From Burkholderiales bacterium (GTDB lineage: Bacteria > Pseudomonadota > Gammaproteobacteria > Burkholderiales > Casimicrobiaceae), in contig JADZDD010000033.1 of assembly GCA_020851235.1 (NCBI GenBank), positions 1 to 58,854 on the forward strand: a stretch of 58,854 nucleotides of DNA. The letters are read 5' to 3'. Shown in pieces: positions 1 to 58,854 of the stretch. A model generated the notes under the pieces. The model did not search any database. It was not told the DNA's origin and saw only the letters and a list, made by a program, of their open reading frames with translations. Within the stretch, counting starts at the first letter, position 1, and the number at the start of each line of letters is the position of its first letter. The translations under genes were made by a program, and so were the position numbers.

Positions 1-119
1 TGACCCGACGCCACGCGATTGTCGCGCGCGGTCCCGGCGGCCGAGGGACGGAACACGCCCCACTTGAGGAACGTGTTGCCGATGTCGATCAAGAGCATGC
101 AGGCGGGCGGCGTGGACAT
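1..119 (-). CDS. coaX: Type III pantothenate kinase, N-terminal fragment
   Basis: Partial: the gene reads leftwards and is cut by the window edge. The visible 39 residues contain LLIDIGNTFLKWGVF, the phosphate-binding N-terminal signature of the CoaX/Baf family (ASKHA fold), which phosphorylates pantothenate in the first step of coenzyme A synthesis. ATG at 119 gives a seven-residue leader before a second in-frame ATG at 98; family members usually begin within a few residues of this motif, so either start is possible. No clear Shine-Dalgarno sequence is visible for either. The identification rests on one motif only. Confidence 0.8.
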   Translation of the reverse strand, partial: MSTPPACMLLIDIGNTFLKWGVFRPSAAGTARDNRVASG

Positions 120-267
120 GGTCGACGGGAGATGCGGCGCACGGGAGCGAAGGCGAAGCTTACTCCCGCGTGATCACCGGTGCAGCCCGCCGGCGTTGCC
201 CGGATGAGATCGCGGCCGGCAGGAGGACGCTTCGCCTGCGCGCTGCGATGTGGGGGCAGCGGCGCGG

Positions 268-1518
268 CTACACCACCGCGTCGCGGCGCAACCGCGTGAG
301 CTCGTCGCCGGTGATGCCGATCGTCGCCAGCACCTCCTCGGTATGCGCGCCCAGGTCCGGGCCGAGCCACGCGGTGCCACCCGGCGTGGCCGAGAGCTTG
401 GGCACCACACCGGGAATCGCGATGGGCGTGCCGTCGGCCTGCGTGTGCCGTTCGATCATCCCGCGCGCGGCGTAGTGCGGGTCGGCGTAGATGTCGGCGG
501 CGGTGTAGATCGGCCCCGTGGGCACGTCGGCGGCGTCGAGCACGCGCAGGACGTGCGCGAGGTCGTGCTGGCTCGTCCAGGCGGCGATCGCGGCGTCGAG
601 GAGGTCGCTCTCCCGCGCGCGGCCGTCGTTGCGCGCGAAACGCGGATCTTCGGCGAGGTCCGGGCGACCGATCGCGTGCATCAATCGCTTGAAGATGCTG
701 TCGCCGTTGCCGGCGACGATCACGTAGCCGCCGTCGCGGCAGGGATACGTCGACGACGGCGCGATGCCCGGCAGGCTTGCTCCGGAGCGCTCGCGCACGT
801 GCCCGAAAGCGGCGAACTCGGGGATGAGGCTCTCCATCACGCCGAACACCGCCTCGTAGAGTGCGACGTCGATGAACTGTCCGCGCCCGCCGTTGACCTT
901 GAGGTGGTGCATCGCGAGGAGCGCGCCGATCACGCCGTACAGCCCGGCGAGCGTGTCACCGATGGACACGCCGGCGCGTACCGGAGGGCGGTCGGGATAG
1001 CCGGTCACGTAGCGCAGTCCACCCATCGACTCCGCGATGGCGGCAAAGCCGGGACGGTCCTTGTACGGACCGCTTTGTCCGTACCCCGAGATGCGCACCA
1101 TGATGAGCGCGGGGTTGACGGCGGAAAGGTCGTCCCAGCCGAGCTTCCACGCCTCGAGCGCGCCGGGCCGGAAGTTCTCGATGACGATGTCGGCGTCGCG
1201 CACCAGCTCGCGCACGATCTCCTGTCCGCGCGGCGACTTGAGGTTCACGGTGACCGATTTCTTGTTGCGGCTCTGCGAGCGCCACCACAGCGACGTCCCG
1301 GCGTGCAGCTTGCGCCAGGTGCGTAGCGCATCGCCGGTGCCGGGGGGCTCGATCTTGATCACCTCGGCGCCGAACTGCGCGAGGATCGCCGCCGCGTACG
1401 GCCCGGCGATGAGGGCGCCCAGTTCGACGACCTTGATGCCGGCAAGCGGCCGTACGGGGGCCGTTGCCGGTCGTTGCGGGGAGGCGGTGGATTCGCTCAT
1501 CGGGGGTTCGGAAGTCAT
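268..1518 (-). CDS. CaiB/BaiF family CoA-transferase
   Basis: 416 aa, full length for class III (formyl-CoA transferase type) CoA-transferases, which move CoA between carboxylic acids through an aspartyl-CoA thioester. Family features visible are VVELGALIAGPYA near the N terminus, SVTVNLKSPRGQ around residue 90, ENFRPGALE around 114-122, and SIGDTLAG at 185-192, whose Asp188 aligns with the catalytic Asp of formyl-CoA transferase. The start ATG at 1518 overlaps the upstream metallopeptidase stop (ATGA), so the two genes are translationally coupled. The substrate cannot be told from sequence. An internal ATG six codons in is a weaker alternative start. Confidence 0.93.
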   Translation of the reverse strand: MTSEPPMSESTASPQRPATAPVRPLAGIKVVELGALIAGPYAAAILAQFGAEVIKIEPPGTGDALRTWRKLHAGTSLWWRSQSRNKKSVTVNLKSPRGQEIVRELVRDADIVIENFRPGALEAWKLGWDDLSAVNPALIMVRISGYGQSGPYKDRPGFAAIAESMGGLRYVTGYPDRPPVRAGVSIGDTLAGLYGVIGALLAMHHLKVNGGRGQFIDVALYEAVFGVMESLIPEFAAFGHVRERSGASLPGIAPSSTYPCRDGGYVIVAGNGDSIFKRLMHAIGRPDLAEDPRFARNDGRARESDLLDAAIAAWTSQHDLAHVLRVLDAADVPTGPIYTAADIYADPHYAARGMIERHTQADGTPIAIPGVVPKLSATPGGTAWLGPDLGAHTEEVLATIGITGDELTRLRRDAVV

Positions 1519-3026
1519 GCGTCGGGGTGGGGTGGCACGAAGGCAGGGCCGAGGGGTGTCAGGCGCAGTCCGGCGCGCAGGCGGCGGAACGGCAGCGTCG
1601 ACGGATCGGCGGGCGCCGGACCGGGTGCTGCGACGATGAGGATCTCACGAGCGATCGGCGCGAAGTCGGCGCGAAAATGCGCGGAGCTCTTGAGCGCCAG
1701 GATGCGCTCGCGCGCAGGCTCGATGCCGACGTGACGGAACATCGCCTGGTCGGCCGCCTGCACCTTCTTCGAGGCGAGCACGACGCGCACGTTGTCGTGC
1801 GTCAACACCGCCATCGGGCCGAGTTGCATCGAAAAGCCCTTGAACATCGGTCCGGTGCAGGTGAAGTTCCCATCGGCAAGCACGCTCACGGTGAACTCGC
1901 CGACGAGCGGCACGTGACCCGGCAGGCCCGACGTTGCGCCGAGGTGGAAGGTCGCCTTGCCCCCGACCCCGAGCGCGTGCGCCTGCGCGGCGCTCGCCCG
2001 ATCGATGAGCAGGCCGAGCACCGCGTCGGGCGGATTCGCCGCGATGAGCGCGGCAAGGAGCCCCGTCGTGTCGCCGTTGCCGCCGGCGCCCGGGTTGTCC
2101 TGCGTGTCGGCGAGGACCACGGGAGCGCCGACCTCGCCGCGCCGCGCGGCGCGTGCGATCGCGGTGGCGGGATCGAAGAGTTCCACCACGAACTCGGCCT
2201 CGGCCTCGGCGACGGCGCGCGCGAGGCGATCGACGGCACGTCGGACGCGCACCGGGTCGGCGCCGTAGCCCAACACGGTCATCTGGCACTCGGGAAAGTC
2301 CGCCATCGGAAATCCGGGTGTGAACGACAGCACCGCCTCCTCCTCGCGTTCGACGGTCGCGAGAAGTTCGTACAGGCGCCGCCCCGGTTCGATGAACGTC
2401 GATTGCGCCGGCAGGCTCGTCAGGAAGTCGAGCGCCCGCGCCGCGCGCGCAAGCGGCGCCCCTCGCTCGTGCAGCGTGAGGAGGAGTCGCGCGGCGCGCT
2501 CACCGGTCTGCTTCATGTCGACGTGCGGATACGTGCGGTAGGCGACGAGGCCGTCGGCGAACGCCATCATCTGCCGCGTCACGTTGGCGTGCAGATCGAG
2601 GCTCGCCACGATCGGCACGCCGGGACCGACGATGCGGCGCACGCGCGCCAGGATCTCGCCGTCGCCGTCGTCCAGATGCTCGGTCACCATCGCGCCGTGC
2701 AGGTCGAGGTAGACGCCGTCCACCGCGCCGGCTTGCTCGAGGCGGCGCGTCAGCGTGCCGACGATGCGCTCGAAGGCATCCGCGGTGACGTGCGCCGTCG
2801 GCGATGCGGCGGCCCAGACGAGACCTGGCGTGCGGTGTCCTGCCGCGTGCAGCGTCGCCAGCGCACCGGCGGCGGGGATGTTGGCGCCGCCGAGGCGCGG
2901 CGCGATCGCGTCGCCTTCGGTGAGGGGTGGCCACGCGCCGCCCTGCGCGAAGGTCGCGTAGTCGGCCTTGCTGGGGGCGAAGGTGTTGGTCTCGTGCTGG
3001 AAGCCGCCGACGGCGATGACGGCCAT
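1515..3026 (-). CDS. M81 family (MlrC-like) metallopeptidase
   Basis: 503 aa. The start at 3026 is preceded by AGGGGA about 7 nt upstream and gives MAVIAVGGFQHETNTF; a longer open frame to 3083 has no family support. It resembles MlrC, the third enzyme of microcystin linear-peptide degradation. Candidate zinc ligands and active-site residues are Glu12 in QHETNTF, His110 in YLDLHGAM, Asp144 and His146 in SLDLHANV, and His168 in YPHVDM, matching the MlrC pattern. The C-terminal MlrC domain is also present (TQDNPGAGGNGDTTG, around 310). Coupling to a CoA-transferase suggests catabolism of an amide or peptide-like compound, but the actual substrate is unknown; microcystin is not implied. Confidence 0.9.
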   Translation of the reverse strand: MAVIAVGGFQHETNTFAPSKADYATFAQGGAWPPLTEGDAIAPRLGGANIPAAGALATLHAAGHRTPGLVWAAASPTAHVTADAFERIVGTLTRRLEQAGAVDGVYLDLHGAMVTEHLDDGDGEILARVRRIVGPGVPIVASLDLHANVTRQMMAFADGLVAYRTYPHVDMKQTGERAARLLLTLHERGAPLARAARALDFLTSLPAQSTFIEPGRRLYELLATVEREEEAVLSFTPGFPMADFPECQMTVLGYGADPVRVRRAVDRLARAVAEAEAEFVVELFDPATAIARAARRGEVGAPVVLADTQDNPGAGGNGDTTGLLAALIAANPPDAVLGLLIDRASAAQAHALGVGGKATFHLGATSGLPGHVPLVGEFTVSVLADGNFTCTGPMFKGFSMQLGPMAVLTHDNVRVVLASKKVQAADQAMFRHVGIEPARERILALKSSAHFRADFAPIAREILIVAAPGPAPADPSTLPFRRLRAGLRLTPLGPAFVPPHPDA

Positions 3027-3223
3027 CGTGTCCCCTCGCGGTGCGCGCCGAAGGCGAGGCTTCGAGACTAGCACAGGCCGCACGCGCGACGGCGCGACGG
3101 CGGCAGCCGGGGCGAGGCGAGGGCCCTTCTGCCCGCGCCGGGTGCTTCACTGCCGACGATCGCCGTTATCATGACGGGCCGACGGCACGGCGATCGCCGC
3201 GTGCCGGCAACGAGGAGAGCTTC

Positions 3224-3571
3224 ATGAACGTCTACGGCATCACCAACTGCGACACCGTGAAGCAGGCCCGGCAATGGCTCACCGAGCGTGGTGTCTCGCA
3301 TCGGTTCGTCGACTTCAAGAAGACGCCACCGACGCGCGAGAAGCTCGCCGCGTGGTGCGCGGCAGCGGGCTGGCAGACGCTGCTCAATCGCCGCGGCACG
3401 ACCTGGAAGAAGCTCGAGCCCGAGGTTCAGGCGCGCGTCGTCGACGAGGGCTCCGCGATCGCGCTCATGCTCGCCAACCCCACCGCCATCCGCCGGCCCG
3501 TCGTGGAATCCGACGAAGGCATCCTCGTGGGCTTCGATCGCGGCGAATGGGAGCACACGTTTCCGGGCTGA
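3224..3571 (+). CDS. ArsC/Spx-family reductase, YffB-like
   Basis: 115 aa, standard for the YffB/ArsC-like thioredoxin-fold group. It begins NVYGITNCDTVKQA, where Cys9 occupies the family's redox cysteine position, and ends with RRPVVE followed by a short tail, as in ArsC-related proteins (the Arg-Pro pair is a family hallmark). The start ATG at 3224 follows CGAGGAGAG, a good ribosome-binding site. YffB-type proteins use glutathione-dependent chemistry but their physiological substrate is not settled, and no arsenic genes are nearby, so an arsenate reductase role is not supported. It converges on brnA. Confidence 0.88.
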   Translation: MNVYGITNCDTVKQARQWLTERGVSHRFVDFKKTPPTREKLAAWCAAAGWQTLLNRRGTTWKKLEPEVQARVVDEGSAIALMLANPTAIRRPVVESDEGILVGFDRGEWEHTFPG

Positions 3572-3603
3572 CGACGCTCGGATCGAGCGCCGGGCGCACG
3601 ATC

Positions 3604-3629
3604 ATCCACGGCGCGGGGGGCCGGTGGAT
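3604..3629 (+). terminator. Hairpin in the convergent gap, possible terminator
   Basis: ATCCAC-GGC pairs with GCCGGTGGAT (one bulged base) around a G-rich loop, between two converging genes. There is no T-tract on either side, so it is at best a weak or Rho-assisted terminator. Confidence 0.3.
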
Positions 3630-3668
3630 GCCGGAACGGCGTCACGCGTCTCGATTGCCGGATGCCCC

Positions 3669-3983
3669 TCATTTCATGCGCGGCTTGTGCGCCTCGACGT
3701 AGGAGCGCAACACGGCATTGATGCGCGACTGATACCGCGTGCCCATGTGCCGGAAGAACTCCAGTACGTCCGCATCGATGCGCAGCGTGATCTGCTGCTT
3801 GCTTCGGGGCAACTGCGCCGCAGCCTTCATCCAGATGGCATCCGGGCGCAACGGCGCATCGCTGGTGTCGATCTTCTCGTCGGGCATCGCGGCGAGCGCG
3901 GTCAAGCGCGCCTTTTGCTCGGCGGTCAACGGCGGCGGGTTTGACCGGTCAAGCGTTAGCTTCACGGTATTGCTCTTGCTCAT
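3669..3983 (-). CDS. brnA: BrnA-type antitoxin
   Basis: 104 aa. The second half holds KQQITLRIDADVLEFFRHMG followed by a helix ending SYVEAH, a ribbon-helix-helix type fold typical of BrnA, the DNA-binding antitoxin that neutralises BrnT and represses the operon. The ATG at 3983 lies inside the end of the toxin gene (35-bp overlap), giving the toxin-first order normal for BrnTA. The open frame continues upstream of 3983, but that part is out-of-frame brnT sequence and is not used. The N-terminal half (DRSNPPPLTAEQKARL) is the family's toxin-contact region. Confidence 0.87.
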   Translation of the reverse strand: MSKSNTVKLTLDRSNPPPLTAEQKARLTALAAMPDEKIDTSDAPLRPDAIWMKAAAQLPRSKQQITLRIDADVLEFFRHMGTRYQSRINAVLRSYVEAHKPRMK

Positions 3984-4227
3984 GCGACAGTGCCCTTCGT
4001 GCGGAAATGATGCGAATGGTGTCTTCGTGCCGGACGGTGTAGACCACGTACAGGATCGCCACGTGGACCTGCCCGATGGTGGCCCAGCGATCTTCCCCGT
4101 AGTCCTCGCGTCCGTCATGGATCTCGAGACGCCCGTCGTCGAGAAAGACTCGAGCCGCGTCCTCGAAGGCAACGCCGTGCTTCTTGAGATTCCGCGCCGC
4201 CTTGCTCGCGTCCCACTCGAAGTCCAT
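3949..4227 (-). CDS. brnT: BrnT family ribonuclease toxin
   Basis: 92 aa, normal BrnT length. Family signatures are FEWDASKAARNLKKHGV at the N terminus, FEDAARVFLDD in the middle, and RIISARRALSHEQEQY at the C terminus. BrnT is a RelE-fold ribonuclease that stops translation when free of BrnA. Upstream is a perfect 16-bp palindrome and a TACAAT box ending 7 nt before the ATG, so the operon is probably autorepressed and may be transcribed leaderless. AGG lies 5 nt before the start. Confidence 0.92.
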   Translation of the reverse strand: MDFEWDASKAARNLKKHGVAFEDAARVFLDDGRLEIHDGREDYGEDRWATIGQVHVAILYVVYTVRHEDTIRIISARRALSHEQEQYREANA

Positions 4228-4234
4228 TGCGCCT

Positions 4235-4262
4235 ATTGTAGTATCAAATTGTAGCTACAATT
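4235..4262 (-). promoter_or_regulatory. brnTA operator/promoter with a 16-bp perfect palindrome
   Basis: 4247-4262 reads AATTGTAGCTACAATT, identical to its reverse complement. A further half-site ATTGTAG begins at 4235. On the minus strand 4240-4235 is TACAAT, a -10 candidate 7 nt from the brnT ATG. The stretch is strikingly AT-rich for this sequence. By family precedent BrnA binds inverted repeats in its own promoter, so this is the likely operator; no convincing -35 is seen. Confidence 0.65.
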
Positions 4263-4366
4263 CACCTGCGTATGGTCGACCGGGTCTATCGGGCCTCCGC
4301 CTTGGCCGCGAATCCTGGCGTCGCCGCGATCACCCTCCGTGTCGCGTAGGCCGTCGCGCCGGTCGC

Positions 4367-4372
4367 TATACT
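4367..4372 (+). promoter_or_regulatory. -10 candidate for the small lipoprotein gene
   Basis: TATACT stands 72 nt upstream of the ATG at 4445. No clear -35 hexamer at the expected distance. Confidence 0.4.
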
Positions 4373-4444
4373 CCGCGGCTCGTTCCGGCTGTACCCGTTG
4401 CCTTGCGCCGCGGTCCGGTCATTCGTCACGAAAGGCAACGCTCC

Positions 4445-4663
4445 ATGAAGACCCTGCAAATCCTCGCGGCGGCGCTCGTCCTCGCCGCCTGCTCGACCCC
4501 GTCCGGGACGACCCCGGCGCCCGCCGCGGCGGCGCCGCAACTCGACAAGGAATATCGCACCGGCAGTCGCATTCCGGTGCGCGATCCGGTGCAACAGGGC
4601 GCCTCGCCGGTGACGACATCGAGTCCGTCGGTGTTGGCTCCCGGCGTGCCGAAGGCGAACTGA
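4445..4663 (+). CDS. Small lipoprotein of unknown function
   Basis: 72 aa. A classical lipoprotein signal is present: MKTLQIL, a hydrophobic stretch, then LAAC with Cys16 as the acylation site. The mature part is about 57 residues, low in complexity (Thr/Pro/Ala), with one distinctive patch LDKEYRTGSRIPVRD. It should be anchored in the cell envelope. GAAAGG upstream is the probable ribosome-binding site. It converges on the sortase gene with 19 bp between stops, so it is not part of that operon. I do not recognise a named family. Confidence 0.75.
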   Translation: MKTLQILAAALVLAACSTPSGTTPAPAAAAPQLDKEYRTGSRIPVRDPVQQGASPVTTSSPSVLAPGVPKAN

Positions 4664-4682
4664 AGTCCGATCCAGACCGCGG

Positions 4683-5423
4683 CTACACCGCGCTTGCCAC
4701 CACGACGTAACGCAGCGGCCCGCCCGGAGCGATCGCATCGAACGGGTAACAGGTGACGAGCGTGAGCGTCGGCACCGGGGTATCGCGCGGCAAGCGCAGC
4801 GCCCGCTGATCGGCGACGTACGCGGCGTCGACGCGGAACCGATGCACGGTGCCGTCGCGGCGTTCGACCAGAAGATCGTCACCGTTCGCAACCGCGCGCA
4901 GGAAGCGAAAGTGCGTATCGCGGTGCGCGGTGACGATCGCATTGCCGGCGTCCCCCGGGAGCGCCGAGCCGTCGAGATGTCCGGGGCCGAAGGCGAGCGT
5001 GCGCCCGGAGGCGCCTGCGAGCACCAGCATTTCGGTCTCCTGCGCCGGTGCCCGCAACCGGGCGATCGCGTGCGTGTCGGCCCACGGCCACGGCGGCGTG
5101 GGCTCTCCCGTCGCCTGCTCGTGCTGCCACGCACGCTCGAGGAGCACCTGCGCGAGGCGTGCCTTGGCATGGATGTAGAGCCCTTCGCCAAAGAGGAGCG
5201 CACCGCCGGCGGCGAGCCCGGCAACGGCGAGCGTCAGCACGCGCTTCAGGCGCACGCGCGCCGGGGCCGGCTTGGGGTCGCGCGCCGGCGTGCCACCGCC
5301 GATCGGGGAAGACTCGCCCACCGGATCGTGGCGCGCGATGCCGGGCGCGCTCGCCCGCATCCAGTTGCGCGTCCCGGGCGTGGGGTGGACGACAGGTCCT
5401 CCCCGATCGGCAGTGGCATGCAT
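4683..5423 (-). CDS. Class GN sortase (dedicated proteobacterial sortase)
   Basis: 246 aa. One membrane segment (about residues 60-82) follows a 58-residue Pro/Arg-rich cytoplasmic leader. The sortase core has all three catalytic residues: His167 in TAHRDTHF, Cys225 in TLVTCYPF and Arg238 in PLRYVV. Sortases cleave a C-terminal sorting signal and transfer the protein to a nucleophile; class GN enzymes occur in Gram-negatives, where the acceptor is not established. The start at 5423 has a strong AAAGGAGA site; the upstream target gene ends 20 bp before. The enzyme and its probable sole substrate are thus co-transcribed. An upstream in-frame extension is target-gene sequence. Confidence 0.93.
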   Translation of the reverse strand: MHATADRGGPVVHPTPGTRNWMRASAPGIARHDPVGESSPIGGGTPARDPKPAPARVRLKRVLTLAVAGLAAGGALLFGEGLYIHAKARLAQVLLERAWQHEQATGEPTPPWPWADTHAIARLRAPAQETEMLVLAGASGRTLAFGPGHLDGSALPGDAGNAIVTAHRDTHFRFLRAVANGDDLLVERRDGTVHRFRVDAAYVADQRALRLPRDTPVPTLTLVTCYPFDAIAPGGPLRYVVVASAV

Positions 5424-5443
5424 CGTGGATCTCCTTTGGATGT

Positions 5444-7618
5444 TCAGGCGGCGACGCCGGGTGCCGCGCGCAGTCGCCAGGCGAAGGCGGCGGCGAGGAG
5501 GAGCGCGAGCGCGCCTGCGAGCATCAGGGCGCTGGCCGGGGTCGCGGTCTGCGGCAAGGCATCGAAACCGGTGAGCCCGTCGGGAATGTTGCCGGCGATG
5601 GCATCGGTGCGCAGATCGACGCCGGCAGCGCGCGCCGGCGTGACGTCCACCGCGACGAGACTCGTGTAGCGCGATACGAGGTGGTGCGTGAGCGCGACAT
5701 CGAGCACCGCGCTGCGCATCTCGTCGGCCGGGGCGCCGCGCCGGGCGGCGTCCATCAGCGCGGCGATCTTGGCGCGCGCCCACAGGACGCCGACGCCCGC
5801 CGCCGGCGCCGCACCCGTGCTGGGTACGAGCATCCCCCACGCGCTTCCCGCGTGCCGCCCGGATACCGCGACGTTGCCGCCGCTGGTCGCGAGTGCGTCG
5901 GCATTGAATTGCGCCGTCACCACGACGGGCTCGCCCGCGTACAGATCCGGCACGAGGCGCGGCCAGGCGTCCGCGCCCGCCGGCCAGGCGACGTCGATGT
6001 CGGTGAGTGCGGGATGGTCGAGCTTGCGAAACAGCGCCGTCATCCGGGTCTCGACTTCACGCACGTCGCCGATCGCGGTGTACGTGCCACGGCCGAACTG
6101 AGCGGCCTTGGTCATGAAGAACATGTTGGGCGCCGGCCCGATGCCCACCGTGAAGAGCCGACGATCGCCCAGCCGCTCGTCGACGAGCTTCAGGATCGCA
6201 TCCTCGTTGCCGACCGCGCCGTCGGTGAGGAACACGACCTGGCGCAGGATCGACGCCGTGCGCTCGCCGGCGAGCGCGATCTCCAGGGCCGGCAGCATCT
6301 CGGTCCCGCCGTGGGCACGCAGGCCGGCGACGAAGTCCTGGGCACGTCGCGCGGTCTCGACGTCGTAGGGCAGCGGCGCCGCAAAGAGCGAGCGCGTGCC
6401 CGAATTGAATTCGATGACGTTGAAACGGTCGCCCGGCTGGAGACGGTCGAGCGCCATCTGCAGCGCGGCACGCGCCTGCGTCATCGAGACACCCTCCATC
6501 GAGCCCGAGGTGTCGATGACGTAGGTGATCTCGCGTGGCGGGCGGGCGGCGCCGGTGTCGGTCGCGACCGGCGGCAGCGCCACGAGCAGCGCGTACGTCT
6601 TGCCGCCTTTCGTCTCGGTGAAGAGCGTGGCGCGCGGTTCCGTACCGGTCGCCGGCCGGTAGGCGAGTTCGAAGTCACGCGCAGCCGGGACCGGGCCGTC
6701 GGCGAGTTCGAGCCGGTAGCGGTGGTTTCCCAGCGATTCGATACGCAGCGGATGGTACGCACTCGAAAGCGCTTCCAGCGGAAAGCCCGCATCGAGGTCG
6801 ATGCGCAGGCGCACCGGCAACACGTAGCCATCGCGGCGCGGCACGACCGGCGGTGTGATGCGGTCGGCATCCGGGACCGCGACGGTCGGCAGCGCGCGGC
6901 CGAGCAGGTTCTGCGCCGCCACCGCGGGCGCGCCGGGGATGTAGCGCGGCGTGATCGCCAGCGGGAAGCGCAGGCGGAACGTCCCGTCGTCGTAGCGCAG
7001 CGTCTCCTGGTATTCGATCGTGATCGCGATCTCGTCGCGGGGTGCGATGTTGGCAACACTCGTGGTGAAGACGTTCGCGCGCTCCTGTTCGACGAGTGTC
7101 GCCTTGAAGCCGGCCTGCTTCGCGGCAGCGTAGGTGTGCGCCGCCTCGCCGCGCTCGCGAATCACGCCTTCGATCTCGCGCTCGCCGATGCGCATGCGCA
7201 GGTGGTCGACCGCCGCCTTCTCGGACAAGGGAAAGACGTAGACGCCCTCGCGCCATTCGTCGCTGGGGTTGACGAAGCGCTGCGTCACGGTGACGCGCGC
7301 GATCATTGCCGTGATCTTCATGTCGACGTCGGTGAACACGAGCGGCGATTCGCTGCGCTCCCCGCCGGCAGCGGTGAGGTAGAGCGTGCCGGACGGATGC
7401 GTCGGGGTCGCGGCGAGCGCCGGGCTCGTGACGACGAAGACCGCGAGCGCAAGCACGAGGCTTGCGGCGAGCCCCGCGGCGAAGCCTTCGAGCAGGAGCC
7501 GCACGAGCATTCGCCATTCGTGGCGCAGGATCCGCGCTCCCGCGCCAGGGCTGCCGCGTGGCGTCGTCTGCGCCGTGCCGATCGCGCTCGTCGTGGCTGC
7601 CTTTGCTGCACTCGTCAT
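5444..7618 (-). CDS. VIT/VWA-domain sortase target protein
   Basis: 724 aa. Order: membrane/signal segment at about 38-70 ending SPALAA; VIT domain about 75-205 (VTVTQRFVNPSDEW, VYVFPL); a linking region; a VWA domain from about 365 with the MIDAS sequence DTSGS (369-373) and FLTDGAVGNE; and a C-terminal sorting signal with LPQTA at 688-692, a hydrophobic helix and a short Arg-containing tail. The architecture matches the marine proteobacterial sortase target family, which pairs with class GN sortase. It is expected at the cell envelope, probably as an adhesive or protein-binding surface factor. GGAG lies 11 nt before the ATG. No second LPxTG-like protein occurs in the window. Confidence 0.93.
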   Translation of the reverse strand: MTSAAKAATTSAIGTAQTTPRGSPGAGARILRHEWRMLVRLLLEGFAAGLAASLVLALAVFVVTSPALAATPTHPSGTLYLTAAGGERSESPLVFTDVDMKITAMIARVTVTQRFVNPSDEWREGVYVFPLSEKAAVDHLRMRIGEREIEGVIRERGEAAHTYAAAKQAGFKATLVEQERANVFTTSVANIAPRDEIAITIEYQETLRYDDGTFRLRFPLAITPRYIPGAPAVAAQNLLGRALPTVAVPDADRITPPVVPRRDGYVLPVRLRIDLDAGFPLEALSSAYHPLRIESLGNHRYRLELADGPVPAARDFELAYRPATGTEPRATLFTETKGGKTYALLVALPPVATDTGAARPPREITYVIDTSGSMEGVSMTQARAALQMALDRLQPGDRFNVIEFNSGTRSLFAAPLPYDVETARRAQDFVAGLRAHGGTEMLPALEIALAGERTASILRQVVFLTDGAVGNEDAILKLVDERLGDRRLFTVGIGPAPNMFFMTKAAQFGRGTYTAIGDVREVETRMTALFRKLDHPALTDIDVAWPAGADAWPRLVPDLYAGEPVVVTAQFNADALATSGGNVAVSGRHAGSAWGMLVPSTGAAPAAGVGVLWARAKIAALMDAARRGAPADEMRSAVLDVALTHHLVSRYTSLVAVDVTPARAAGVDLRTDAIAGNIPDGLTGFDALPQTATPASALMLAGALALLLAAAFAWRLRAAPGVAA

Positions 7619-7706
7619 GGGGTGCTCCGTTCGTCGTTGAAATGGGGCCGGCGGTCACTGCCTTCGTTCGCGCCGACGACGCCCGCCGGCGGCGCGTCCC
7701 CGGTCC

Positions 7707-7719
7707 CGTGCATTGCACG
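7707..7719. promoter_or_regulatory. 13-bp palindrome between sortase target and response regulator
   Basis: CGTGCATTGCACG is a perfect 6+1+6 inverted repeat about 90 bp upstream of the sortase target start and 133 bp upstream of the response regulator. It could be an operator, but short GC-rich palindromes also arise by chance here. Confidence 0.35.
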
Positions 7720-7771
7720 CGCGCAACGGGTCGGGCGCAGGGCCGAATCGGGGCGAAGCAGCGAAGAAATG

Positions 7772-7802
7772 TGGCAAACCGATGGCAACTGCGCCCGGCA
7801 AC
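7772..7802. promoter_or_regulatory. Direct repeats, candidate response-regulator boxes
   Basis: TGGCAA occurs at 7772-7777 and 7783-7788, exactly 11 bp apart, and a related GGCAAC begins at 7797. OmpR-type regulators typically bind direct repeats one helical turn apart. Position between the divergent sortase and regulator operons fits a shared control site. Inference only. Confidence 0.4.
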
Positions 7803-7836
7803 GGGAGGCGCCGGCGCGCCGCCTCATCCGCTGCGC

Positions 7837-7842
7837 TATAGT
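7837..7842 (+). promoter_or_regulatory. -10 candidate of the pdsRS operon
   Basis: TATAGT ends 9 nt before the ATG at 7852, so transcription would begin at or next to the start codon. No Shine-Dalgarno or clear -35 is seen. Confidence 0.45.
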
Positions 7843-7851
7843 CGCCAGGAC

Positions 7852-8559
7852 ATGAAGCGCATCGCCATCGTCGAGGACGCGGCCGCGATCCGCGCGAACT
7901 ACACGGAAGCCTTGCGCCGGCATGGCTACGACGTCGCCGGCTTCGCTTCGCGCCCGGAGGCACTGGCGGCGTTTCGCACCCGTCTGCCCGACCTCGCACT
8001 GGTCGACATCGGTCTGGGCGACGAAGTCGACGGCGGCTTCACGCTCACGCGCGAGCTGCGTGCGATGTCGGCGACGCTGCCGATCATCATCCTGTCGGCG
8101 CGCGATTCCGACTTCGACATCGTTGCCGGATTGCGCCTGGGCGCCGACGACTACCTCACCAAGGACGCGAGCCTGCCGCACCTCGCCGCCCGCATCGCCG
8201 CGCTCTTCCGCCGTAGCGACCTCGCCGGAGCATCTCCCGAAGCCGAGGACATCCTCTCCCGCGGCGCGCTGACGCTCGACGTCAAGCGCCTGACCGCGGA
8301 CTGGCAGGGCAAGCGGGTCGACCTCACGCTCACCGAGTTCTGGATGGTCCATTCGCTCGCCCGGCATCCGGGGCACGTGAAGGACCGCGACGCGCTGATG
8401 CGCGATGCATCGATCGTGGTCGACGACAGCACGATTACCTCGCACGTCAAGCGGATCCGGCGCAAGTTCCAGGCGGTCGACGCCGCGTTCGATCGCATCG
8501 CCACCGTGTACGGCATGGGCTATCGCTGGTCGAGCCAGGCGCCCGATGGCGCGTCGTAG
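7852..8559 (+). CDS. pdsR: Dedicated sortase system response regulator
   Basis: 235 aa OmpR-type regulator. The receiver domain (1-115) has the acidic pair in IVEDA, phosphoacceptor Asp52 in LVDIGLGDE, and the conserved Lys in DDYLTKDAS. A winged-helix DNA-binding domain follows (about 135-228; LTLTEFWMVHSLARHPG, TITSHVKRIRRKF, YGMGYRW). Divergence from the class GN sortase operon and the adjoining kinase identify it as the regulator of the proteobacterial dedicated sortase system. It probably controls the sortase-target operon and possibly itself. The gene ends 15 bp before the kinase start. Confidence 0.9.
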   Translation: MKRIAIVEDAAAIRANYTEALRRHGYDVAGFASRPEALAAFRTRLPDLALVDIGLGDEVDGGFTLTRELRAMSATLPIIILSARDSDFDIVAGLRLGADDYLTKDASLPHLAARIAALFRRSDLAGASPEAEDILSRGALTLDVKRLTADWQGKRVDLTLTEFWMVHSLARHPGHVKDRDALMRDASIVVDDSTITSHVKRIRRKFQAVDAAFDRIATVYGMGYRWSSQAPDGAS

Positions 8560-8574
8560 CGCGGGCGCGGGCGC

Positions 8575-10194
8575 ATGAAGCTGCCGCGCGTCGCGCTGTC
8601 GATTCGCGCGCAGCTCCTCCTCGTCCTCACCGTCTTCCTCGTCCTGCCGTGGCTCGGCGTGAGCTACGTGCGCGAGCTGGAGCGCGTCCTGCGCGATGCG
8701 CACGAGCGCACGCTCGCGGGGACCGCGCAGGCGGTGGCGACCGCCCTGCACGATCGGCCGCGTCTTTTTGCCACGCCGCCCGATCCCATCGCGTCGTTCG
8801 CCCGCGAGCGCGCCGCCGACGCCACGCCCGCCGATCGGGCGCTGCCGCCCTCGGCCTCCCCCGAGATCGCGCAGATCATCGAGGGCCTGTCGCGAACGAC
8901 CGCACGCATCTGGGTGATCGATCGGCAAGGCACCGTGCTCGCGCGCGCTGGCACGCTGAAGCCGGCACCGGCAGCGACGCCACCGGCGTCGCTGTGGGAG
9001 CGCGTCGAGCAGATGACGCTCGGGCGCCTGTACCGGGCGTTTCTCGACCAGCCGCGCGAGGACTTCGTTGACGATGCCGCGACCCAGGGCGCGCCGCACG
9101 GTCGTGACGTCGAGGGCGCGCTCGCGGGGATCCTCACGAGCGAGCGACGACGCACCCGCGACGACCGTGCGGTCATCGTGAGCGCCGCGCATCCGGTGTG
9201 GGTCGGCGATGAAGTGCGCGGCGTCGTCATCGTCGAGGAGACGGGCAACGCGGTGCTCGCCGAGCGCAACCTCGCCTTCGAGCGGCTGTTCAACATCGTG
9301 CTCGCCGTGCTGCTCGTGGGCTCGCTCGCGCTGACCGCGTACGCGACCGTCCTCTCCGCGCGCATCCGGCGTCTGCGCGACGACGCCGAGCGTGCGATCG
9401 ACGCCGACGGCCGGGTGCGCGCGCCGCTCGCGAGCTCGCGCGCCGGCGACGAGATCGGCGACCTCTCGCGGAGCTTCGCGTCGGTGCTTGCCCGGCTCGC
9501 GGGCTATGCGCGCTACCAGGAGAAGATGGCGAGCCGGCTGTCGCACGAACTGCGCACCCCGATCGCCGTGGTGCGCAGCTCACTCGACAACCTGAAGGTC
9601 GCTCCCTCGCCGGAGGCGGCACGCGTGTACATGGAGCGCGCGCAGGAGGGACTTGCCCGCCTGACGCAGATCCTGACGCGGATGGCGGAGGCGGCAAGAC
9701 TCGACGAGAGCCTGTCCGACGTCGAGCGCGAGCGCTTCGACCTCGTCCCCGTCGTGCGCGGTTGCGTCGAGGGCTATCGCCTGGCGTACCCCCGGGGCCG
9801 CATCGACTGCACCGCCGACCCCGCGTCGATCACCATCGACGGCTCACCCGACCTCATCGCGCAGATGCTCGACAAGCTCGTCGCCAATGCCGTCGAGTTC
9901 GCCGGGGGCGGCGCCATCGCGGTCGTCGTGCGTGGCCGCGATGGCGCGGTGGAGCTCGCCGTCAGCAACGAGGGGCCACCGTTACCGGAGGGGATGGAGG
10001 GGCGCCTGTTCGAGTCGATGGTGTCGGTACGCCGCGGCGACGACGCTTCCGGGCCGCACCTGGGACTCGGCTTGTACATCGTTCGGGCCATCGCGCAGTT
10101 TCACCGCGGTCGCGTGCACGCCGCCAACCGGCCGGAAGGAAACGGCGTCACGGTGACGGTGATCCTGCCGCCGGCGGAAGCGTCGTCGCGGTAA
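8575..10194 (+). CDS. pdsS: Dedicated sortase system histidine kinase
   Basis: 539 aa membrane sensor kinase. Transmembrane segments lie at about 13-28 and 240-260, enclosing a periplasmic sensor of roughly 210 residues without a recognisable PAS or Cache signature. A HAMP-like linker follows, then the H-box MASRLSHELRTPIA with phospho-acceptor His324, and an HATPase domain with the N-box LDKLVANAVEFA and a GLGLYIVRAIA G2 box. Co-transcription with pdsR (15 bp gap) makes them a cognate pair. The ligand is unknown; an envelope or surface cue is the obvious guess. Confidence 0.9.
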   Translation: MKLPRVALSIRAQLLLVLTVFLVLPWLGVSYVRELERVLRDAHERTLAGTAQAVATALHDRPRLFATPPDPIASFARERAADATPADRALPPSASPEIAQIIEGLSRTTARIWVIDRQGTVLARAGTLKPAPAATPPASLWERVEQMTLGRLYRAFLDQPREDFVDDAATQGAPHGRDVEGALAGILTSERRRTRDDRAVIVSAAHPVWVGDEVRGVVIVEETGNAVLAERNLAFERLFNIVLAVLLVGSLALTAYATVLSARIRRLRDDAERAIDADGRVRAPLASSRAGDEIGDLSRSFASVLARLAGYARYQEKMASRLSHELRTPIAVVRSSLDNLKVAPSPEAARVYMERAQEGLARLTQILTRMAEAARLDESLSDVERERFDLVPVVRGCVEGYRLAYPRGRIDCTADPASITIDGSPDLIAQMLDKLVANAVEFAGGGAIAVVVRGRDGAVELAVSNEGPPLPEGMEGRLFESMVSVRRGDDASGPHLGLGLYIVRAIAQFHRGRVHAANRPEGNGVTVTVILPPAEASSR

Positions 10195-10196
10195 GC

Positions 10197-10202
10197 GATA
10201 AT
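10197..10202 (+). promoter_or_regulatory. -10 candidate upstream of mpl
   Basis: GATAAT just after the pdsS stop; the first downstream ATG (10225) opens a 21-codon frame and mpl starts at 10293. No matching -35 recognised. Confidence 0.4.
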
Positions 10203-10224
10203 CCGCCGTTTGCCCTCCACCACC

Positions 10225-10290
10225 ATGAACGTCGCCGCTCCCGCCACGCCGCATCTCGCGCTCGTTGCCGCCGCCGCGCCGGTGCGCTGA
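10225..10290 (+). CDS. Possible 21-codon upstream open frame before mpl
   Basis: ATG to TGA encodes MNVAAPATPHLALVAAAAPVR and its TGA ends 2 nt before the mpl start codon. It lies at a natural distance from the GATAAT box, so ribosomes could translate it and reinitiate at mpl. It has no good Shine-Dalgarno sequence and may be fortuitous. Confidence 0.3.
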   Translation: MNVAAPATPHLALVAAAAPVR

Positions 10291-10292
10291 CC

Positions 10293-11699
10293 ATGCACCT
10301 GCACATCCTCGGCATCTGCGGCACGTTCATGGGCGGGATCGCGGCGATCGCGCGGGCCGCGGGACATCGCGTGACCGGTTGCGACGCGAACGTCTATCCG
10401 CCGATGTCCACGCAGCTCGCCGCGCTCGGCATCGAGCTCACGCCCGGCTGGGATGCGGCGCAACTCGCCGGAGTCGCGAAGGACGCCGACGTCTTCGTCG
10501 TCGGCAACGTGGTGTCGCGCGGCAATGCGCTCATGGAGGCGATCCTCGACAGCAGCCGTGCCTACGTCTCCGGCCCGCAGTGGCTCTACGAGAACGTGCT
10601 TGCGGGGCGCTGGGTGCTCGCGGTGGCGGGGACGCACGGCAAGACCACGACGACATCGATGCTCGCCTGGATCCTCGACCGGGCCGGTCTCGATCCGGGC
10701 TTCCTCATCGGTGGCGCGCCGGTCGACTTTCCCGTATCGGCGCGACTGACCGACAGCGCCTTCTTCGTCATCGAGGCCGACGAATACGACACCGCCTTCT
10801 TCGACAAGCGCAGCAAGTTCGTGCACTACCGGCCGCGCACGCTGGTGCTCAACAATCTCGAGTACGACCACGCCGACATCTTCGCCGACCTCGCCGCGAT
10901 CGAGACGCAGTTCCACCACCTCCTGCGCATGGTGCCGCCGCACGGGCGCGTGATCGTGAACGACGCCGACGCGGCGCTCGGACGGGTGCTCGCGCGCGGG
11001 CTGTGGAGCGAGAGCGAGCGTTTCGGCATGGACGAGGGTAACGGCGGCGGTGACGGCGGCGGCGGTGACGGTGCCCGGCGCGGCGCGGCACGGTGGACAC
11101 TGGCCGGCGACGCCACCGTGACGCTCGACGGGGTCGCGCAGGGCGCGCTCGCGCTCGCGCTCCCGGGCCGGCACAACGCGCTCAACGCGCTTGCCGCGCT
11201 CGCTGCGGCGCGGCACGTGGGCGTTCCGGTGACGCAAGGGATGGCGGCGCTCGCGTCCTTTTCCGGCGTGCGGCGTCGCCTCGAGCGGCGCGGCGAAGCG
11301 GACGGTGTGGTGGTCTACGACGATTTCGCACACCACCCCACCGCCGTGGCCGCGTCGCTCGCGGCACTGCGCGGCAAGGTCGGGCACGACCGCATCATCG
11401 CCGTGCTGGAGCCGCGCTCGAACACGATGAAACTCGGCGCGATGAAGGCGGCGCTGCCGGCGAGCTTCGCGATGGCCGACCGTGTCTTCTGCTACGACGC
11501 GAACGTGGGCTGGGACGTCGCGGCGGCGCTCGCGCCGCTCGGCGCAAAGGCGAGCGTCGAGCGCGACCTCGACGCGCTCATCGCGAAGATCGTCACCGAA
11601 GCGCGCCAAGGCGACCAGGTTCTCGTCATGAGCAACGGCGGCTTCGGCGGCATCCACGCGAAGCTCCTCGCGCGGTTGGATGCACGCGGTCGGCGATGA
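10293..11699 (+). CDS. mpl: UDP-N-acetylmuramate:L-alanyl-gamma-D-glutamyl-meso-diaminopimelate ligase
   Basis: 468 aa, the normal Mpl length. It attaches recycled murein tripeptide to UDP-MurNAc in the cytoplasm. Mur-ligase features: N-terminal HILGICGTFMGG nucleotide-sugar binding loop, ATP P-loop GTHGKTTT (113-120), ADEYDTAFFD, NNLEYDHADIF, and a C-terminal domain with DFAHHPTAV and LEPRSNTMKLG, which distinguish Mpl from MurC. A glycine/aspartate-rich stretch at about residues 250-262 looks like a small lineage-specific insertion. The stop overlaps the next gene by 4 nt (ATGA). Confidence 0.96.
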   Translation: MHLHILGICGTFMGGIAAIARAAGHRVTGCDANVYPPMSTQLAALGIELTPGWDAAQLAGVAKDADVFVVGNVVSRGNALMEAILDSSRAYVSGPQWLYENVLAGRWVLAVAGTHGKTTTTSMLAWILDRAGLDPGFLIGGAPVDFPVSARLTDSAFFVIEADEYDTAFFDKRSKFVHYRPRTLVLNNLEYDHADIFADLAAIETQFHHLLRMVPPHGRVIVNDADAALGRVLARGLWSESERFGMDEGNGGGDGGGGDGARRGAARWTLAGDATVTLDGVAQGALALALPGRHNALNALAALAAARHVGVPVTQGMAALASFSGVRRRLERRGEADGVVVYDDFAHHPTAVAASLAALRGKVGHDRIIAVLEPRSNTMKLGAMKAALPASFAMADRVFCYDANVGWDVAAALAPLGAKASVERDLDALIAKIVTEARQGDQVLVMSNGGFGGIHAKLLARLDARGRR

Positions 11700-12283
11700 C
11701 GACGATCGTCTACCTGCACGGTTTTCGCAGCGCGCCCGCAAGCATCAAGGCGCAACGGCTGCACGGCGCCGTCGACGCGATGCCCGCCGCGCGGCGACCG
11801 CGGCTGCACATTCCGGCACTCACCCACGGTCCCGCGGCGGCGGTGGCTGCGGTCACGCACTGGGTCGAGGCGCACGTCGGCGACGATCGCCTGACCTTCG
11901 TCGGCAGCTCGCTCGGCGGCTTCTACGCAACGCATCTTGCCGAGCGCTTCGAGGCGCGCGCGGTCATGATCAATCCGGCGGTGAACCCTGCGCGCGACCT
12001 CGCGCCGTGGATCGGCATCCAGACGAACCTGTACACCGGCGAGGCGTTCGAAGTGACCGCGGCGCACTTCGGCGAGCTCGCGGCGCTCGCCGTGCCGCGC
12101 ATCTCGCGTCCGGATCGCTATCTCCTCCTCGTGGAGACCGGGGACGAGGTGCTCGACTATCGCGAGGCCGTCGTCCACTACGGTGGCGCGTGGCAGTACG
12201 TACGCGGTGGCGGCGACCACAGCTACACCGATTTCGAGGCGCAGATTCCGACCATCCTGCGCTTCGCGGGCGCGGCCGATTGA
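11696..12283 (+). CDS. YqiA/YcfP-family alpha/beta-hydrolase (esterase)
   Basis: 195 aa, the size of YqiA-like single-domain alpha/beta hydrolases. It opens with IVYLHGFRSAP (oxyanion His-Gly region). GSSLGG places the nucleophile at Ser72, an acid is near VETGDEVLDY (Asp150 or Asp154), and His175 in GGDHSYTDF completes the triad. Such proteins hydrolyse short acyl or CoA esters in vitro; the in vivo substrate is unknown. Start ATG overlaps the mpl stop, so translation is coupled. Confidence 0.9.
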   Translation: MTTIVYLHGFRSAPASIKAQRLHGAVDAMPAARRPRLHIPALTHGPAAAVAAVTHWVEAHVGDDRLTFVGSSLGGFYATHLAERFEARAVMINPAVNPARDLAPWIGIQTNLYTGEAFEVTAAHFGELAALAVPRISRPDRYLLLVETGDEVLDYREAVVHYGGAWQYVRGGGDHSYTDFEAQIPTILRFAGAAD

Positions 12284-12307
12284 GCCGGCGCGGCACGGTC
12301 CGCAGCG

Positions 12308-12313
12308 TATACT
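12308..12313 (+). promoter_or_regulatory. -10 candidate, 5'-nucleotidase gene
   Basis: TATACT ends 6 nt before the ATG at 12320 with no Shine-Dalgarno in between, suggesting a leaderless transcript. The preceding gene ends 25 bp upstream of the box. Confidence 0.5.
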
Positions 12314-12319
12314 CGCCGC

Positions 12320-13240
12320 ATGCCCACCGCCGCGGACGTCCCGCAACTCATCGTTGCGATCAGCTCGCGAGCACTCTTCGATTTCGAGGAAGAGAACGCG
12401 CTGTTCGACCCGCGCAACGACCAGGCGTACATCGATCTGCAACTGTCGCGCCTCGACGAGCGGGCGAAGCCCGGCGTTGCCTTCCGCCTGGTCAAGAAGC
12501 TCCTCGATTTCAACGCCGACGGCGTGAAGCGCGTCGAGGTGGTGATCCTCTCGCGCAACGATCCCGTGTCGGGGCTGCGCGTGCTGCGCTCGGTCGCGGG
12601 CAACGCGCTCGCCATCGAGCGCGCGGTGTTCACGCGCGGGCGCGAGCCGTGGGGCTACTTGCGCCCGCTCAACGCCAATCTCTTCCTGTCGGCCAATCCG
12701 GACGACGTCCGCGACGCGCTGGGCGAGCACTACCCGGCTGCGGTGGTGTACACGAGCACGTCGACCGCGGATTCGCATCCCGACGAGGTGCGCATCGCCT
12801 TCGACGGTGACGCGGTGCTCTTCGCCGACGAGGCCGAGCGCGTCTATCGCGAGGGCGGACTGACGGCGTTCCAGTCGCACGAGGCGAGTCACGCGGCACG
12901 ACCGTTGCCACCCGGGCCTTTCAAGCCGCTGCTCGAGGCGCTGCACCGCCTGCAGCAGGCGGACGATCGCGACAAGGTCGCGATGCGCCTGCGCACCGCG
13001 CTCGTCACCGCGCGCAGCGCACCCGCGCACGAGCGCGCGATCCGCACGCTCATGAACTGGAACATCCACGTCGACGAGGCGATGTTCCTGGGCGGCCTCG
13101 AGAAGGGGCCGTTCCTGCGGGAGTTCGAGCCGGACTTCTACTTCGACGACCAGACGCGGCACGTGCACTCGGCAGCGCAGCACGTACCGGCGGGACACGT
13201 CCCGCACGGGGTCGCCAACGAGGCTCGCGACGCGAACTGA
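12320..13240 (+). CDS. 5'-nucleotidase (NT5C1-like family)
   Basis: 306 aa. The N-terminal LIVAISSRALFDFEEENALF, KRVEVVILSRNDP, AFTRG-like VFTRGREPWGYL, and the C-terminal FLGGLEKGPFL and FDDQTRHVHSA are hallmarks of the bacterial relatives of eukaryotic cytosolic 5'-nucleotidase 1. These HAD-like enzymes dephosphorylate nucleoside monophosphates, so a role in nucleotide pool balance is likely. A TATACT box lies just ahead. The gene is monocistronic: its neighbour downstream converges on it. Confidence 0.9.
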   Translation: MPTAADVPQLIVAISSRALFDFEEENALFDPRNDQAYIDLQLSRLDERAKPGVAFRLVKKLLDFNADGVKRVEVVILSRNDPVSGLRVLRSVAGNALAIERAVFTRGREPWGYLRPLNANLFLSANPDDVRDALGEHYPAAVVYTSTSTADSHPDEVRIAFDGDAVLFADEAERVYREGGLTAFQSHEASHAARPLPPGPFKPLLEALHRLQQADDRDKVAMRLRTALVTARSAPAHERAIRTLMNWNIHVDEAMFLGGLEKGPFLREFEPDFYFDDQTRHVHSAAQHVPAGHVPHGVANEARDAN

Positions 13241-13269
13241 AGCGTCGCCGCGCGGACGGTCGCGCCGGA

Positions 13270-14274
13270 CTACGCGCGCAAGCGTCCGAAGAACGGGTAC
13301 TGCGGATCGTTGTAGCCGGGCGTGGACGGGTGTCCGGGCACCACCAGGGAATCGACGAGCGCCTCGTCCTCGTCGCTCCATGCCGTTCCGATCGCGGCGA
13401 CGTACTCGCTCCACTGTGCAAGCGTGCGCGGACCCACGACGACGCTCGTGACGATGCGATTGGCCCACAGCCACGCGAGCGCGAACTGCAGTGTCGTGCG
13501 GCCCGTCTTCCGCGCGTGCTCGGAGAGCTTGTGCGCGATCGCGTACGACTCCTGACGCAGCTCCGTCTCGTGGATGCGCTGATCGCCGCTCGCGGCGCGC
13601 GAGCCCTCGGGGAACGGCGCCCCCGGAGCGTACTTGCCGGTGAGCACGCCGCGGGCGATCGGCGAGTACGCTGCGACGCCGATGCCGTAGTGGTCGCACG
13701 CCGGCAGCACCTCGACCTCGGGCATGCGGTTGAGGAGGTTGTAATAGGGCTGGCAGACGACCGGCGGCGGCACGCCTTGCGCCGCGCATTCGGCGACCAC
13801 CTGCGAGATCCTCCAGCCGCGATAGTTGGAAATGCCGAAGTAGCGGATCTTGCCGCTGCGGATGAGGTCGCCCACCGCGCCGACGGTTTCGGCCACGGGT
13901 GTGTCGAGATCGTCGCGGTGCAGGTACAGGATGTCGATGTGGTCGGTGGAAAGCCGCGCGAGACTGTCGTCGCACGCCGCGAGCACCCAGCGCCGCGACA
14001 AGCCCCCCGAGTGCGGGCGTTTCGTCAGCGGATTGCCGCATTTGGTGGCGAGAATCCATTCGCGGCGGTGCGCGCGGATCGACGCTCCCACGATGCGCTC
14101 GGTCTCGCCCTTGTTGTAGGCGTCGGCGGTATCGATGAAATTGACGCCCGCCGCGTGCGCCGCAGCGACGATGCGCGCGGCCTCCGCGGCGTCGGTGCGG
14201 TCGCCGAAGATCATCGTGCCAAGGCAAAGCGGCGAGACCATGAGTCCGCTCGCCCCCAATCTTGCGTAGTCCAT
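13270..14274 (-). CDS. Aldo/keto reductase
   Basis: 334 aa TIM-barrel NAD(P)H-dependent oxidoreductase. The catalytic tetrad is visible as Asp and Tyr in NFIDTADAYNKGETE, Lys in ATKCGNP and His in LYLHRDD. GISNYRGW and SVVVGPRTLAQ are standard family motifs, the latter contacting cofactor. The start at 14274 follows GGGGATC. It resembles the YajO/tyrosine auxotrophy subgroup of AKRs that act on assorted aldehydes and ketones; the substrate is not predictable. Convergent with the 5'-nucleotidase, divergent from the RNB gene. Confidence 0.92.
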   Translation of the reverse strand: MDYARLGASGLMVSPLCLGTMIFGDRTDAAEAARIVAAAHAAGVNFIDTADAYNKGETERIVGASIRAHRREWILATKCGNPLTKRPHSGGLSRRWVLAACDDSLARLSTDHIDILYLHRDDLDTPVAETVGAVGDLIRSGKIRYFGISNYRGWRISQVVAECAAQGVPPPVVCQPYYNLLNRMPEVEVLPACDHYGIGVAAYSPIARGVLTGKYAPGAPFPEGSRAASGDQRIHETELRQESYAIAHKLSEHARKTGRTTLQFALAWLWANRIVTSVVVGPRTLAQWSEYVAAIGTAWSDEDEALVDSLVVPGHPSTPGYNDPQYPFFGRLRA

Positions 14275-14381
14275 GAAAGATCCCCGATCGAAGGCGAACA
14301 CTATGCGGTGTCGGTGTCGATCGCGCAACGTGTCGCGCGTTCGGCCACGCCCTTGCGCCGCGTGCGCTTCGAGGTGCCGCG

Positions 14382-14387
14382 TATAAT
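14382..14387 (+). promoter_or_regulatory. -10 consensus box of the RNB gene
   Basis: A perfect TATAAT, 72 nt before the start at 14460. No good -35 is present 16-18 bp upstream. Confidence 0.5.
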
Positions 14388-14459
14388 CGCGTGCCCCCGC
14401 GCAGCGCATCCGCGTTGCCGCCCGCTGTGCTTCCCGGGACATTCTTCCCCCACGCCGCC

Positions 14460-16307
14460 ATGAATGTGCTGTTCGAGGACGACGGTCAGTTGAAGGCCGG
14501 CAGCGTGCTCGCCGACAACGACGCATCACTGCAGGTCGAGGCGGTTTCCGGCAAGCGCCTCAAGGTCAAGGCGGGCCATGTCCTCCTGCGCTTTGCCACA
14601 CCCGGCCCTGCCGAGACGCTGCAGGAGGGCGGGCGGCTCGCGGCCGAACTCGATCCCAATTTCCTCTGGGAGGTGAGCGAGGACGGCGAGTTCGGTTTCG
14701 CCGATCTCGCCCGCGAGTACTACGGCGGTGCACCCACCGCCCCGCAGGCGGCAGCGGTGGCGCTCCTGCTGCACGCCTCGCCGATGCATTTCTACAAGCG
14801 GGGCAAGGGTCGCTACAGCAAGGCGCCGGCGCAGTCGCTCAAGGCGGCACTCGCCTCGGTCGAGCGCAAGGCGCGCGAGGCGGAGCAGATCGCGGGCTGG
14901 GCGCACGAGCTCGTCGAAGGCCGGTTGCCCGATGCGCTGCGCGCGCGGCGTTCGATGCTGCTCTACCGGCCCGACAAGAACGCGCTCGAATGGAAGGTGC
15001 TCGCCGCCGCCTGCGAGGTGCGCAAGCAAAGCCCCGTCGAGGTGCTCGCAGCGTGCGGCGCCATCCCGTCGACGCACGACTATCACTTCGACGCCTTCGT
15101 CCTGGAGGCGTTTCCGCAGGGACTCGCCTTCGCGCCCTGGGGCGCCATCCCGGCACTGCCCGATCTCACGACGAGTTTCGTTCGCGCGTTTTCGATCGAC
15201 GATGCTTCGACGGTCGAGATCGACGACGCCTTCTCGGTGCGCGAGTTGCCCGGCGGCAACGTCGAGATCGGCATCCACATCGCGTGTCCGGCGCTCGCGA
15301 TCGGACGCGACACGCCGCTCGACCGGATCGCGCGCGAGCGGCTGTCGACGGTCTACATGCCGGGTCGCAAGCTCACCATGCTCCCCGACGAGGTCGTCGA
15401 CGCCTTCACGATGAAGGCGGGGACCGCGCCGCCGGCATTGACGCTGGCGCTCGAAGTGACCCCCGACGGGACGGTCGTCGCGCAGACCACGCGCGTCGAA
15501 CGCGTCACCATCGCCGCCAATTTGCGCCTCGACGCGGTCAGTTCCACCTTCGCCAACGACCTGCCGTCGCCGGACGATCCGCCGTGGACGGCCGAGATGC
15601 GCATGCTGTGGAAGGTCGTCGGCAAGCTCGCCGCCGCGCGCGGCAAGGACGACGTCAATCGCATCGACTTCAGCTTCGACGTCGACTGGCAGGCCGCTCC
15701 CGGCGGGCGCATCGCGATCGTGCCGCGTGAGCGTGGCAGCCCGCTCGACAAGCTCGTGGCCGAACTCATGATCCACGTCAACGACACGTGGGGGAGGCTC
15801 CTCGCCGATCACGGCGTGGCGGGCCTGTACCGGGTGCAAAGCGGCGGCAAGGTCAAGATGAGCACGCGACCCGGCGAGCATCAGGGACTGGGACTCATGC
15901 ACTACCTGTGGTCGAGTTCGCCGCTGCGCCGCTACAGCGATCTCGTCAACCAGCGACAACTGCTCGCGGTGATCGACGGCCGTGCGCCGCCGTACGCCGA
16001 CAACGACGCGAGCCTCTTCGCGGCGCTCGCCGACTTCGAGGCAACGTACAGCCAGTACGCCGAGTTCCAGTCCCGCATGGAGCACTACTGGTGCCTGCGC
16101 TGGCTCGTGCAGGAGGAGGTGCGCGAGACGACCGCCGAGGTCATTCGCGAGAATCTCGTGCGCTTCACCCGCCTGCCGATCGTGATGCGCCTGCCCGACC
16201 TGCCACCGCAAGCGCCCGGCTGCATCGTCCGCATCGGGGTGGGCCGCATCGATCTCCTCGCCGCAACGCTCGAATGTCGCGTCCTGGGCACGAAGGAAGA
16301 GGCATGA
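14460..16307 (+). CDS. RNB-domain 3'-5' exoribonuclease (RNase II family)
   Basis: 615 aa. The RNB core begins near residue 235; SIDDASTVEIDDAF carries Asp247, Asp255 and Asp256, aligning with three of the four catalytic Asp of E. coli RNase II, while the fourth position (D207 there) is Glu253. SPLRRYSDLVNQRQL is the characteristic RNB C-terminal signature. The N-terminal 230 residues lack an obvious pair of cold-shock domains, so this belongs to the shorter RNase II-like group found in betaproteobacteria and cyanobacteria rather than RNase R. Role: RNA turnover in the cytoplasm. Its stop is within 50 bp of the tonB promoter. Confidence 0.9.
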   Translation: MNVLFEDDGQLKAGSVLADNDASLQVEAVSGKRLKVKAGHVLLRFATPGPAETLQEGGRLAAELDPNFLWEVSEDGEFGFADLAREYYGGAPTAPQAAAVALLLHASPMHFYKRGKGRYSKAPAQSLKAALASVERKAREAEQIAGWAHELVEGRLPDALRARRSMLLYRPDKNALEWKVLAAACEVRKQSPVEVLAACGAIPSTHDYHFDAFVLEAFPQGLAFAPWGAIPALPDLTTSFVRAFSIDDASTVEIDDAFSVRELPGGNVEIGIHIACPALAIGRDTPLDRIARERLSTVYMPGRKLTMLPDEVVDAFTMKAGTAPPALTLALEVTPDGTVVAQTTRVERVTIAANLRLDAVSSTFANDLPSPDDPPWTAEMRMLWKVVGKLAAARGKDDVNRIDFSFDVDWQAAPGGRIAIVPRERGSPLDKLVAELMIHVNDTWGRLLADHGVAGLYRVQSGGKVKMSTRPGEHQGLGLMHYLWSSSPLRRYSDLVNQRQLLAVIDGRAPPYADNDASLFAALADFEATYSQYAEFQSRMEHYWCLRWLVQEEVRETTAEVIRENLVRFTRLPIVMRLPDLPPQAPGCIVRIGVGRIDLLAATLECRVLGTKEEA

Positions 16308-16318
16308 CGTGCGGCGCC

Positions 16319-16362
16319 GCATGACGACGGCATGACGGCGGCATGATGGGCGCATACAATAC
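16319..16362 (+). repeat. Four tandem 11-bp repeats leading into the tonB promoter
   Basis: Consecutive units start at 16319, 16330, 16341 and 16352: GCATGACGACG, GCATGACGGCG, GCATGATGGGC and GCATACAATAC. The last unit contains the TACAAT -10 candidate. A further GCATGACG sits at 16302 across the preceding stop codon. The period is close to one DNA turn. Confidence 0.7.
16355..16360 (+). promoter_or_regulatory. -10 candidate of tonB
   Basis: TACAAT 34 nt before the GTG start at 16395, inside the fourth 11-bp repeat. Confidence 0.45.
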
Positions 16363-16394
16363 CTCGCAGCCACGCCTCATTCGACTCGCCCCAC

Positions 16395-17735
16395 GTGCCG
16401 CGCCGCGCGACGCCCAAGCCCTCCGCCGACCCTGACGCAGCCGCGGCAGCGTCGCAGCGAGCCACCGCGGTCGAAGCCCCGCCGGCGGCCGCCGCGGCGC
16501 CGGGCCGCAAGCCGGCCGCGAGCCTGCGCGCACCGGCCGCTCGTCGGGCGGCCGCGACCCCCGACGCCGCACCGGGCGCCGTCGCTGGCTCCACCCCCGC
16601 CCGCCCGGCCCCCGCCACGAAATCGGCAAGCGCACCGACACGTGCGGCGCCGCGTGCGCGCACGGCGCAGCATGCATCCCCGGCGTCTGCGACGGGTGCA
16701 GCCGGCAGCGCGGCGGCACCGGCGCGCAAGCCCGCGACACGCGCGGCGAAGGCGCTGATCGCCGATCCGGTCGTTCCTGCCGTCACCGAGCCCACGCGCC
16801 AGGGACCACCGCGGCGGACCGCGCAGGTCAAGGCTGTCGGGGCGCTCGCGCCCGCGGTGATCCCGCACGAGGCGCTGCAGTCGCCACGCCGCGATCGCGT
16901 GCTCGCGTGGGCGCTCGGCGTGTCGTTGCTGCTGCACGCGGTCGTGCTCGCGCTCCACTTCAAGCCGTTCGACCCGAAGCCGCGCGACGATCGTGGCCCG
17001 CCGCTCGAGGTGGCGCTCGTCAACGCCAAGACCACGGCGAAGCCGGCGAAGGCCGACGTGCTCGCGCAGGCCAACCTCGACGGTGGCGGCAACACCGACG
17101 AGAATCGCCGCGCCAAGACCCCACTCCCGGTGCTGCCCAAGCCGTCGTCCGAGCGCGAGATCGCGGTCGCAACGCAGCGCGTGGAGGAGCTCGAGAAGAA
17201 GGCGGTCGAACTGATGACCGCCTTGCGCCAGGCGCCGGTGCCGCAGTCGCTCCCCGCCCCGACCGAAGCGAGCGAAACGACGAAACTGCCGACCGCGACC
17301 GAGCTCATGCAGCGCACGCTCGAATCGATGCGGCTCGAGGCGCAGATCGCCAAGGACATGGACGCCTACCAGAAGCGGCCGAAGCGCCGCTTCATCGGGG
17401 CCCGCGCGGAGGAGTACCGCTTCGCCCGCTACGTCGAGGATTGGCGGTTGAAGATCGAGCGCGTGGGCAACAACAACTACCCCGAGGCGGCACGACAGCG
17501 CAAGCTCTACGGCAACCTGCTCCTGTCGGTGTCGATTCGCAGCGACGGCTCGCTCGAGAATGTCGAGGTGCTGCGCACCTCGGGCAGTCGCATCCTGGAC
17601 GCCGCCGCGGTGAAGATCGTCGAGATGTCGGCGCCGTTCGCACCATTCCCCCCCGACATCAAGCGCGACACCGACGTCCTCGCCATCACGCGCACGTGGA
17701 CGTTCACCAAGGCGGACTCGCTCGAGTCGCAGTGA
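16395..17735 (+). CDS. TonB-like energy transducer with long N-terminal extension
   Basis: 446 aa from a GTG start. Residues 1-165 are Ala/Pro/Arg-rich low complexity and precede the single membrane helix (168-188), whose Ser177 and His181 reproduce the Ser-x3-His pair of E. coli TonB needed for ExbB/ExbD coupling. A periplasmic region with a predicted coiled coil (about 255-275) and a C-terminal TonB domain (365-440; YPEAARQRKLYGNLLLSV, LRTSGSRILDAAAVKIV) follow. It would deliver proton-motive force to outer-membrane receptors. No exbB/exbD or receptor is nearby; linkage to rnb, aroE and mtgA is a betaproteobacterial arrangement. A shorter start inside the extension is possible because no Shine-Dalgarno marks the GTG. 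Confidence 0.85.
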   Translation: MPRRATPKPSADPDAAAAASQRATAVEAPPAAAAAPGRKPAASLRAPAARRAAATPDAAPGAVAGSTPARPAPATKSASAPTRAAPRARTAQHASPASATGAAGSAAAPARKPATRAAKALIADPVVPAVTEPTRQGPPRRTAQVKAVGALAPAVIPHEALQSPRRDRVLAWALGVSLLLHAVVLALHFKPFDPKPRDDRGPPLEVALVNAKTTAKPAKADVLAQANLDGGGNTDENRRAKTPLPVLPKPSSEREIAVATQRVEELEKKAVELMTALRQAPVPQSLPAPTEASETTKLPTATELMQRTLESMRLEAQIAKDMDAYQKRPKRRFIGARAEEYRFARYVEDWRLKIERVGNNNYPEAARQRKLYGNLLLSVSIRSDGSLENVEVLRTSGSRILDAAAVKIVEMSAPFAPFPPDIKRDTDVLAITRTWTFTKADSLESQ

Positions 17736-17746
17736 GCGCATCCCGG

Positions 17747-17752
17747 TAGAAT
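17747..17752 (+). promoter_or_regulatory. -10 candidate of aroE
   Basis: TAGAAT ends 6 nt before the aroE ATG with no Shine-Dalgarno; a leaderless internal promoter is possible. Confidence 0.4.
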
Positions 17753-17758
17753 GGCGGC

Positions 17759-18577
17759 ATGGACCGCTACGCTGTCATCGGCAATCCCATCGCGCAGTCG
17801 AAGTCCCCTTCGATCCACGAGGCGTTCGCGCGGGCGAGCGGGCAGGCGCTCACCTACGAACGCATCCTGGGGCCGCTGGGCGGATTCGTCGAGGCGGTGC
17901 AGCGTTTCGCCGAGGCCGGCGGGCGCGGCCTCAACGTGACGGCGCCCTTCAAACGTGAGGCGCTCGCGATCGCGGCGCGGGCGAGCGAGCGCGCTCAGGC
18001 GGCGGGCGCCAGCAACACGCTCGCACGCGAAGGCGATGCCTGGTATGCCGACAACACCGACGGCGCCGGTCTCGTGCGCGACCTCACGGTGAACCTGGGG
18101 GTCGCGCTTGCGGGGGCCGACCTCCTGCTGCTCGGCGCGGGCGGGGCGGCGCGCGGCGTCCTGCTGCCGCTCCTTGCCCAGAAGCCGCGCTCGATCGTCA
18201 TCTCGAATCGCACCGCAAGCAAGGCCGACGCACTCGTCGAGCGCTTCGGCACGCGCGGACCGCTCGATGCCATTGCGCCGGGTGCACTCGGCAACCGGCG
18301 CTTCGACGTCGTGATCAACGCCACGAGCGCGGGCCTCGATCCGAACGCCGTGTGGCCCTGGTCGGAAGGCCTCTTCGCAGCGGATGGCTTCGCCTACGAC
18401 ATGATCTACGGCAACGCACCGACGCCGTTCCTGCGCTGGGCGGCCGGACAAGGCGTGACGCGCACCGCCGATGGCCTGGGCATGCTCGTCGAGCAGGCGG
18501 CCGAGAGCTTCTTCCTGTGGCGCGGCGTGCGTCCACCCACCGCGGACGTCTACACGCTCCTGCGCCCCCCGGGCTGA
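17759..18577 (+). CDS. aroE: Shikimate dehydrogenase
   Basis: 272 aa. AroE reduces 3-dehydroshikimate to shikimate with NADPH in aromatic amino acid synthesis. Visible are the substrate-binding SKSPSIH (14-20), catalytic Lys65 in NVTAPFK and Asp101 in NTDGAGL, the dinucleotide loop GAGGAARG (about 127-133) with SNRT downstream marking NADPH preference, and the C-terminal GLGMLVEQAAESF. The usual NVTVPFK reads NVTAPFK here, a conservative change. The stop overlaps the mtgA start by one base (TGATG). Confidence 0.97.
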   Translation: MDRYAVIGNPIAQSKSPSIHEAFARASGQALTYERILGPLGGFVEAVQRFAEAGGRGLNVTAPFKREALAIAARASERAQAAGASNTLAREGDAWYADNTDGAGLVRDLTVNLGVALAGADLLLLGAGGAARGVLLPLLAQKPRSIVISNRTASKADALVERFGTRGPLDAIAPGALGNRRFDVVINATSAGLDPNAVWPWSEGLFAADGFAYDMIYGNAPTPFLRWAAGQGVTRTADGLGMLVEQAAESFFLWRGVRPPTADVYTLLRPPG

Positions 18578-19284
18578 TGGCGGCGCGCCGCCGGAGCCTT
18601 GCGCACTGGCTCCTCGTGGCGAGCGCGGTGATCGCGCTGGCGGTCGTCGTCGTCAACGTCTGGTTCGCGGCGCAGATCCTGTGGTGGCGCACGCATCCGG
18701 TCGGCGAGACCTCGTTCATGGCCTACCGCATGGACGAGTTGCACGCCAAGTCGCCCCGGGCACGCCTGCAGTACACGTGGGTGCCGTACGAGCGGATCTC
18801 CAACCATCTCAAGCGCGCGATGGTCGCGGCGGAGGACGCGAAGTTCGTCGACCACGAAGGTTTCGACTGGGAGGGAATCGAGCTCGCGCTCGCGAAGAAC
18901 CAGAAGAAGGGGCGTGTCGTCGCCGGCGGCTCGACGATCACGCAGCAGCTCGCGAAGAACCTCTTCCTCACGCCGTCGCGCTCGTATCTGCGCAAGGCGG
19001 AGGAGGCGCTGATCACGGTGATGCTCGAAGCGTTGCTGTCCAAGCGTCGCATCCTCGAGCTCTACCTCAACGTGGTCGAGTGGGGTCAGGGCGTGTTCGG
19101 TGCCGAGGCGGCCTCGCGCCGCTACTTCGGGGTCTCGGCGGCGCAGCTTGGCCCGGAGCAGGCGGCACGGCTTGCGGCGATGGCGCCCAACCCCCGCTTC
19201 TACGAGCGCAATCAGGGCGCGCCGGGCCTCAACCGGAAGATCGGCATCATCGTCGCCCGCATGCCCTCGGCCGAGCTGCCGTGA
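18577..19284 (+). CDS. mtgA: Monofunctional biosynthetic peptidoglycan transglycosylase
   Basis: 235 aa. One N-terminal membrane helix (about 11-33) and a GT51 domain. Catalytic Glu86 lies in AAEDAKFVDHEGFD; GGSTITQQLAKNLFL and ELYLNVVEWGQGVFGAEAA are diagnostic GT51 motifs. There is no transpeptidase domain, which separates it from class A PBPs. It polymerises lipid II into glycan strands on the periplasmic face of the inner membrane. Coupled to aroE by a one-base overlap; no terminator is seen after it. Confidence 0.96.
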   Translation: MAARRRSLAHWLLVASAVIALAVVVVNVWFAAQILWWRTHPVGETSFMAYRMDELHAKSPRARLQYTWVPYERISNHLKRAMVAAEDAKFVDHEGFDWEGIELALAKNQKKGRVVAGGSTITQQLAKNLFLTPSRSYLRKAEEALITVMLEALLSKRRILELYLNVVEWGQGVFGAEAASRRYFGVSAAQLGPEQAARLAAMAPNPRFYERNQGAPGLNRKIGIIVARMPSAELP

Positions 19285-19375
19285 GCACGGCACCGCCGCG
19301 CCACGGGGGCGCTCGCACGCGGGCCTGACGTGCACGACACCGTTCGCGACGCTCGTCGCGCGCGCCGCCAAACGC

Positions 19376-19381
19376 TAGAAT
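19376..19381 (+). promoter_or_regulatory. -10 candidate of mgtE
   Basis: TAGAAT 51 nt upstream of the mgtE ATG. The short leader has no room for an M-box riboswitch. Confidence 0.4.
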
Positions 19382-19432
19382 GCGGGGCCTCTCCCCACGG
19401 CGCCGCGTCAACGCCTTGTCACCCCACGCGTC

Positions 19433-20920
19433 ATGCCCGACAACGTCGAATCCTCGGCGGGTGAACGCCAGGAAGCCGGTGAGCGCGTCCAGGATGCACT
19501 CGCCGAGATCACTGCGCTCCTGCGCCGGCATCGGCTCGTCGAGGGGCTCGTCCACGAGCAGCTCGAGCACCCCCCGGTAGGCGACGCGACGCCCGCTGGC
19601 GAGCTCGGTGAGAGTCTCGTCACGCGGCAGAACAAGGCGCAGCTGCAGCGGCGACTCGACCGCCTGCACCCTGCCGACATCGCCTTCATCCTGGAGGCGA
19701 TGCCGCTCGAGGAGCGGCTCTACATCTGGGATCTCGTCAAGGCCGATCGCGACGGCGAGATCCTGCTCGAGGTCTCGGAGCCGGTACGCGAATCGCTCAT
19801 CTCCTCGATGGATACCGAGGAGCTCGTTGCCGCCGCCGAAACGCTCGACGCCGAGGACATCGCCGAGCTCGCCCCCGACCTCCCGCAGGAGGTCATGGAC
19901 GACGTCTTCTCCGGCCTCACCATCGAGGAGCGCGAGCAACTGCGCGCCGCGATGTCCTTCGAGGACGACATGGTCGGCGCCCTCATGGATTTCGGCGACG
20001 TCCAGATCCGGTCCGACGTGACGCTCGAGGTCGTCCTGCGCTACCTGCGGCGCTTCGACGAGCTGCCGTCGCAGACCGACCAGCTCTTCATCGTCGATCG
20101 TGCCGAGCGGCTCCTCGGCGTGCTGCCGATCGCGAAGCTCCTCGTGAGCGATCCGCGCAAGCGCGTGGCCGAGGTGATGGTGCCGCCGGCGGTGAAACTC
20201 CTCCAGCACGAGAATGCCCGCGACGCCGCGCGTGCGTTCGAGCGCTACGACCTCGTCTCCGCGCCGGTGGTGGACACCAACGACCGGCTCGTCGGTCGCG
20301 TGACCGTCGACGAGATCCTCGATTTCGTGCGCGAGAGCGGCGAGGAGGACGTTCTTGCGCAGGCGGGCTTGCGCGAGGAGGAGGACCTCTTCGCCTCGGT
20401 GTGGAAGTCTTTTCAGAACCGCTGGCTGTGGCTTGCCATCAATCTGGTGACCGCCTTCATCGCCTCCCGCGTGATCGACGTCTTCGAGGGATCGATCGCC
20501 AAGCTCGTCGCGCTTGCCGCGCTGATGCCGATCGTCGCGGGCATCGGCGGCAACGCGGGCAACCAGACGATCACGATGATCGTGCGCGCCGTCGCCGTCG
20601 GGGTCGTCACCCGTGAACACGCGCGCCGCCTGATCCGCAAGGAGATCCTGGTCGCGCTCGTCAACGGGCTCGTGTGGGGCGGTGCGATGGGGTTCGTCGC
20701 GGCGATGCTCTACCACGACGTGTCGCTGGGCCTCGTGATGGTGCTTGCGATGACGCTCAATCTCATGCTCGCGGCGTCGATGGGCGTGCTCATCCCGATG
20801 ACGATGCTGAAGCTGGGCCGCGATCCGGCGCTCGGCTCGTCGGTGCTCATCACCGCGGCGACCGACTCCGGCGGCTTCTTCATCTTCCTCGGGCTGGCGA
20901 CGATCTTCCTCGTCGGCTGA
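19433..20920 (+). CDS. mgtE: Magnesium transporter MgtE
   Basis: 495 aa. N-terminal helical MgtE-N domain (about 60-190, LHPADIAFILEAMP), a CBS pair (about 195-320, VMVPPAVKLLQHENARDAA, SAPVVDTNDRLVGRVTVDEI) that senses Mg2+, and five C-terminal membrane helices (about 350-495) with the pore sequence PIVAGIGGNAGNQTIT. It is a Mg2+-gated channel in the inner membrane. Full length. It begins its own transcription unit after mtgA and is followed by a gene with a separate ribosome-binding site. Confidence 0.97.
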   Translation: MPDNVESSAGERQEAGERVQDALAEITALLRRHRLVEGLVHEQLEHPPVGDATPAGELGESLVTRQNKAQLQRRLDRLHPADIAFILEAMPLEERLYIWDLVKADRDGEILLEVSEPVRESLISSMDTEELVAAAETLDAEDIAELAPDLPQEVMDDVFSGLTIEEREQLRAAMSFEDDMVGALMDFGDVQIRSDVTLEVVLRYLRRFDELPSQTDQLFIVDRAERLLGVLPIAKLLVSDPRKRVAEVMVPPAVKLLQHENARDAARAFERYDLVSAPVVDTNDRLVGRVTVDEILDFVRESGEEDVLAQAGLREEEDLFASVWKSFQNRWLWLAINLVTAFIASRVIDVFEGSIAKLVALAALMPIVAGIGGNAGNQTITMIVRAVAVGVVTREHARRLIRKEILVALVNGLVWGGAMGFVAAMLYHDVSLGLVMVLAMTLNLMLAASMGVLIPMTMLKLGRDPALGSSVLITAATDSGGFFIFLGLATIFLVG

Positions 20921-20926
20921 CGCCGG

Positions 20927-20932
20927 AATAAT
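20927..20932 (+). promoter_or_regulatory. -10 candidate for the secreted repeat protein operon
   Basis: AATAAT in GGAATAATCC, 70 nt upstream of the ATG at 21003. Weak: no -35 identified. Confidence 0.3.
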
Positions 20933-21002
20933 CCGGGACCGCTCCTGTTCACCCGGGTGACCGACGCACCGGTCGGGTCGACCAATCAAGGAGGGTTCCA
21001 CC

Positions 21003-21383
21003 ATGTCGTCGAAAGCACGCCGCCTCATCGTTTCCGCTGCCCTGCTCGCGGTCGCTGCCGCGGCCAGCGCACAAACGGCTCCCGCGACGAAAGGCCCGCA
21101 GGGTGTGTGGGTCGACGCCAAGGGCATGACGCTGTACACCTTCGCCAAGGACAGCGGTGGCAAGAGCGCCTGCAACGGGCCGTGCGCTGCCAACTGGCCG
21201 CCGCTTGCCGCCGCTGCGGAAGCGAAGTCGCACGGGGAATGGACCGTGATCACGCGCGACGACGGCAGTCGGCAGTGGGCCCACGCGGGCAAGCCCCTGT
21301 ATACCTGGGTCAAGGACACCAAGCCCGGCGACATGACGGGTGACGGCATGCTCAATGGAGCGTGGCGCGTCGCCAAGGATTGA
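21003..21383 (+). CDS. Secreted protein with two Yx(F/W)xxD repeats
   Basis: 126 aa. An N-terminal signal peptide ends at about ASA|QT (residue 23). The mature protein has the motif twice, YTFAKD (45-50) and YTWVKD (100-105), and a CNGPCAANWPP loop with Cys57 and Cys61, matching the COG4315 'Yx(FWY)xxD' secreted family. The family has no settled function. A strong AAGGAGGG site lies 7 nt ahead of the ATG, so expression is likely high. The ECF sigma gene starts 20 bp after its stop, suggesting co-regulation. Confidence 0.88.
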   Translation: MSSKARRLIVSAALLAVAAAASAQTAPATKGPQGVWVDAKGMTLYTFAKDSGGKSACNGPCAANWPPLAAAAEAKSHGEWTVITRDDGSRQWAHAGKPLYTWVKDTKPGDMTGDGMLNGAWRVAKD

Positions 21384-21403
21384 TCGCGTCCTGATGGGTT
21401 GCG

Positions 21404-21949
21404 ATGACCGCGTCGAGCACCGACCCGCCGCTGCCGCACCCGGACCTCGTCGCCGCGATACCGCGGTTACGCCGTTACGCGCGCGTGCTCACCGGCGATG
21501 CGGCGAGCGCCGACGACCTCGTGCAGGAGGCGCTCGCGCGCGCCTGGGAGAAGCGGCGGCTGTGGCGGGCCGGAAGCGACTTGCGGGCGTGGCTCTTCAC
21601 CGTGATGCACAACGTCTTCGTCAACGAGCGAGCACTCGCGCGGCGTGAAGGGCAGCACGTGTCACTCGACGCCGCGGACGAGGCGCACGAAGCCTGGCAG
21701 ATTCCCGTGCGACCCGCGCAGCACGCCCGCGTCGAACTCCTCGAACTCGTGCAGCACGTCGGTCGCCTTCCGGTCGATCAGCGCGAAGTCCTCCTCCTCG
21801 CGGTGGTGGAGGAACTGCGTTACGAGGAGATCGCTGTGCTCCTTTCGATCCCCATCGGAACGGTGATGTCGCGCCTGGGTCGTGCCCGCGAGAGGCTGCG
21901 CGCGGCATTTGCCGAAGCGACGGCGCCGCTCCTCAAGGTCGTGAAATAG
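21404..21949 (+). CDS. ECF-family RNA polymerase sigma factor
   Basis: 181 aa. Region 2 at about 18-85 (LRRYARVLTGDAASADDLVQEALARAWEK is the region 2.1-2.4 stretch, then LRAWLFTVMHN) and region 4 at about 115-170 (LPVDQREVLLLAVVEELRYEEIA followed by IPIGTVMSRLGRARERL). It directs polymerase to stress-type promoters and is normally held by the anti-sigma factor encoded 10 bp downstream. No extra C-terminal sensor domain. Target promoters are not identifiable here. Confidence 0.93.
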   Translation: MTASSTDPPLPHPDLVAAIPRLRRYARVLTGDAASADDLVQEALARAWEKRRLWRAGSDLRAWLFTVMHNVFVNERALARREGQHVSLDAADEAHEAWQIPVRPAQHARVELLELVQHVGRLPVDQREVLLLAVVEELRYEEIAVLLSIPIGTVMSRLGRARERLRAAFAEATAPLLKVVK

Positions 21950-21959
21950 AGCCTCGACG

Positions 21960-22751
21960 ATGTCCGCCCCGTCTTCACCCATCACCGACGCCGACGTGCA
22001 CGCCTACGTCGACGGACAGCTTGCGGCAGCGCGCGTGCCAGCCCTGGAAGAGGCGCTCTCGCGCGATCCCGCACTCGCCGCGCGGGTGGCCGAACTGCGT
22101 CGCCAGAACGAGGCGTTGCGCGACGTCTTCGACGCCGTCCTCGACGAACCCGTGCCCCGACGCCTGATCGCTGCCGCAACGTCACCGCCGGTGCGCGGGC
22201 GCCGGTCGACGTGGATCGCGCCGGCGTTCGCGGCAGCCGCATCGCTCGTCGTCGGTCTGGGCGTGGGTTGGGTCGCGCGCGAACACGTGCTCGAGCAGGA
22301 AGGCACGCCGACCACTTTCTCTCGCCAGGTGGCGCTCGCGCACGCGCTCTATGCCACCGACGCCAACCGACCGGTCGAGATCTGGGCGGCCGAAGAGGCG
22401 CGCCTCGTGCGCTGGCTCTCGCGCCGGCTCGGCTTTCCGGTCCGCGCGCCCGATCTCAATGCACAGGGCTTCGCGCTCGTCGGCGGGCGCCTCGTCGCCG
22501 GCAACGAGAATCCCACCGCGCTTTTCGTCTACGAGAATGCCGCGAGGCAACGCCTCACGCTGCAGGTCCGCAAGCCCGTGAGCCCGGGGCACGAGGCTGC
22601 GTTCCGCTATGTCGTCGAGGATGGCGTCGGCGTGTACTACTGGGTGGATGACACCGCTGCCTACGCGCTGTCGGGCAACCTCGACCGGGCGCAGCTGCTC
22701 GTGATCGGGCGTGCGGTGTACGGACAGCTCGCGGCGGCGCCGAAGTCGTAG
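21960..22751 (+). CDS. Transmembrane anti-sigma factor
   Basis: 263 aa. An N-terminal cytoplasmic segment (DADVHAYVDGQL, then a helical RVAELRRQNEALRDVF) resembles anti-sigma domains, but the HxxxCxxC zinc motif of ZAS proteins is absent. One membrane helix (84-106) leads to a periplasmic domain of about 150 residues containing WLSRRLGFPVRAPDL and YYWVDDTAAYALSG. This is the pattern of ChrR/RsiW-like membrane regulators paired with ECF sigma factors. It should release the sigma factor on an envelope signal. It is co-transcribed with the sigma gene. Confidence 0.85.
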   Translation: MSAPSSPITDADVHAYVDGQLAAARVPALEEALSRDPALAARVAELRRQNEALRDVFDAVLDEPVPRRLIAAATSPPVRGRRSTWIAPAFAAAASLVVGLGVGWVAREHVLEQEGTPTTFSRQVALAHALYATDANRPVEIWAAEEARLVRWLSRRLGFPVRAPDLNAQGFALVGGRLVAGNENPTALFVYENAARQRLTLQVRKPVSPGHEAAFRYVVEDGVGVYYWVDDTAAYALSGNLDRAQLLVIGRAVYGQLAAAPKS

Positions 22752-22938
22752 CACCGGCAGCTCGATGCGATGGTCGATGAAGGGTGCGTCGAAGCCGATC
22801 CGATGATGTGCGGCGCGCTTTGGGGTTCGATGCCCTCGTGACTGGACCGCGAACGGGTCATACGCGCATCACCCCGTCCGGAGGGGCGCCGGGCAGGGCC
22901 ACAGGTGGCAGCGCGAGGGAAGTGTCGTCGAGGCGCGC
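22752..22938. other. Intergenic stretch without recognisable gene
   Basis: No convincing coding frame, RNA gene or terminator between the anti-sigma gene and the next promoter. Confidence 0.5.
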
Positions 22939-22944
22939 GATAAT
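22939..22944 (+). promoter_or_regulatory. -10 candidate of the aldolase operon
   Basis: GATAAT 36 nt before the ATG at 22981; no clear -35. Confidence 0.35.
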
Positions 22945-22980
22945 GCACCACGGCCGTTCGCCACGGCAATCCGAGATGGC

Positions 22981-24102
22981 ATGACGATGCAACGCATTCC
23001 CGCCCGCATCGGCGACGCGCTCGCCGCCGTCGAGACGCCCGCACTCGTGCTCGATCTCGATGTCTTCGAGCACAACCTCGACCTCATGGCCAACGTCGTG
23101 CGCGGGTCGGGTCTCGCCCTGCGGCCGCACGCCAAGGCGCACAAGTCGCCCGATATCGCCAAGGCTCAGGTCGGACGCGGAGCCGTCGGCATCTGCTGCC
23201 AGAAGGTCGACGAGGCCGAGGTCTTCGTCGCCGCGGGCATCGCCGATGTCCTCGTCACCAACGAGATCGTCGCTCCCGCGAAGATCGCGCGGCTCGCCCG
23301 CCTCGCGCAGACCGCCACGATCGGTGTCCTCGTCGACGATGCACGCAATGTCGCGGACCTTGCCGCTGCCGCCGTCCAGGCGGGAGGCACGTTGCACGTC
23401 TACGTCGAGATCGACGTTGGCTCGCACCGCTGCGGCGTGGCGCCGGGTGAACCGGCACTCGCGCTCGCCCGCGCGATCGTCGGCAGTCGCGGCTTGCGCT
23501 TTCGGGGTCTGCATGCGTACCACGGTGCCGCGCAGCATCTGCGCGCGCCCGCCGAACGACAGGCGGCCATCGCCCAGGCGAGCCGCCTCGCCGGACGCAC
23601 GCGCGTGCTCATCGAAGCGGCAGGGATCCCGTGCCCGGTCATCACCGGTGCGGGCACCGGCACCTGGCAGTGCGAGCGCGACAGCAGCGTCTACACCGAG
23701 CTGCAACCGGGCTCGTACGTGTTCATGGACGCCGACTACGGCCGTAACGCGCTCGCCCCCGACGAGCACGCCTTCGAGCAGAGCCTGTACGTGCTCGCAA
23801 CCGTGATGAGCACGCCCACGCCGGAGCGTGCCGTCGTCGATGCCGGCTTGAAGGCTCTCGCCTTCGACTCCGGGCCGCCGCTCGTGCACGTCGCGCGCGG
23901 CCTCACCTACGGCAAGGGCTCCGACGAGCATGGCGTGCTCGACGTGGACCCGGCACAGGCGCAACCGCAACTCGGCGAGCGCGTGTGGCTCATACCCGGC
24001 CACTGCGATCCGACCGTCAATCTCTACGACTGGATCGTCGGCATGCGTGGCGAGCGCGTCGAATGCGTGTGGCCCATCGCCGCGCGCGGCGCCATCGGCT
24101 GA
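22981..24102 (+). CDS. DSD1-family PLP enzyme, D-threonine-aldolase-like
   Basis: 373 aa fold-type III PLP enzyme. RPHAKAHKS gives the Schiff-base Lys52. Near the C terminus IPGHCDPTVNLYD supplies His341 and Asp343; an H-x-D metal pair is typical of D-threonine and 3-hydroxy-D-aspartate aldolases, while D-serine dehydratases have H-x-C. An aldolase cleaving D-beta-hydroxy amino acids to glycine and an aldehyde is therefore favoured. A second in-frame ATG at 22987 is an alternative start. It is followed after 28 bp by a PEP-mutase-family gene, likely the same operon. Confidence 0.87.
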   Translation: MTMQRIPARIGDALAAVETPALVLDLDVFEHNLDLMANVVRGSGLALRPHAKAHKSPDIAKAQVGRGAVGICCQKVDEAEVFVAAGIADVLVTNEIVAPAKIARLARLAQTATIGVLVDDARNVADLAAAAVQAGGTLHVYVEIDVGSHRCGVAPGEPALALARAIVGSRGLRFRGLHAYHGAAQHLRAPAERQAAIAQASRLAGRTRVLIEAAGIPCPVITGAGTGTWQCERDSSVYTELQPGSYVFMDADYGRNALAPDEHAFEQSLYVLATVMSTPTPERAVVDAGLKALAFDSGPPLVHVARGLTYGKGSDEHGVLDVDPAQAQPQLGERVWLIPGHCDPTVNLYDWIVGMRGERVECVWPIAARGAIG

Positions 24103-24130
24103 TCCGGCCAAACCCTGCGGAGCCGTCACC

Positions 24131-24955
24131 ATGCCCACCGTCGCCGCCAAACGCGCCGCGTTCCGCCGTCTCCACGAGAAGGGCTGCTTCGTCCTACCCA
24201 ATCCCTGGGATGTCGGCACGGCGCGGTACTTGCAGCATCTGGGCTTTGCGGCACTCGCGTCGACGTCGGCGGGCTTTGCCTTCGCGCGCGGTCATGCCGA
24301 CAACGCCGTGCCGCGCGACGTGGTCCTCGCGCACCTGGCCGAACTCGTCGCTGCCACCGACGTGCCGATCAACGCCGACTTCGAGGGAGGTTTCGCGGAC
24401 GATCCGGCGGGGGTGGCCGCCAACGTGCGCCTCGCGGCGGCAACGGGCGTGGCCGGTATCTCGATCGAGGACTCGACCGGCCGCGCCGATTCGCCGCTGT
24501 ATCCGCTCGACCTCGCCACCGAGCGCGTGCGCGCAGCGCGGCGCGCGCTCGATGCGGCCGCACCCGACGTCATGCTCGTGGCGCGCGCCGAGTGCTATTT
24601 CGTCGGTCGCCCCGATCTGGACGAGACCGTCATGCGCCTGCGCGCCTACGCCGGGGCGGGTGCGGACTGCCTCTACGCTCCCGGGCTTGCAACGCGCGAG
24701 GAGATCGCGACCGTCGTGGCCGCGGTGGCACCCAAGCCGGTGAACGTGGTCATGCTGCGGCCCATCGGCTTCACGGTCGCCGACCTCGCCGCACTCGGCG
24801 TGCGGCGGATCAGCCTGGGCAGCGCCCTGGCGCGGGCCGCGTGGGGTGAGTTCGACCGGTCGGCACGCGAGATCCTCGACCACGGCAGCTTCGACGGTCT
24901 CGGGCGCGCCATGTCATCGGCGACGCTGAATGCGCTGTTTCGGACGCGGACGTGA
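24131..24955 (+). CDS. Isocitrate lyase/PEP mutase family protein
   Basis: 274 aa TIM-barrel. The start ATG follows AGCCGTCACC. Family landmarks are NPWDVGTARYLQHLGF, TSAGFAFARG, PINADFEGGF with the metal-binding Asp, ISIEDSTG, and VARAECYFVG. These enzymes form or cleave C-C or C-P bonds next to a carboxylate; members without the KKCGH lyase motif, as here, are often oxaloacetate decarboxylase- or carboxyphosphonoenolpyruvate mutase-like. The specific reaction is unknown. Pairing with the D-hydroxyamino-acid aldolase hints at 2-oxo acid or glyoxylate metabolism. Confidence 0.85.
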   Translation: MPTVAAKRAAFRRLHEKGCFVLPNPWDVGTARYLQHLGFAALASTSAGFAFARGHADNAVPRDVVLAHLAELVAATDVPINADFEGGFADDPAGVAANVRLAAATGVAGISIEDSTGRADSPLYPLDLATERVRAARRALDAAAPDVMLVARAECYFVGRPDLDETVMRLRAYAGAGADCLYAPGLATREEIATVVAAVAPKPVNVVMLRPIGFTVADLAALGVRRISLGSALARAAWGEFDRSAREILDHGSFDGLGRAMSSATLNALFRTRT

Positions 24956-24968
24956 AGTCGAACGCGGC

Positions 24969-25610
24969 TTACAGCGCCACCGTGCCTCGCCGCGTGCGGA
25001 TCATCGCAGCCAGCCGCGCCGTGCGCGCGTAGGTCACTTTCAGGACGTCGCCGAGCCCGAGTGCTGCGAGGGCGGAGCGAACCGTCGCCGGTTCCGGATG
25101 CTCGCCCGCGAGAAGCGTGAGCGAAAGCCCGTGATCGGGCAGGCCGTCCGCCGGATGCTGTCCGTCGAACCATTGGATGAGCGTGGGTACGAGACCGCGC
25201 GCGGGCAGGTGACCGTCGTCGGGAATCGTGATGCGCCAGGTGAAGACACCGCGCTGCATCGGCGTGATCGCGCCGAGTGCGGGCAGGCGAGCGACGGCGT
25301 CGTCGAGGTTCCCCGTGCGCGCCACCCAGTGCACGAGCCGTGGGCCTTCGGCCAGCGCGGCCCTCATGGTGGCCTGGTCGAGGTCGAACCAGCGTGCGCG
25401 CGTCGGTGCGGCGGCCGCGGGGTCGATGGCGATCACTTCGAGATACACGCGGGGCCCCAGACGCAGCAGCGCGTTGTGCGTGCCCATCGCGACGTGCCGG
25501 CCACCAGGTTGGGGTCGCGCGCCGAGGCGTTCGGCCACCCAGTCGCAGCCGCCGTCGAGGGTGGCGGCCGCCACCACGAGATGATCGGGCACTGCGCTTG
25601 TCGATTGCAT
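24969..25610 (-). CDS. VOC/glyoxalase-like domain protein
   Basis: 213 aa. DHLVVAAATLDGGCDWVAERLGARPQPGGRH at the N terminus, THNALLRLGPRVYLEVIAID in the middle, and a C-terminal half with IQWFDGQHPADGLPDHGLSL match the Glyoxalase_3 group of vicinal oxygen chelate folds. Function is unassigned. The start at 25610 is chosen because family members begin a few residues before the DH motif. It follows another VOC gene on the same strand, 46 bp upstream. Confidence 0.83.
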   Translation of the reverse strand: MQSTSAVPDHLVVAAATLDGGCDWVAERLGARPQPGGRHVAMGTHNALLRLGPRVYLEVIAIDPAAAAPTRARWFDLDQATMRAALAEGPRLVHWVARTGNLDDAVARLPALGAITPMQRGVFTWRITIPDDGHLPARGLVPTLIQWFDGQHPADGLPDHGLSLTLLAGEHPEPATVRSALAALGLGDVLKVTYARTARLAAMIRTRRGTVAL

Positions 25611-25656
25611 CGGAAGGCGTTCGGAGGACCCGTGTGCCGCGCGCCGCGATGCGCGC

Positions 25657-26043
25657 TCAGGCGTGCGCCGGCACTTCGCCGGCGGCGAAGTCGAGTTCGA
25701 CACGCGCGCCGTTGGGATCGAAGAAGAATACCTGCCACGCCCCGGTGCCGACCTGCTGTCGGCAGGTATGCGCAACGCCGTGCGCCGCGAGTGTCGCCAG
25801 CACGTCGGACAGCCCTGTCGCGGTAAAGGCGACGTGGTCGATGACGCCGGCGCGCAGGCGCTCGGGTGCAGCGTCGCCGACCACGTGCACGATGGCGGCG
25901 TCCCCCAGGTAGAGCCAGGCACCGGGAAAGCCCAGGTCGGGACGCGGCCCGTCGCGCAAGCCCAGGAGCCCGGTGTAGAAGGCGACCGTGCCCGCAACGT
26001 CGTCGGTCAGGATCGTGAAGTGGTTCATGCCGGATACAGCCAT
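25657..26043 (-). CDS. VOC family protein (glyoxalase/bleomycin resistance type)
   Basis: 128 aa single VOC unit pair. NHFTILTDDVAGTVAFYTGLLGL at the N terminus and VFFFDPNGARVELDF at the C terminus are typical; His8 and the Glu in VELDF are likely metal ligands. A strong GGGAGGAG site precedes the ATG at 26043, supporting this start over the internal ATG at 26028. Substrate unknown; the group includes dioxygenases, lyases and resistance proteins. Confidence 0.88.
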   Translation of the reverse strand: MAVSGMNHFTILTDDVAGTVAFYTGLLGLRDGPRPDLGFPGAWLYLGDAAIVHVVGDAAPERLRAGVIDHVAFTATGLSDVLATLAAHGVAHTCRQQVGTGAWQVFFFDPNGARVELDFAAGEVPAHA

Positions 26044-26128
26044 CGTCTCGCTCCTCCCTGCAAGCAGGAGGATAAGACATCGTTGGCCATCGCGATCGCG
26101 AGCTTGCATCCTCGATGGGCGATCGTGC

Positions 26129-26563
26129 TCAGCGATCCGGGCTCGCGCCCGGCCTCGGGCGCATCGCGCCAACCATCGCGCGCCGTCGCAGGACCGCGAA
26201 GCCCAAGGCGCTGCCCGCAGCGCCGCCAAGCAACGGAAGCGGCAGGGGCACGGCAAGGAGGACGAGGATCGCGGAGGCGGCGGCAAGTACGCAGAAGGCG
26301 GCGATGACCGCGACGGCACGTCGGTGCGCGGGTGCGATCGCCATGGCGAGCGCGACGCCGAGGAACCCCGCCACGGCGCTGCCCAAGGCGTCGATCGCAA
26401 CCTCGGCCTGCGGGAACCACGAGGCCGCGCACGCCGCCGCCTCACGGCTGCCGGCGGGACAGCCGCGCAGCGCGACGCCGAGCAGCGTGAAGGAGAGCAA
26501 CACCCCGACGGCGATGCTCACCGCGATCGCCGGCAGCACCAGGAGCCAACGCACGAAGCGCAT
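26129..26563 (-). CDS. Hypothetical membrane protein
   Basis: 144 aa with about four hydrophobic segments (roughly 5-30, 55-75, 82-105 and 105-122) and two Cys in the first external loop (CPAGSREAAAC). It ends with a basic Arg/Pro tail. I do not recognise a family. The codon usage is like its neighbours. It lies between a GNAT gene and the VOC genes on the same strand. Confidence 0.65.
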   Translation of the reverse strand: MRFVRWLLVLPAIAVSIAVGVLLSFTLLGVALRGCPAGSREAAACAASWFPQAEVAIDALGSAVAGFLGVALAMAIAPAHRRAVAVIAAFCVLAAASAILVLLAVPLPLPLLGGAAGSALGFAVLRRRAMVGAMRPRPGASPDR

Positions 26564-26630
26564 GGATCAGCAGGCGGCGCCAGGCACGCGCCGACGCCGT
26601 TCGCGACCGGCGGCCGTGTCGCGGGCGTGC

Positions 26631-27212
26631 CTAGCGCGGGTCACGGATCGTCGCGTAGACGCAGGTGCTGCACAAGGCGCCGGACGGCGTGATCCTGTCG
26701 TTGCGCAGCGTGCCTTCGAGTTCGAGGCCGACCGCTTCGCACAGTCTTCGGCTTGCGACGTTCGCCTCGTCGGTGCGCACGGCGACGCGCCGGGCGCCCA
26801 GTCCATCGAAGGCATGGCGCAGCAGGGCAGCGAGTGCCTCCCTGGTGTACCCCTGGCGCTGGCGGCTCGACCGGCACCAGTAGCCGAGTTCGAACGCGGG
26901 GACTTTCCAGTCGATGCCATGCAGCGCCGTGCTCGCCACGAAGGTCCCGGTGCGGTCGAACGCGAAATAGGTGAGCGCGGAGCGGCGCGTGAAGGCCGCA
27001 AGGCTCTCCCGGCAGTAGATCTCGGACGCCGCGATCGAAGGTTTGGCCAGCGCCCACGGCAGCGACGCCGGCCACGCGCGAAGCGCATCGAGCGTCTCCA
27101 CGACCGCTTCGAACACGCGCCGCCCATCGCCTTCCCGCGGACGGCGCAGCACGAGCCGATCGGTCGCGAGTTCGCACGCGACGTCGCGGAGGATGGCGGG
27201 TTCGGCGGGCAT
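26631..27212 (-). CDS. GNAT family N-acetyltransferase (RimJ/RimL type)
   Basis: 193 aa. TDRLVLRRPREGDGRRVFEAV opens the domain, FELGYWCRSSRQRQGYTREALAALL is the beta4-alpha3 acetyl-CoA pyrophosphate loop (Q/RxxGx-type), and NVASRRLCEAVGLELEGTLRND is typical of the RimJ/RimL/SpeG branch. It would acetylate an amine or protein N terminus; target unknown. A start 15 codons further upstream at 27257 is possible; neither start has a clear ribosome-binding site. Confidence 0.87.
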   Translation of the reverse strand: MPAEPAILRDVACELATDRLVLRRPREGDGRRVFEAVVETLDALRAWPASLPWALAKPSIAASEIYCRESLAAFTRRSALTYFAFDRTGTFVASTALHGIDWKVPAFELGYWCRSSRQRQGYTREALAALLRHAFDGLGARRVAVRTDEANVASRRLCEAVGLELEGTLRNDRITPSGALCSTCVYATIRDPR

Positions 27213-27325
27213 GGCGGGCCCGATCTCAATACCGCGACGTCGCCTCACCGCGAACATGGGCGAGTGACGGCGAATTCACCGCCGCAACAGGCTCCGGGGC
27301 ATCGCCTGCCACGTCGATCGACGCG

Positions 27326-28138
27326 CTAGCCATGGACCTTTGCCCTCACGTACATGATCTTGTGGCCCCCTTGGGAAGGGCGCTCTTCGGTGACGAAGAG
27401 TTCAGGATGCGCCCGAACGAGGTCGGACAGCTTCTTGAAGCCGTGAAGCCGCGAGTCGAAGTCCGGCTGGACCTTCTGGAGGTAGGTCCCGAAGGCTCCG
27501 AGGTGAGACCAACCGGAGTCATCTGCGGATCCGTCGAGCGCCTGAATCAGGAAATCTCTTGGAAACGGAGGACGCGCCGCGGCGGCGGCATCAGGGGCCG
27601 CGGGTCGAGGCGGGGACTCCTTGGCCATGCTCACCGGCGCCGGCATGGCGGCGGTGACCGTTGGGTTCGCCGGGCGAAGTACCTCGGTGAAGACGAAACG
27701 GTGGCACGCGTTGCGAAACGGCTCGGGTGTCTTCTGCTCGCCGAATCCGTACACCAGCAAGCCTTCCTCGCGCAGGCGCAGCGCAAGGCCGGTGAAGTCG
27801 CTGTCACTCGTCACGAGGCAGAAGCCGTCGAAGCGACGCGTGTACATGAGGTCCATCGCGTCGATGATCATGGTGCTGTCGGTCGCGTTCTTGCCCGTCG
27901 TATAGGCGAACTGCTGCACCGGCTTGATCGAATGCCGGTTCAGGAGTTTCTTCCACGCCGCGCTTCCCGGGGAGGTGAAATCACCGTAGATCCTGCGCAC
28001 GGCTGCGTCGCCGAAGCGGGCAACTTCGGCGAGGAGGGCTTCGATCACCGATGCCTGGGCATTGTCGGCATCGATGAGGAGGGCGAGTCGCTTCGCGGGT
28101 TCGCCGTTTGCATCGGGTGTCGCAAGCGTCCGCACCAT
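27326..28138 (-). CDS. NYN domain and OST-HTH/LOTUS domain protein
   Basis: 270 aa in two parts. The NYN (PIN-like nuclease) domain covers about 16-155 with acidic residues Asp23 and Asp25 (LLIDADN), Asp87 and Asp93 (TDSTMIIDAMDL), and Asp112/Asp114 (VTSDSDFTGL). An Ala/Pro linker (160-190) leads to an OST-HTH/LOTUS domain (about 191-268; HGFKKLSDLVRAHPELF). This matches LabA/DUF88-like proteins expected to bind and possibly cleave RNA. It starts 4 bp after the RNase G stop codon, so it is almost certainly co-translated with an RNA-decay enzyme. Confidence 0.9.
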   Translation of the reverse strand: MVRTLATPDANGEPAKRLALLIDADNAQASVIEALLAEVARFGDAAVRRIYGDFTSPGSAAWKKLLNRHSIKPVQQFAYTTGKNATDSTMIIDAMDLMYTRRFDGFCLVTSDSDFTGLALRLREEGLLVYGFGEQKTPEPFRNACHRFVFTEVLRPANPTVTAAMPAPVSMAKESPPRPAAPDAAAAARPPFPRDFLIQALDGSADDSGWSHLGAFGTYLQKVQPDFDSRLHGFKKLSDLVRAHPELFVTEERPSQGGHKIMYVRAKVHG

Positions 28139-28142
28139 CCCC

Positions 28143-29600
28143 TCAGATCAGCACGATGTCGTACTGCTCCTGCGTGTAGACCGTCTCCACCTGGAGCGAG
28201 ATCGGCTTGCCGATGAAATCCCCGAGCTGGGCGAGGCTCTGCGATTCCTCGTCGAGGAACATGTCGATCACCGACTGCGCGGCGAGGATCCGGAACTCGC
28301 GGGCGTTGAACTGCTTCGCCTCGCGCACGATCTCGCGCAGGATCTCGTAGCAGATCGTCTGCGCCGTCTTCAGCGCACCACGACCCTGGCACGTGGGACA
28401 GGGTTCGCACAGCACGTGCGCGAGCGATTCGCGCGTGCGCTTGCGGGTCATCTCGACGAGGCCGAGTTGGGTGAAGCCGTTCACGGTGAGACGTGTGCGA
28501 TCCTTCTCGAGCGCGCGATTGAGCTCCGACAGGACGGCGTGCCGGTGATCGGCATTCTCCATGTCGATGAAGTCGAGGATGATGATTCCGCCGAGGTTGC
28601 GCATGCGCAGCTGGCGGGCGATCACCTGCGCGGCCTCGAGGTTCGTCTTGAAGATGGTGTCGTCGAAGTTGCGCCCGCCGACGAAGCCGCCGGTATTGAC
28701 GTCGACGGTGGTCATCGCCTCGGTCTGGTCGAAGATGAGATAGCCGCCCGACTTGAGGTCGACGCGACGGGCGAGCGCCTTCTCGATCTCGTCCTCGACC
28801 GCGTGGAGGTCGTACAGCGGCCGCTCCCCGGCGTAATGATGGATGCGCTCGACGAGCGCCGGCGTGTACTGGCGCGCGAAGTCGATCATGCGCAGGCAGG
28901 TCTCGCGGGAGTCGACCAGGATGCGCGCGGTTTCGTCGGTCGACATGTCGCGCAGCACGCGCTGCGCGAGATTGAGATCCTGGTAGAGGAGCGAGGCGGG
29001 CGCCGCCTCGTGCGAGCGCCCGTCGAGGTCGGACCACAGCTTGGTGAGGTACTCGATGTCCGCCTGCATCTCGCGTTCGGATGCGGTTTCGGCCATCGTG
29101 CGGATGATGAAGCCGCCGGTCATACCCTCGGGGAGCAGGTGCTGCAGGCGCTCGCGCAGCGATTCGCGCTCGGCCTCGTCGTCGATGCGCTGCGAGATGC
29201 CGATGTGCGAGTCCTGCGGCAGGTAGACGAGGAGCCGTCCGGCGAGGCTGATCTGCGTGGACAGGCGCGCCCCCTTGGTGCCGATCGGGTCCTTGATCAC
29301 CTGGACGAGGAGCGACTGGCCCTCGTGCAGGATGCGCTCGATCGGCCGCTCACCGCCGTGGCCGTTTTGCCGGTGCTCCCAGATGTCGGCGATGTGGAGG
29401 AACGCCGCGCGTTCCAATCCGATCTCGATGAACGCGCTCTGCATGCCGGGAAGCACGCGGGCGACACGGCCGAGATAGACGTTGCCCACGAGGCCGCGCG
29501 CACTCGCGCGCTCCATGTGCAGTTCCTGCACCACGCCCTGCTCGAGCATGGCGACGCGCGTTTCCTGCGGCGTGACGTTGATCAGGATCTCGTGCGTCAT
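28143..29600 (-). CDS. rng: Ribonuclease G
   Basis: 485 aa, RNase G length (no RNase E scaffold tail). S1-like region around 38-125 (GNVYLGRVARVLPGMQSAFIEIG), 5' sensor region, and the DNase I-like domain with catalytic Asp300 in TTVDVNTGG and Asp343 in IILDFIDM. The zinc-link cysteines are Cys401 and Cys404 (CPTC). It makes endonucleolytic cuts in mRNA and matures the 16S rRNA 5' end. Gene order maf-rng is conserved in betaproteobacteria. Confidence 0.96.
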   Translation of the reverse strand: MTHEILINVTPQETRVAMLEQGVVQELHMERASARGLVGNVYLGRVARVLPGMQSAFIEIGLERAAFLHIADIWEHRQNGHGGERPIERILHEGQSLLVQVIKDPIGTKGARLSTQISLAGRLLVYLPQDSHIGISQRIDDEAERESLRERLQHLLPEGMTGGFIIRTMAETASEREMQADIEYLTKLWSDLDGRSHEAAPASLLYQDLNLAQRVLRDMSTDETARILVDSRETCLRMIDFARQYTPALVERIHHYAGERPLYDLHAVEDEIEKALARRVDLKSGGYLIFDQTEAMTTVDVNTGGFVGGRNFDDTIFKTNLEAAQVIARQLRMRNLGGIIILDFIDMENADHRHAVLSELNRALEKDRTRLTVNGFTQLGLVEMTRKRTRESLAHVLCEPCPTCQGRGALKTAQTICYEILREIVREAKQFNAREFRILAAQSVIDMFLDEESQSLAQLGDFIGKPISLQVETVYTQEQYDIVLI

Positions 29601-29667
29601 GGCGGCGACCCCACCGCGACGGTACCGGGGTCGTGCGACGGCACGCGGTGGGCAGGCGGTTGCCGCC

Positions 29668-30324
29668 TTATAGCACGGGCCGGCCGATCCGCGCGAGCAG
29701 GTCGGCGGTCTCGGCGAGCGGCAGGCCCATCACCCCCGAATAGCTGCCCTCGATGCGGGTGACGAAGGCGGCGGCGCGGCCCTGGATCGCATACCCGCCC
29801 GCCTTGTCGAAGGGCTCGCCCGTGTGCAGGTAGCGCTCGATCTCGCGCGAGTCGAGCCGGCGCAGCGTCACCTGCGAGACGCTGACCGCGACCTCGGTAT
29901 CGCCGTCGTTGCGCAGCGCCACCGCGGTGGCCACCTCGTGCGTGCGTCCGGCGAGCCGCGCGAGCATCGTCCGGGCGCTGTCGATGTCGACGGGTTTGCC
30001 GAAGGCGATGCCGTCGAGGATGACCTCGGTATCGGCGCCCAGCACGGGGCGCGGCGGAAGGTTGCGCTCGAGCATCCGCTTCCACCCGGTCGCCGCCTTG
30101 GCGCGGGCGATGCGTTCGACGTAGTGCAGCGCCGGTTCGCCGTCGAGCGCTTCCTCGACCACGTCGCGGTGGCGCCCGGGCGCGCTGCGCAGGCGCAGTT
30201 CCGTGAACTCGACGCCCAGTTGCCGCAGCAACTCCTGCCGGCGCGGGCTGCGCGAGGCGAGGTAGATGGCGCGATCGGGCGTGGGGCGCGCGGCGGCACG
30301 ATCGGTCGGTGCGGGTGGGGTCAT
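29668..30324 (-). CDS. maf: Maf-like nucleoside triphosphate pyrophosphatase
   Basis: 218 aa. IYLASRSPRRQELLRQLGV is the Maf signature, GADTEV contains the catalytic Asp, and EPFDKAGGYAIQG and GSYSGVMGLPL are C-terminal hallmarks. Maf proteins hydrolyse dTTP, UTP or modified nucleotides, keeping the pool clean. ATG at 30324 is used; a GTG at 30348 in the same frame is the alternative, and neither has a good ribosome-binding site. Linked to rlmH upstream and rng downstream. Confidence 0.94.
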   Translation of the reverse strand: MTPPAPTDRAAARPTPDRAIYLASRSPRRQELLRQLGVEFTELRLRSAPGRHRDVVEEALDGEPALHYVERIARAKAATGWKRMLERNLPPRPVLGADTEVILDGIAFGKPVDIDSARTMLARLAGRTHEVATAVALRNDGDTEVAVSVSQVTLRRLDSREIERYLHTGEPFDKAGGYAIQGRAAAFVTRIEGSYSGVMGLPLAETADLLARIGRPVL

Positions 30325-30376
30325 GGCATGGGGCAGGCGGCGCGTCACGCTTGCGGTCCGCGGCGACGCGCGTGGC

Positions 30377-30844
30377 TCATTCGCGATGGTACGGGTGTCC
30401 GGTCTGGATCGCCACGGCGCGATAGATCTGCTCGGCGACGATGATACGGACGAGTCCGTGCGGCAGGGTCAGCGCCGACAGCGCGACACGCTCGTCGGCG
30501 TCGCGCTTGAACGCGGCGTCGAGGCCATCGGCGCTGCCGATGACGAAGGCGGGCTCGACGGCCGCGTCCCGCCAGTGGGCAATCCGTCTTGCCAGGTCGC
30601 GGGTCGTCCACGCCGCGCCGCGCTCGTCGAGCGCGATGATCCGACACCCGGCGCATGCGGCACGCAGGCGCACCGCTTCGGCGGCAAGCACCTGCTCGAT
30701 CGTCTTGCCGCCGCTGCGTGGTTCAGGTCGGATCTGGACCGTGGCGAGGGCGTATTCACGCGGCAATCGCTGCACGTAGGTGGCGAACCCGGCGTCGACC
30801 CACGCGGCCATGCGCTGGCCCAGCGCGACGATGCGCAGCTTCAA
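30377..30844 (-). CDS. rlmH: 23S rRNA (pseudouridine1915-N3)-methyltransferase RlmH
   Basis: 155 aa, exact family length. MKLRIVALGQRMAAWVD at the N terminus, ALDERGAAWTTRDLA, FVIGSADGLD (the SPOUT trefoil-knot SAM loop, family consensus FxIGGxxG) and the C-terminal EQIYRAVAIQTGHPYHRE define RlmH. It methylates helix 69 of the large ribosomal subunit. Note IGSADG where IGGADG is commonest. It lies between rsfS and maf as in other betaproteobacteria. Confidence 0.96.
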   Translation of the reverse strand: MKLRIVALGQRMAAWVDAGFATYVQRLPREYALATVQIRPEPRSGGKTIEQVLAAEAVRLRAACAGCRIIALDERGAAWTTRDLARRIAHWRDAAVEPAFVIGSADGLDAAFKRDADERVALSALTLPHGLVRIIVAEQIYRAVAIQTGHPYHRE

Positions 30845-30893
30845 CGCCGTGGCCCGGCGGGACGCCGCAGCGGACGCGCGTGGCGTGGGCTCG

Positions 30894-31244
30894 CTACGCC
30901 GCCTTGGCGCGGCGACGGCTGGCGCTCGTATCCCACAGTTCCTCGAGGTTGTAGTGCGCGCGCACGGCGGGCTGCATCACGTGGACCACGATGTTGCCGC
31001 AGTCGACGAGCACCCATTCGCCGGTCTCTTCACCCTCGAGGCCGAGCACGTGCGCCCCGGCTTCCTTCATGCGGTCGCGCACGTGATGCGCGAGCGCCTT
31101 GACCTGCCGGTTGGAATCGGCCGTGGCGATGACCAGGAAATCGTAGAACGTGGTGAGCTTGCGGACGTCGAGGACCTTGATGTCGCGGGCCTTGATGTCC
31201 TCGAGGGCGGTGACGGCGGTTTGCGTGAGCTTGTTAAGGCGCAT
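30894..31244 (-). CDS. rsfS: Ribosome silencing factor RsfS
   Basis: 116 aa. DIKARDIKVLDVRKLT, FLVIATADSNRQVKALA, GLEGEETGEWVLVDCGNIVVHVM and the terminal YNLEELW are the RsfS/DUF143 signature. RsfS binds uL14 on the large subunit and blocks subunit joining during starvation. The ATG at 31244 lies 11 bp inside the end of nadD, implying translational coupling. Confidence 0.96.
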   Translation of the reverse strand: MRLNKLTQTAVTALEDIKARDIKVLDVRKLTTFYDFLVIATADSNRQVKALAHHVRDRMKEAGAHVLGLEGEETGEWVLVDCGNIVVHVMQPAVRAHYNLEELWDTSASRRRAKAA

Positions 31245-31917
31245 CCTGGGGCGGTGGGCTCGTGGGTAAGTAGAGGTGGTGCTGGTCAATATAGGCCAAA
31301 ACGGACGGCGGCAGCAATCCGCGGACGGCGTCGCGACCCGCCTTGCCGCGGGCGAGTTGCGCGCGAATCCACGTCGCCGAGATGGGGTGCGGCGCGATGG
31401 ACTGCTGGTAGATGGCGCCTGCAGGTGTCGAACGCAAGGCAGACGCTTCGGTGACGCGACGGGCGCGCCATTGCGCGGCGAGCGCGTCGGGCATGTCGCG
31501 CGCAAGGTCGACGCCGGGGCGCGCTGCCACGACGACGTGCGCCAGCTCGAAGATCTCGCCCCAGCGATGCCAGGTCGGCAGGCCGTGGAAGGCGTCGGCA
31601 CCCACGAGCAGGAGGAGGGGACGGCGTGCATTCGCCTCGCGCAGCGCCTCGAGCGTGAGCACCGTGTAGCTCTTGCCGCCGCGGTCGATCTCGCACGAGT
31701 CGACGACGAGACCGGGCCACGCGTGCACGGCAAGGCGCAGCATCGCGAGTCGATCCGCCGCCGATGCCACGGGTCCGCCCCGGTGCGGAGGGTCGGCGGC
31801 GGGAACGAGCCGCACTTCCGGCAGCGCGAGACCCGTGCGGACATCCTGCGCGAGATGCAGATGCCCGTCGTGGACGGGATCGAACGTTCCGCCGAGGAGC
31901 GCCACCGGGGCGATCAA
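31234..31917 (-). CDS. nadD: Nicotinate-nucleotide adenylyltransferase
   Basis: 227 aa with a TTG start at 31917. GGTFDPVHDGHL (9-20) contains the HxGH nucleotidyltransferase motif (His16, His19) and ISATWIRAQL is the ISxTxIR motif. NadD converts nicotinate mononucleotide to deamido-NAD. No in-frame ATG exists between the upstream stop and the motif, and the next candidate, GTG at 31905, would remove four residues. The open frame runs further upstream, but that part overlaps the DUF924 gene. It is the second gene of this operon. Confidence 0.93.
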   Translation of the reverse strand: MIAPVALLGGTFDPVHDGHLHLAQDVRTGLALPEVRLVPAADPPHRGGPVASAADRLAMLRLAVHAWPGLVVDSCEIDRGGKSYTVLTLEALREANARRPLLLLVGADAFHGLPTWHRWGEIFELAHVVVAARPGVDLARDMPDALAAQWRARRVTEASALRSTPAGAIYQQSIAPHPISATWIRAQLARGKAGRDAVRGLLPPSVLAYIDQHHLYLPTSPPPQDAP

Positions 31918-31948
31918 GTCGAGTGCGCCACGCGGGGTCGGGCGTCGA

Positions 31949-32527
31949 TCAAAAACGCGAACCCGGCTGCGCCAGGAACGCGATCTCCTCCGGCGTCGAG
32001 GTCCGGCCGAGGATCTCGTTGCGATGCGGATAGCGGCCGAAGCGAGCGATGATCTCGGCGTGCTTGCGCGCCCACTCGAGCGGCTCGGCATCGCCGGTAT
32101 CGCGGGCGAGCGCGGTGAAGAGCTCGAGCGAGCGCTGCTGCATGGCTTCGCTCTCCGCGTGCTCGAACGGCAGGTACAGGAACGATCGCTCGTGCCCGTC
32201 GAGCTCGCGGTCGAGGCCTCGCGCCACGGCATCCTGCGCGAGCGCGAGCGCGCGATCGTCGCCGGCAAACGCGCGCGGCGTGTCGCGAAAGATGTTGCGC
32301 GTGAACTGGTCGAGGACGATCACGCACGCCAGCGTCCCCCGCGCGTCGTCGCACCACTCGACCAGCCCGCCGGCAAGCGCGCTTGCCACGGTGGCGCCGA
32401 AGCGACGACGGATCTCGTCGTCGAAGCGCGGATCCTTGGTGAACCACGCCGCGCGTGTCGTCCCGTGCTCCGGCGAGCCGGGGGCGCCGAACCAGAAATG
32501 GAGTACGTCCAGGGGGCCTTGAGCCAT
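31949..32527 (-). CDS. DUF924 family protein
   Basis: 192 aa. VLHFWFGAP, AWFTKDPRFDDEIRRRFG, IVLDQFTRNIFRDTPRAFA, FLYLPFEHAES and FGRYPHRNEILGR are diagnostic for this tetratricopeptide-like, all-helical family of unknown function. The ATG at 32527 is chosen because a TATGAT box ends 6 nt upstream. It ends 31 bp before nadD and may be first in that operon. Confidence 0.9.
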   Translation of the reverse strand: MAQGPLDVLHFWFGAPGSPEHGTTRAAWFTKDPRFDDEIRRRFGATVASALAGGLVEWCDDARGTLACVIVLDQFTRNIFRDTPRAFAGDDRALALAQDAVARGLDRELDGHERSFLYLPFEHAESEAMQQRSLELFTALARDTGDAEPLEWARKHAEIIARFGRYPHRNEILGRTSTPEEIAFLAQPGSRF

Positions 32528-32533
32528 CCGGCT

Positions 32534-32539
32534 ATCATA
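32534..32539 (-). promoter_or_regulatory. -10 candidate for DUF924-nadD operon
   Basis: TATGAT on the minus strand, 6 nt from the DUF924 start codon, consistent with a leaderless transcript. Divergent from the MFS gene at 32593. Confidence 0.45.
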
Positions 32540-32592
32540 CGCAACAGCGCGGCCTCCGGCGCCATCGGGCAGGGGTGCCGCGCCGCCACCCG

Positions 32593-33777
32593 ATGAGCGC
32601 ATCCCAGCGTAACGTCTTCCTCCTCGCCTGCTGCCAGGCGCTGCTCCTCACCAACGCCTCGGGTCTCGTCTCGATGAACGGGCTCGTGGGTTATGCGCTG
32701 GCGAGCAACAAGGGGCTTGCCACGCTCGGGGCCACCACGTACGTCCTGGGCTCCGCCGCGGCAACGATGCCGATGTCGTTGTGGATGGCGAAGGTCGGGC
32801 GTCGCCGCGGCTTCATGACAGGCGCCCTCGTCAACGTCGCCGGCTGCGCCATCGCCGTGCTCGCGCTCGTCGCGAACAGCTTCGCCCTTTTCTGCGCCGC
32901 GACCGCGGTGATCGGCGTGTACAACGCGATCGGCCTGCAGTATCGCTTCGCGGCGGCGGAGGTCTCCTCGCTTGCGACCAAGGCGCGTGCGATCTCGCTC
33001 GTGCTCGCCGGCGGCATCGGTGGAGGTTTCCTGGGGCCTCCGATCACCCGTTTCGGCAAGGATCTGTTCGCCACACCGTTCCTGGGTTCCTTCGTGTTGC
33101 TCGCCGCGGTGGCGATCGTCGCCCTCGCCGTGCAGTCGCGCGTCGACGTGCCGAAGCCGACGACCGCCGAGCGCGCCGGCGGCGGCCGGCCGCTGCGCGA
33201 CATCGTGCGCCAGCCGATCTTCATCGTCGCGGCGGTGTCGGGCACGCTGGGCTACGGCCTCATGAACCTCCTCATGCAGGGCACGCCGCTCGCGATGGAT
33301 TTCTGCGGTTTGCCGTACGCGGCAACGGCGACGGTGATCTCGTGGCACGTGGTGGGGATGTACGCGCCGGGCTTCGTGACCGGGTCGCTCATCACGCGCT
33401 TCGGCGTGCTCAAGGTCATCCTCGCCGGCGTCGCGGTGATGGCGGCCGGCGCGTTGGTGGCGCTCACCGGCAACGAGCTCGGCCACTTCCTCGGGGCGCT
33501 CGTGCTCGTTGGCGTCGGCTGGAATTTCATGTACACGGGAGGCACCGCGCTCCTCACCGAGTCGTACACTGCGGCCGAGAAGGCTCGCACGCAGGGGATC
33601 AACGACTTCATCATGTTCGTGACGATGGCGCTGACCTCGTTTGCGTCGGGCGCGCTCGTGTCGTCGACCGGGTGGCAGATCATGAACTGGATCGCGCTGC
33701 CGTTCCTCGTCCTTGCCGCAGCCGTCGTCGTCTGGTACGCCCGCACGGCCAAGGCGGCGCGGATCCTGCCGGCGTGA
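32593..33777 (+). CDS. MFS transporter
   Basis: 394 aa, about 12 hydrophobic helices. The cytoplasmic loop MAKVGRRRGFMTGA between helices 2 and 3 fits the MFS DRxGRR motif. A central hydrophilic loop near 185-205 (VPKPTTAERAGGGRPLRD) separates the halves. It is followed within 22 bp by an enolase-superfamily enzyme and then an SDR, so import of the compound they metabolise is a reasonable inference. Confidence 0.88.
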   Translation: MSASQRNVFLLACCQALLLTNASGLVSMNGLVGYALASNKGLATLGATTYVLGSAAATMPMSLWMAKVGRRRGFMTGALVNVAGCAIAVLALVANSFALFCAATAVIGVYNAIGLQYRFAAAEVSSLATKARAISLVLAGGIGGGFLGPPITRFGKDLFATPFLGSFVLLAAVAIVALAVQSRVDVPKPTTAERAGGGRPLRDIVRQPIFIVAAVSGTLGYGLMNLLMQGTPLAMDFCGLPYAATATVISWHVVGMYAPGFVTGSLITRFGVLKVILAGVAVMAAGALVALTGNELGHFLGALVLVGVGWNFMYTGGTALLTESYTAAEKARTQGINDFIMFVTMALTSFASGALVSSTGWQIMNWIALPFLVLAAAVVVWYARTAKAARILPA

Positions 33778-33798
33778 CCGGGATCGCGGAGAAGCGTC

Positions 33799-34881
33799 TT
33801 GCCGTCCCCCACCACGATTCGCGAGCTGCGCTGCTTTCGCGCCCGATCGACGCTGTCGCAGCCGATAGCCGACGCGACACACGTCATTCCCGCGATCGAG
33901 TTCGTGGTCGGGGAGGTCGAGCTCGCCAACGGCGTCGTCGGGCAGTCCTACCTCCTTGCCTTCCATTACTCGCCGCAGGCGCTGCGTGGCGTGCTGCGCG
34001 ACCTCGCGGCATTTGCGCGAGGGCGCGACGCGACGGCGACACAGGCCTTCATCCGCGACTGGAACCGTGAAACCGAGTACTTCGGGCAGGAGGGGTTGCA
34101 GCGCTGGGCGCTGGGGCTTGCCAACGTCGCCATGTGGGACGCGCATGCCCGCACGCTCGATGCGCCGATCTGGCGACTCCTGGGTGGTGACGCCCGAGCC
34201 ATCCCCGTGTACGGCAGCGGTGGTTGGTTGTCGTACTCCGACGCCGAACTCCTCGACGAGGTTCGCGGCTACGTGAAGCGGGGGTTCACCGCGGTCAAGC
34301 TCAAGGTCGGTGCGCCCGAGCCCGGCCGCGATCTTGCGCGGATGCGACGCGTGCGCGAGGCGGTGGGACCGCAGGTGCGCATCATGATCGACGCCAACCA
34401 GGGCCTGCGCGTGCCCGACGCCCTCGCCCTTGCCCGCGCCGGGCGCGATCTTGGCATCGATTGGTTCGAGGAGCCGATCGACCATCGCGATTTCGACGGC
34501 TACGCAACGCTGCGGGCAGGCGCCGGGGTGGCGCTGGCCATGGGGGAGCGCGAATACGACCTCGTGCCGTTGCGCGAGCTCGTCGCGCGCAACGCGCTCG
34601 ACCTGTGGCAACCCGACCTCCTGCGGCTGGGCAGCGTGGAGGCGTGGCGCGAGTCGGCCGCGTACGCCGCGGCGCACTCGATTCCCGTCCTGCCGCACTA
34701 CTATCGCGACTACGACGTCCCGCTCCTGTGCACCGTGAGCCATCCCCACGGCGCGGAATCCTTCGACTGGATCGATGCGCTCATCGATACGCCGCTGCGC
34801 ATCGAAGGCGGCCACGCCTGGCCACGTGAGGGTCCGGGCTGGGGCTTTCGCTTCGTGGCTTCGGCGCTGACGCCGCTGTAG
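33799..34881 (+). CDS. Mandelate racemase/muconate lactonizing enzyme family protein
   Basis: 360 aa from a TTG start with GGAGAAG upstream. The enolase-superfamily catalytic set of the mandelate racemase subgroup is complete: Lys167 and Lys169 (VKLKVG), metal ligands Asp198 (DANQG), Glu224 (FEEP) and Glu250 (MGEREYD), and the Asp273/His300 dyad (QPDLLRLG, LPHYY). Enzymes with this set racemise or dehydrate 2-hydroxy acids such as sugar acids. The substrate is not predictable. Likely operon with the MFS gene before it and the SDR 2 bp after it. Confidence 0.92.
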   Translation: MPSPTTIRELRCFRARSTLSQPIADATHVIPAIEFVVGEVELANGVVGQSYLLAFHYSPQALRGVLRDLAAFARGRDATATQAFIRDWNRETEYFGQEGLQRWALGLANVAMWDAHARTLDAPIWRLLGGDARAIPVYGSGGWLSYSDAELLDEVRGYVKRGFTAVKLKVGAPEPGRDLARMRRVREAVGPQVRIMIDANQGLRVPDALALARAGRDLGIDWFEEPIDHRDFDGYATLRAGAGVALAMGEREYDLVPLRELVARNALDLWQPDLLRLGSVEAWRESAAYAAAHSIPVLPHYYRDYDVPLLCTVSHPHGAESFDWIDALIDTPLRIEGGHAWPREGPGWGFRFVASALTPL

Positions 34882-34883
34882 CG

Positions 34884-35645
34884 ATGCGCGCGGTCACGAT
34901 CGTTACCGGGAGTTCGCGCGGCATGGGAGCTGCGATCGCGTCGCTGCTCGTCGAACGCGGTCACCACGTCATCGGCATCGCGCGGAGCACGAACGCCACC
35001 CTCGACGCGACCGCGCCGCACGGTCGCTGCGAGCAGTGGCGCGCCGACCTCACCGATCCGGGGCCGGTGGCGGCACGGCTCGGGCGCTGGCTCGAGGCGC
35101 AGGACGCCGACGCCTTCGACGCGGTCACGCTCGTCAACAACGCCGCGATGCTCGCGCGCATCGGTCCCCTCGAAACGGCCGTCGCCGACGATCTCGCGCG
35201 CACGCTTCGCGTCGGCCTCGAGGCGCCCCTCGTTCTCACCGCCGCGTTCCTGCGCGCGACGGCGCACTGGTCCGCACGCGCCGCGGGGCGCTGTCGCGTC
35301 CTCAACGTGTCGTCGGGTCTCGGTCGCCGCCCGATGGCGAGCCAGGCCGCGTACTGCGCGGTGAAGGCAGGGCTCGATCACTTCACGCGTTGCGTCGCGC
35401 TCGAACAGGAGCACGCCGCGCATCCAGCGCGGCTCGTCTCGCTTGCCCCCGGGGTCATCGACACCGACATGCAGGTCGCACTACGCGCGGCAGGACCCGA
35501 GCACTTTCCCGATCACGCCCGCTTCGTCGCGTTGCGAACGGAGGGGAATCTGGATTCGCCCCTCGCTGCGGCGCGGAAGATCGTCGCCTTCCTCGAGCGC
35601 GAGGACTTCGGCAGCCAACCCGTCGCCGACGTGCGCGAGCGCTGA
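34884..35645 (+). CDS. SDR family NAD(P)-dependent oxidoreductase
   Basis: 253 aa. Cofactor loop TGSSRGMG (residues 9-16), NNAAM around 90, catalytic Ser in NVSSGLG and the YCAVK Tyr-Lys pair. The C-terminal half (SLAPGVIDTDMQ, FVALRTEGNLDSPLAAARKI) resembles the benzil reductase/sepiapterin reductase-like branch. Two bases separate it from the enolase gene, so it probably acts in the same pathway, oxidising or reducing a keto/hydroxy group. Confidence 0.9.
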   Translation: MRAVTIVTGSSRGMGAAIASLLVERGHHVIGIARSTNATLDATAPHGRCEQWRADLTDPGPVAARLGRWLEAQDADAFDAVTLVNNAAMLARIGPLETAVADDLARTLRVGLEAPLVLTAAFLRATAHWSARAAGRCRVLNVSSGLGRRPMASQAAYCAVKAGLDHFTRCVALEQEHAAHPARLVSLAPGVIDTDMQVALRAAGPEHFPDHARFVALRTEGNLDSPLAAARKIVAFLEREDFGSQPVADVRER

Positions 35646-35722
35646 GGCGACGCCGACTGCGCCGGCGCCGCGCCGGCGAGCTCGTGCCGCGGGTGTTCCA
35701 GGATGGCGCGGGGCGTCGCGCG

Positions 35723-37015
35723 CTACGTGCGGATCTGCCCGGTCCCCAGCACCACCCATTTCTGGCTGGTGAGGCCGTCGAGCCCGACGGGTCCGCGCGC
35801 GTGCAGCTTGTTGGTCGAGATCCCGATCTCGGCGCCCAGGCCGTACTCGAAGCCATCGGCAAAACGCGTCGAGGCATTGACCATCACCGAGCTCGAATCG
35901 ACCTCCCGCAGGAAGCGCAGCGCGTTGCCGTGGTGCTCGGTGACGATCGAATCGGTGTGCTGCGAGCCGTACTTCGCGATGTGGTCGATCGCCTCGTCGA
36001 GCGAGGCGACCACGCGCACCGCGAGAATCGGCGCCAGGTACTCCGCGTACCAGTCGTCCTCGACCGCGGCGTCCATCGCCGGGACCAACTCGCACGCGCG
36101 CGCGTCACCCCGCAGTTCGACACCCTTGTCGAGGTAGATCGCCGCGAGCGGCGGCAGCACGCGCGGCGCGATGTCGGCGTGCACGAGAAGCGTCTCCATC
36201 GTGTTGCACGGGGCATAACGCTGCGTCTTGGCGTTGTCCGCGATGCGGATCGCCATCGTGAGATCGGCGGTCGCGTCGATGAAGACGTGGCACACGCCAT
36301 CGAGATGCTTGATGACGGGCACCTTCGCCTCGCGCGCGATGCGCTCGATGAGGCTCTTGCCGCCACGCGGCACGATGACGTCGACGTGCGCCTCGTCGGT
36401 GATGAGGTGACCGACGGCGGCACGGTCGGCGGTGGCGATCACCTGCACCGCGGTTTCCGGTAGCCTCGCTTCGCGCAGTCCCTGGTGGACGCAGGCGGCG
36501 ATCGCCGCGTTGCTGCGCAGTGCCTCCGAGCCGCCGCGCAGGATCGTCGCGTTGCCCGACTTGAGGCACAGGCCGGCGGCGTCCGCGGTCACGTTCGGGC
36601 GCGATTCGTAGACGATGCCGACCACGCCGAGGGGCACGCGCATCTTCCCGACCTGGATGCCGCTCGGCCGGTAGCGCAGGTCGCTGATCTCTCCGACCGG
36701 ATCGGCGAGCATCGCGACCTGCTCCAATCCCTCCGCCATCGCCTGCACGCCCTTGCTCGTGAGCGTCAGGCGGTCGATGAACGCGCTGTCGTGTCCGGCT
36801 GCCGTGGCGCGGCCGACGTCGTCGGCGTTGGCGGCGAGGAGCGCCGGCGCGTTCACCCGAATCGCCGCGGCCATGGCGCGCAGGGCACGATCCTTGGCGC
36901 CGGTGTCGGCGCGGGCCACCGCTCGCGCCGCACGGCGCGCGGCGTCGCCGACGTCACGCATGTACGCGGCGACATCGGCGATGTCGTGCAGGCCGGGAAC
37001 GGCGAGGTTCGTCAT
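35723..37015 (-). CDS. proA: Gamma-glutamyl phosphate reductase
   Basis: 430 aa. ProA reduces gamma-glutamyl phosphate to glutamate semialdehyde in proline synthesis. The catalytic Cys270 lies in [42 protein letters not shown] and the C-terminal [32 protein letters not shown] are characteristic. It begins 10 bp after rpiA, an unusual companion for proA; proB is not in the window. Confidence 0.96.
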
Positions 37016-37024
37016 GGACCGATT

Positions 37025-37690
37025 CTAGCGTGCGGGCGTGAGCGTCTCCACGCCGCCTGGCGAGCCGACCAGGATCACGTCGGCGCCTCGCTGCGCGAAG
37101 AGGCCTACCGTGACCACACCCGGAATCTGGTTGATCCGGGTCTCGAGCGCCACCGGATCGGTGATGGTGAGCCCATCGACGTCGAGCACCACGTTGCCGT
37201 TGTCGGTGGTGAAGCCCATGCGCCACGCCGGGCGGCCGCCGAGCTGGACGAGCTCGCGCGCCACGTAGCTGCGCGCCATGGGAATCACTTCGACCGGCAG
37301 GCCGAAGGCGCCGAGGACGGGTACGACCTTGCTCTGATCGACGATGCACACGAACTTGCGGCTTGCCGCGGCGACGATCTTCTCGCGCGTGAGCGCGCCG
37401 CCGCCGCCCTTGATCATGGCACCCCACCGCGTGACCTCGTCGGCGCCGTCGACGTACACCGGGATGTCGTCGACGTTGTTGAGCTCCTCGACCTCGATGC
37501 CGTGCGCCTCGAGGCGGGCGGTCGACTTCGCCGAGCTCGAGACGGCACCCTTGATGTTGTGCCTGATCCGGGCGAGCTCGTCGATGAAGAAGTTGGCGGT
37601 GCTGCCCGAGCCCACGCCGACCCACGAATCGGCGATCACATGCTTGATCGCCGCGCGCGCGACGGCTTGCTTTTGCTCGTCCTGCGTCAT
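37025..37690 (-). CDS. rpiA: Ribose-5-phosphate isomerase A
   Basis: 221 aa. [16 protein letters not shown] (substrate phosphate loop), YVDGADEV with the catalytic acid, [14 protein letters not shown], and the C-terminal [13 protein letters not shown] identify RpiA, which interconverts ribose-5-P and ribulose-5-P. ATG at 37690 is 41 bp after the aceF stop. It shares the strand and probably the transcript with aceEF and proA. Confidence 0.96.
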
Positions 37691-37731
37691 GCGCGTTTCC
37701 CGCGGCGATGGCCGGTGCTCGTGCGCGAGCG

Positions 37732-39057
37732 CTAGACGAGCGCGCGCCGCAGATCGGCGAGGAGCCCCGAGTAGTACGTGATGAAGCGCGCGGCCGACGC
37801 CCCGTCGATGACGCGGTGGTCGTACGACAGCGACAGCGGCAGCACGAGCCGTGGCGCGAAGGCCTTGCCGTCCCACACCGGCTTCATCGTGCTCCTCGAC
37901 ACCCCGAGGATCGCGACCTCGGGGGCGTTGATGATCGGCGTGAAGGCGGTGCCGCCGATGCCGCCCAGCGAGCTGATCGAGAAGGAGCCGCCTTGCATGT
38001 CGGCAGCGCCGAGCTTGCCCTCGCGCGCCTTCATCGACAGCTCGGTCATCTCCCTGGCGATCGCGAGCACCCCCTTCTTGTCGGCGTCCTTCAACACCGG
38101 CACGACGAGGCCGTTCGGCGTGTCCGCGGCGAAGCCGATGTTGAAGTACTGCTTGCGCACGAGGTTGTCGCCGTCGAGCGAGGCATTGAAGTCCGGGAAC
38201 CTGCGCAGCGCCGCGACCGCCGCCTTGATGAGGAAGGCGAGCATCGTCACCTTGACGCCCGCCCTCTCGTTCTCCTTGTTGAGCGTGACGCGCAGCGCCT
38301 CGAGGTCGGTGATGTCGGCGTCGTCGAACTGCGTGACGTGCGGGATCATCACCCAGTTGCGGGCGAGGTTGGCGCCGGAGATCTTCTTGATTCGCGACAG
38401 CGGCACCGACTCGACCGGGCCGAACTTCGCGAAATCGACCGTCGGCCACGCGAGGAGATTGAGCCCGCCGCCGGCGGGGCCCGCCCCCGCGCCGCCGGCG
38501 AGCGCGCCCTTCACGAAGGCCTGCACGTCCTCGTGCAGGATCCGTGCACTGGGGCCGCTCCCCTTGACCCGGGCGAGATCGACGCCGAGCTCGCGCGCGA
38601 ACTTGCGCACCGACGGCGACGCGTGCGCAGCGACGAAGGCGACGTCGTCGATCGGCGCGGCGGTGCTTGCGGCGGGAGCCGGCGGGACCGGGGTGGCGGA
38701 TGCGACCGGCGCCGATGCGGGTGCGGGCGCAGCCGCGGGCGCGGGTGCAGCCACGGGCGCCGGCGCGGCGCTCGCTGCGGGCGGGGGCGGCGGTGCGGCC
38801 GCCGGCGCGGCGGCGAGTGCACCCTCCGCGGCCTCGAGCAGCAGTACGAGCGAGCCCTCGCTCACCCGGTCCCCGGTCTTGAGCTTGACGTCCTTGACCA
38901 CGCCCGCGGCCGGTGCCGGCACGTCCATCGTCGCCTTGTCCGACTCGAGGGTGACGAGCGGGTCCTCGACCTTGACGGTGTCGCCGGGCTTCACCAGCAC
39001 TTCGATGACGGGAATGTCCTTGAAGTCGCCGATGTCAGGTACCTTGACTTCGATCAT
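37732..39057 (-). CDS. aceF: Dihydrolipoyllysine acetyltransferase, pyruvate dehydrogenase E2
   Basis: 441 aa. A single N-terminal lipoyl domain (1-75) with lipoyl-Lys41 in ESDKATMD; an Ala/Pro-rich flexible linker (about 85-140); an E3-binding domain (about 150-185; [19 protein letters not shown]); a second linker; and the catalytic acetyltransferase domain (about 215-441) ending SYDHRVIDG with His414 and Asp418. It is shorter than multi-lipoyl E. coli AceF. No dihydrolipoamide dehydrogenase gene follows; rpiA takes that place. Confidence 0.96.
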
Positions 39058-39102
39058 GGGGATCTCGCTCGTGTTCTTGGGGGCGTTGGCCGGATCTGGG
39101 CG

Positions 39103-41820
<2,718 letters not shown>

Positions 41821-41884
41821 GAAAGCCTCCTTGGCGGGGTACCGGGTGCAGTGTGTTCGATCGTGCCTGCGTTCGGCAACATCG

Positions 41885-41890
41885 ATTCTA
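41885..41890 (-). promoter_or_regulatory. -10 candidate of the aceE operon
   Basis: TAGAAT on the minus strand, 64 nt before the aceE start. No good -35; the AceE ribosome-binding site AAGGAGG lies downstream. Confidence 0.4.
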
Positions 41891-41968
41891 ACGGTGCGTG
41901 CGGTGCGCGCTCACCAGCCGTCACGAGCGAGGGCGACCCGATGCGATCGATCTTACCATCGGTCGGAA

Positions 41969-43201
41969 TCAGTTTCCGTCTGATGGAGGGCCGGCGTGGC
42001 CGCCGTGCAGGTGGTGCAGGAGCAGGGTGGCCGCCAGTGCGCTCATCGCGGTGCAAAAGACGAAGCTCCACCGGAAGCTCCCGAACAGCGCAGCGAGGCC
42101 GCCGAACACCATCGGGCCGAGCATCACGCCGCTGAACGTGATGAACGACGCGCCGCCGGTGGCGTGCGCCGCAGCGCCGGCCGGTGCGCGTCGCGCGACC
42201 TCGGAGATCTGCACGCCGTTCCAGCCGATCGCGGTGAAGCCGTAGAGCGACGCCAAAGGCAGGACCACGAGCGCCGGCCACGACGCCTGCGCGAAGGTGA
42301 AAGCGACCCCGCACAACGCCGAAAGCGCGCCGAGGAGGATCAGCACGAGCATCGCCCGGTGCGTGCGATCGGCGACCATGCCCCAGAAGATGCGGCCGGG
42401 AATGGCAGCGACGGTCACGCAGGTGAGCGCCAGGCCGGCGGCAACGAGCGACCAGCCGAGAGCCTGCGTGAGATAGACGACGAGAAACGTCGTGATGCTG
42501 ACCTGGACCGCGGAATAGCAAAGTCCCGTCAGGGCGAGGACGCGCAACTCGCGATTGCGCGTGACGAGCGCAAGCGGCGCGACGACCGAGCGCAGCGTAA
42601 GTGGCTTGCGCAGCGGCACGCGCAGGTCGAGCGACGCGCGCACGGGCTCGGCCATCGCGGCGACGAGCACGCCGACGGCTGCAACCACGATGAATGCGCC
42701 GCGCCAGCCCAGCGCGAGCGCGAGGCCCGGCAGGAGCGCGCCGGCGATCGCTGCACCGGCCGGGACGCCGGTCTGCTTGATCGAGAAGGTGAGCGCCATG
42801 CGCCCGGGTGGCGTGGTGCGGGCGAGGATCTCGGAGGAGGCGACGGTGATCGGACCGTAGCCCAACCCCATCACCAGCGCGGTGACGACGAAGAGCGCGA
42901 TGGCGCCGGCCGGCAGCGCGGTCATCGTGAGCATCCCGGCGGCGCACAGGGCCACACAGGCCTGCGAGACGCGGATGCCCCCGTAGCGCCCGACCAGTTC
43001 GCCGCCGATGAGGCTCGCCGCCATCGCGCCGACGTACAAGAGGCCAATGAAGACGCCGATCCAGCTCGGCGCGATGCCGAAGTCGGTGGCGAGGATGGGC
43101 GCGAGCACCGCCGGCGCCGTCGCCGTCAGCGACGTGTAGATCTGGATGCCCAGCGTTGCGGCGAGCGCGACGAATCCGCTCGCCCTGACACGCTTCGTCA
43201 C
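41969..43201 (-). CDS. MFS transporter
   Basis: 410 aa from GTG at 43201, which overlaps the stop of the folate cyclo-ligase gene (GTGA). About 12 hydrophobic helices with the loop GGELVGRYGGIRV between helices 2 and 3, and EILARTTPPGRMALTFSIKQTG in the first half. The C terminus is a His-rich LLHHLHGGHAGP. Similar to small-molecule/metabolite MFS carriers; substrate unknown. The open frame extends upstream, but that part is antisense-free shadow of the preceding gene. Confidence 0.86.
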   Translation of the reverse strand: MTKRVRASGFVALAATLGIQIYTSLTATAPAVLAPILATDFGIAPSWIGVFIGLLYVGAMAASLIGGELVGRYGGIRVSQACVALCAAGMLTMTALPAGAIALFVVTALVMGLGYGPITVASSEILARTTPPGRMALTFSIKQTGVPAGAAIAGALLPGLALALGWRGAFIVVAAVGVLVAAMAEPVRASLDLRVPLRKPLTLRSVVAPLALVTRNRELRVLALTGLCYSAVQVSITTFLVVYLTQALGWSLVAAGLALTCVTVAAIPGRIFWGMVADRTHRAMLVLILLGALSALCGVAFTFAQASWPALVVLPLASLYGFTAIGWNGVQISEVARRAPAGAAAHATGGASFITFSGVMLGPMVFGGLAALFGSFRWSFVFCTAMSALAATLLLHHLHGGHAGPPSDGN

Positions 43202-43821
43202 GCGCGATCCACCACGACGATGCGGCTCGGTGTCACGATCGTGTCGACGGTGAGGTCGTGCGGCGCCGACGGGACCTGAGGGACGATCTGGACGTCGAGC
43301 GCTCCGGCCACGCGCGGCACCGACGGCGCGACGAGAGCGAGGAGCCGATCGTAGTAGCCGCCGCCATAGCCCAGGCGATGCCCATGCGCGTCGAACGCGA
43401 CACCGGGAACGAGCACCCAGTCGATCGCGCCAACGTCGATGCGGGGCAGGTCCGCGAGCGGCTCGGGGATGCCGCGGTACCCGGTCGCGATCTCGGTGGC
43501 CGGCGTCCGCACGCGGTGCAGCACGAGCATGCGCGCGGCGACGTCCACGCGCGGCAGCGCCACCGTGGCGCCGCGCGCGAGCGCCGCGTCGACGAGCGGC
43601 CGCGAGTCCCACTCGCTGCGGAAGGGTTGCGTCAGCAGCAGACACGAGGCGCGGGTAAACGAGGCGAGCCCGCGGATGCCCTCGACGATCGCCTGCGATG
43701 CGCGATCGTGCGTGGCCGCGTCGAGCGCGTCGCGGCGTGCCAGCGTGCTCTCGCGCAGGTCCCGCTTGGCCTCACGCAGGGCGGCGCCGGTGAGCGGCGT
43801 CGCGGCGGAAACGGCAGACAT
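43198..43821 (-). CDS. 5-formyltetrahydrofolate cyclo-ligase
   Basis: 207 aa. AAKRDLR-like REAKRDLRESTLARRDAL at the N terminus, substrate segment around 90, and the ATP-binding VPGVAFDAHGHRLGYGGGYYDR (about 138-160) mark the 5-FCL/YgfA family, which converts 5-formyl-THF to methenyl-THF. Divergent from pepP, as ygfA is near pepP-ubiH in E. coli. The 94-bp gap is too small for a 6S RNA gene, which often accompanies this family. Confidence 0.95.
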   Translation of the reverse strand: MSAVSAATPLTGAALREAKRDLRESTLARRDALDAATHDRASQAIVEGIRGLASFTRASCLLLTQPFRSEWDSRPLVDAALARGATVALPRVDVAARMLVLHRVRTPATEIATGYRGIPEPLADLPRIDVGAIDWVLVPGVAFDAHGHRLGYGGGYYDRLLALVAPSVPRVAGALDVQIVPQVPSAPHDLTVDTIVTPSRIVVVDRA

Positions 43822-43883
43822 CTCGCCATGTTACGGGAACGCTCGCGCCCGCCCACGCGCCGTGTGCACCGGGCGGGCACTTA

Positions 43884-43889
43884 TATAAT
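43884..43889 (+). promoter_or_regulatory. -10 consensus box of pepP
   Basis: TATAAT 26 nt before the pepP ATG; the surrounding TTATATAATG is unusually AT-rich. No matching -35. Confidence 0.5.
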
Positions 43890-43915
43890 GCGGGCCTCGC
43901 CATTCGGGTCAGGCC

Positions 43916-45235
43916 ATGAAGAACACGCGGCAGTTTCATCGCGACCGTCGCAGCGCGCTCGCGCTGGCGATGCGCGGTCACACCGAGGGCGGACTTGCGA
44001 TCGTGCCGACGGCGCCCGAGGTCGCGCGCAATCGGGATACGCTCTATCCGTTCCGCCCGGACAGCTACTTCCATTACCTGTCCGGGTTTCCCGAGCCCGA
44101 AGCGGCCGTCGTGGTGATCGCCGATGGCGACGGCGAGCGGCATCTCCTCTTCTGCCGCGACAAGGACGCCGAGCGCGAGACCTGGGATGGCTTCCGCTAC
44201 GGTCCGGATGCGGCGCGCGAGATCTTCGGATTCGACGAGGCGTACGCGTACCCGGAGCTCGATGCGAAGTTGCGCGAACTCGCGGTCGATCGGCCGGCGC
44301 TGTACACGCCGCTCGGTCTTTTCGAGGCGTGGGACCACAGGATCGTGCAGCTCCTGAACGCCGTGCGCGCGCAGGTGCGCACCGGGGTCGCCGCACCCGA
44401 TGCCGTCGTCGACGTCCGCGGCATCCTCGACGACATGCGTCTGGTCAAGGACGCGCACGAGATCGAGCTCATGCGCCGCGCCAACGCGATCAGCAGCGCG
44501 GCGCACCGTCGCGCCATGGCGCGCACGCGGCCCGGCTGGCGCGAGTACCAGGTCGAGGCCGAGCTCGTGCACGAGTTCCTGCGGGCGGGCGCACTGGCGG
44601 TGGCGTACCCGTCGATCGTCGCGTCGGGTCCCAATGCCTGCGTCCTGCACTATCGCGAGAACGATCGCGAAATGAGCGACGGCGAGCTGCTGCTGATCGA
44701 CGCCGGCTGCGAGTACCAGGGCTACGCCGCCGACATCACGCGCACGTTTCCGGTGGGCGGCAGGTTCACCGGGCCGCAGAAGGAGATCTACGAGCTCGTC
44801 CTCGCCGCGCAGCACGCCTGTCTCGATGCCGTGAAGCCCGGGGTCGACTTCCACGACTATCACAAGGTCGCCGATCGCGTGCTCGCGCAAGGCTATCTCG
44901 ATCTCGGACTCGTCACCGGGACGCTCGACGAGGTCCTCGAAACCGGAACGTTCCGCCGCTTCTCGTTGCACCGCGCCGGGCATTGGCTGGGCATGGACGT
45001 TCACGACGCGGGCCTGTACCAGGTCAAGGGCGTGCCGCAGAAGCTCGTGCCGGGGATGGTGCTCACCGTCGAGCCCGGCACGTACATCCGTCCGGCCGAC
45101 GATGTGCCCGAGACGTGGTGGAGCATCGGCGTGCGCATCGAGGACGACGTCCTCGTGACCGCAGGCGGCCACGAGAACCTCACCGCCGCGACGCCGAAGT
45201 CGGTCGCCGACGTCGAGGCCGCCTGCACCCGCTGA
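43916..45235 (+). CDS. pepP: Xaa-Pro aminopeptidase (aminopeptidase P)
   Basis: 439 aa. N-terminal AMP_N domain (about 10-140, RPDSYFHYLSGFPEPEA) and a C-terminal pita-bread M24 domain. Metal ligands: Asp in LLIDAGCEYQ, Asp in YAADITRTF, His in HRAGHWLGMDVHD, Glu in VEPGTYIRP and Glu in GVRIEDDVLV. It removes N-terminal residues preceding proline. AGG lies 5 nt before the ATG. Its TGA is in the same frame as the next gene. Confidence 0.95.
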   Translation: MKNTRQFHRDRRSALALAMRGHTEGGLAIVPTAPEVARNRDTLYPFRPDSYFHYLSGFPEPEAAVVVIADGDGERHLLFCRDKDAERETWDGFRYGPDAAREIFGFDEAYAYPELDAKLRELAVDRPALYTPLGLFEAWDHRIVQLLNAVRAQVRTGVAAPDAVVDVRGILDDMRLVKDAHEIELMRRANAISSAAHRRAMARTRPGWREYQVEAELVHEFLRAGALAVAYPSIVASGPNACVLHYRENDREMSDGELLLIDAGCEYQGYAADITRTFPVGGRFTGPQKEIYELVLAAQHACLDAVKPGVDFHDYHKVADRVLAQGYLDLGLVTGTLDEVLETGTFRRFSLHRAGHWLGMDVHDAGLYQVKGVPQKLVPGMVLTVEPGTYIRPADDVPETWWSIGVRIEDDVLVTAGGHENLTAATPKSVADVEAACTR

Positions 45236-45250
45236 CGCGCGAGCCGTCCC

Positions 45251-46408
45251 CTGTCACCTGAGCGCTGCCACGTCGCGATCGTCGGTGCCGGGCCGGTGGG
45301 CGCCGCGCTGGCGCTCGCGATCGCCGACGCCGACCTCGACGTCGTCGCGCTCGACGCGCGGGCGTCGGGCGACACGCTGCGCGGTGATCGATCGCTTGCG
45401 ATCTCGCACGGTGGGCGGCTCATCCTCGAGCGACTCGGGGTGTGGCGTACGCTCGCTGCACGGTGCGATGCGGTCACCCCGATCACCACCATCGACGTCT
45501 CGCAGGCGGGGGGATTCGGTGTCACGACGCTCGCGGCCGACGAGTACGGGCTGCCGGCATTGGGCTACGTCGTGTCGTACCGTGCGCTCACCCAGGCGCT
45601 CGATGCGGCGCTCGCCCGCACCCGCACCGTCGTGCGCTACGGGGTCGACGTGCGGGCGGTGCGCACCACGCCCGAGTGCGCGCACGTCGAGACGGGCGCC
45701 GGCGGCACCGTGCGGGCGCAACTCGCGGTCGTCGCCGACGGCGCAGGCGCCGTCGTGCAAGGCGTGCGTCGCACGCGCCGCGACTACGCCCAGACCGCGG
45801 TCGTCGCCAAGGTCGCCACGCGCCAGGGCCACGGCAACGTTGCCTACGAGCGCTTCACCGCGAGCGGTCCGGTGGCACTCCTGCCCGAGGGCGATCATTA
45901 CGGACTCATCTGGACGCTACCGCCCGACACCGCGGCGCAGGCGCTCACCTGGCCCGAGGCGACGTTCATCGCGGAGCTGGCGCGCGTGTTCGGCGCGCGC
46001 CGCGACGACTTCGTCGGTGCCGTCGATCGCCGCAGCTTTCCACTCGCGCTCGAATATGCACAACCCACCGCGGTACAACGCTGCGCGTTGGTCGGCAACG
46101 CGGCGCAGGCCTTGCATCCGATCGCAGGGCAGGGTTTCAACCTCGGGCTGCGCGATGCCTACACCTTGGCGCAGGCGATCAACGCGGCGCCTCCGGCCAC
46201 ACTCGGCTCGCACGCATTCATCGCCCGTTACGTCGCGCGTCGCAGCGCCGATCGCAATCTCGGCCTCACGTTCACCGATGGTCTCGTGCGCCTCTTCGCG
46301 GCGGACCGAGCGTGGCTGCGCTGGCCGCGCGGGATCGGCCTCGCGCTGCTCGATGCGCTGCCGCCGGCGAAGCGCATCTTCACGCGCGCCATGCTCTTCG
46401 GTCCGTGA
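45251..46408 (+). CDS. ubiH: UbiH/UbiF-family FAD-dependent hydroxylase
   Basis: About 385 aa. VAIVGAGPVGAALALAIADADLDV is the FAD Rossmann loop (starting about residue 8), and LVGNAAQALHPIAGQGFNLGLRDA is the UbiH-type second FAD motif. It hydroxylates the ubiquinone ring. The start is uncertain: between the pepP TGA (45233-45235, same frame) and the FAD loop there is no ATG, GTG or TTG; CTG at 45251 is the only near-cognate codon at a sensible position. GTG at 45296 would delete the GxGxxG motif. Start given at the CTG as a best guess. Confidence 0.85.
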   Translation: MSPERCHVAIVGAGPVGAALALAIADADLDVVALDARASGDTLRGDRSLAISHGGRLILERLGVWRTLAARCDAVTPITTIDVSQAGGFGVTTLAADEYGLPALGYVVSYRALTQALDAALARTRTVVRYGVDVRAVRTTPECAHVETGAGGTVRAQLAVVADGAGAVVQGVRRTRRDYAQTAVVAKVATRQGHGNVAYERFTASGPVALLPEGDHYGLIWTLPPDTAAQALTWPEATFIAELARVFGARRDDFVGAVDRRSFPLALEYAQPTAVQRCALVGNAAQALHPIAGQGFNLGLRDAYTLAQAINAAPPATLGSHAFIARYVARRSADRNLGLTFTDGLVRLFAADRAWLRWPRGIGLALLDALPPAKRIFTRAMLFGP

Positions 46409-46474
46409 ACGCGCGTTCGCTCGCGTGCATCGCTCGCACGCTCGCGCCGTCGAGTTACCGCGCGTCGCCTGCGC

Positions 46475-46501
46475 GTGACACGCGCACAAAGCCGGTATAA
46501 T
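46475..46501 (+). promoter_or_regulatory. Promoter candidate of the dusB-fis operon
   Basis: GTGACA (46475-46480) and a consensus TATAAT (46496-46501) with a 15-bp spacer, shorter than the usual 17. The leader to the dusB ATG would be about 133 nt. Confidence 0.5.
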
Positions 46502-46640
46502 TTCCGTGCGTGGTGCGTCGCATCGAGTGTGGTTGCAGTGAGTGCAGCGTGATCGTCACCATCGCCTGCATCCGCCGGCACCGCGCGCCGCTGCAGTAGC
46601 GCTCCATCGTCGAACTCCAGTCGCGAAGTTTTTTCCGGGC

Positions 46641-47702
46641 ATGCGCATCGGGCCGTATCTATTGCCGAACAATCTCGCGGTTGCGCCCATGGCGGGTGTG
46701 ACCGATCGGCCGTTTCGCGCCCTGTGCAAGCGCCTGGGCGCGGGCTACGCCGTCTCGGAGATGGTCGCATCCGATCCGCGCCTTTACGCCACCGACAAGT
46801 CGCGTCGGCGCATCGATCATCGGGGCGAGGCGGCGCCGATCGCCGTGCAGATCGCGGGCGCCGATCCGGCGCGACTTGGCGAGGCGGCGCGCTACAACGT
46901 CGCCCGTGGCGCGCAGATCATCGACATCAACATGGGCTGCCCGGCGAAGAAGGTCTGCAACGCGGCGGCCGGCTCGGCGCTCCTCGCCGACGAGTCGCTC
47001 GTCGCGCGGATCCTCGCGGCGGTGGTCGCCGCGGTCGACGTGCCGGTCACGCTCAAGATCCGCACCGGAACGCGCCCCGACGCGCGCAATGCGCTCACCA
47101 TCGCCCGCATCGCGGAGGACGCCGGAGTCGCCGCGCTCACCGTGCACGGCCGCACGCGCGCCTGCGGCTTCGTCGGACCGGTCGAGTACGAAACGATCGC
47201 CGCGGTCAAGCGTGCGGTCACGATACCGGTGATCGCCAACGGCGACATCGATTCACCCGAGGCAGCGCGCGCGGTGCTCGCCGTCACGGGCGCCGACGCG
47301 ATCATGATCGGACGTGCTGCGCAAGGGCGACCGTGGATCTTTCGTGAGATCGCACACTTCCTTGCCACCGGTGCCACGTTGCCACCGCCCACGGTGGCCG
47401 AGGCGCGCGCACTCATCCTCGCGCACCTTGCCGACCATCACGCGTTCTACGGACCCGACACGGGCCTGCGCACCGCGCGCAAGCACCTTGGGTGGTACAC
47501 GGCGCAGTGGGTCGGTGGCGACGCGTTTCGCCGCACGATGTGCGCCGCGGAAACGATCGAGGCGCAGGTCGCGGTGGTCGAGGCGTACTTCGACGTTCTC
47601 GCCCGTCACCACGTGCGCGTGCCGTACCGGACCGCGGGGGACACGACCGCGCGCCCGGCGCTCCTTTCCCGGACGCAGGCGGCCGGGCTGGTCGCGGCAT
47701 GA
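46641..47702 (+). CDS. dusB: tRNA-dihydrouridine synthase B
   Basis: 353 aa. LAVAPMAGVTDRPFR, catalytic Cys100 in INMGCPAKKVCNAAAGSALL (within the motif), TVHGRTR and GDIDSP/ MIGRAAQGRPWIF are DusB hallmarks. It reduces uridine in the tRNA D-loop using FMN. ATG at 46641 is chosen because the upstream frame extension (to 46542) has no family match. It precedes fis as in enterobacteria and betaproteobacteria. No Shine-Dalgarno is obvious. Confidence 0.95.
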   Translation: MRIGPYLLPNNLAVAPMAGVTDRPFRALCKRLGAGYAVSEMVASDPRLYATDKSRRRIDHRGEAAPIAVQIAGADPARLGEAARYNVARGAQIIDINMGCPAKKVCNAAAGSALLADESLVARILAAVVAAVDVPVTLKIRTGTRPDARNALTIARIAEDAGVAALTVHGRTRACGFVGPVEYETIAAVKRAVTIPVIANGDIDSPEAARAVLAVTGADAIMIGRAAQGRPWIFREIAHFLATGATLPPPTVAEARALILAHLADHHAFYGPDTGLRTARKHLGWYTAQWVGGDAFRRTMCAAETIEAQVAVVEAYFDVLARHHVRVPYRTAGDTTARPALLSRTQAAGLVAA

Positions 47703-47745
47703 TCGCGAACCTGCTCCCGCGCACGCTGTCGAGGCGCCTCGCCCG

Positions 47746-48003
47746 ATGAGCGCGCGCAAGACCCGCGTGAACGGCGCGAGCGACATCGGCCGCAGCGTCG
47801 ATCGCTCGCTCGACGAGTACTTCGAGCGGCTGGACGGCGAGACGCCGACCGGCGTCTACAACATGGTGATGGGGCACGTCGAGCGCGCGCTCCTCGTGTC
47901 GATCATGAATCGCGCCAACGGCAATCAGACGCAGGCCGCCGACATCCTCGGTGTCAATCGCGCCACACTGCGCGCGAAGCTCGTCAAGCACCGGCTCGTG
48001 TGA
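47746..48003 (+). CDS. fis: Fis-family nucleoid protein
   Basis: 85 aa. The C-terminal helix-turn-helix [20 protein letters not shown] is that of Fis, and the N-terminal part carries [20 protein letters not shown], the dimerisation helix. It bends DNA and regulates growth-rate genes. It follows dusB by 43 bp and its TGA overlaps the purH ATG by one base. Slightly shorter than E. coli Fis (98 aa) at the N terminus, normal for betaproteobacteria. Confidence 0.94.
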
Positions 48004-49583
48004 TGGCCGACGCGGCTCCGGTGCGCCAGGCGCTGCTCTCGGTCTCCGACAAGACCGGCCTCGTCGATTTCGCGCGCGCGCTGGCCGCGCGCGGGATTGC
48101 GCTGCTGTCGACCGGCGGTACCGCAAGTGCGCTGTCGGCCGCGGGCGTCGCGGTCACCGATATCGGCAGCTACACGGGCTTTCCCGAGATCCTCGATGGT
48201 CGCGTGAAGACGCTGCATCCCAAGGTGCACGCGGGCATTCTTGCGCGACGCGAGATCGCAAGTCACGCCGACGCGCTGCGCGCGCACGCCATCCCGCCGA
48301 TCGATCTCGTCGTCGTCAACCTGTACCCCTTCCGCGAGACCGTCGCTCGCGCCGGCTGCACGCTCGAGGACGCGATCGAGAACATCGATATCGGCGGCCC
48401 GTCGCTCGTCCGCGCCGCGGCCAAGAACTGGCCGCACGTCGGCGTGGTGGTCGATCCGGCGGATTACGCCGCCATTGTCGACGAGCTCGCGGCCGGTGGT
48501 GGGGCGTTGAGCTCGGCCACGCGCTTCCGGCTCATGCGCAAGGCCTTCGCGCACACCGCCTCGTACGATGGCGCCATCGCCAACTGGCTGACGGCGCGGG
48601 ATGCGGCAGGTGCGGGCGCAGCGTGGCCCGACGACGTCCATTTCGCGGGGGTGAAGGTGCAGGACCTGCGCTACGGCGAGAATCCGCACCAGACGGCGGC
48701 GTTCTACCGCGACGAGGATCCGGCCCCTGGCAGCATCGCGAGCGCCCGCCAGCTCCAGGGCAAGGAGCTGTCGTACAACAACATCGCCGACGCCGACGCG
48801 GCGTGGGAATGCGTGAAGGCGTTCGGCGAAGCGGCCTGCGTGATCGTGAAGCACGCCAACCCTTGCGGCGTCGCCATCGCCGCGACCCCGCTCGAAGCGT
48901 ATCGGCGCGCCTTCGCGACCGACCCCACGTCGGCGTTCGGCGGGATCATCGCCTTCAATCGCGAGGTCGACGCGGCGACGATCGACGCGGTCGCGGCGCA
49001 GTTCGTCGAGGTCGTGCTCGCGCCGTCGTACACCGACGAGGCGCGGGCCCGGATCGCGAGCAAGGGGAACGTGCGCGTGCTCGCCATTGCGCTGCCGGCC
49101 GACGGCAGCGCGGGCGAGCGTTTCGACCTCAAGCGTGTCGGTGGCGGCTTCCTCCTGCAGTCGCCCGACCGTGACGCCGTCGGTGCTGACACGCTGCGCG
49201 TGGTCACCCGCCGCGCGCCCACCGCCGCCGAGCAGCGCGATCTCCTGTTCGTGTGGCGGGTCGCGCGCTTCGTCAAGTCGAATGCGATCGTCTACGGCGG
49301 TGATGGGCGGACGCTGGGGGTCGGCGCCGGCCAGATGAGCCGTATCGATTCGGCCCGGATCGCGGCGATCAAGGCCGCGAACGCGGGCTTGTCGCTCGCG
49401 GGATCGGCCGTGGCCTCGGATGCGTTCTTTCCGTTTCGCGACGGCCTCGACGTCGTCGCCGACAACGGCGCCACCGCGGTGATCCAGCCGGGCGGCAGCG
49501 TACGGGACGCCGAAGTGATCGCCGCGGCCGACGAGCGCGGCCTCGCGATGGTCTTCACGGGCATCCGCCATTTTCGACACTGA
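48003..49583 (+). CDS. purH: Bifunctional AICAR transformylase/IMP cyclohydrolase
   Basis: 526 aa, full-length. The N-terminal MGS-like cyclohydrolase domain begins [21 protein letters not shown] and has [12 protein letters not shown]; the C-terminal transformylase has [27 protein letters not shown] and [12 protein letters not shown]. It carries out the last two steps of IMP synthesis. The ATG at 48003 overlaps the fis stop; the GTG one codon earlier is inside fis. Confidence 0.97.
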
Positions 49584-49604
49584 CGCGCACGAGCGGAGCG
49601 AGCC

Positions 49605-50915
49605 TTGAAGGTCCTGGTGGTCGGCAGTGGCGGCAGGGAGCATGCGCTCGCGTGGAAGATCGCGCAGAGTCCGCGCGTGACGCGCGTCTTCGTCGCTCCG
49701 GGCAACGCCGGCACCGCCCGCGATGGCATGGTGTTGAACGTCGCCGTCAGCGCGATCCCGGAACTCGTCCGGTTCGCCAGCGACAACGAGGTCGCCCTCA
49801 CCGTGGTGGGTCCCGAGGCGCCACTTGCCGCGGGCATCGTCGATGCCTTCCACGCGGCGCAGTTGCCGATCTTCGGACCGACCCGCGCCGCCGCACAGCT
49901 CGAGAGCTCGAAGGACTTCGCCAAGGCGTTCATGCAGCGCCACGGCCTGCCGACGGCGGCGTACCGCACGTTCACCGACGCTGCGGCGGCGCATGCCTAC
50001 GTCGCCGAACGCGGCGCGCCGATCGTGGTCAAGGCCGATGGGCTCGCCGCCGGCAAGGGCGTCGTCGTCGCGGCGACGCAAGCCGAGGCCGATGCGGCAA
50101 TCGATGCGATGCTCACCGGCAATTCCCTCGGTGACGCGGGCGCGCGCGTGGTGATCGAGGACGTGCTGCACGGCGAGGAGGCGAGCTTCATCGTCATGGT
50201 CGACGGCCGCCACGTGCTCCCGCTCGCCTCGTCGCAGGATCACAAGCGCCTCGGCAACGGCGACGTCGGCCCCAACACCGGCGGCATGGGCGCGTACTCA
50301 CCCGCGCCGATCGTCACGCCCGCCCTGCACGCGCGCATCATGCGCGAGGTGATCCTGCCGGCGGTGCAAGGAATGGCTGCCGACGGTACGCCGTACGCCG
50401 GGTTCCTCTATGCCGGCGTGATGATCGACGCCGCGGGCCAGCCGCAGGTTCTCGAATTCAACTGTCGCCTGGGCGACCCGGAGACGCAGCCGATCCTCAT
50501 GCGACTGAAGTCCGATCTCGTCGATCTCCTGCTGCACGGGGTCGCGGGCACCCTGGACCAGGTCGAGGCGGAGTGGGATCGTCGCGCTGCCTTGGGCGTC
50601 GTGCTCGCGGCGGCGGGCTATCCCGACGCACCACGGCGTGGCGCGATCATTCGCGGTCTCGATCGCATCACGCCGGTGACGCATCCGGACGTGCAGGTCT
50701 TCCATGCCGGCACCACGCTCGTCAACAGCGACGTCGCGGTCAGCGGCGGGCGCGTGCTGTGCGTCACGGCACTCGGCGACTCGGTGCGCCAGGCGCAGAA
50801 GGCGGCGTATGCGGCGGTCGACGCCGTTCGTTTCGACGGCATGCAGTATCGTCGCGACATCGGCCATCGCGCCATCGGGCGCAAGGCGGCGTCCAACGGG
50901 CATCACGGCGCGTGA
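49605..50915 (+). CDS. purD: Phosphoribosylamine-glycine ligase
   Basis: 436 aa from a TTG start with GGAG about 8 nt ahead. [18 protein letters not shown] opens the N domain; the ATP-grasp domain includes [31 protein letters not shown] and [25 protein letters not shown] is metal-binding. PurD makes GAR in purine synthesis. It follows purH after 21 bp; ruvC, which can lie here in relatives, is absent. Confidence 0.97.
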
Positions 50916-50926
50916 GGGGACGACGC

Positions 50927-51862
50927 GTGACGCAGGACGCCTCGGCCACACGCATCGATCCGGCGCCGTTTCGCGCGTGGCTCCTCGATCTGCAGGCACG
51001 CATCGTCGCGGGACTCGAGGCGATCGACGGTGGGACCTTCCGCCGCGATGACTGGACGCGCCCGGAAGGCGGCAGCGGGGTGTCGCGTCTGGTCGAGGAC
51101 GGGCGCGTGCTCGAGCGCGCCGGCGTGCTCTTCTCGCACGTGCGCGGTTCGCGCCTGCCACCGTCGGCCACGGCGCAGCGGCCCGACCTCGCCGGGCGCG
51201 CGTGGGAGGCGCTCGGCGTGTCGCTCGTGCTGCACCCGCGCAATCCGCATGCACCGACCGTGCACATGAACGTGCGCTGCTTCGCGGCCGCGGCGCCCCG
51301 CGAGGGCGGCGACGACGTGTGGTGGTTCGGTGGGGGGATGGATCTGACGCCCTACTACGGGTACGCCGAGGACGCCGTGCACTTCCATCGCACCTGCCGC
51401 GATGCGCTCGCGCCGTTCGGCGCCGACGTGCACCCACGCTACAAGCGCTGGTGCGACGAGTACTTCTACCTGCGCCATCGCGGTGAGCCGCGCGGTGTGG
51501 GCGGCATCTTCTTCGACGACCTCAACGAGGGGGGGCACGAACGTTGCCGTGCACTCACGCAGAGCGTGGGTGAGCATTTCCTCGCCGCGTACGCGCCGAT
51601 CCTCGCGCGGCGCAAGGACACCGCGTACGGCGAGCGCGAGCGCGACTTCCAGCGCTATCGCCGCGGCCGCTACGTCGAATTCAATCTCGTGTGGGACCGC
51701 GGCACGCTGTTCGGACTGCAGTCGAACGGACGCACCGAGGCGATCCTCCTGTCGATGCCGCCGCACGCGACCTGGCGCTACGCGTGGCAGCCCGACGCCG
51801 GGACGGCCGAAGCCGCGCTGTACCGTGACTTTCTCGTGCCGCGCGACTGGCTCGCGTGCTGA
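50927..51862 (+). CDS. hemF: Oxygen-dependent coproporphyrinogen III oxidase
   Basis: 311 aa from a GTG start with GAGGGGA upstream. [68 protein letters not shown] and [16 protein letters not shown] are the HemF signature blocks. It decarboxylates coproporphyrinogen III in heme synthesis and needs O2, so the organism is at least facultatively aerobic. Linked to purD as in other betaproteobacteria, but nadD, its usual next neighbour, is elsewhere in this window. Confidence 0.97.
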
Positions 51863-51880
51863 CGGGCCCTGGACGATCGC

Positions 51881-52438
51881 ATGCACACTTCACCCCCTGA
51901 CGACGCGCATCTCGTCGAATCCCCGCTCGACAGCCAGATCGCGTTCGAGGGGCGGCTCCTCGTCGTGCGCACCGATCGCATCCGCCTCCCCGACGGCAAC
52001 GAGGCCACGCGCGAGTACGTCGTGCATCCGGGTGCGGTGCTGATCGTGCCGGTGCTCGCCGATGGACGCCTCGTGCTGGAGCGGCAGTATCGCTATCCGG
52101 TGCGGCGCGTGGTGCTCGAGTTCCCCGCCGGCAAGATCGACGCCGGCGAGAAGCCGCTCGCCACCGCGCAACGCGAGTTGCGCGAGGAGGCGGGCTACGC
52201 GGCGGGCCGCTGGACGTCGCTCGGGACGATCCATCCCGAGGTCGGGTACTCGACCGAGTTCATCGAGGTCTTCGAGGCGACCGACCTCACGCCGGTCGGC
52301 CGCTCGCTCGACCCGGGCGAGTTCCTCGACATCGTTGCCATGACCGAAGAGGAACTCCTCGTCACGTACGACTGCGGCGGGCTCACCGACGGCAAGACGA
52401 TCGCCGCCTACTTCGCGTGGAAGCGGCGGCGCGGATAG
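51881..52438 (+). CDS. Nudix hydrolase (ADP-ribose pyrophosphatase type)
   Basis: 185 aa. The Nudix box spans 84-106 with Gly84, Glu90, Arg98, Glu99, Glu102 and Glu103 in place (consensus GX5EX7REUXEEXGU). The N-terminal REYVVHPGAVLIVPVL and LERQYRYPVRR match the ADP-ribose/NDP-sugar pyrophosphatase branch. Function: hydrolysis of ADP-ribose or related compounds. Starts 18 bp after hemF and closes this plus-strand run. Confidence 0.93.
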   Translation: MHTSPPDDAHLVESPLDSQIAFEGRLLVVRTDRIRLPDGNEATREYVVHPGAVLIVPVLADGRLVLERQYRYPVRRVVLEFPAGKIDAGEKPLATAQRELREEAGYAAGRWTSLGTIHPEVGYSTEFIEVFEATDLTPVGRSLDPGEFLDIVAMTEEELLVTYDCGGLTDGKTIAAYFAWKRRRG

Positions 52439-52460
52439 CGGCAGCGGGGCGAGAGCCTTC

Positions 52461-53189
52461 CTATGCGCCCGCGCCGTGCCGGGCGCCGACCGCGAAGATG
52501 TCCTTCCACGCCGCGTACGATGCGATCGCGATCCACGGCAGCGCCAGCACGAGGCCGACGCCCATCGTGACGAGGCCGACCATGAGCAGCGCGTATGAGT
52601 AGACCGCGAGCGCGAGCATCGGCCGCGGATTCATGAGGCAGGCGCGCAGCGAACTCGCGAAGGCGGAGCGCGGCGCCTCGCCGTCGAACAGCACCGCCAT
52701 CGGCACGAACTGAACCGGCAGCGACGCGATGATGCCGACAGCGTAGGCGAGGAGCACCGTCGTCGGCGTCAGCCCGCTCGTGTCCGGCGCCGGCCCGAAC
52801 AGATTCACGCCCGCCACGAGCCACAGGAGCGCGCTCTCGACGCACGTCACGACGAGCCCGGCGGCGACCACCGCAACCTGGGCACGCAACGGTGCGGTGA
52901 ACACCGCGGCGAGGTGCGCGAGGCGCGGTCGATCCTGGCCATCGGCGGCGAGACTGCCGTACAGGAATCCGCAGGCGAGCAGCGGCGCGACGACGTTCGC
53001 GGTGATGAGGCCGACGACGGGTACGGCGTCGAAGGCGATGCTCGCCACCAGCACGGCGACGGCCATGAGCGAGAACACGACCGGCTGTCGCTTCCAAAGC
53101 CGGATCGCTTCCGCGAACCAGACGAGCGCGCGCCCGCCCGCGACGCCGCGCGGCGCGCGCGGCAGGGGTCGCGGCGTGCCCTCGCTCAC
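52461..53189 (-). CDS. BPSS1780-like family membrane protein
   Basis: 242 aa from GTG at 53189, with about six hydrophobic segments. WFAEAIRLWKRQPVVFSLM precedes the first segment and FASSLRACLMNPRPMLALAVYS lies near the fourth. It resembles a betaproteobacterial membrane family of unknown function. A GTG at 53237, overlapping livF by 14 nt, is an alternative start. Placement after livF could be coincidental or could mean co-transcription with the amino acid transporter. Confidence 0.7.
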   Translation of the reverse strand: MSEGTPRPLPRAPRGVAGGRALVWFAEAIRLWKRQPVVFSLMAVAVLVASIAFDAVPVVGLITANVVAPLLACGFLYGSLAADGQDRPRLAHLAAVFTAPLRAQVAVVAAGLVVTCVESALLWLVAGVNLFGPAPDTSGLTPTTVLLAYAVGIIASLPVQFVPMAVLFDGEAPRSAFASSLRACLMNPRPMLALAVYSYALLMVGLVTMGVGLVLALPWIAIASYAAWKDIFAVGARHGAGA

Positions 53190-53223
53190 GCGCGGCCGGC
53201 CCCGGCTCGTGCAATGCGGCCGC

Positions 53224-53955
53224 TCATGCGGCCTCACCCAGGTACGCAGCGCGCACCTTGGGGTCGTGCAAGAGCGCCCTGGCTTCGCCTGCGAGCGTGA
53301 TCTCGCCCGATTCCATCACGTAGCCGCGGTGGCTCACCTCGAGGGCGAGCCTCGCGTTCTGTTCGACGAGCAGGATCGTCACGCCTTCCCGTGCCACCGC
53401 GATGATCGTCTCGAAGACCTTCTGCACCATGAGTGGTGCGAGGCCCATCGACGGCTCGTCGAGCAGCAGGAGCTTCGGGCGCGACATGATCGCCCGTCCC
53501 ATCGCGAGCATCTGCTGTTCGCCACCGGACAGCGTGCCCGCGGTCTGCCGGCGCCGCTCCTTCAGCCGTGGAAAGAGCGCGTAGACACGCTCGACGTCGG
53601 CGGCAACGCCGGCGCGATCGGTGCGGATGTACGCGCCCATCGCGAGGTTCTCCTCGATGGTGAGCCCGCCGAACACGCCGCGACCTTCCGGCACGAGTGC
53701 CAGGCCCTGGCGCACGAGGCGAAACGCAGGGCTTCCGGTGACGTTCTCGCCGCGGTAGACGATCGTCCCGGCCTTGACGGGGAGGAGACCGCAGATGCCC
53801 TTCAGCGTGGTCGTCTTGCCGGCGCCGTTGGCGCCGACGAGGCAGACGAGTTCGCCCTGGTCGACGACGATGTCGATCCCCTTGACGGCCTGGATGCCGC
53901 CGTAGGCGAGCTCGAGCCGGGACAGCACGAGCATGGGTGTTCCGGGTGCGCTCAT
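53224..53955 (-). CDS. livF: Branched-chain amino acid ABC transporter ATP-binding protein LivF
   Basis: 243 aa. Walker A GANGAGKTT (about 41-49), signature LSGGEQQML, Walker B LLLLDEPS, H-loop region LLVEQNARLAL. It is the second ATPase of the LIV-I importer. The start ATG overlaps the livG stop (ATGA). Full-length. Confidence 0.95.
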   Translation of the reverse strand: MSAPGTPMLVLSRLELAYGGIQAVKGIDIVVDQGELVCLVGANGAGKTTTLKGICGLLPVKAGTIVYRGENVTGSPAFRLVRQGLALVPEGRGVFGGLTIEENLAMGAYIRTDRAGVAADVERVYALFPRLKERRRQTAGTLSGGEQQMLAMGRAIMSRPKLLLLDEPSMGLAPLMVQKVFETIIAVAREGVTILLVEQNARLALEVSHRGYVMESGEITLAGEARALLHDPKVRAAYLGEAA

Positions 53956-54782
53956 CGGGCCGGAAGCTCGAGCGATATCTCGCCGCCCAGGTACGCCGCG
54001 ATGACCTTGGGATCCTTCTGCACGTCGGCGGCCGAACCTTCCGCGATCTTCTTGCCGTAATCGAGCACCAGCACGCGATCGCAGATCGACATCACGAGCT
54101 TCATGTCGTGCTCGATGAGCAGGATCGTGACGCCGTCGCCGCGAATGGCCGCAAGCAGGCGCTTCAGTGATGCGGTCTCGGTGGCATTCATGCCTGCCGC
54201 GGGCTCGTCGAGGGCGAGGAGCTTGGGCTCGGTCGCGAGCGCGCGGGCGATCTCGAGGCGCCGCTGGTCGCCGTAGGCGAGGTGCTTGGCGAAGCGGTTT
54301 GCGTGCGCGGCAACGCCCACGTACTCGAGGAGCTCGTACGCGCGCTCGTGGATCGCGCGCTCCTCGGCGCGCGTGGCGGCGTTGCGCACGATCGCGCCGA
54401 CGACGCCGGCGCGCGTGCGGACGTGGCGGCCGATCATCACGTTCTCGAGCGCGGACAGGTTTCCGAACAGGCGGATGTTCTGGAACGTGCGCGCGATGCC
54501 GCGGCGGGCGACCTCGTTGGGCTTCATGTTCATGAGCGGATTGCCGTCGAACACGAACTCGCCGCCGTCCGGCGCGTAGATTCCCGTGAGCACGTTGAAT
54601 AGCGAGGTCTTGCCGGCGCCGTTCGGCCCGATGAGCCCGTAGATCTCACCGTGGTTGATCGTGAAGCCGACGTCGGAGAGCGCCTGGACGCCGCCGAAAC
54701 GCTTGGTGATGCCACGGGCGGCGAGAAGGACGTGCGCCCCACCGGTGGCTGGGACGTCGGGCGACGGCGCGGCCGCCGTCAT
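53952..54782 (-). CDS. livG: Branched-chain amino acid ABC transporter ATP-binding protein LivG
   Basis: 276 aa. Walker A GPNGAGKTSLFN, the LivG-specific NEVARRGIARTFQNIRLF, signature LAYGDQRRLEIARAL (in place of LSGGQ), Walker B LLALDEPAAGMN and LIEHDMKLVM. It energises the LivHM channel. The ATG at 54782 overlaps the livM stop by 4 bp. The 15-residue N-terminal Ala/Pro lead is slightly longer than usual. Confidence 0.95.
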   Translation of the reverse strand: MTAAAPSPDVPATGGAHVLLAARGITKRFGGVQALSDVGFTINHGEIYGLIGPNGAGKTSLFNVLTGIYAPDGGEFVFDGNPLMNMKPNEVARRGIARTFQNIRLFGNLSALENVMIGRHVRTRAGVVGAIVRNAATRAEERAIHERAYELLEYVGVAAHANRFAKHLAYGDQRRLEIARALATEPKLLALDEPAAGMNATETASLKRLLAAIRGDGVTILLIEHDMKLVMSICDRVLVLDYGKKIAEGSAADVQKDPKVIAAYLGGEISLELPAR

Positions 54783-55855
54783 GCGCGCCTCGACTCGAGT
54801 TCGCGCTTGCGCACCGACGAGGGGACGATGCCCGCCGGCCGGAACAGCATCATCAGGACGAGCGCGAAGCCGAAGAGCAGCATGCGGATCACTTCGGGCT
54901 CGAGGAGCAGTCGGCCGAAGATCGCCTTCTGCGCAGGCTCCACCGTGTAGCGCAGGATCTCGGGGACGAACGAGAGGAGGATCGCGCCCAGGATCACGCC
55001 CCAGACGTTGCCCATGCCACCGAGCACGACCATGGCGAGGACCATCACCGACTCGACGAGGCCGAAGCTCTCGGGGCTGATGAAACCCTGGATCGCCGAG
55101 AACATGCCCCCGGCCACGCCGCCGAACGACGCCCCCATGGCAAAGGCGAGCAGCTTGATGTTGCGCGTGTTGATGCCCATGGCGCGGGCCGCCACCTCGT
55201 CCTCCCTGACCGCTTCCCACGCACGCCCGATGCGCGAGTCCTGCAGCCGCACGTTGATGGCGACGACCGCGATCATCAGGAGGAGGAGCAGGTAGTAGTA
55301 CTTGATCGGGCCGGTGACCGCAACGCCCAGCACCTGTTGCGTGGTGGCGAAGTTGATGTCGCCGATGCGCACCGGGTCGATCTGCGCGATCCCCTGCGGA
55401 CCGTTCGTGATGTTGACCGGTCGCGCGAGATTGTTGAGGAAGATACGGATGATCTCGCCGAAACCGAGCGTGACGATCGCGAGGTAGTCGCCGCGCAGCT
55501 TGAGCGTGGGCGTGCCGAGGAGGACGCCGAAGACGCAGGCCAGCGCGGCGCCGATCGGCAGGATGATCCAGAACGGCAGGTGCAGGTTGAAGTGCGGGCT
55601 CGCGAGCAGCGCGTAGACGTACGCGCCGACGGCGTAAAAGGCGATGTAGCCCAGGTCGAGGAGCCCCGCGAAGCCCACGACGATGTTGAGTCCGAGGGCG
55701 AGGAAGACGTAGAGGATCGCGGTATTGGTAATGCGGACCCACGCCGTACCCACCTGCGCCAGCGCGAACGGCAGGATCGCGAGCACGATCGCGACGACGA
55801 CGACGCCGGCCCAGGCGAGTCGCTTTCGATGGCGCGCGTCGATGAGGCCGGGCAT
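54779..55855 (-). CDS. livM: Branched-chain amino acid ABC transporter permease LivM
   Basis: 358 aa, about ten membrane helices. LALGLNIVVGFAGLLDLGYIAFYAVGAY and EDEVAARAMGINTRNIKLLAFAMGASFGG (EAA loop region) are LivM signatures, and GGMGNVWGVILGA lies near the end. Forms the channel with LivH. Start ATG at 55855 is 11 bp after the livH stop. Confidence 0.95.
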   Translation of the reverse strand: MPGLIDARHRKRLAWAGVVVVAIVLAILPFALAQVGTAWVRITNTAILYVFLALGLNIVVGFAGLLDLGYIAFYAVGAYVYALLASPHFNLHLPFWIILPIGAALACVFGVLLGTPTLKLRGDYLAIVTLGFGEIIRIFLNNLARPVNITNGPQGIAQIDPVRIGDINFATTQQVLGVAVTGPIKYYYLLLLLMIAVVAINVRLQDSRIGRAWEAVREDEVAARAMGINTRNIKLLAFAMGASFGGVAGGMFSAIQGFISPESFGLVESVMVLAMVVLGGMGNVWGVILGAILLSFVPEILRYTVEPAQKAIFGRLLLEPEVIRMLLFGFALVLMMLFRPAGIVPSSVRKRELESRRA

Positions 55856-55866
55856 GGCGGGTGCGG

Positions 55867-56868
55867 TCAGGCGCGGTCGGACACGCGCTCGCCCAGGAGG
55901 CCCGATGGCCGAAAGACGAGCACGGCGATGAGTACCAGGAACGCGAACACGTCCTGGTAGTTCGAGCCGAACAGCGTGAGGTTCGAATCCACCGCGCAGC
56001 GTTGCGCGAGCGCAGTCGACCAGCCGGACAGGTTGCACAGGTTCGTGAGGTCGCCCACGTACCCTGCGCCCAGCGCCTCGATGATCCCGAGCAGGAGGCC
56101 GCCCAGCATCGCTCCACCCAGGTTGCCGATGCCACCCAGGACGGCGGCGGAGAACGCCTTCAGGCCCAGGATGAACCCCATCTGGTAGTGCGCGATCCCG
56201 TAGTAGCTGCCGACCATGACGCCGGCGATCGCGGCGAGGCCGGCGCCGATCACGAAGGTGAGCGAGATCACGCGATTGATGTCGATCCCCATGAGTCCGG
56301 CCACCTGCTGGTTCTGCGCGACGGCCCGCATCGCGATGCCGAGCTTGGTCCGGTACACGAGGAAGAGCAGCAGCGCCATGGTGGCGAGCGAGCCGCCGAT
56401 GATCGCGATCTGCACGTTGGTGATCGTGGCCCCGCCGGCGGTCGCTGTGATCTGGTAGGTCACCGTCGCGATGATCTGCGGATACGGCAGTGGATTGCGG
56501 CTCCACACGATGAGCGCGAGATGCTGCAGGATGATGGACAGTCCGATCGCGGTGATGAGCGGGGCAAGGCGCGGTGCGTGGCGCAGCGGCCGGTACGCCA
56601 CCCGCTCGAGGGCGTAGCCCACCGCCATGCACACCGGAATCGCAGCGGCGACGCCGCTTGCGAGCACGAGGGCGGGGGGCAGCCCCGTTCCTCCGGACAG
56701 CGCCACGATCGTCGAGTAGGCGACCATCGCCCCGATCATCACGACCTCACCGTGCGCGAAGTTGATGAGCTGGATGATCCCGTAGACCATCGTGTAGCCG
56801 AGTGCCACGATCGCGTACACGCTGCCGAGCGTGAGCCCGTTGATGATCTGCTGGAGAAACGTATCCAC
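55867..56868 (-). CDS. livH: Branched-chain amino acid ABC transporter permease LivH
   Basis: 333 aa from GTG at 56868, giving VDTFLQQIINGLTLGSVYAIVALGY as in known LivH proteins. IQLINFAHGEVVMIGAM, TAIGLSIILQ and LGGIGNLGGAMLGG are family motifs. A loop with CNLSGWSTALAQRC near 265-280 is an extracytoplasmic insert seen in a proteobacterial subset. The open frame reaches 56949, but that part lies at the terminator of livJ and lacks family match. Confidence 0.93.
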   Translation of the reverse strand: MDTFLQQIINGLTLGSVYAIVALGYTMVYGIIQLINFAHGEVVMIGAMVAYSTIVALSGGTGLPPALVLASGVAAAIPVCMAVGYALERVAYRPLRHAPRLAPLITAIGLSIILQHLALIVWSRNPLPYPQIIATVTYQITATAGGATITNVQIAIIGGSLATMALLLFLVYRTKLGIAMRAVAQNQQVAGLMGIDINRVISLTFVIGAGLAAIAGVMVGSYYGIAHYQMGFILGLKAFSAAVLGGIGNLGGAMLGGLLLGIIEALGAGYVGDLTNLCNLSGWSTALAQRCAVDSNLTLFGSNYQDVFAFLVLIAVLVFRPSGLLGERVSDRA

Positions 56869-56982
56869 GGGCGGTGTGGCGTTGGGCTGCGGTGCGGGAA
56901 GGCGATGGGCGAGGGTTGGGCAACGGGCCGAGCGCGCACATTTCACCACATCCGGCCGAAACGGCGCACGATCCGCAAGAAA

Positions 56983-57006
56983 AACGGCGCCCCGCGGGGC
57001 GCCGTT
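56983..57006 (-). terminator. Intrinsic terminator/attenuator between livJ and livH
   Basis: A 22-bp perfect palindrome (ACGGCGCCCCG mirrored) is followed on the minus strand by TTTTCTT, 20 bp after the livJ stop. On the plus strand it is also followed by TTCTTTTC, so it could act both ways. It probably lowers permease and ATPase expression relative to the binding protein. Confidence 0.85.
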
Positions 57007-57025
57007 CTTTTCGGAAGGCGAGGTG

Positions 57026-58315
57026 CTACTTCTTGGGCGCTTCCGCCGGTGCTGCAGGGGCCGCGGGTGCGGCCGCCGGCGCCGGTGCCGCCGCCTTCAT
57101 GAACTCGTCGAAGGCGATACTCTTGCCACCCTTGACGACCGCGATCGGCTCGAGCTTGCCGCCCTTCATCGTGAAGATCGTGATCTCCGCGTCCTTGCGG
57201 TCGCCCTTGTCGTCGAACTGTATGTGGCCGGTCGCGCCCTGGAAGTCGATCTTCTGCAGTTCGGGCAGGTACTTCACCGGGTCGGCCGAATCGGCCTTCT
57301 GCATCGCGGCGATCAGCAGGTTGACGCCGTCGTAGGTGAACGGCGCGTAGAGGATGGGCTCGACGTTGAACTTCTGCTTGTACGCCTCGAGGAACTCCTT
57401 CGACGCGGCGACGACCGGCAAACCGGCCTGCGAGCAGACGAGGCCATCGGCGGCGCCCTCGCCGGCAAGCTGCTTCATGTTGTCGGTGCACGCGCCGTCG
57501 CCGAAGCTGAATACCGCCTTGATGCCGAGTTCGCGGGCCTGCTTGAGCATCGGGCCACCGGTCGCGTCCATCCCGCCGTAGAACACGGCGTCGGGCGCCT
57601 TGCCCTTCATCTTGGTGAGGATCGCCTTGAAGTCGGTCGCCTTGTCGTTGGTCTTCTCGCGGGCGACGACCTGGACGCCGCCGGCCTTGAGCGTCTTCTC
57701 GACCTCGTTGGCGAGACCCTCGCCGTACGCGGTGGCGTCGTCGACGACCGCGACCTTCTTGACCTTCATCGATTCGAGGTACTGGGCGACCGCCGGTCCT
57801 TGCTGGTCGTCGCGTCCCACCACCCGGAAGATGCCCTTGAAGCCTTGCTCGGTCAGCTTCGGATTGGTCGCCGAGCCCGAGATCATCGGGATGCCGGCCT
57901 GGTTGTAGACGGCGGATGCCGGGATCGTCACGCCAGAGTTCAAGTGGCCGACCACGCCGGCGACCTTCGCATCGGCGAACTTCTGCGCGATCGTCGGGCC
58001 CATCTTCGGGTCCGCCTGGTCATCCTCGCCCATCAGCTCGAACTTCACGGTCTTGCCGCCGAGCTTGATCTTCTTGGCGTTGGCCTGCTCGATCGCGAGC
58101 CTTGCGCCGTTCTCGTTGTCCTTGCCCAGGTGGGCGATGCCACCGGTCAGCGGGCCTCCGTGGCCGATCTTGACGACGACGACTTCCTCGACCGGAGGGG
58201 CCGCCGGCGCGGCGGGGGCCTCGGCCTTCTTCGGCTCTTCCTGCTTGCCGCAGCCATACGCGGCGATGAGCGCGGCGGCAACGACGGTGATGCCGAGCTT
58301 GCGCGACATGTTCAT
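57026..58315 (-). CDS. livJ: Branched-chain amino acid ABC transporter substrate-binding lipoprotein
   Basis: 429 aa. The signal MNMSRKLGITVVAAALIAAYGC has a lipobox with Cys22. Residues 23-47 (KQEEPKKAEAPAAPAAPPVEE) and the last ~20 residues are Ala/Pro/Lys-rich linkers. The Leu/Ile/Val-binding core (about 48-400) has IGHGGPLTGGIAHLGKDNENGARLA and GVVGHLNSGVTIPASAVYNQ. Start ATG has AGAGGA 7 nt upstream. It captures branched-chain or related amino acids for LivHMGF. Anchoring by lipid rather than free periplasmic secretion is unusual for E. coli LivJ but not for the wider family. Confidence 0.93.
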   Translation of the reverse strand: MNMSRKLGITVVAAALIAAYGCGKQEEPKKAEAPAAPAAPPVEEVVVVKIGHGGPLTGGIAHLGKDNENGARLAIEQANAKKIKLGGKTVKFELMGEDDQADPKMGPTIAQKFADAKVAGVVGHLNSGVTIPASAVYNQAGIPMISGSATNPKLTEQGFKGIFRVVGRDDQQGPAVAQYLESMKVKKVAVVDDATAYGEGLANEVEKTLKAGGVQVVAREKTNDKATDFKAILTKMKGKAPDAVFYGGMDATGGPMLKQARELGIKAVFSFGDGACTDNMKQLAGEGAADGLVCSQAGLPVVAASKEFLEAYKQKFNVEPILYAPFTYDGVNLLIAAMQKADSADPVKYLPELQKIDFQGATGHIQFDDKGDRKDAEITIFTMKGGKLEPIAVVKGGKSIAFDEFMKAAAPAPAAAPAAPAAPAEAPKK

Positions 58316-58551
58316 GAAATCCTCTTTGGATGCGAAATGGGGAGACGTCGCGCAATCGGTCGCAGACGCGGGCAAACGGGACCGGCGATGATCCTGCGCA
58401 ACGGAAGGTGACGCACTCGACTTGACGGCGGCTCCAGGGGCGCCGCCCGACGTCCGGCCGGGTGCGCGCAGCGACGAAACACGACACCGTGCAACGCGGC
58501 CGTTGGGAGCATCGATACGCCCGGCCGGTGCGCCGTGAAAAAAAGCGGGCT
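58316..58551 (-). other. Long 5' leader of livJ
   Basis: About 230 nt between the promoter and the livJ start code for no visible protein. The only notable sequence is a run of seven T (minus strand) just after the -10 region. No known riboswitch structure recognised. Confidence 0.4.
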
Positions 58552-58580
58552 ATTATTACGGGCTGCCACGAGACTGTCAA
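58552..58580 (-). promoter_or_regulatory. Strong promoter of livJ
   Basis: On the minus strand, TTGACA (58580-58575), 17 bp spacer, AATAAT (58557-58552). This is the best sigma-70 match in the window and fits high expression of a binding protein. Confidence 0.7.
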
Positions 58581-58854
58581 TGTCCCGGCCACGAGGGCGG
58601 GGCCCCCCGCGTCGCGGCGGTCGCGTTTCGTCGACGGCATCGGCGTTTCGTCGCATCGACGTTGTGCGAGCGCACCCGCGGCGGCGACAATCGCGCACTT
58701 TTTCCGGGTGGCGTTGTCACGGAAGTGGGTCGGGGCCGTCGCGACGACCTGCGCGCGGCGCCGAATCCGCAAGACGCACCCGCTGCATCCAAACAGGATC
58801 GACGGCGGCATGCCGCGTTGCCCCACGAGGCGTCGCCGGCGAATGGGAGAGTCA
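58581..58854. other. Right-edge stretch with no recognisable gene
   Basis: No frame here matches a known protein. An 11-base direct repeat GCGTTTCGTCG occurs at 58623 and 58643 (20-bp period). The stretch might hold the far end of a gene outside the window, but nothing supports one. Confidence 0.4.

Follow-up and report, generated by a model that had tools for sequence, protein, structure and literature searches.

Single sortase targets that adjoin their sortase, each the only one in its genome, are described for the proteobacterial dedicated sortase system (accessible part of PMC3237569), in which a regulator and a kinase accompany the sortase and its target, with an OmpA-like protein, PdsO (TIGR03789), as an optional member. 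Class GN sortases of betaproteobacteria have also been published already, together with the statement that what sortases do in Gram-negative organisms "remains unknown" (accessible part of PMC10581121). Among the matches listed in literature searches outside the subscription journals, no paper examined the function of a GN sortase.

We analysed a 58,854-nt stretch of DNA (the window) from a Casimicrobiaceae genome that is 98.8% complete, which carries a cassette of this already known kind. All four genes lie at the positions named in an earlier sequence-only reading, and coordinates and profile matches agree with the arrangement proposed there, with the two-component pair divergent from the sortase and target. 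Sortase, target and regulator score above the curated cut-offs of the dedicated sortase system, and the adjacency of sortase and target and the single target are common to both. The window differs in its kinase, which is below the curated cut-off and has a shorter sensor, and in the optional PdsO, since no match in the genome is above the TIGR03789 cut-off (best 60.8 bits against 152.2), in line with the earlier remark that no pdsO is visible.

A class GN sortase with one substrate

The sortase gene (4683..5423, minus strand; 246 aa from a plausible ATG at 5423) matches PF04203 and scores 206.6 bits against TIGR03784 (cut-off 158.25) when scanned as the longer frame 4683–5840, so that the GN family assignment held in the profile search. 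Its ATG is separated by 20 bases from the stop of the target gene (5444..7618, minus strand; 724 aa), which scores 733.7 bits against TIGR03788 (cut-off 551.65) and matches PF08487 and PF13768. The target comprises an N-terminal helix, a VIT domain (residues 96–203), a VWA domain (residues 363–514) and a C-terminal sorting signal (residues 688–724; 5447..5557, minus strand), in which LPQT-A-T-P-A is followed by a hydrophobic helix and a basic tail. These domains, the order of motif, helix and basic tail, the adjacency to the sortase and the solitary occurrence in the genome are those of a target of this family. The genome contains a single sortase, a single target and a single sorting signal of this type, and a genome-wide search for such signals returned that of the window target and no other, so the proposal of one substrate for one enzyme stands.

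The catalytic residues that had been called intact, His167, Cys225 and Arg238, are found at exactly these positions and are conserved in 81/81 sequences (the window and 80 loci). In the AlphaFold2 model (mean pLDDT 85.2), a low-confidence N-terminal segment and one transmembrane helix (about residues 62–80) precede the sortase domain, which is mostly modelled at 91–98. The best 50 Foldseek matches listed are all sortases, with E-values of about 1e-10 to 1e-12 against sortases A, C, D and E. By profile, the nearest other class is class D (NF058671, 78.4 bits), whose members are LPxTATN-specific. The A-T after LPxT is common to that motif and to the window signal, and the first and third best PDB sequence matches, 2ln7 and 4d70, are SrtD-type by title; however, the score is below the NF058671 cut-off (140), and the Gram-negative host and the single substrate are unlike class D.

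The sorting signal was compared in 78 targets, in an unanchored MAFFT alignment that omits the window copy (L001) and the loci without a target hit (L018, L019 and L039). Thr occupies P2' in 77/78 and Ala occupies P1' in 73/78, while P1 is Thr in 62/78 or Gly in 15/78, P3 is Pro in 65/78 and P4 is Leu in 45/78. The most constant part of the signal across these targets is the A-T after [TG], not LP, which bears on what the GN class reads. The A-T is not universal, because four Burkholderiales targets (L173–L176) have Asp instead of Ala after PQT.

From its family and residues, the sortase is predicted to act on the adjacent target by transpeptidation. It might instead be a releasing protease, which by hydrolysis would shed the VIT/VWA domain into the periplasm. 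The published statement on the role of Gram-negative sortases, quoted above, leaves room for such an activity, and to our knowledge no acceptor has been found; the fold and catalytic residues are nevertheless those of known transpeptidases, and we regard a purely hydrolytic enzyme as unlikely.

A CreBC-like pair and an operator-like site

The OmpR-type response regulator (7852..8559, plus strand) scores 372.5 bits against TIGR03787 (cut-off 335.7), and the histidine kinase (8575..10194, plus strand) scores 567.8 bits against TIGR03785 (cut-off 612.2). The best stretch of the latter match covers profile positions 258–703 of 703, so the periplasmic part of the kinase is shorter than in the model. 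By hydropathy, the span between the two membrane helices is 193–218 residues in eight Casimicrobiaceae loci, and 322–418 residues in the 15 loci from elsewhere for which exactly two helices were predicted; the remaining loci had too few or too many predicted segments or lacked a recognisable H-box. Kinase residues 1–268 were modelled at a pLDDT of 68, and the best Foldseek match is WalK (E 7e-5 to 5e-4), so that a PAS/Cache-like, WalK-like fold is predicted for the sensor with modest confidence. The PAS/Cache fold is common among sensors, and the sensor gave no meaningful match to the PDB by sequence. Mean identities among 46 kinases, taken without a filter on the pattern inside TM1, are 0.46 for TM1, 0.40 for TM2, 0.35 for the sensor and 0.52 for the catalytic domain.

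For both proteins the second-nearest NCBIfam model belongs to the CreBC/BlrAB system: CreB for the regulator (143.7 bits) and CreC for the kinase (147.1 bits). These scores are far below the respective cut-offs (273 and 356 bits), which places the pair outside CreBC itself. The candidate operator GAAATGTGGCAAACCGATGGCAAC (7766..7789, plus strand), with the pattern TGGCA-N6-TGGCA, lies in the intergenic region that separates the target gene from the divergent regulator gene. It has the same 5-6-5 geometry as the cre tag, TTCAC-N6-TTCAC (accessible part of PMC4689548), but the half-site is TGGCA and not the TTCAC of the CreBC operator. The divergent transmembrane microprotein or target is a further feature unlike CreBC, and a CreD-family gene that follows the microprotein in two loci (L144 and L155) is a further likeness to it.

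The pattern occurs upstream of 12/53 regulators, compared with a mean of 0.035 in shuffles. A position weight matrix built from ten Casimicrobiaceae finds the site in 7/7 held-out sortase-less members of the genus and, by PWM, an operator-like site is present in 24/35 loci outside it; counting against generality, the Casimicrobiaceae-trained matrix is significant in just 13/34 other loci, and three of these 13 are themselves Casimicrobiaceae. With up to two mismatches allowed, the window genome has two sites, a perfect one at the cassette and one with a mismatch, and the backward-pattern control gave 0. This conservation suggests that the regulator binds TGGCA-N6-TGGCA.

The two-component pair occurs without the sortase

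In 349 Burkholderiales genomes, the regulator was found in 49, a GN sortase in 18 and both in 13, three of which (G153, G175 and G213) have a degenerate sortase gene without the catalytic residues. In the other 36/49 regulator-bearing genomes, the order-wide search gave no match to a GN sortase at its threshold of E ≤ 1e-20, at which weaker matches (1e-20 to 1e-3) are possible elsewhere in these genomes, many of those sampled being drafts; G073, which is among the 36, carries a degenerate sortase at the locus. Among regulator genomes with a completeness of 95% or more and a contamination of 5% or less, the sortase is absent in 23/34. Conversely, 25/65 target-bearing loci with enough upstream DNA have no close regulator relative (BLAST >150 bits), and four of the five genomes tallied as having a sortase without the regulator have, in the corresponding divergent position, an OmpR-type regulator that is more distantly related.

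Within the genus of the window (22 genomes, with a sortase threshold of E ≤ 1e-3), the regulator is present in 19 genomes and the sortase in 12, all of which also have the regulator. Seven of the ten sortase-less genomes keep both regulator and kinase, and no target above cut-off was found in any of the ten. The kinase adjoins the regulator in 7/7 of these genus loci and in 34/35 loci outside the genus, the remaining one (L134) being cut by the contig end. The regulator–kinase tree has two sortase-less clades (support 100 and 98, respectively), of which the latter branches from within lineages that bear the sortase; the sortase was lost at least twice independently in the genus. The pair is under purifying selection after this loss, with dN/dS of 0.05–0.10 for the regulator and 0.10–0.23 for the kinase (four pairs each).

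Intermediate states are also seen: in genus g30, G086 has a full target and an intact triad, and G175 and G213 have a short target and a sortase without the catalytic His and/or Cys, a condition resembled by L130 and L162, with a short target and no catalytic residues in the sortase. Catalytic residues are thus missing in 4/4 loci where the VIT/VWA part is gone and a sortase-like gene is left.

The sequence-only reading had taken the cassette for a self-contained surface-display module, possibly acquired, with a regulator and kinase that serve the sortase pair only. The regulator in 12/12 sortase-bearing genus genomes agrees with this, as does the single perfect operator-like site at the cassette, but as a general statement it is already contradicted by the 36 regulator genomes without a sortase match, and the word "dedicated" fails also for the target loci that lack a close regulator. 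The low dN/dS of the pair after sortase loss and the grouping of the sortases (see below) speak against it as well, and we consider this interpretation very improbable, although it could hold for the species of the window alone. Regulator and kinase do accompany the sortase in the window, as in the dedicated sortase system, but not as a rule in Burkholderiales, where the regulator is commoner without a sortase than with one. The curated "dedicated sortase system" names of regulator and kinase are therefore misleading for the majority of the Burkholderiales genomes sampled here that carry them.

Recent acquisition of the cassette was rejected. Its GC content (0.712) is within the range of the remaining sequence, which averages 0.694 and has 5.5-kb segments of up to 0.713, and the phylogenies of the sortase and of the regulator–kinase pair, proposed earlier as a check, give no sign of it: the pair groups with its genus, and the 12 Casimicrobiaceae sortases group together, joined by one Acidobacteria MAG (L021) only. 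The description of such systems as mainly marine gammaproteobacterial was too narrow, since there are relatives in Burkholderiales, Nitrospira, Acidobacteria, Rokubacteria and Alphaproteobacteria. Also at odds with acquisition, the murein ligase gene mpl is a neighbour of the cassette, or of what is left of it, in several members of the genus; as a hint at the acceptor it was dropped because, among the 80 loci, it is nearby only in L005, L007, L012 and L017, all Casimicrobiaceae. Clustering of neighbouring genes pointed to no additional member of the cassette, since it yielded clade synteny and shadow ORFs.

A zipper helix shared by the target and free mini-genes

The N-terminal helix of the target (residues 34–70, EWRMLVRLLLEGFAAGLAASLVLALAVFVVTSPALAA; 7409..7519, minus strand) contains a zipper, G45-xxx-G49-xxx-S53, with the pattern [SAG]xxxGxxx[SAG]. 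In 7/7 sortase-less genus loci a mini-gene with this helix is divergent from the regulator, although in two of them it is truncated by the end of the contig. With an HMM of the helix region, the ORF divergent from the regulator is the best match in 28/35 loci outside the genus and in 7/7 sortase-less loci inside it, compared with 1–5/35 for 12 column-shuffled HMMs; an HMM from 11 Casimicrobiaceae targets alone reached 16/35 and not 28/35, which counts against the relation. A hydrophobic segment is found at the divergent position in 34/35 of the loci outside the genus, and the zipper in 30 of these 34, against 33/351 other hydrophobic segments (Fisher p about 6e-23, comparing loci with segments). 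In an alignment of 35 helix cores, the cores were cut by hand, with HMM-missed loci included, so that counts from this alignment are descriptive and no test.

The zipper helix is lineage-specific, since outside Casimicrobiaceae it is present in only 1/31 regulator-bearing and 1/25 regulator-less targets of the first 80 loci, which counts against our favoured reading, and it is strict in just 9/14 further Burkholderiales loci with a sortase-like gene, two of which were in the HMM training set. At most loci of the 36 regulator genomes without a sortase match, a transmembrane microprotein with the shared zipper lies across the operator-like site, and this site and the helix mini-gene are often retained with little else. 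The microproteins scanned as examples matched no Pfam or NCBIfam family above cut-off.

The mini-genes could be leftovers, that is, decaying target remnants kept only since their promoter and start are near the regulator. Their varying lengths would fit, as would L147, L171, L172 and the ARxVC-tailed genus forms, which resemble deletion products (the L147 microprotein retains a 36-residue piece of the target, TIGR03788 541–576, E 1.1e-5), and the sortases without catalytic residues beside reduced targets. Yet the mini-genes are under purifying selection, with dN/dS, from pairwise counts on short genes, at most 0.28 in 12/17 pairs and 0.36–0.47 in the other five; this, together with the hydrophobic segment and zipper frequencies given above, makes mere decay a poor candidate.

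In another explanation, the kept segment would be only an export signal under a regulated promoter, reused for the secretion of any protein that happens to follow it, with no part in signalling. The helix is indeed fused to long tails in L137, L143, L151, L153 and L158 (190–315 aa) and in L142 (168 aa), and in Casimicrobiaceae it ends in AxA-type sites as judged by eye. However, the zipper is far commoner here than in other hydrophobic segments, and 17/31 zipper ORFs stop within ten residues of the helix and could therefore export next to nothing. We find a pure promoter-and-signal-peptide cassette unlikely, if less so than decay.

Discussion

We favour as the probable explanation that two modules, which also live apart, meet in this cassette: a sortase–substrate pair, and a CreBC-like system with a WalK-like kinase and a transmembrane microprotein. 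This rests on what was observed: the modules co-occur, the helices are homologous by position, selection is purifying, the operator-like site is conserved, the sortase was lost independently at least twice, and its catalytic residues are missing where the VIT/VWA part is gone. In the first module, the target would be exported by Sec and retained through its C-terminal helix in the inner membrane, and the GN sortase, by the known chemistry of sortases, would cut LPQT-A-T at T|A and hand its only substrate to an amine acceptor in the envelope. In the second, the regulator would bind TGGCA-N6-TGGCA between the divergent genes and drive the target–sortase operon, and probably also the operon in which it lies. 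In Burkholderiales, this second module is usually accompanied by a gene for a zipper-type transmembrane helix just across the putative operator; the helix in sortase-bearing genomes is the N-terminal signal/anchor of the target, and in sortase-less genomes a microprotein, alone or with a short tail, or more rarely the head of another protein.

The most likely mechanism would be that the helix lies beside the membrane helices of the kinase and, in the manner of MgrB and PhoQ, reports on signalling or damps it; the amount of target that is produced or processed could then be sensed by the kinase. MgrB, too, is a small protein of the membrane that is controlled by the same system on which it acts (accessible part of PMC8404706), but the helix described here also heads a sortase substrate, and the likeness would be one of working only. 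DNA binding by the regulator, modulation of the kinase, the contact with it, the signal and the acceptor are all putative. We propose, as a tentative possibility, that the kinase has a transmembrane regulator of its own in the N-terminal helix of the substrate, from a Burkholderiales family of zipper microproteins that would modulate CreBC/WalK-like kinases. The cell would then read the export or sorting of a single substrate through its leader, which after repeated loss of the sortase and the ectodomain may persist as a free gene of about 40–135 codons. If the helix does regulate the kinase, the biology of Gram-negative sortases would gain a testable input signal, and a signal peptide would survive as a free regulator.

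Sortase cassette and sorting signal

The four genes of the cassette are found where the sequence-only reading had placed them, as borne out by their coordinates and by profile and domain matches. The minus strand carries a class GN sortase of 246 residues (TIGR03784, profile search; 4683-5423) and its target (5444-7618), which has VIT and VWA domains by domain search and, from its sequence, the signal LPQTATPA followed by a helix and a basic tail. Divergent from these, on the plus strand, profile search identified a response regulator (7852-8559), above its family cut-off, and a histidine kinase (8575-10194), which falls below its family cut-off and aligns to profile positions 258-703 only, having a short sensor. 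The catalytic His, Cys and Arg of the sortase are residues 167, 225 and 238, and its predicted structure shows a long membrane-type helix, then a sortase barrel of high model confidence. The nearest known relatives of the GN sortase, by profile and PDB sequence, are the class D sortases, with LPxTATN specificity.

The pairing of one sortase with one target also holds genome-wide: the genome (3.93 Mb, 98.8% complete) contains one sortase, one target and one sorting signal, and there is no second signal, the next signal-profile match reaching 12.5 bits and covering the helix part only. Profile search of the genome gave nothing above cut-off for PdsO, in agreement with its proposed absence. The cassette itself belongs to an already known type. 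A BrnA antitoxin gene (PF14384; 3669-4172) and an upstream 92-residue ORF, BrnT-like by eye (3949-4227), both on the minus strand, separate the sortase from an ArsC-like gene.

A search of 84,980 species genomes with the sortase gave 505 confirmed relatives, of which the best 80 were used. By record title, these 80 come from Burkholderiales, Gammaproteobacteria, Nitrospira, Acidobacteria, Rokubacteria, Alphaproteobacteria and others, which does not fit the confinement to halotolerant proteobacteria described in PMC10581121. The sortase of one Acidobacteria MAG (L021) falls inside the Casimicrobiaceae group, by transfer or contamination, and a genome of the window's genus (G029) has two sortase-target copies on separate contigs (C193 and C145). 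A Planctomycetota MAG encodes a VIT/VWA target, the sorting signal VGQGATPG and a sortase in a single ORF (L077:3-2144), a target-sortase fusion unless the assembly is in error.

When the C-termini of 78 targets are aligned without an anchor, the signal columns that vary least are P2' Thr (77/78) and P1' Ala (73/78), while the classical Pro is present in 65, Leu in 45, and Gly at P1 in 15. Four targets (L173-L176) have PQTDT or PQTDI replacing PQTAT, with partner sortases of intact triad. A-T is therefore conserved more strictly than L-P across most of these lineages, with exceptions.

Regulator and kinase without a sortase

The regulator and kinase had been read as dedicated to the sortase, but this is contradicted by their distribution. 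Among the 22 genomes of the genus, the regulator is present in 19 and the sortase in 12; all 12 sortase-bearing genomes have the regulator, and 7 of the 10 sortase-less ones retain it, with the kinase adjoining, whereas none of these 10 has a target above cut-off. The seven sortase-less members occupy two places in the regulator-kinase tree, one nested among sortase-bearing lineages (support 98-100), which, with the target remnants still present, indicates at least two losses.

Across a sample of 349 Burkholderiales, 49 genomes have the regulator, 18 the sortase and 13 both, leaving 36 with the regulator only, one of which (G073) carries a degenerate sortase-like gene below threshold. Three of the 13 (G153, G175 and G213) have sortase genes missing catalytic residues. 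Among the 34 regulator-bearing genomes with completeness of 95% or more and contamination of 5% or less, 23 are without sortase. Conversely, a close regulator relative is absent from 25 of the 65 target-bearing loci of the best-80 set, and at L178-L181 a more distant regulator can fill its place.

The target helix as a separate microprotein

The target remnant is a mini-gene divergent from the regulator, which in all seven sortase-less genus genomes begins with the N-terminal membrane helix of the target. Three (L110, L111, L118) continue into another membrane helix and a tail with ARQVC or ARCVC at its end; this cytoplasmic A-R-x-V-C type is shared with full-length targets (L004, L006, L012, L017, L023). 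Two others (L115, L120) are barely more than the helix, and L108 and L119 are truncated at contig ends.

Outside the genus, an HMM of 13 target N-termini ranked the divergent ORF top among six-frame ORFs in 28 of 35 regulator loci, compared with 1-5 for 12 column-shuffled HMMs, 2 for the reversed HMM and 2 for a generic signal peptide; an HMM from 11 Casimicrobiaceae sequences alone recovered 16. A hydrophobic segment divergent from the regulator is present in 34 of the 35 and has the zipper [SAG]xxxGxxx[SAG] in 30, against 33/351 for other hydrophobic segments of the same loci. The protein ends within 10 residues past the helix in 17 of 31 zipper ORFs. Within the genus, pairwise dN/dS of the mini-genes runs from 0.16 to 0.28 in five pairs of like type and from 0.36 to 0.39 in two of unlike type; ten pairs outside the genus give 0.07-0.47. 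The microproteins scanned match no Pfam or NCBIfam family above cut-off; the N-terminus of L137 matches DUF6890 below cut-off.

In L137, L143, L151, L153 and L158 the zipper helix is followed by 190-315 residues (L153 may be cut), which by eye look like diverged VIT domains; the two scanned, L137 and L143, have no Pfam match above cut-off.

The catalytic triad is intact in 81/81 sortases compared (77 of the 80 loci with a recognised target) and in 9/9 further full-target loci. In another Burkholderiales genus, G086 has a full target and an intact triad, while in G175 and G213 the target is short and lacks VIT/VWA, and the sortase-like gene is missing the catalytic His and/or Cys. L130 and L162 also have a reduced target and a degenerate sortase-like gene, so that the enzyme is degenerate in 4/4 such loci. 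The L147 microprotein gives a partial match to the target model, retaining 36 residues from the target's C-terminal region. Ectodomain and enzyme activity are lost together, and the helix is independent of both.

Predicted operator and possible signal

The pattern TGGCA-N6-TGGCA occurs upstream of 12/53 regulators (shuffles, mean 0.035), and the window has it at 7766-7789, as a predicted operator. A matrix built from ten sortase-bearing Casimicrobiaceae found a site in 7/7 sortase-less genus members kept out of its construction (p 0.01 for each, the lowest value attainable), in 24/35 out-of-genus sortase-less loci and in 13/34 other loci. The 5-6-5 geometry is that of the CreBC cre tag, given as TTCAC-N6-TTCAC in PMC4689548. 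The genome's only other site within two mismatches (L126:1501-1520, equal to G000:C6:78562-78581; one mismatch) lies between peptidase-like and cardiolipin-synthase-like frames, named by eye from translations, upstream of the latter, and possibly marks a second regulon member.

CreC is also the kinase's next nearest model in the profile search, and a CreD-family gene lies 3' of the microprotein in L144 and L155. The predicted kinase sensor most closely resembles that of WalK, with modest confidence. WalK is under the control of membrane partners. Among 46 kinases, likeness is 0.46 in TM1, 0.40 in TM2, 0.35 in the sensor and 0.52 in the catalytic domain. The Cre links, the WalK-like sensor and the likeness of TM1 suggest that the kinase may sense the envelope, with a small membrane helix adjusting its response, for which MgrB is a precedent (PMC8404706). 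What is new is that the signalling half forms a module in its own right, more widespread in Burkholderiales than the sortase, and that its microprotein partner also serves as the leader of the sortase substrate.
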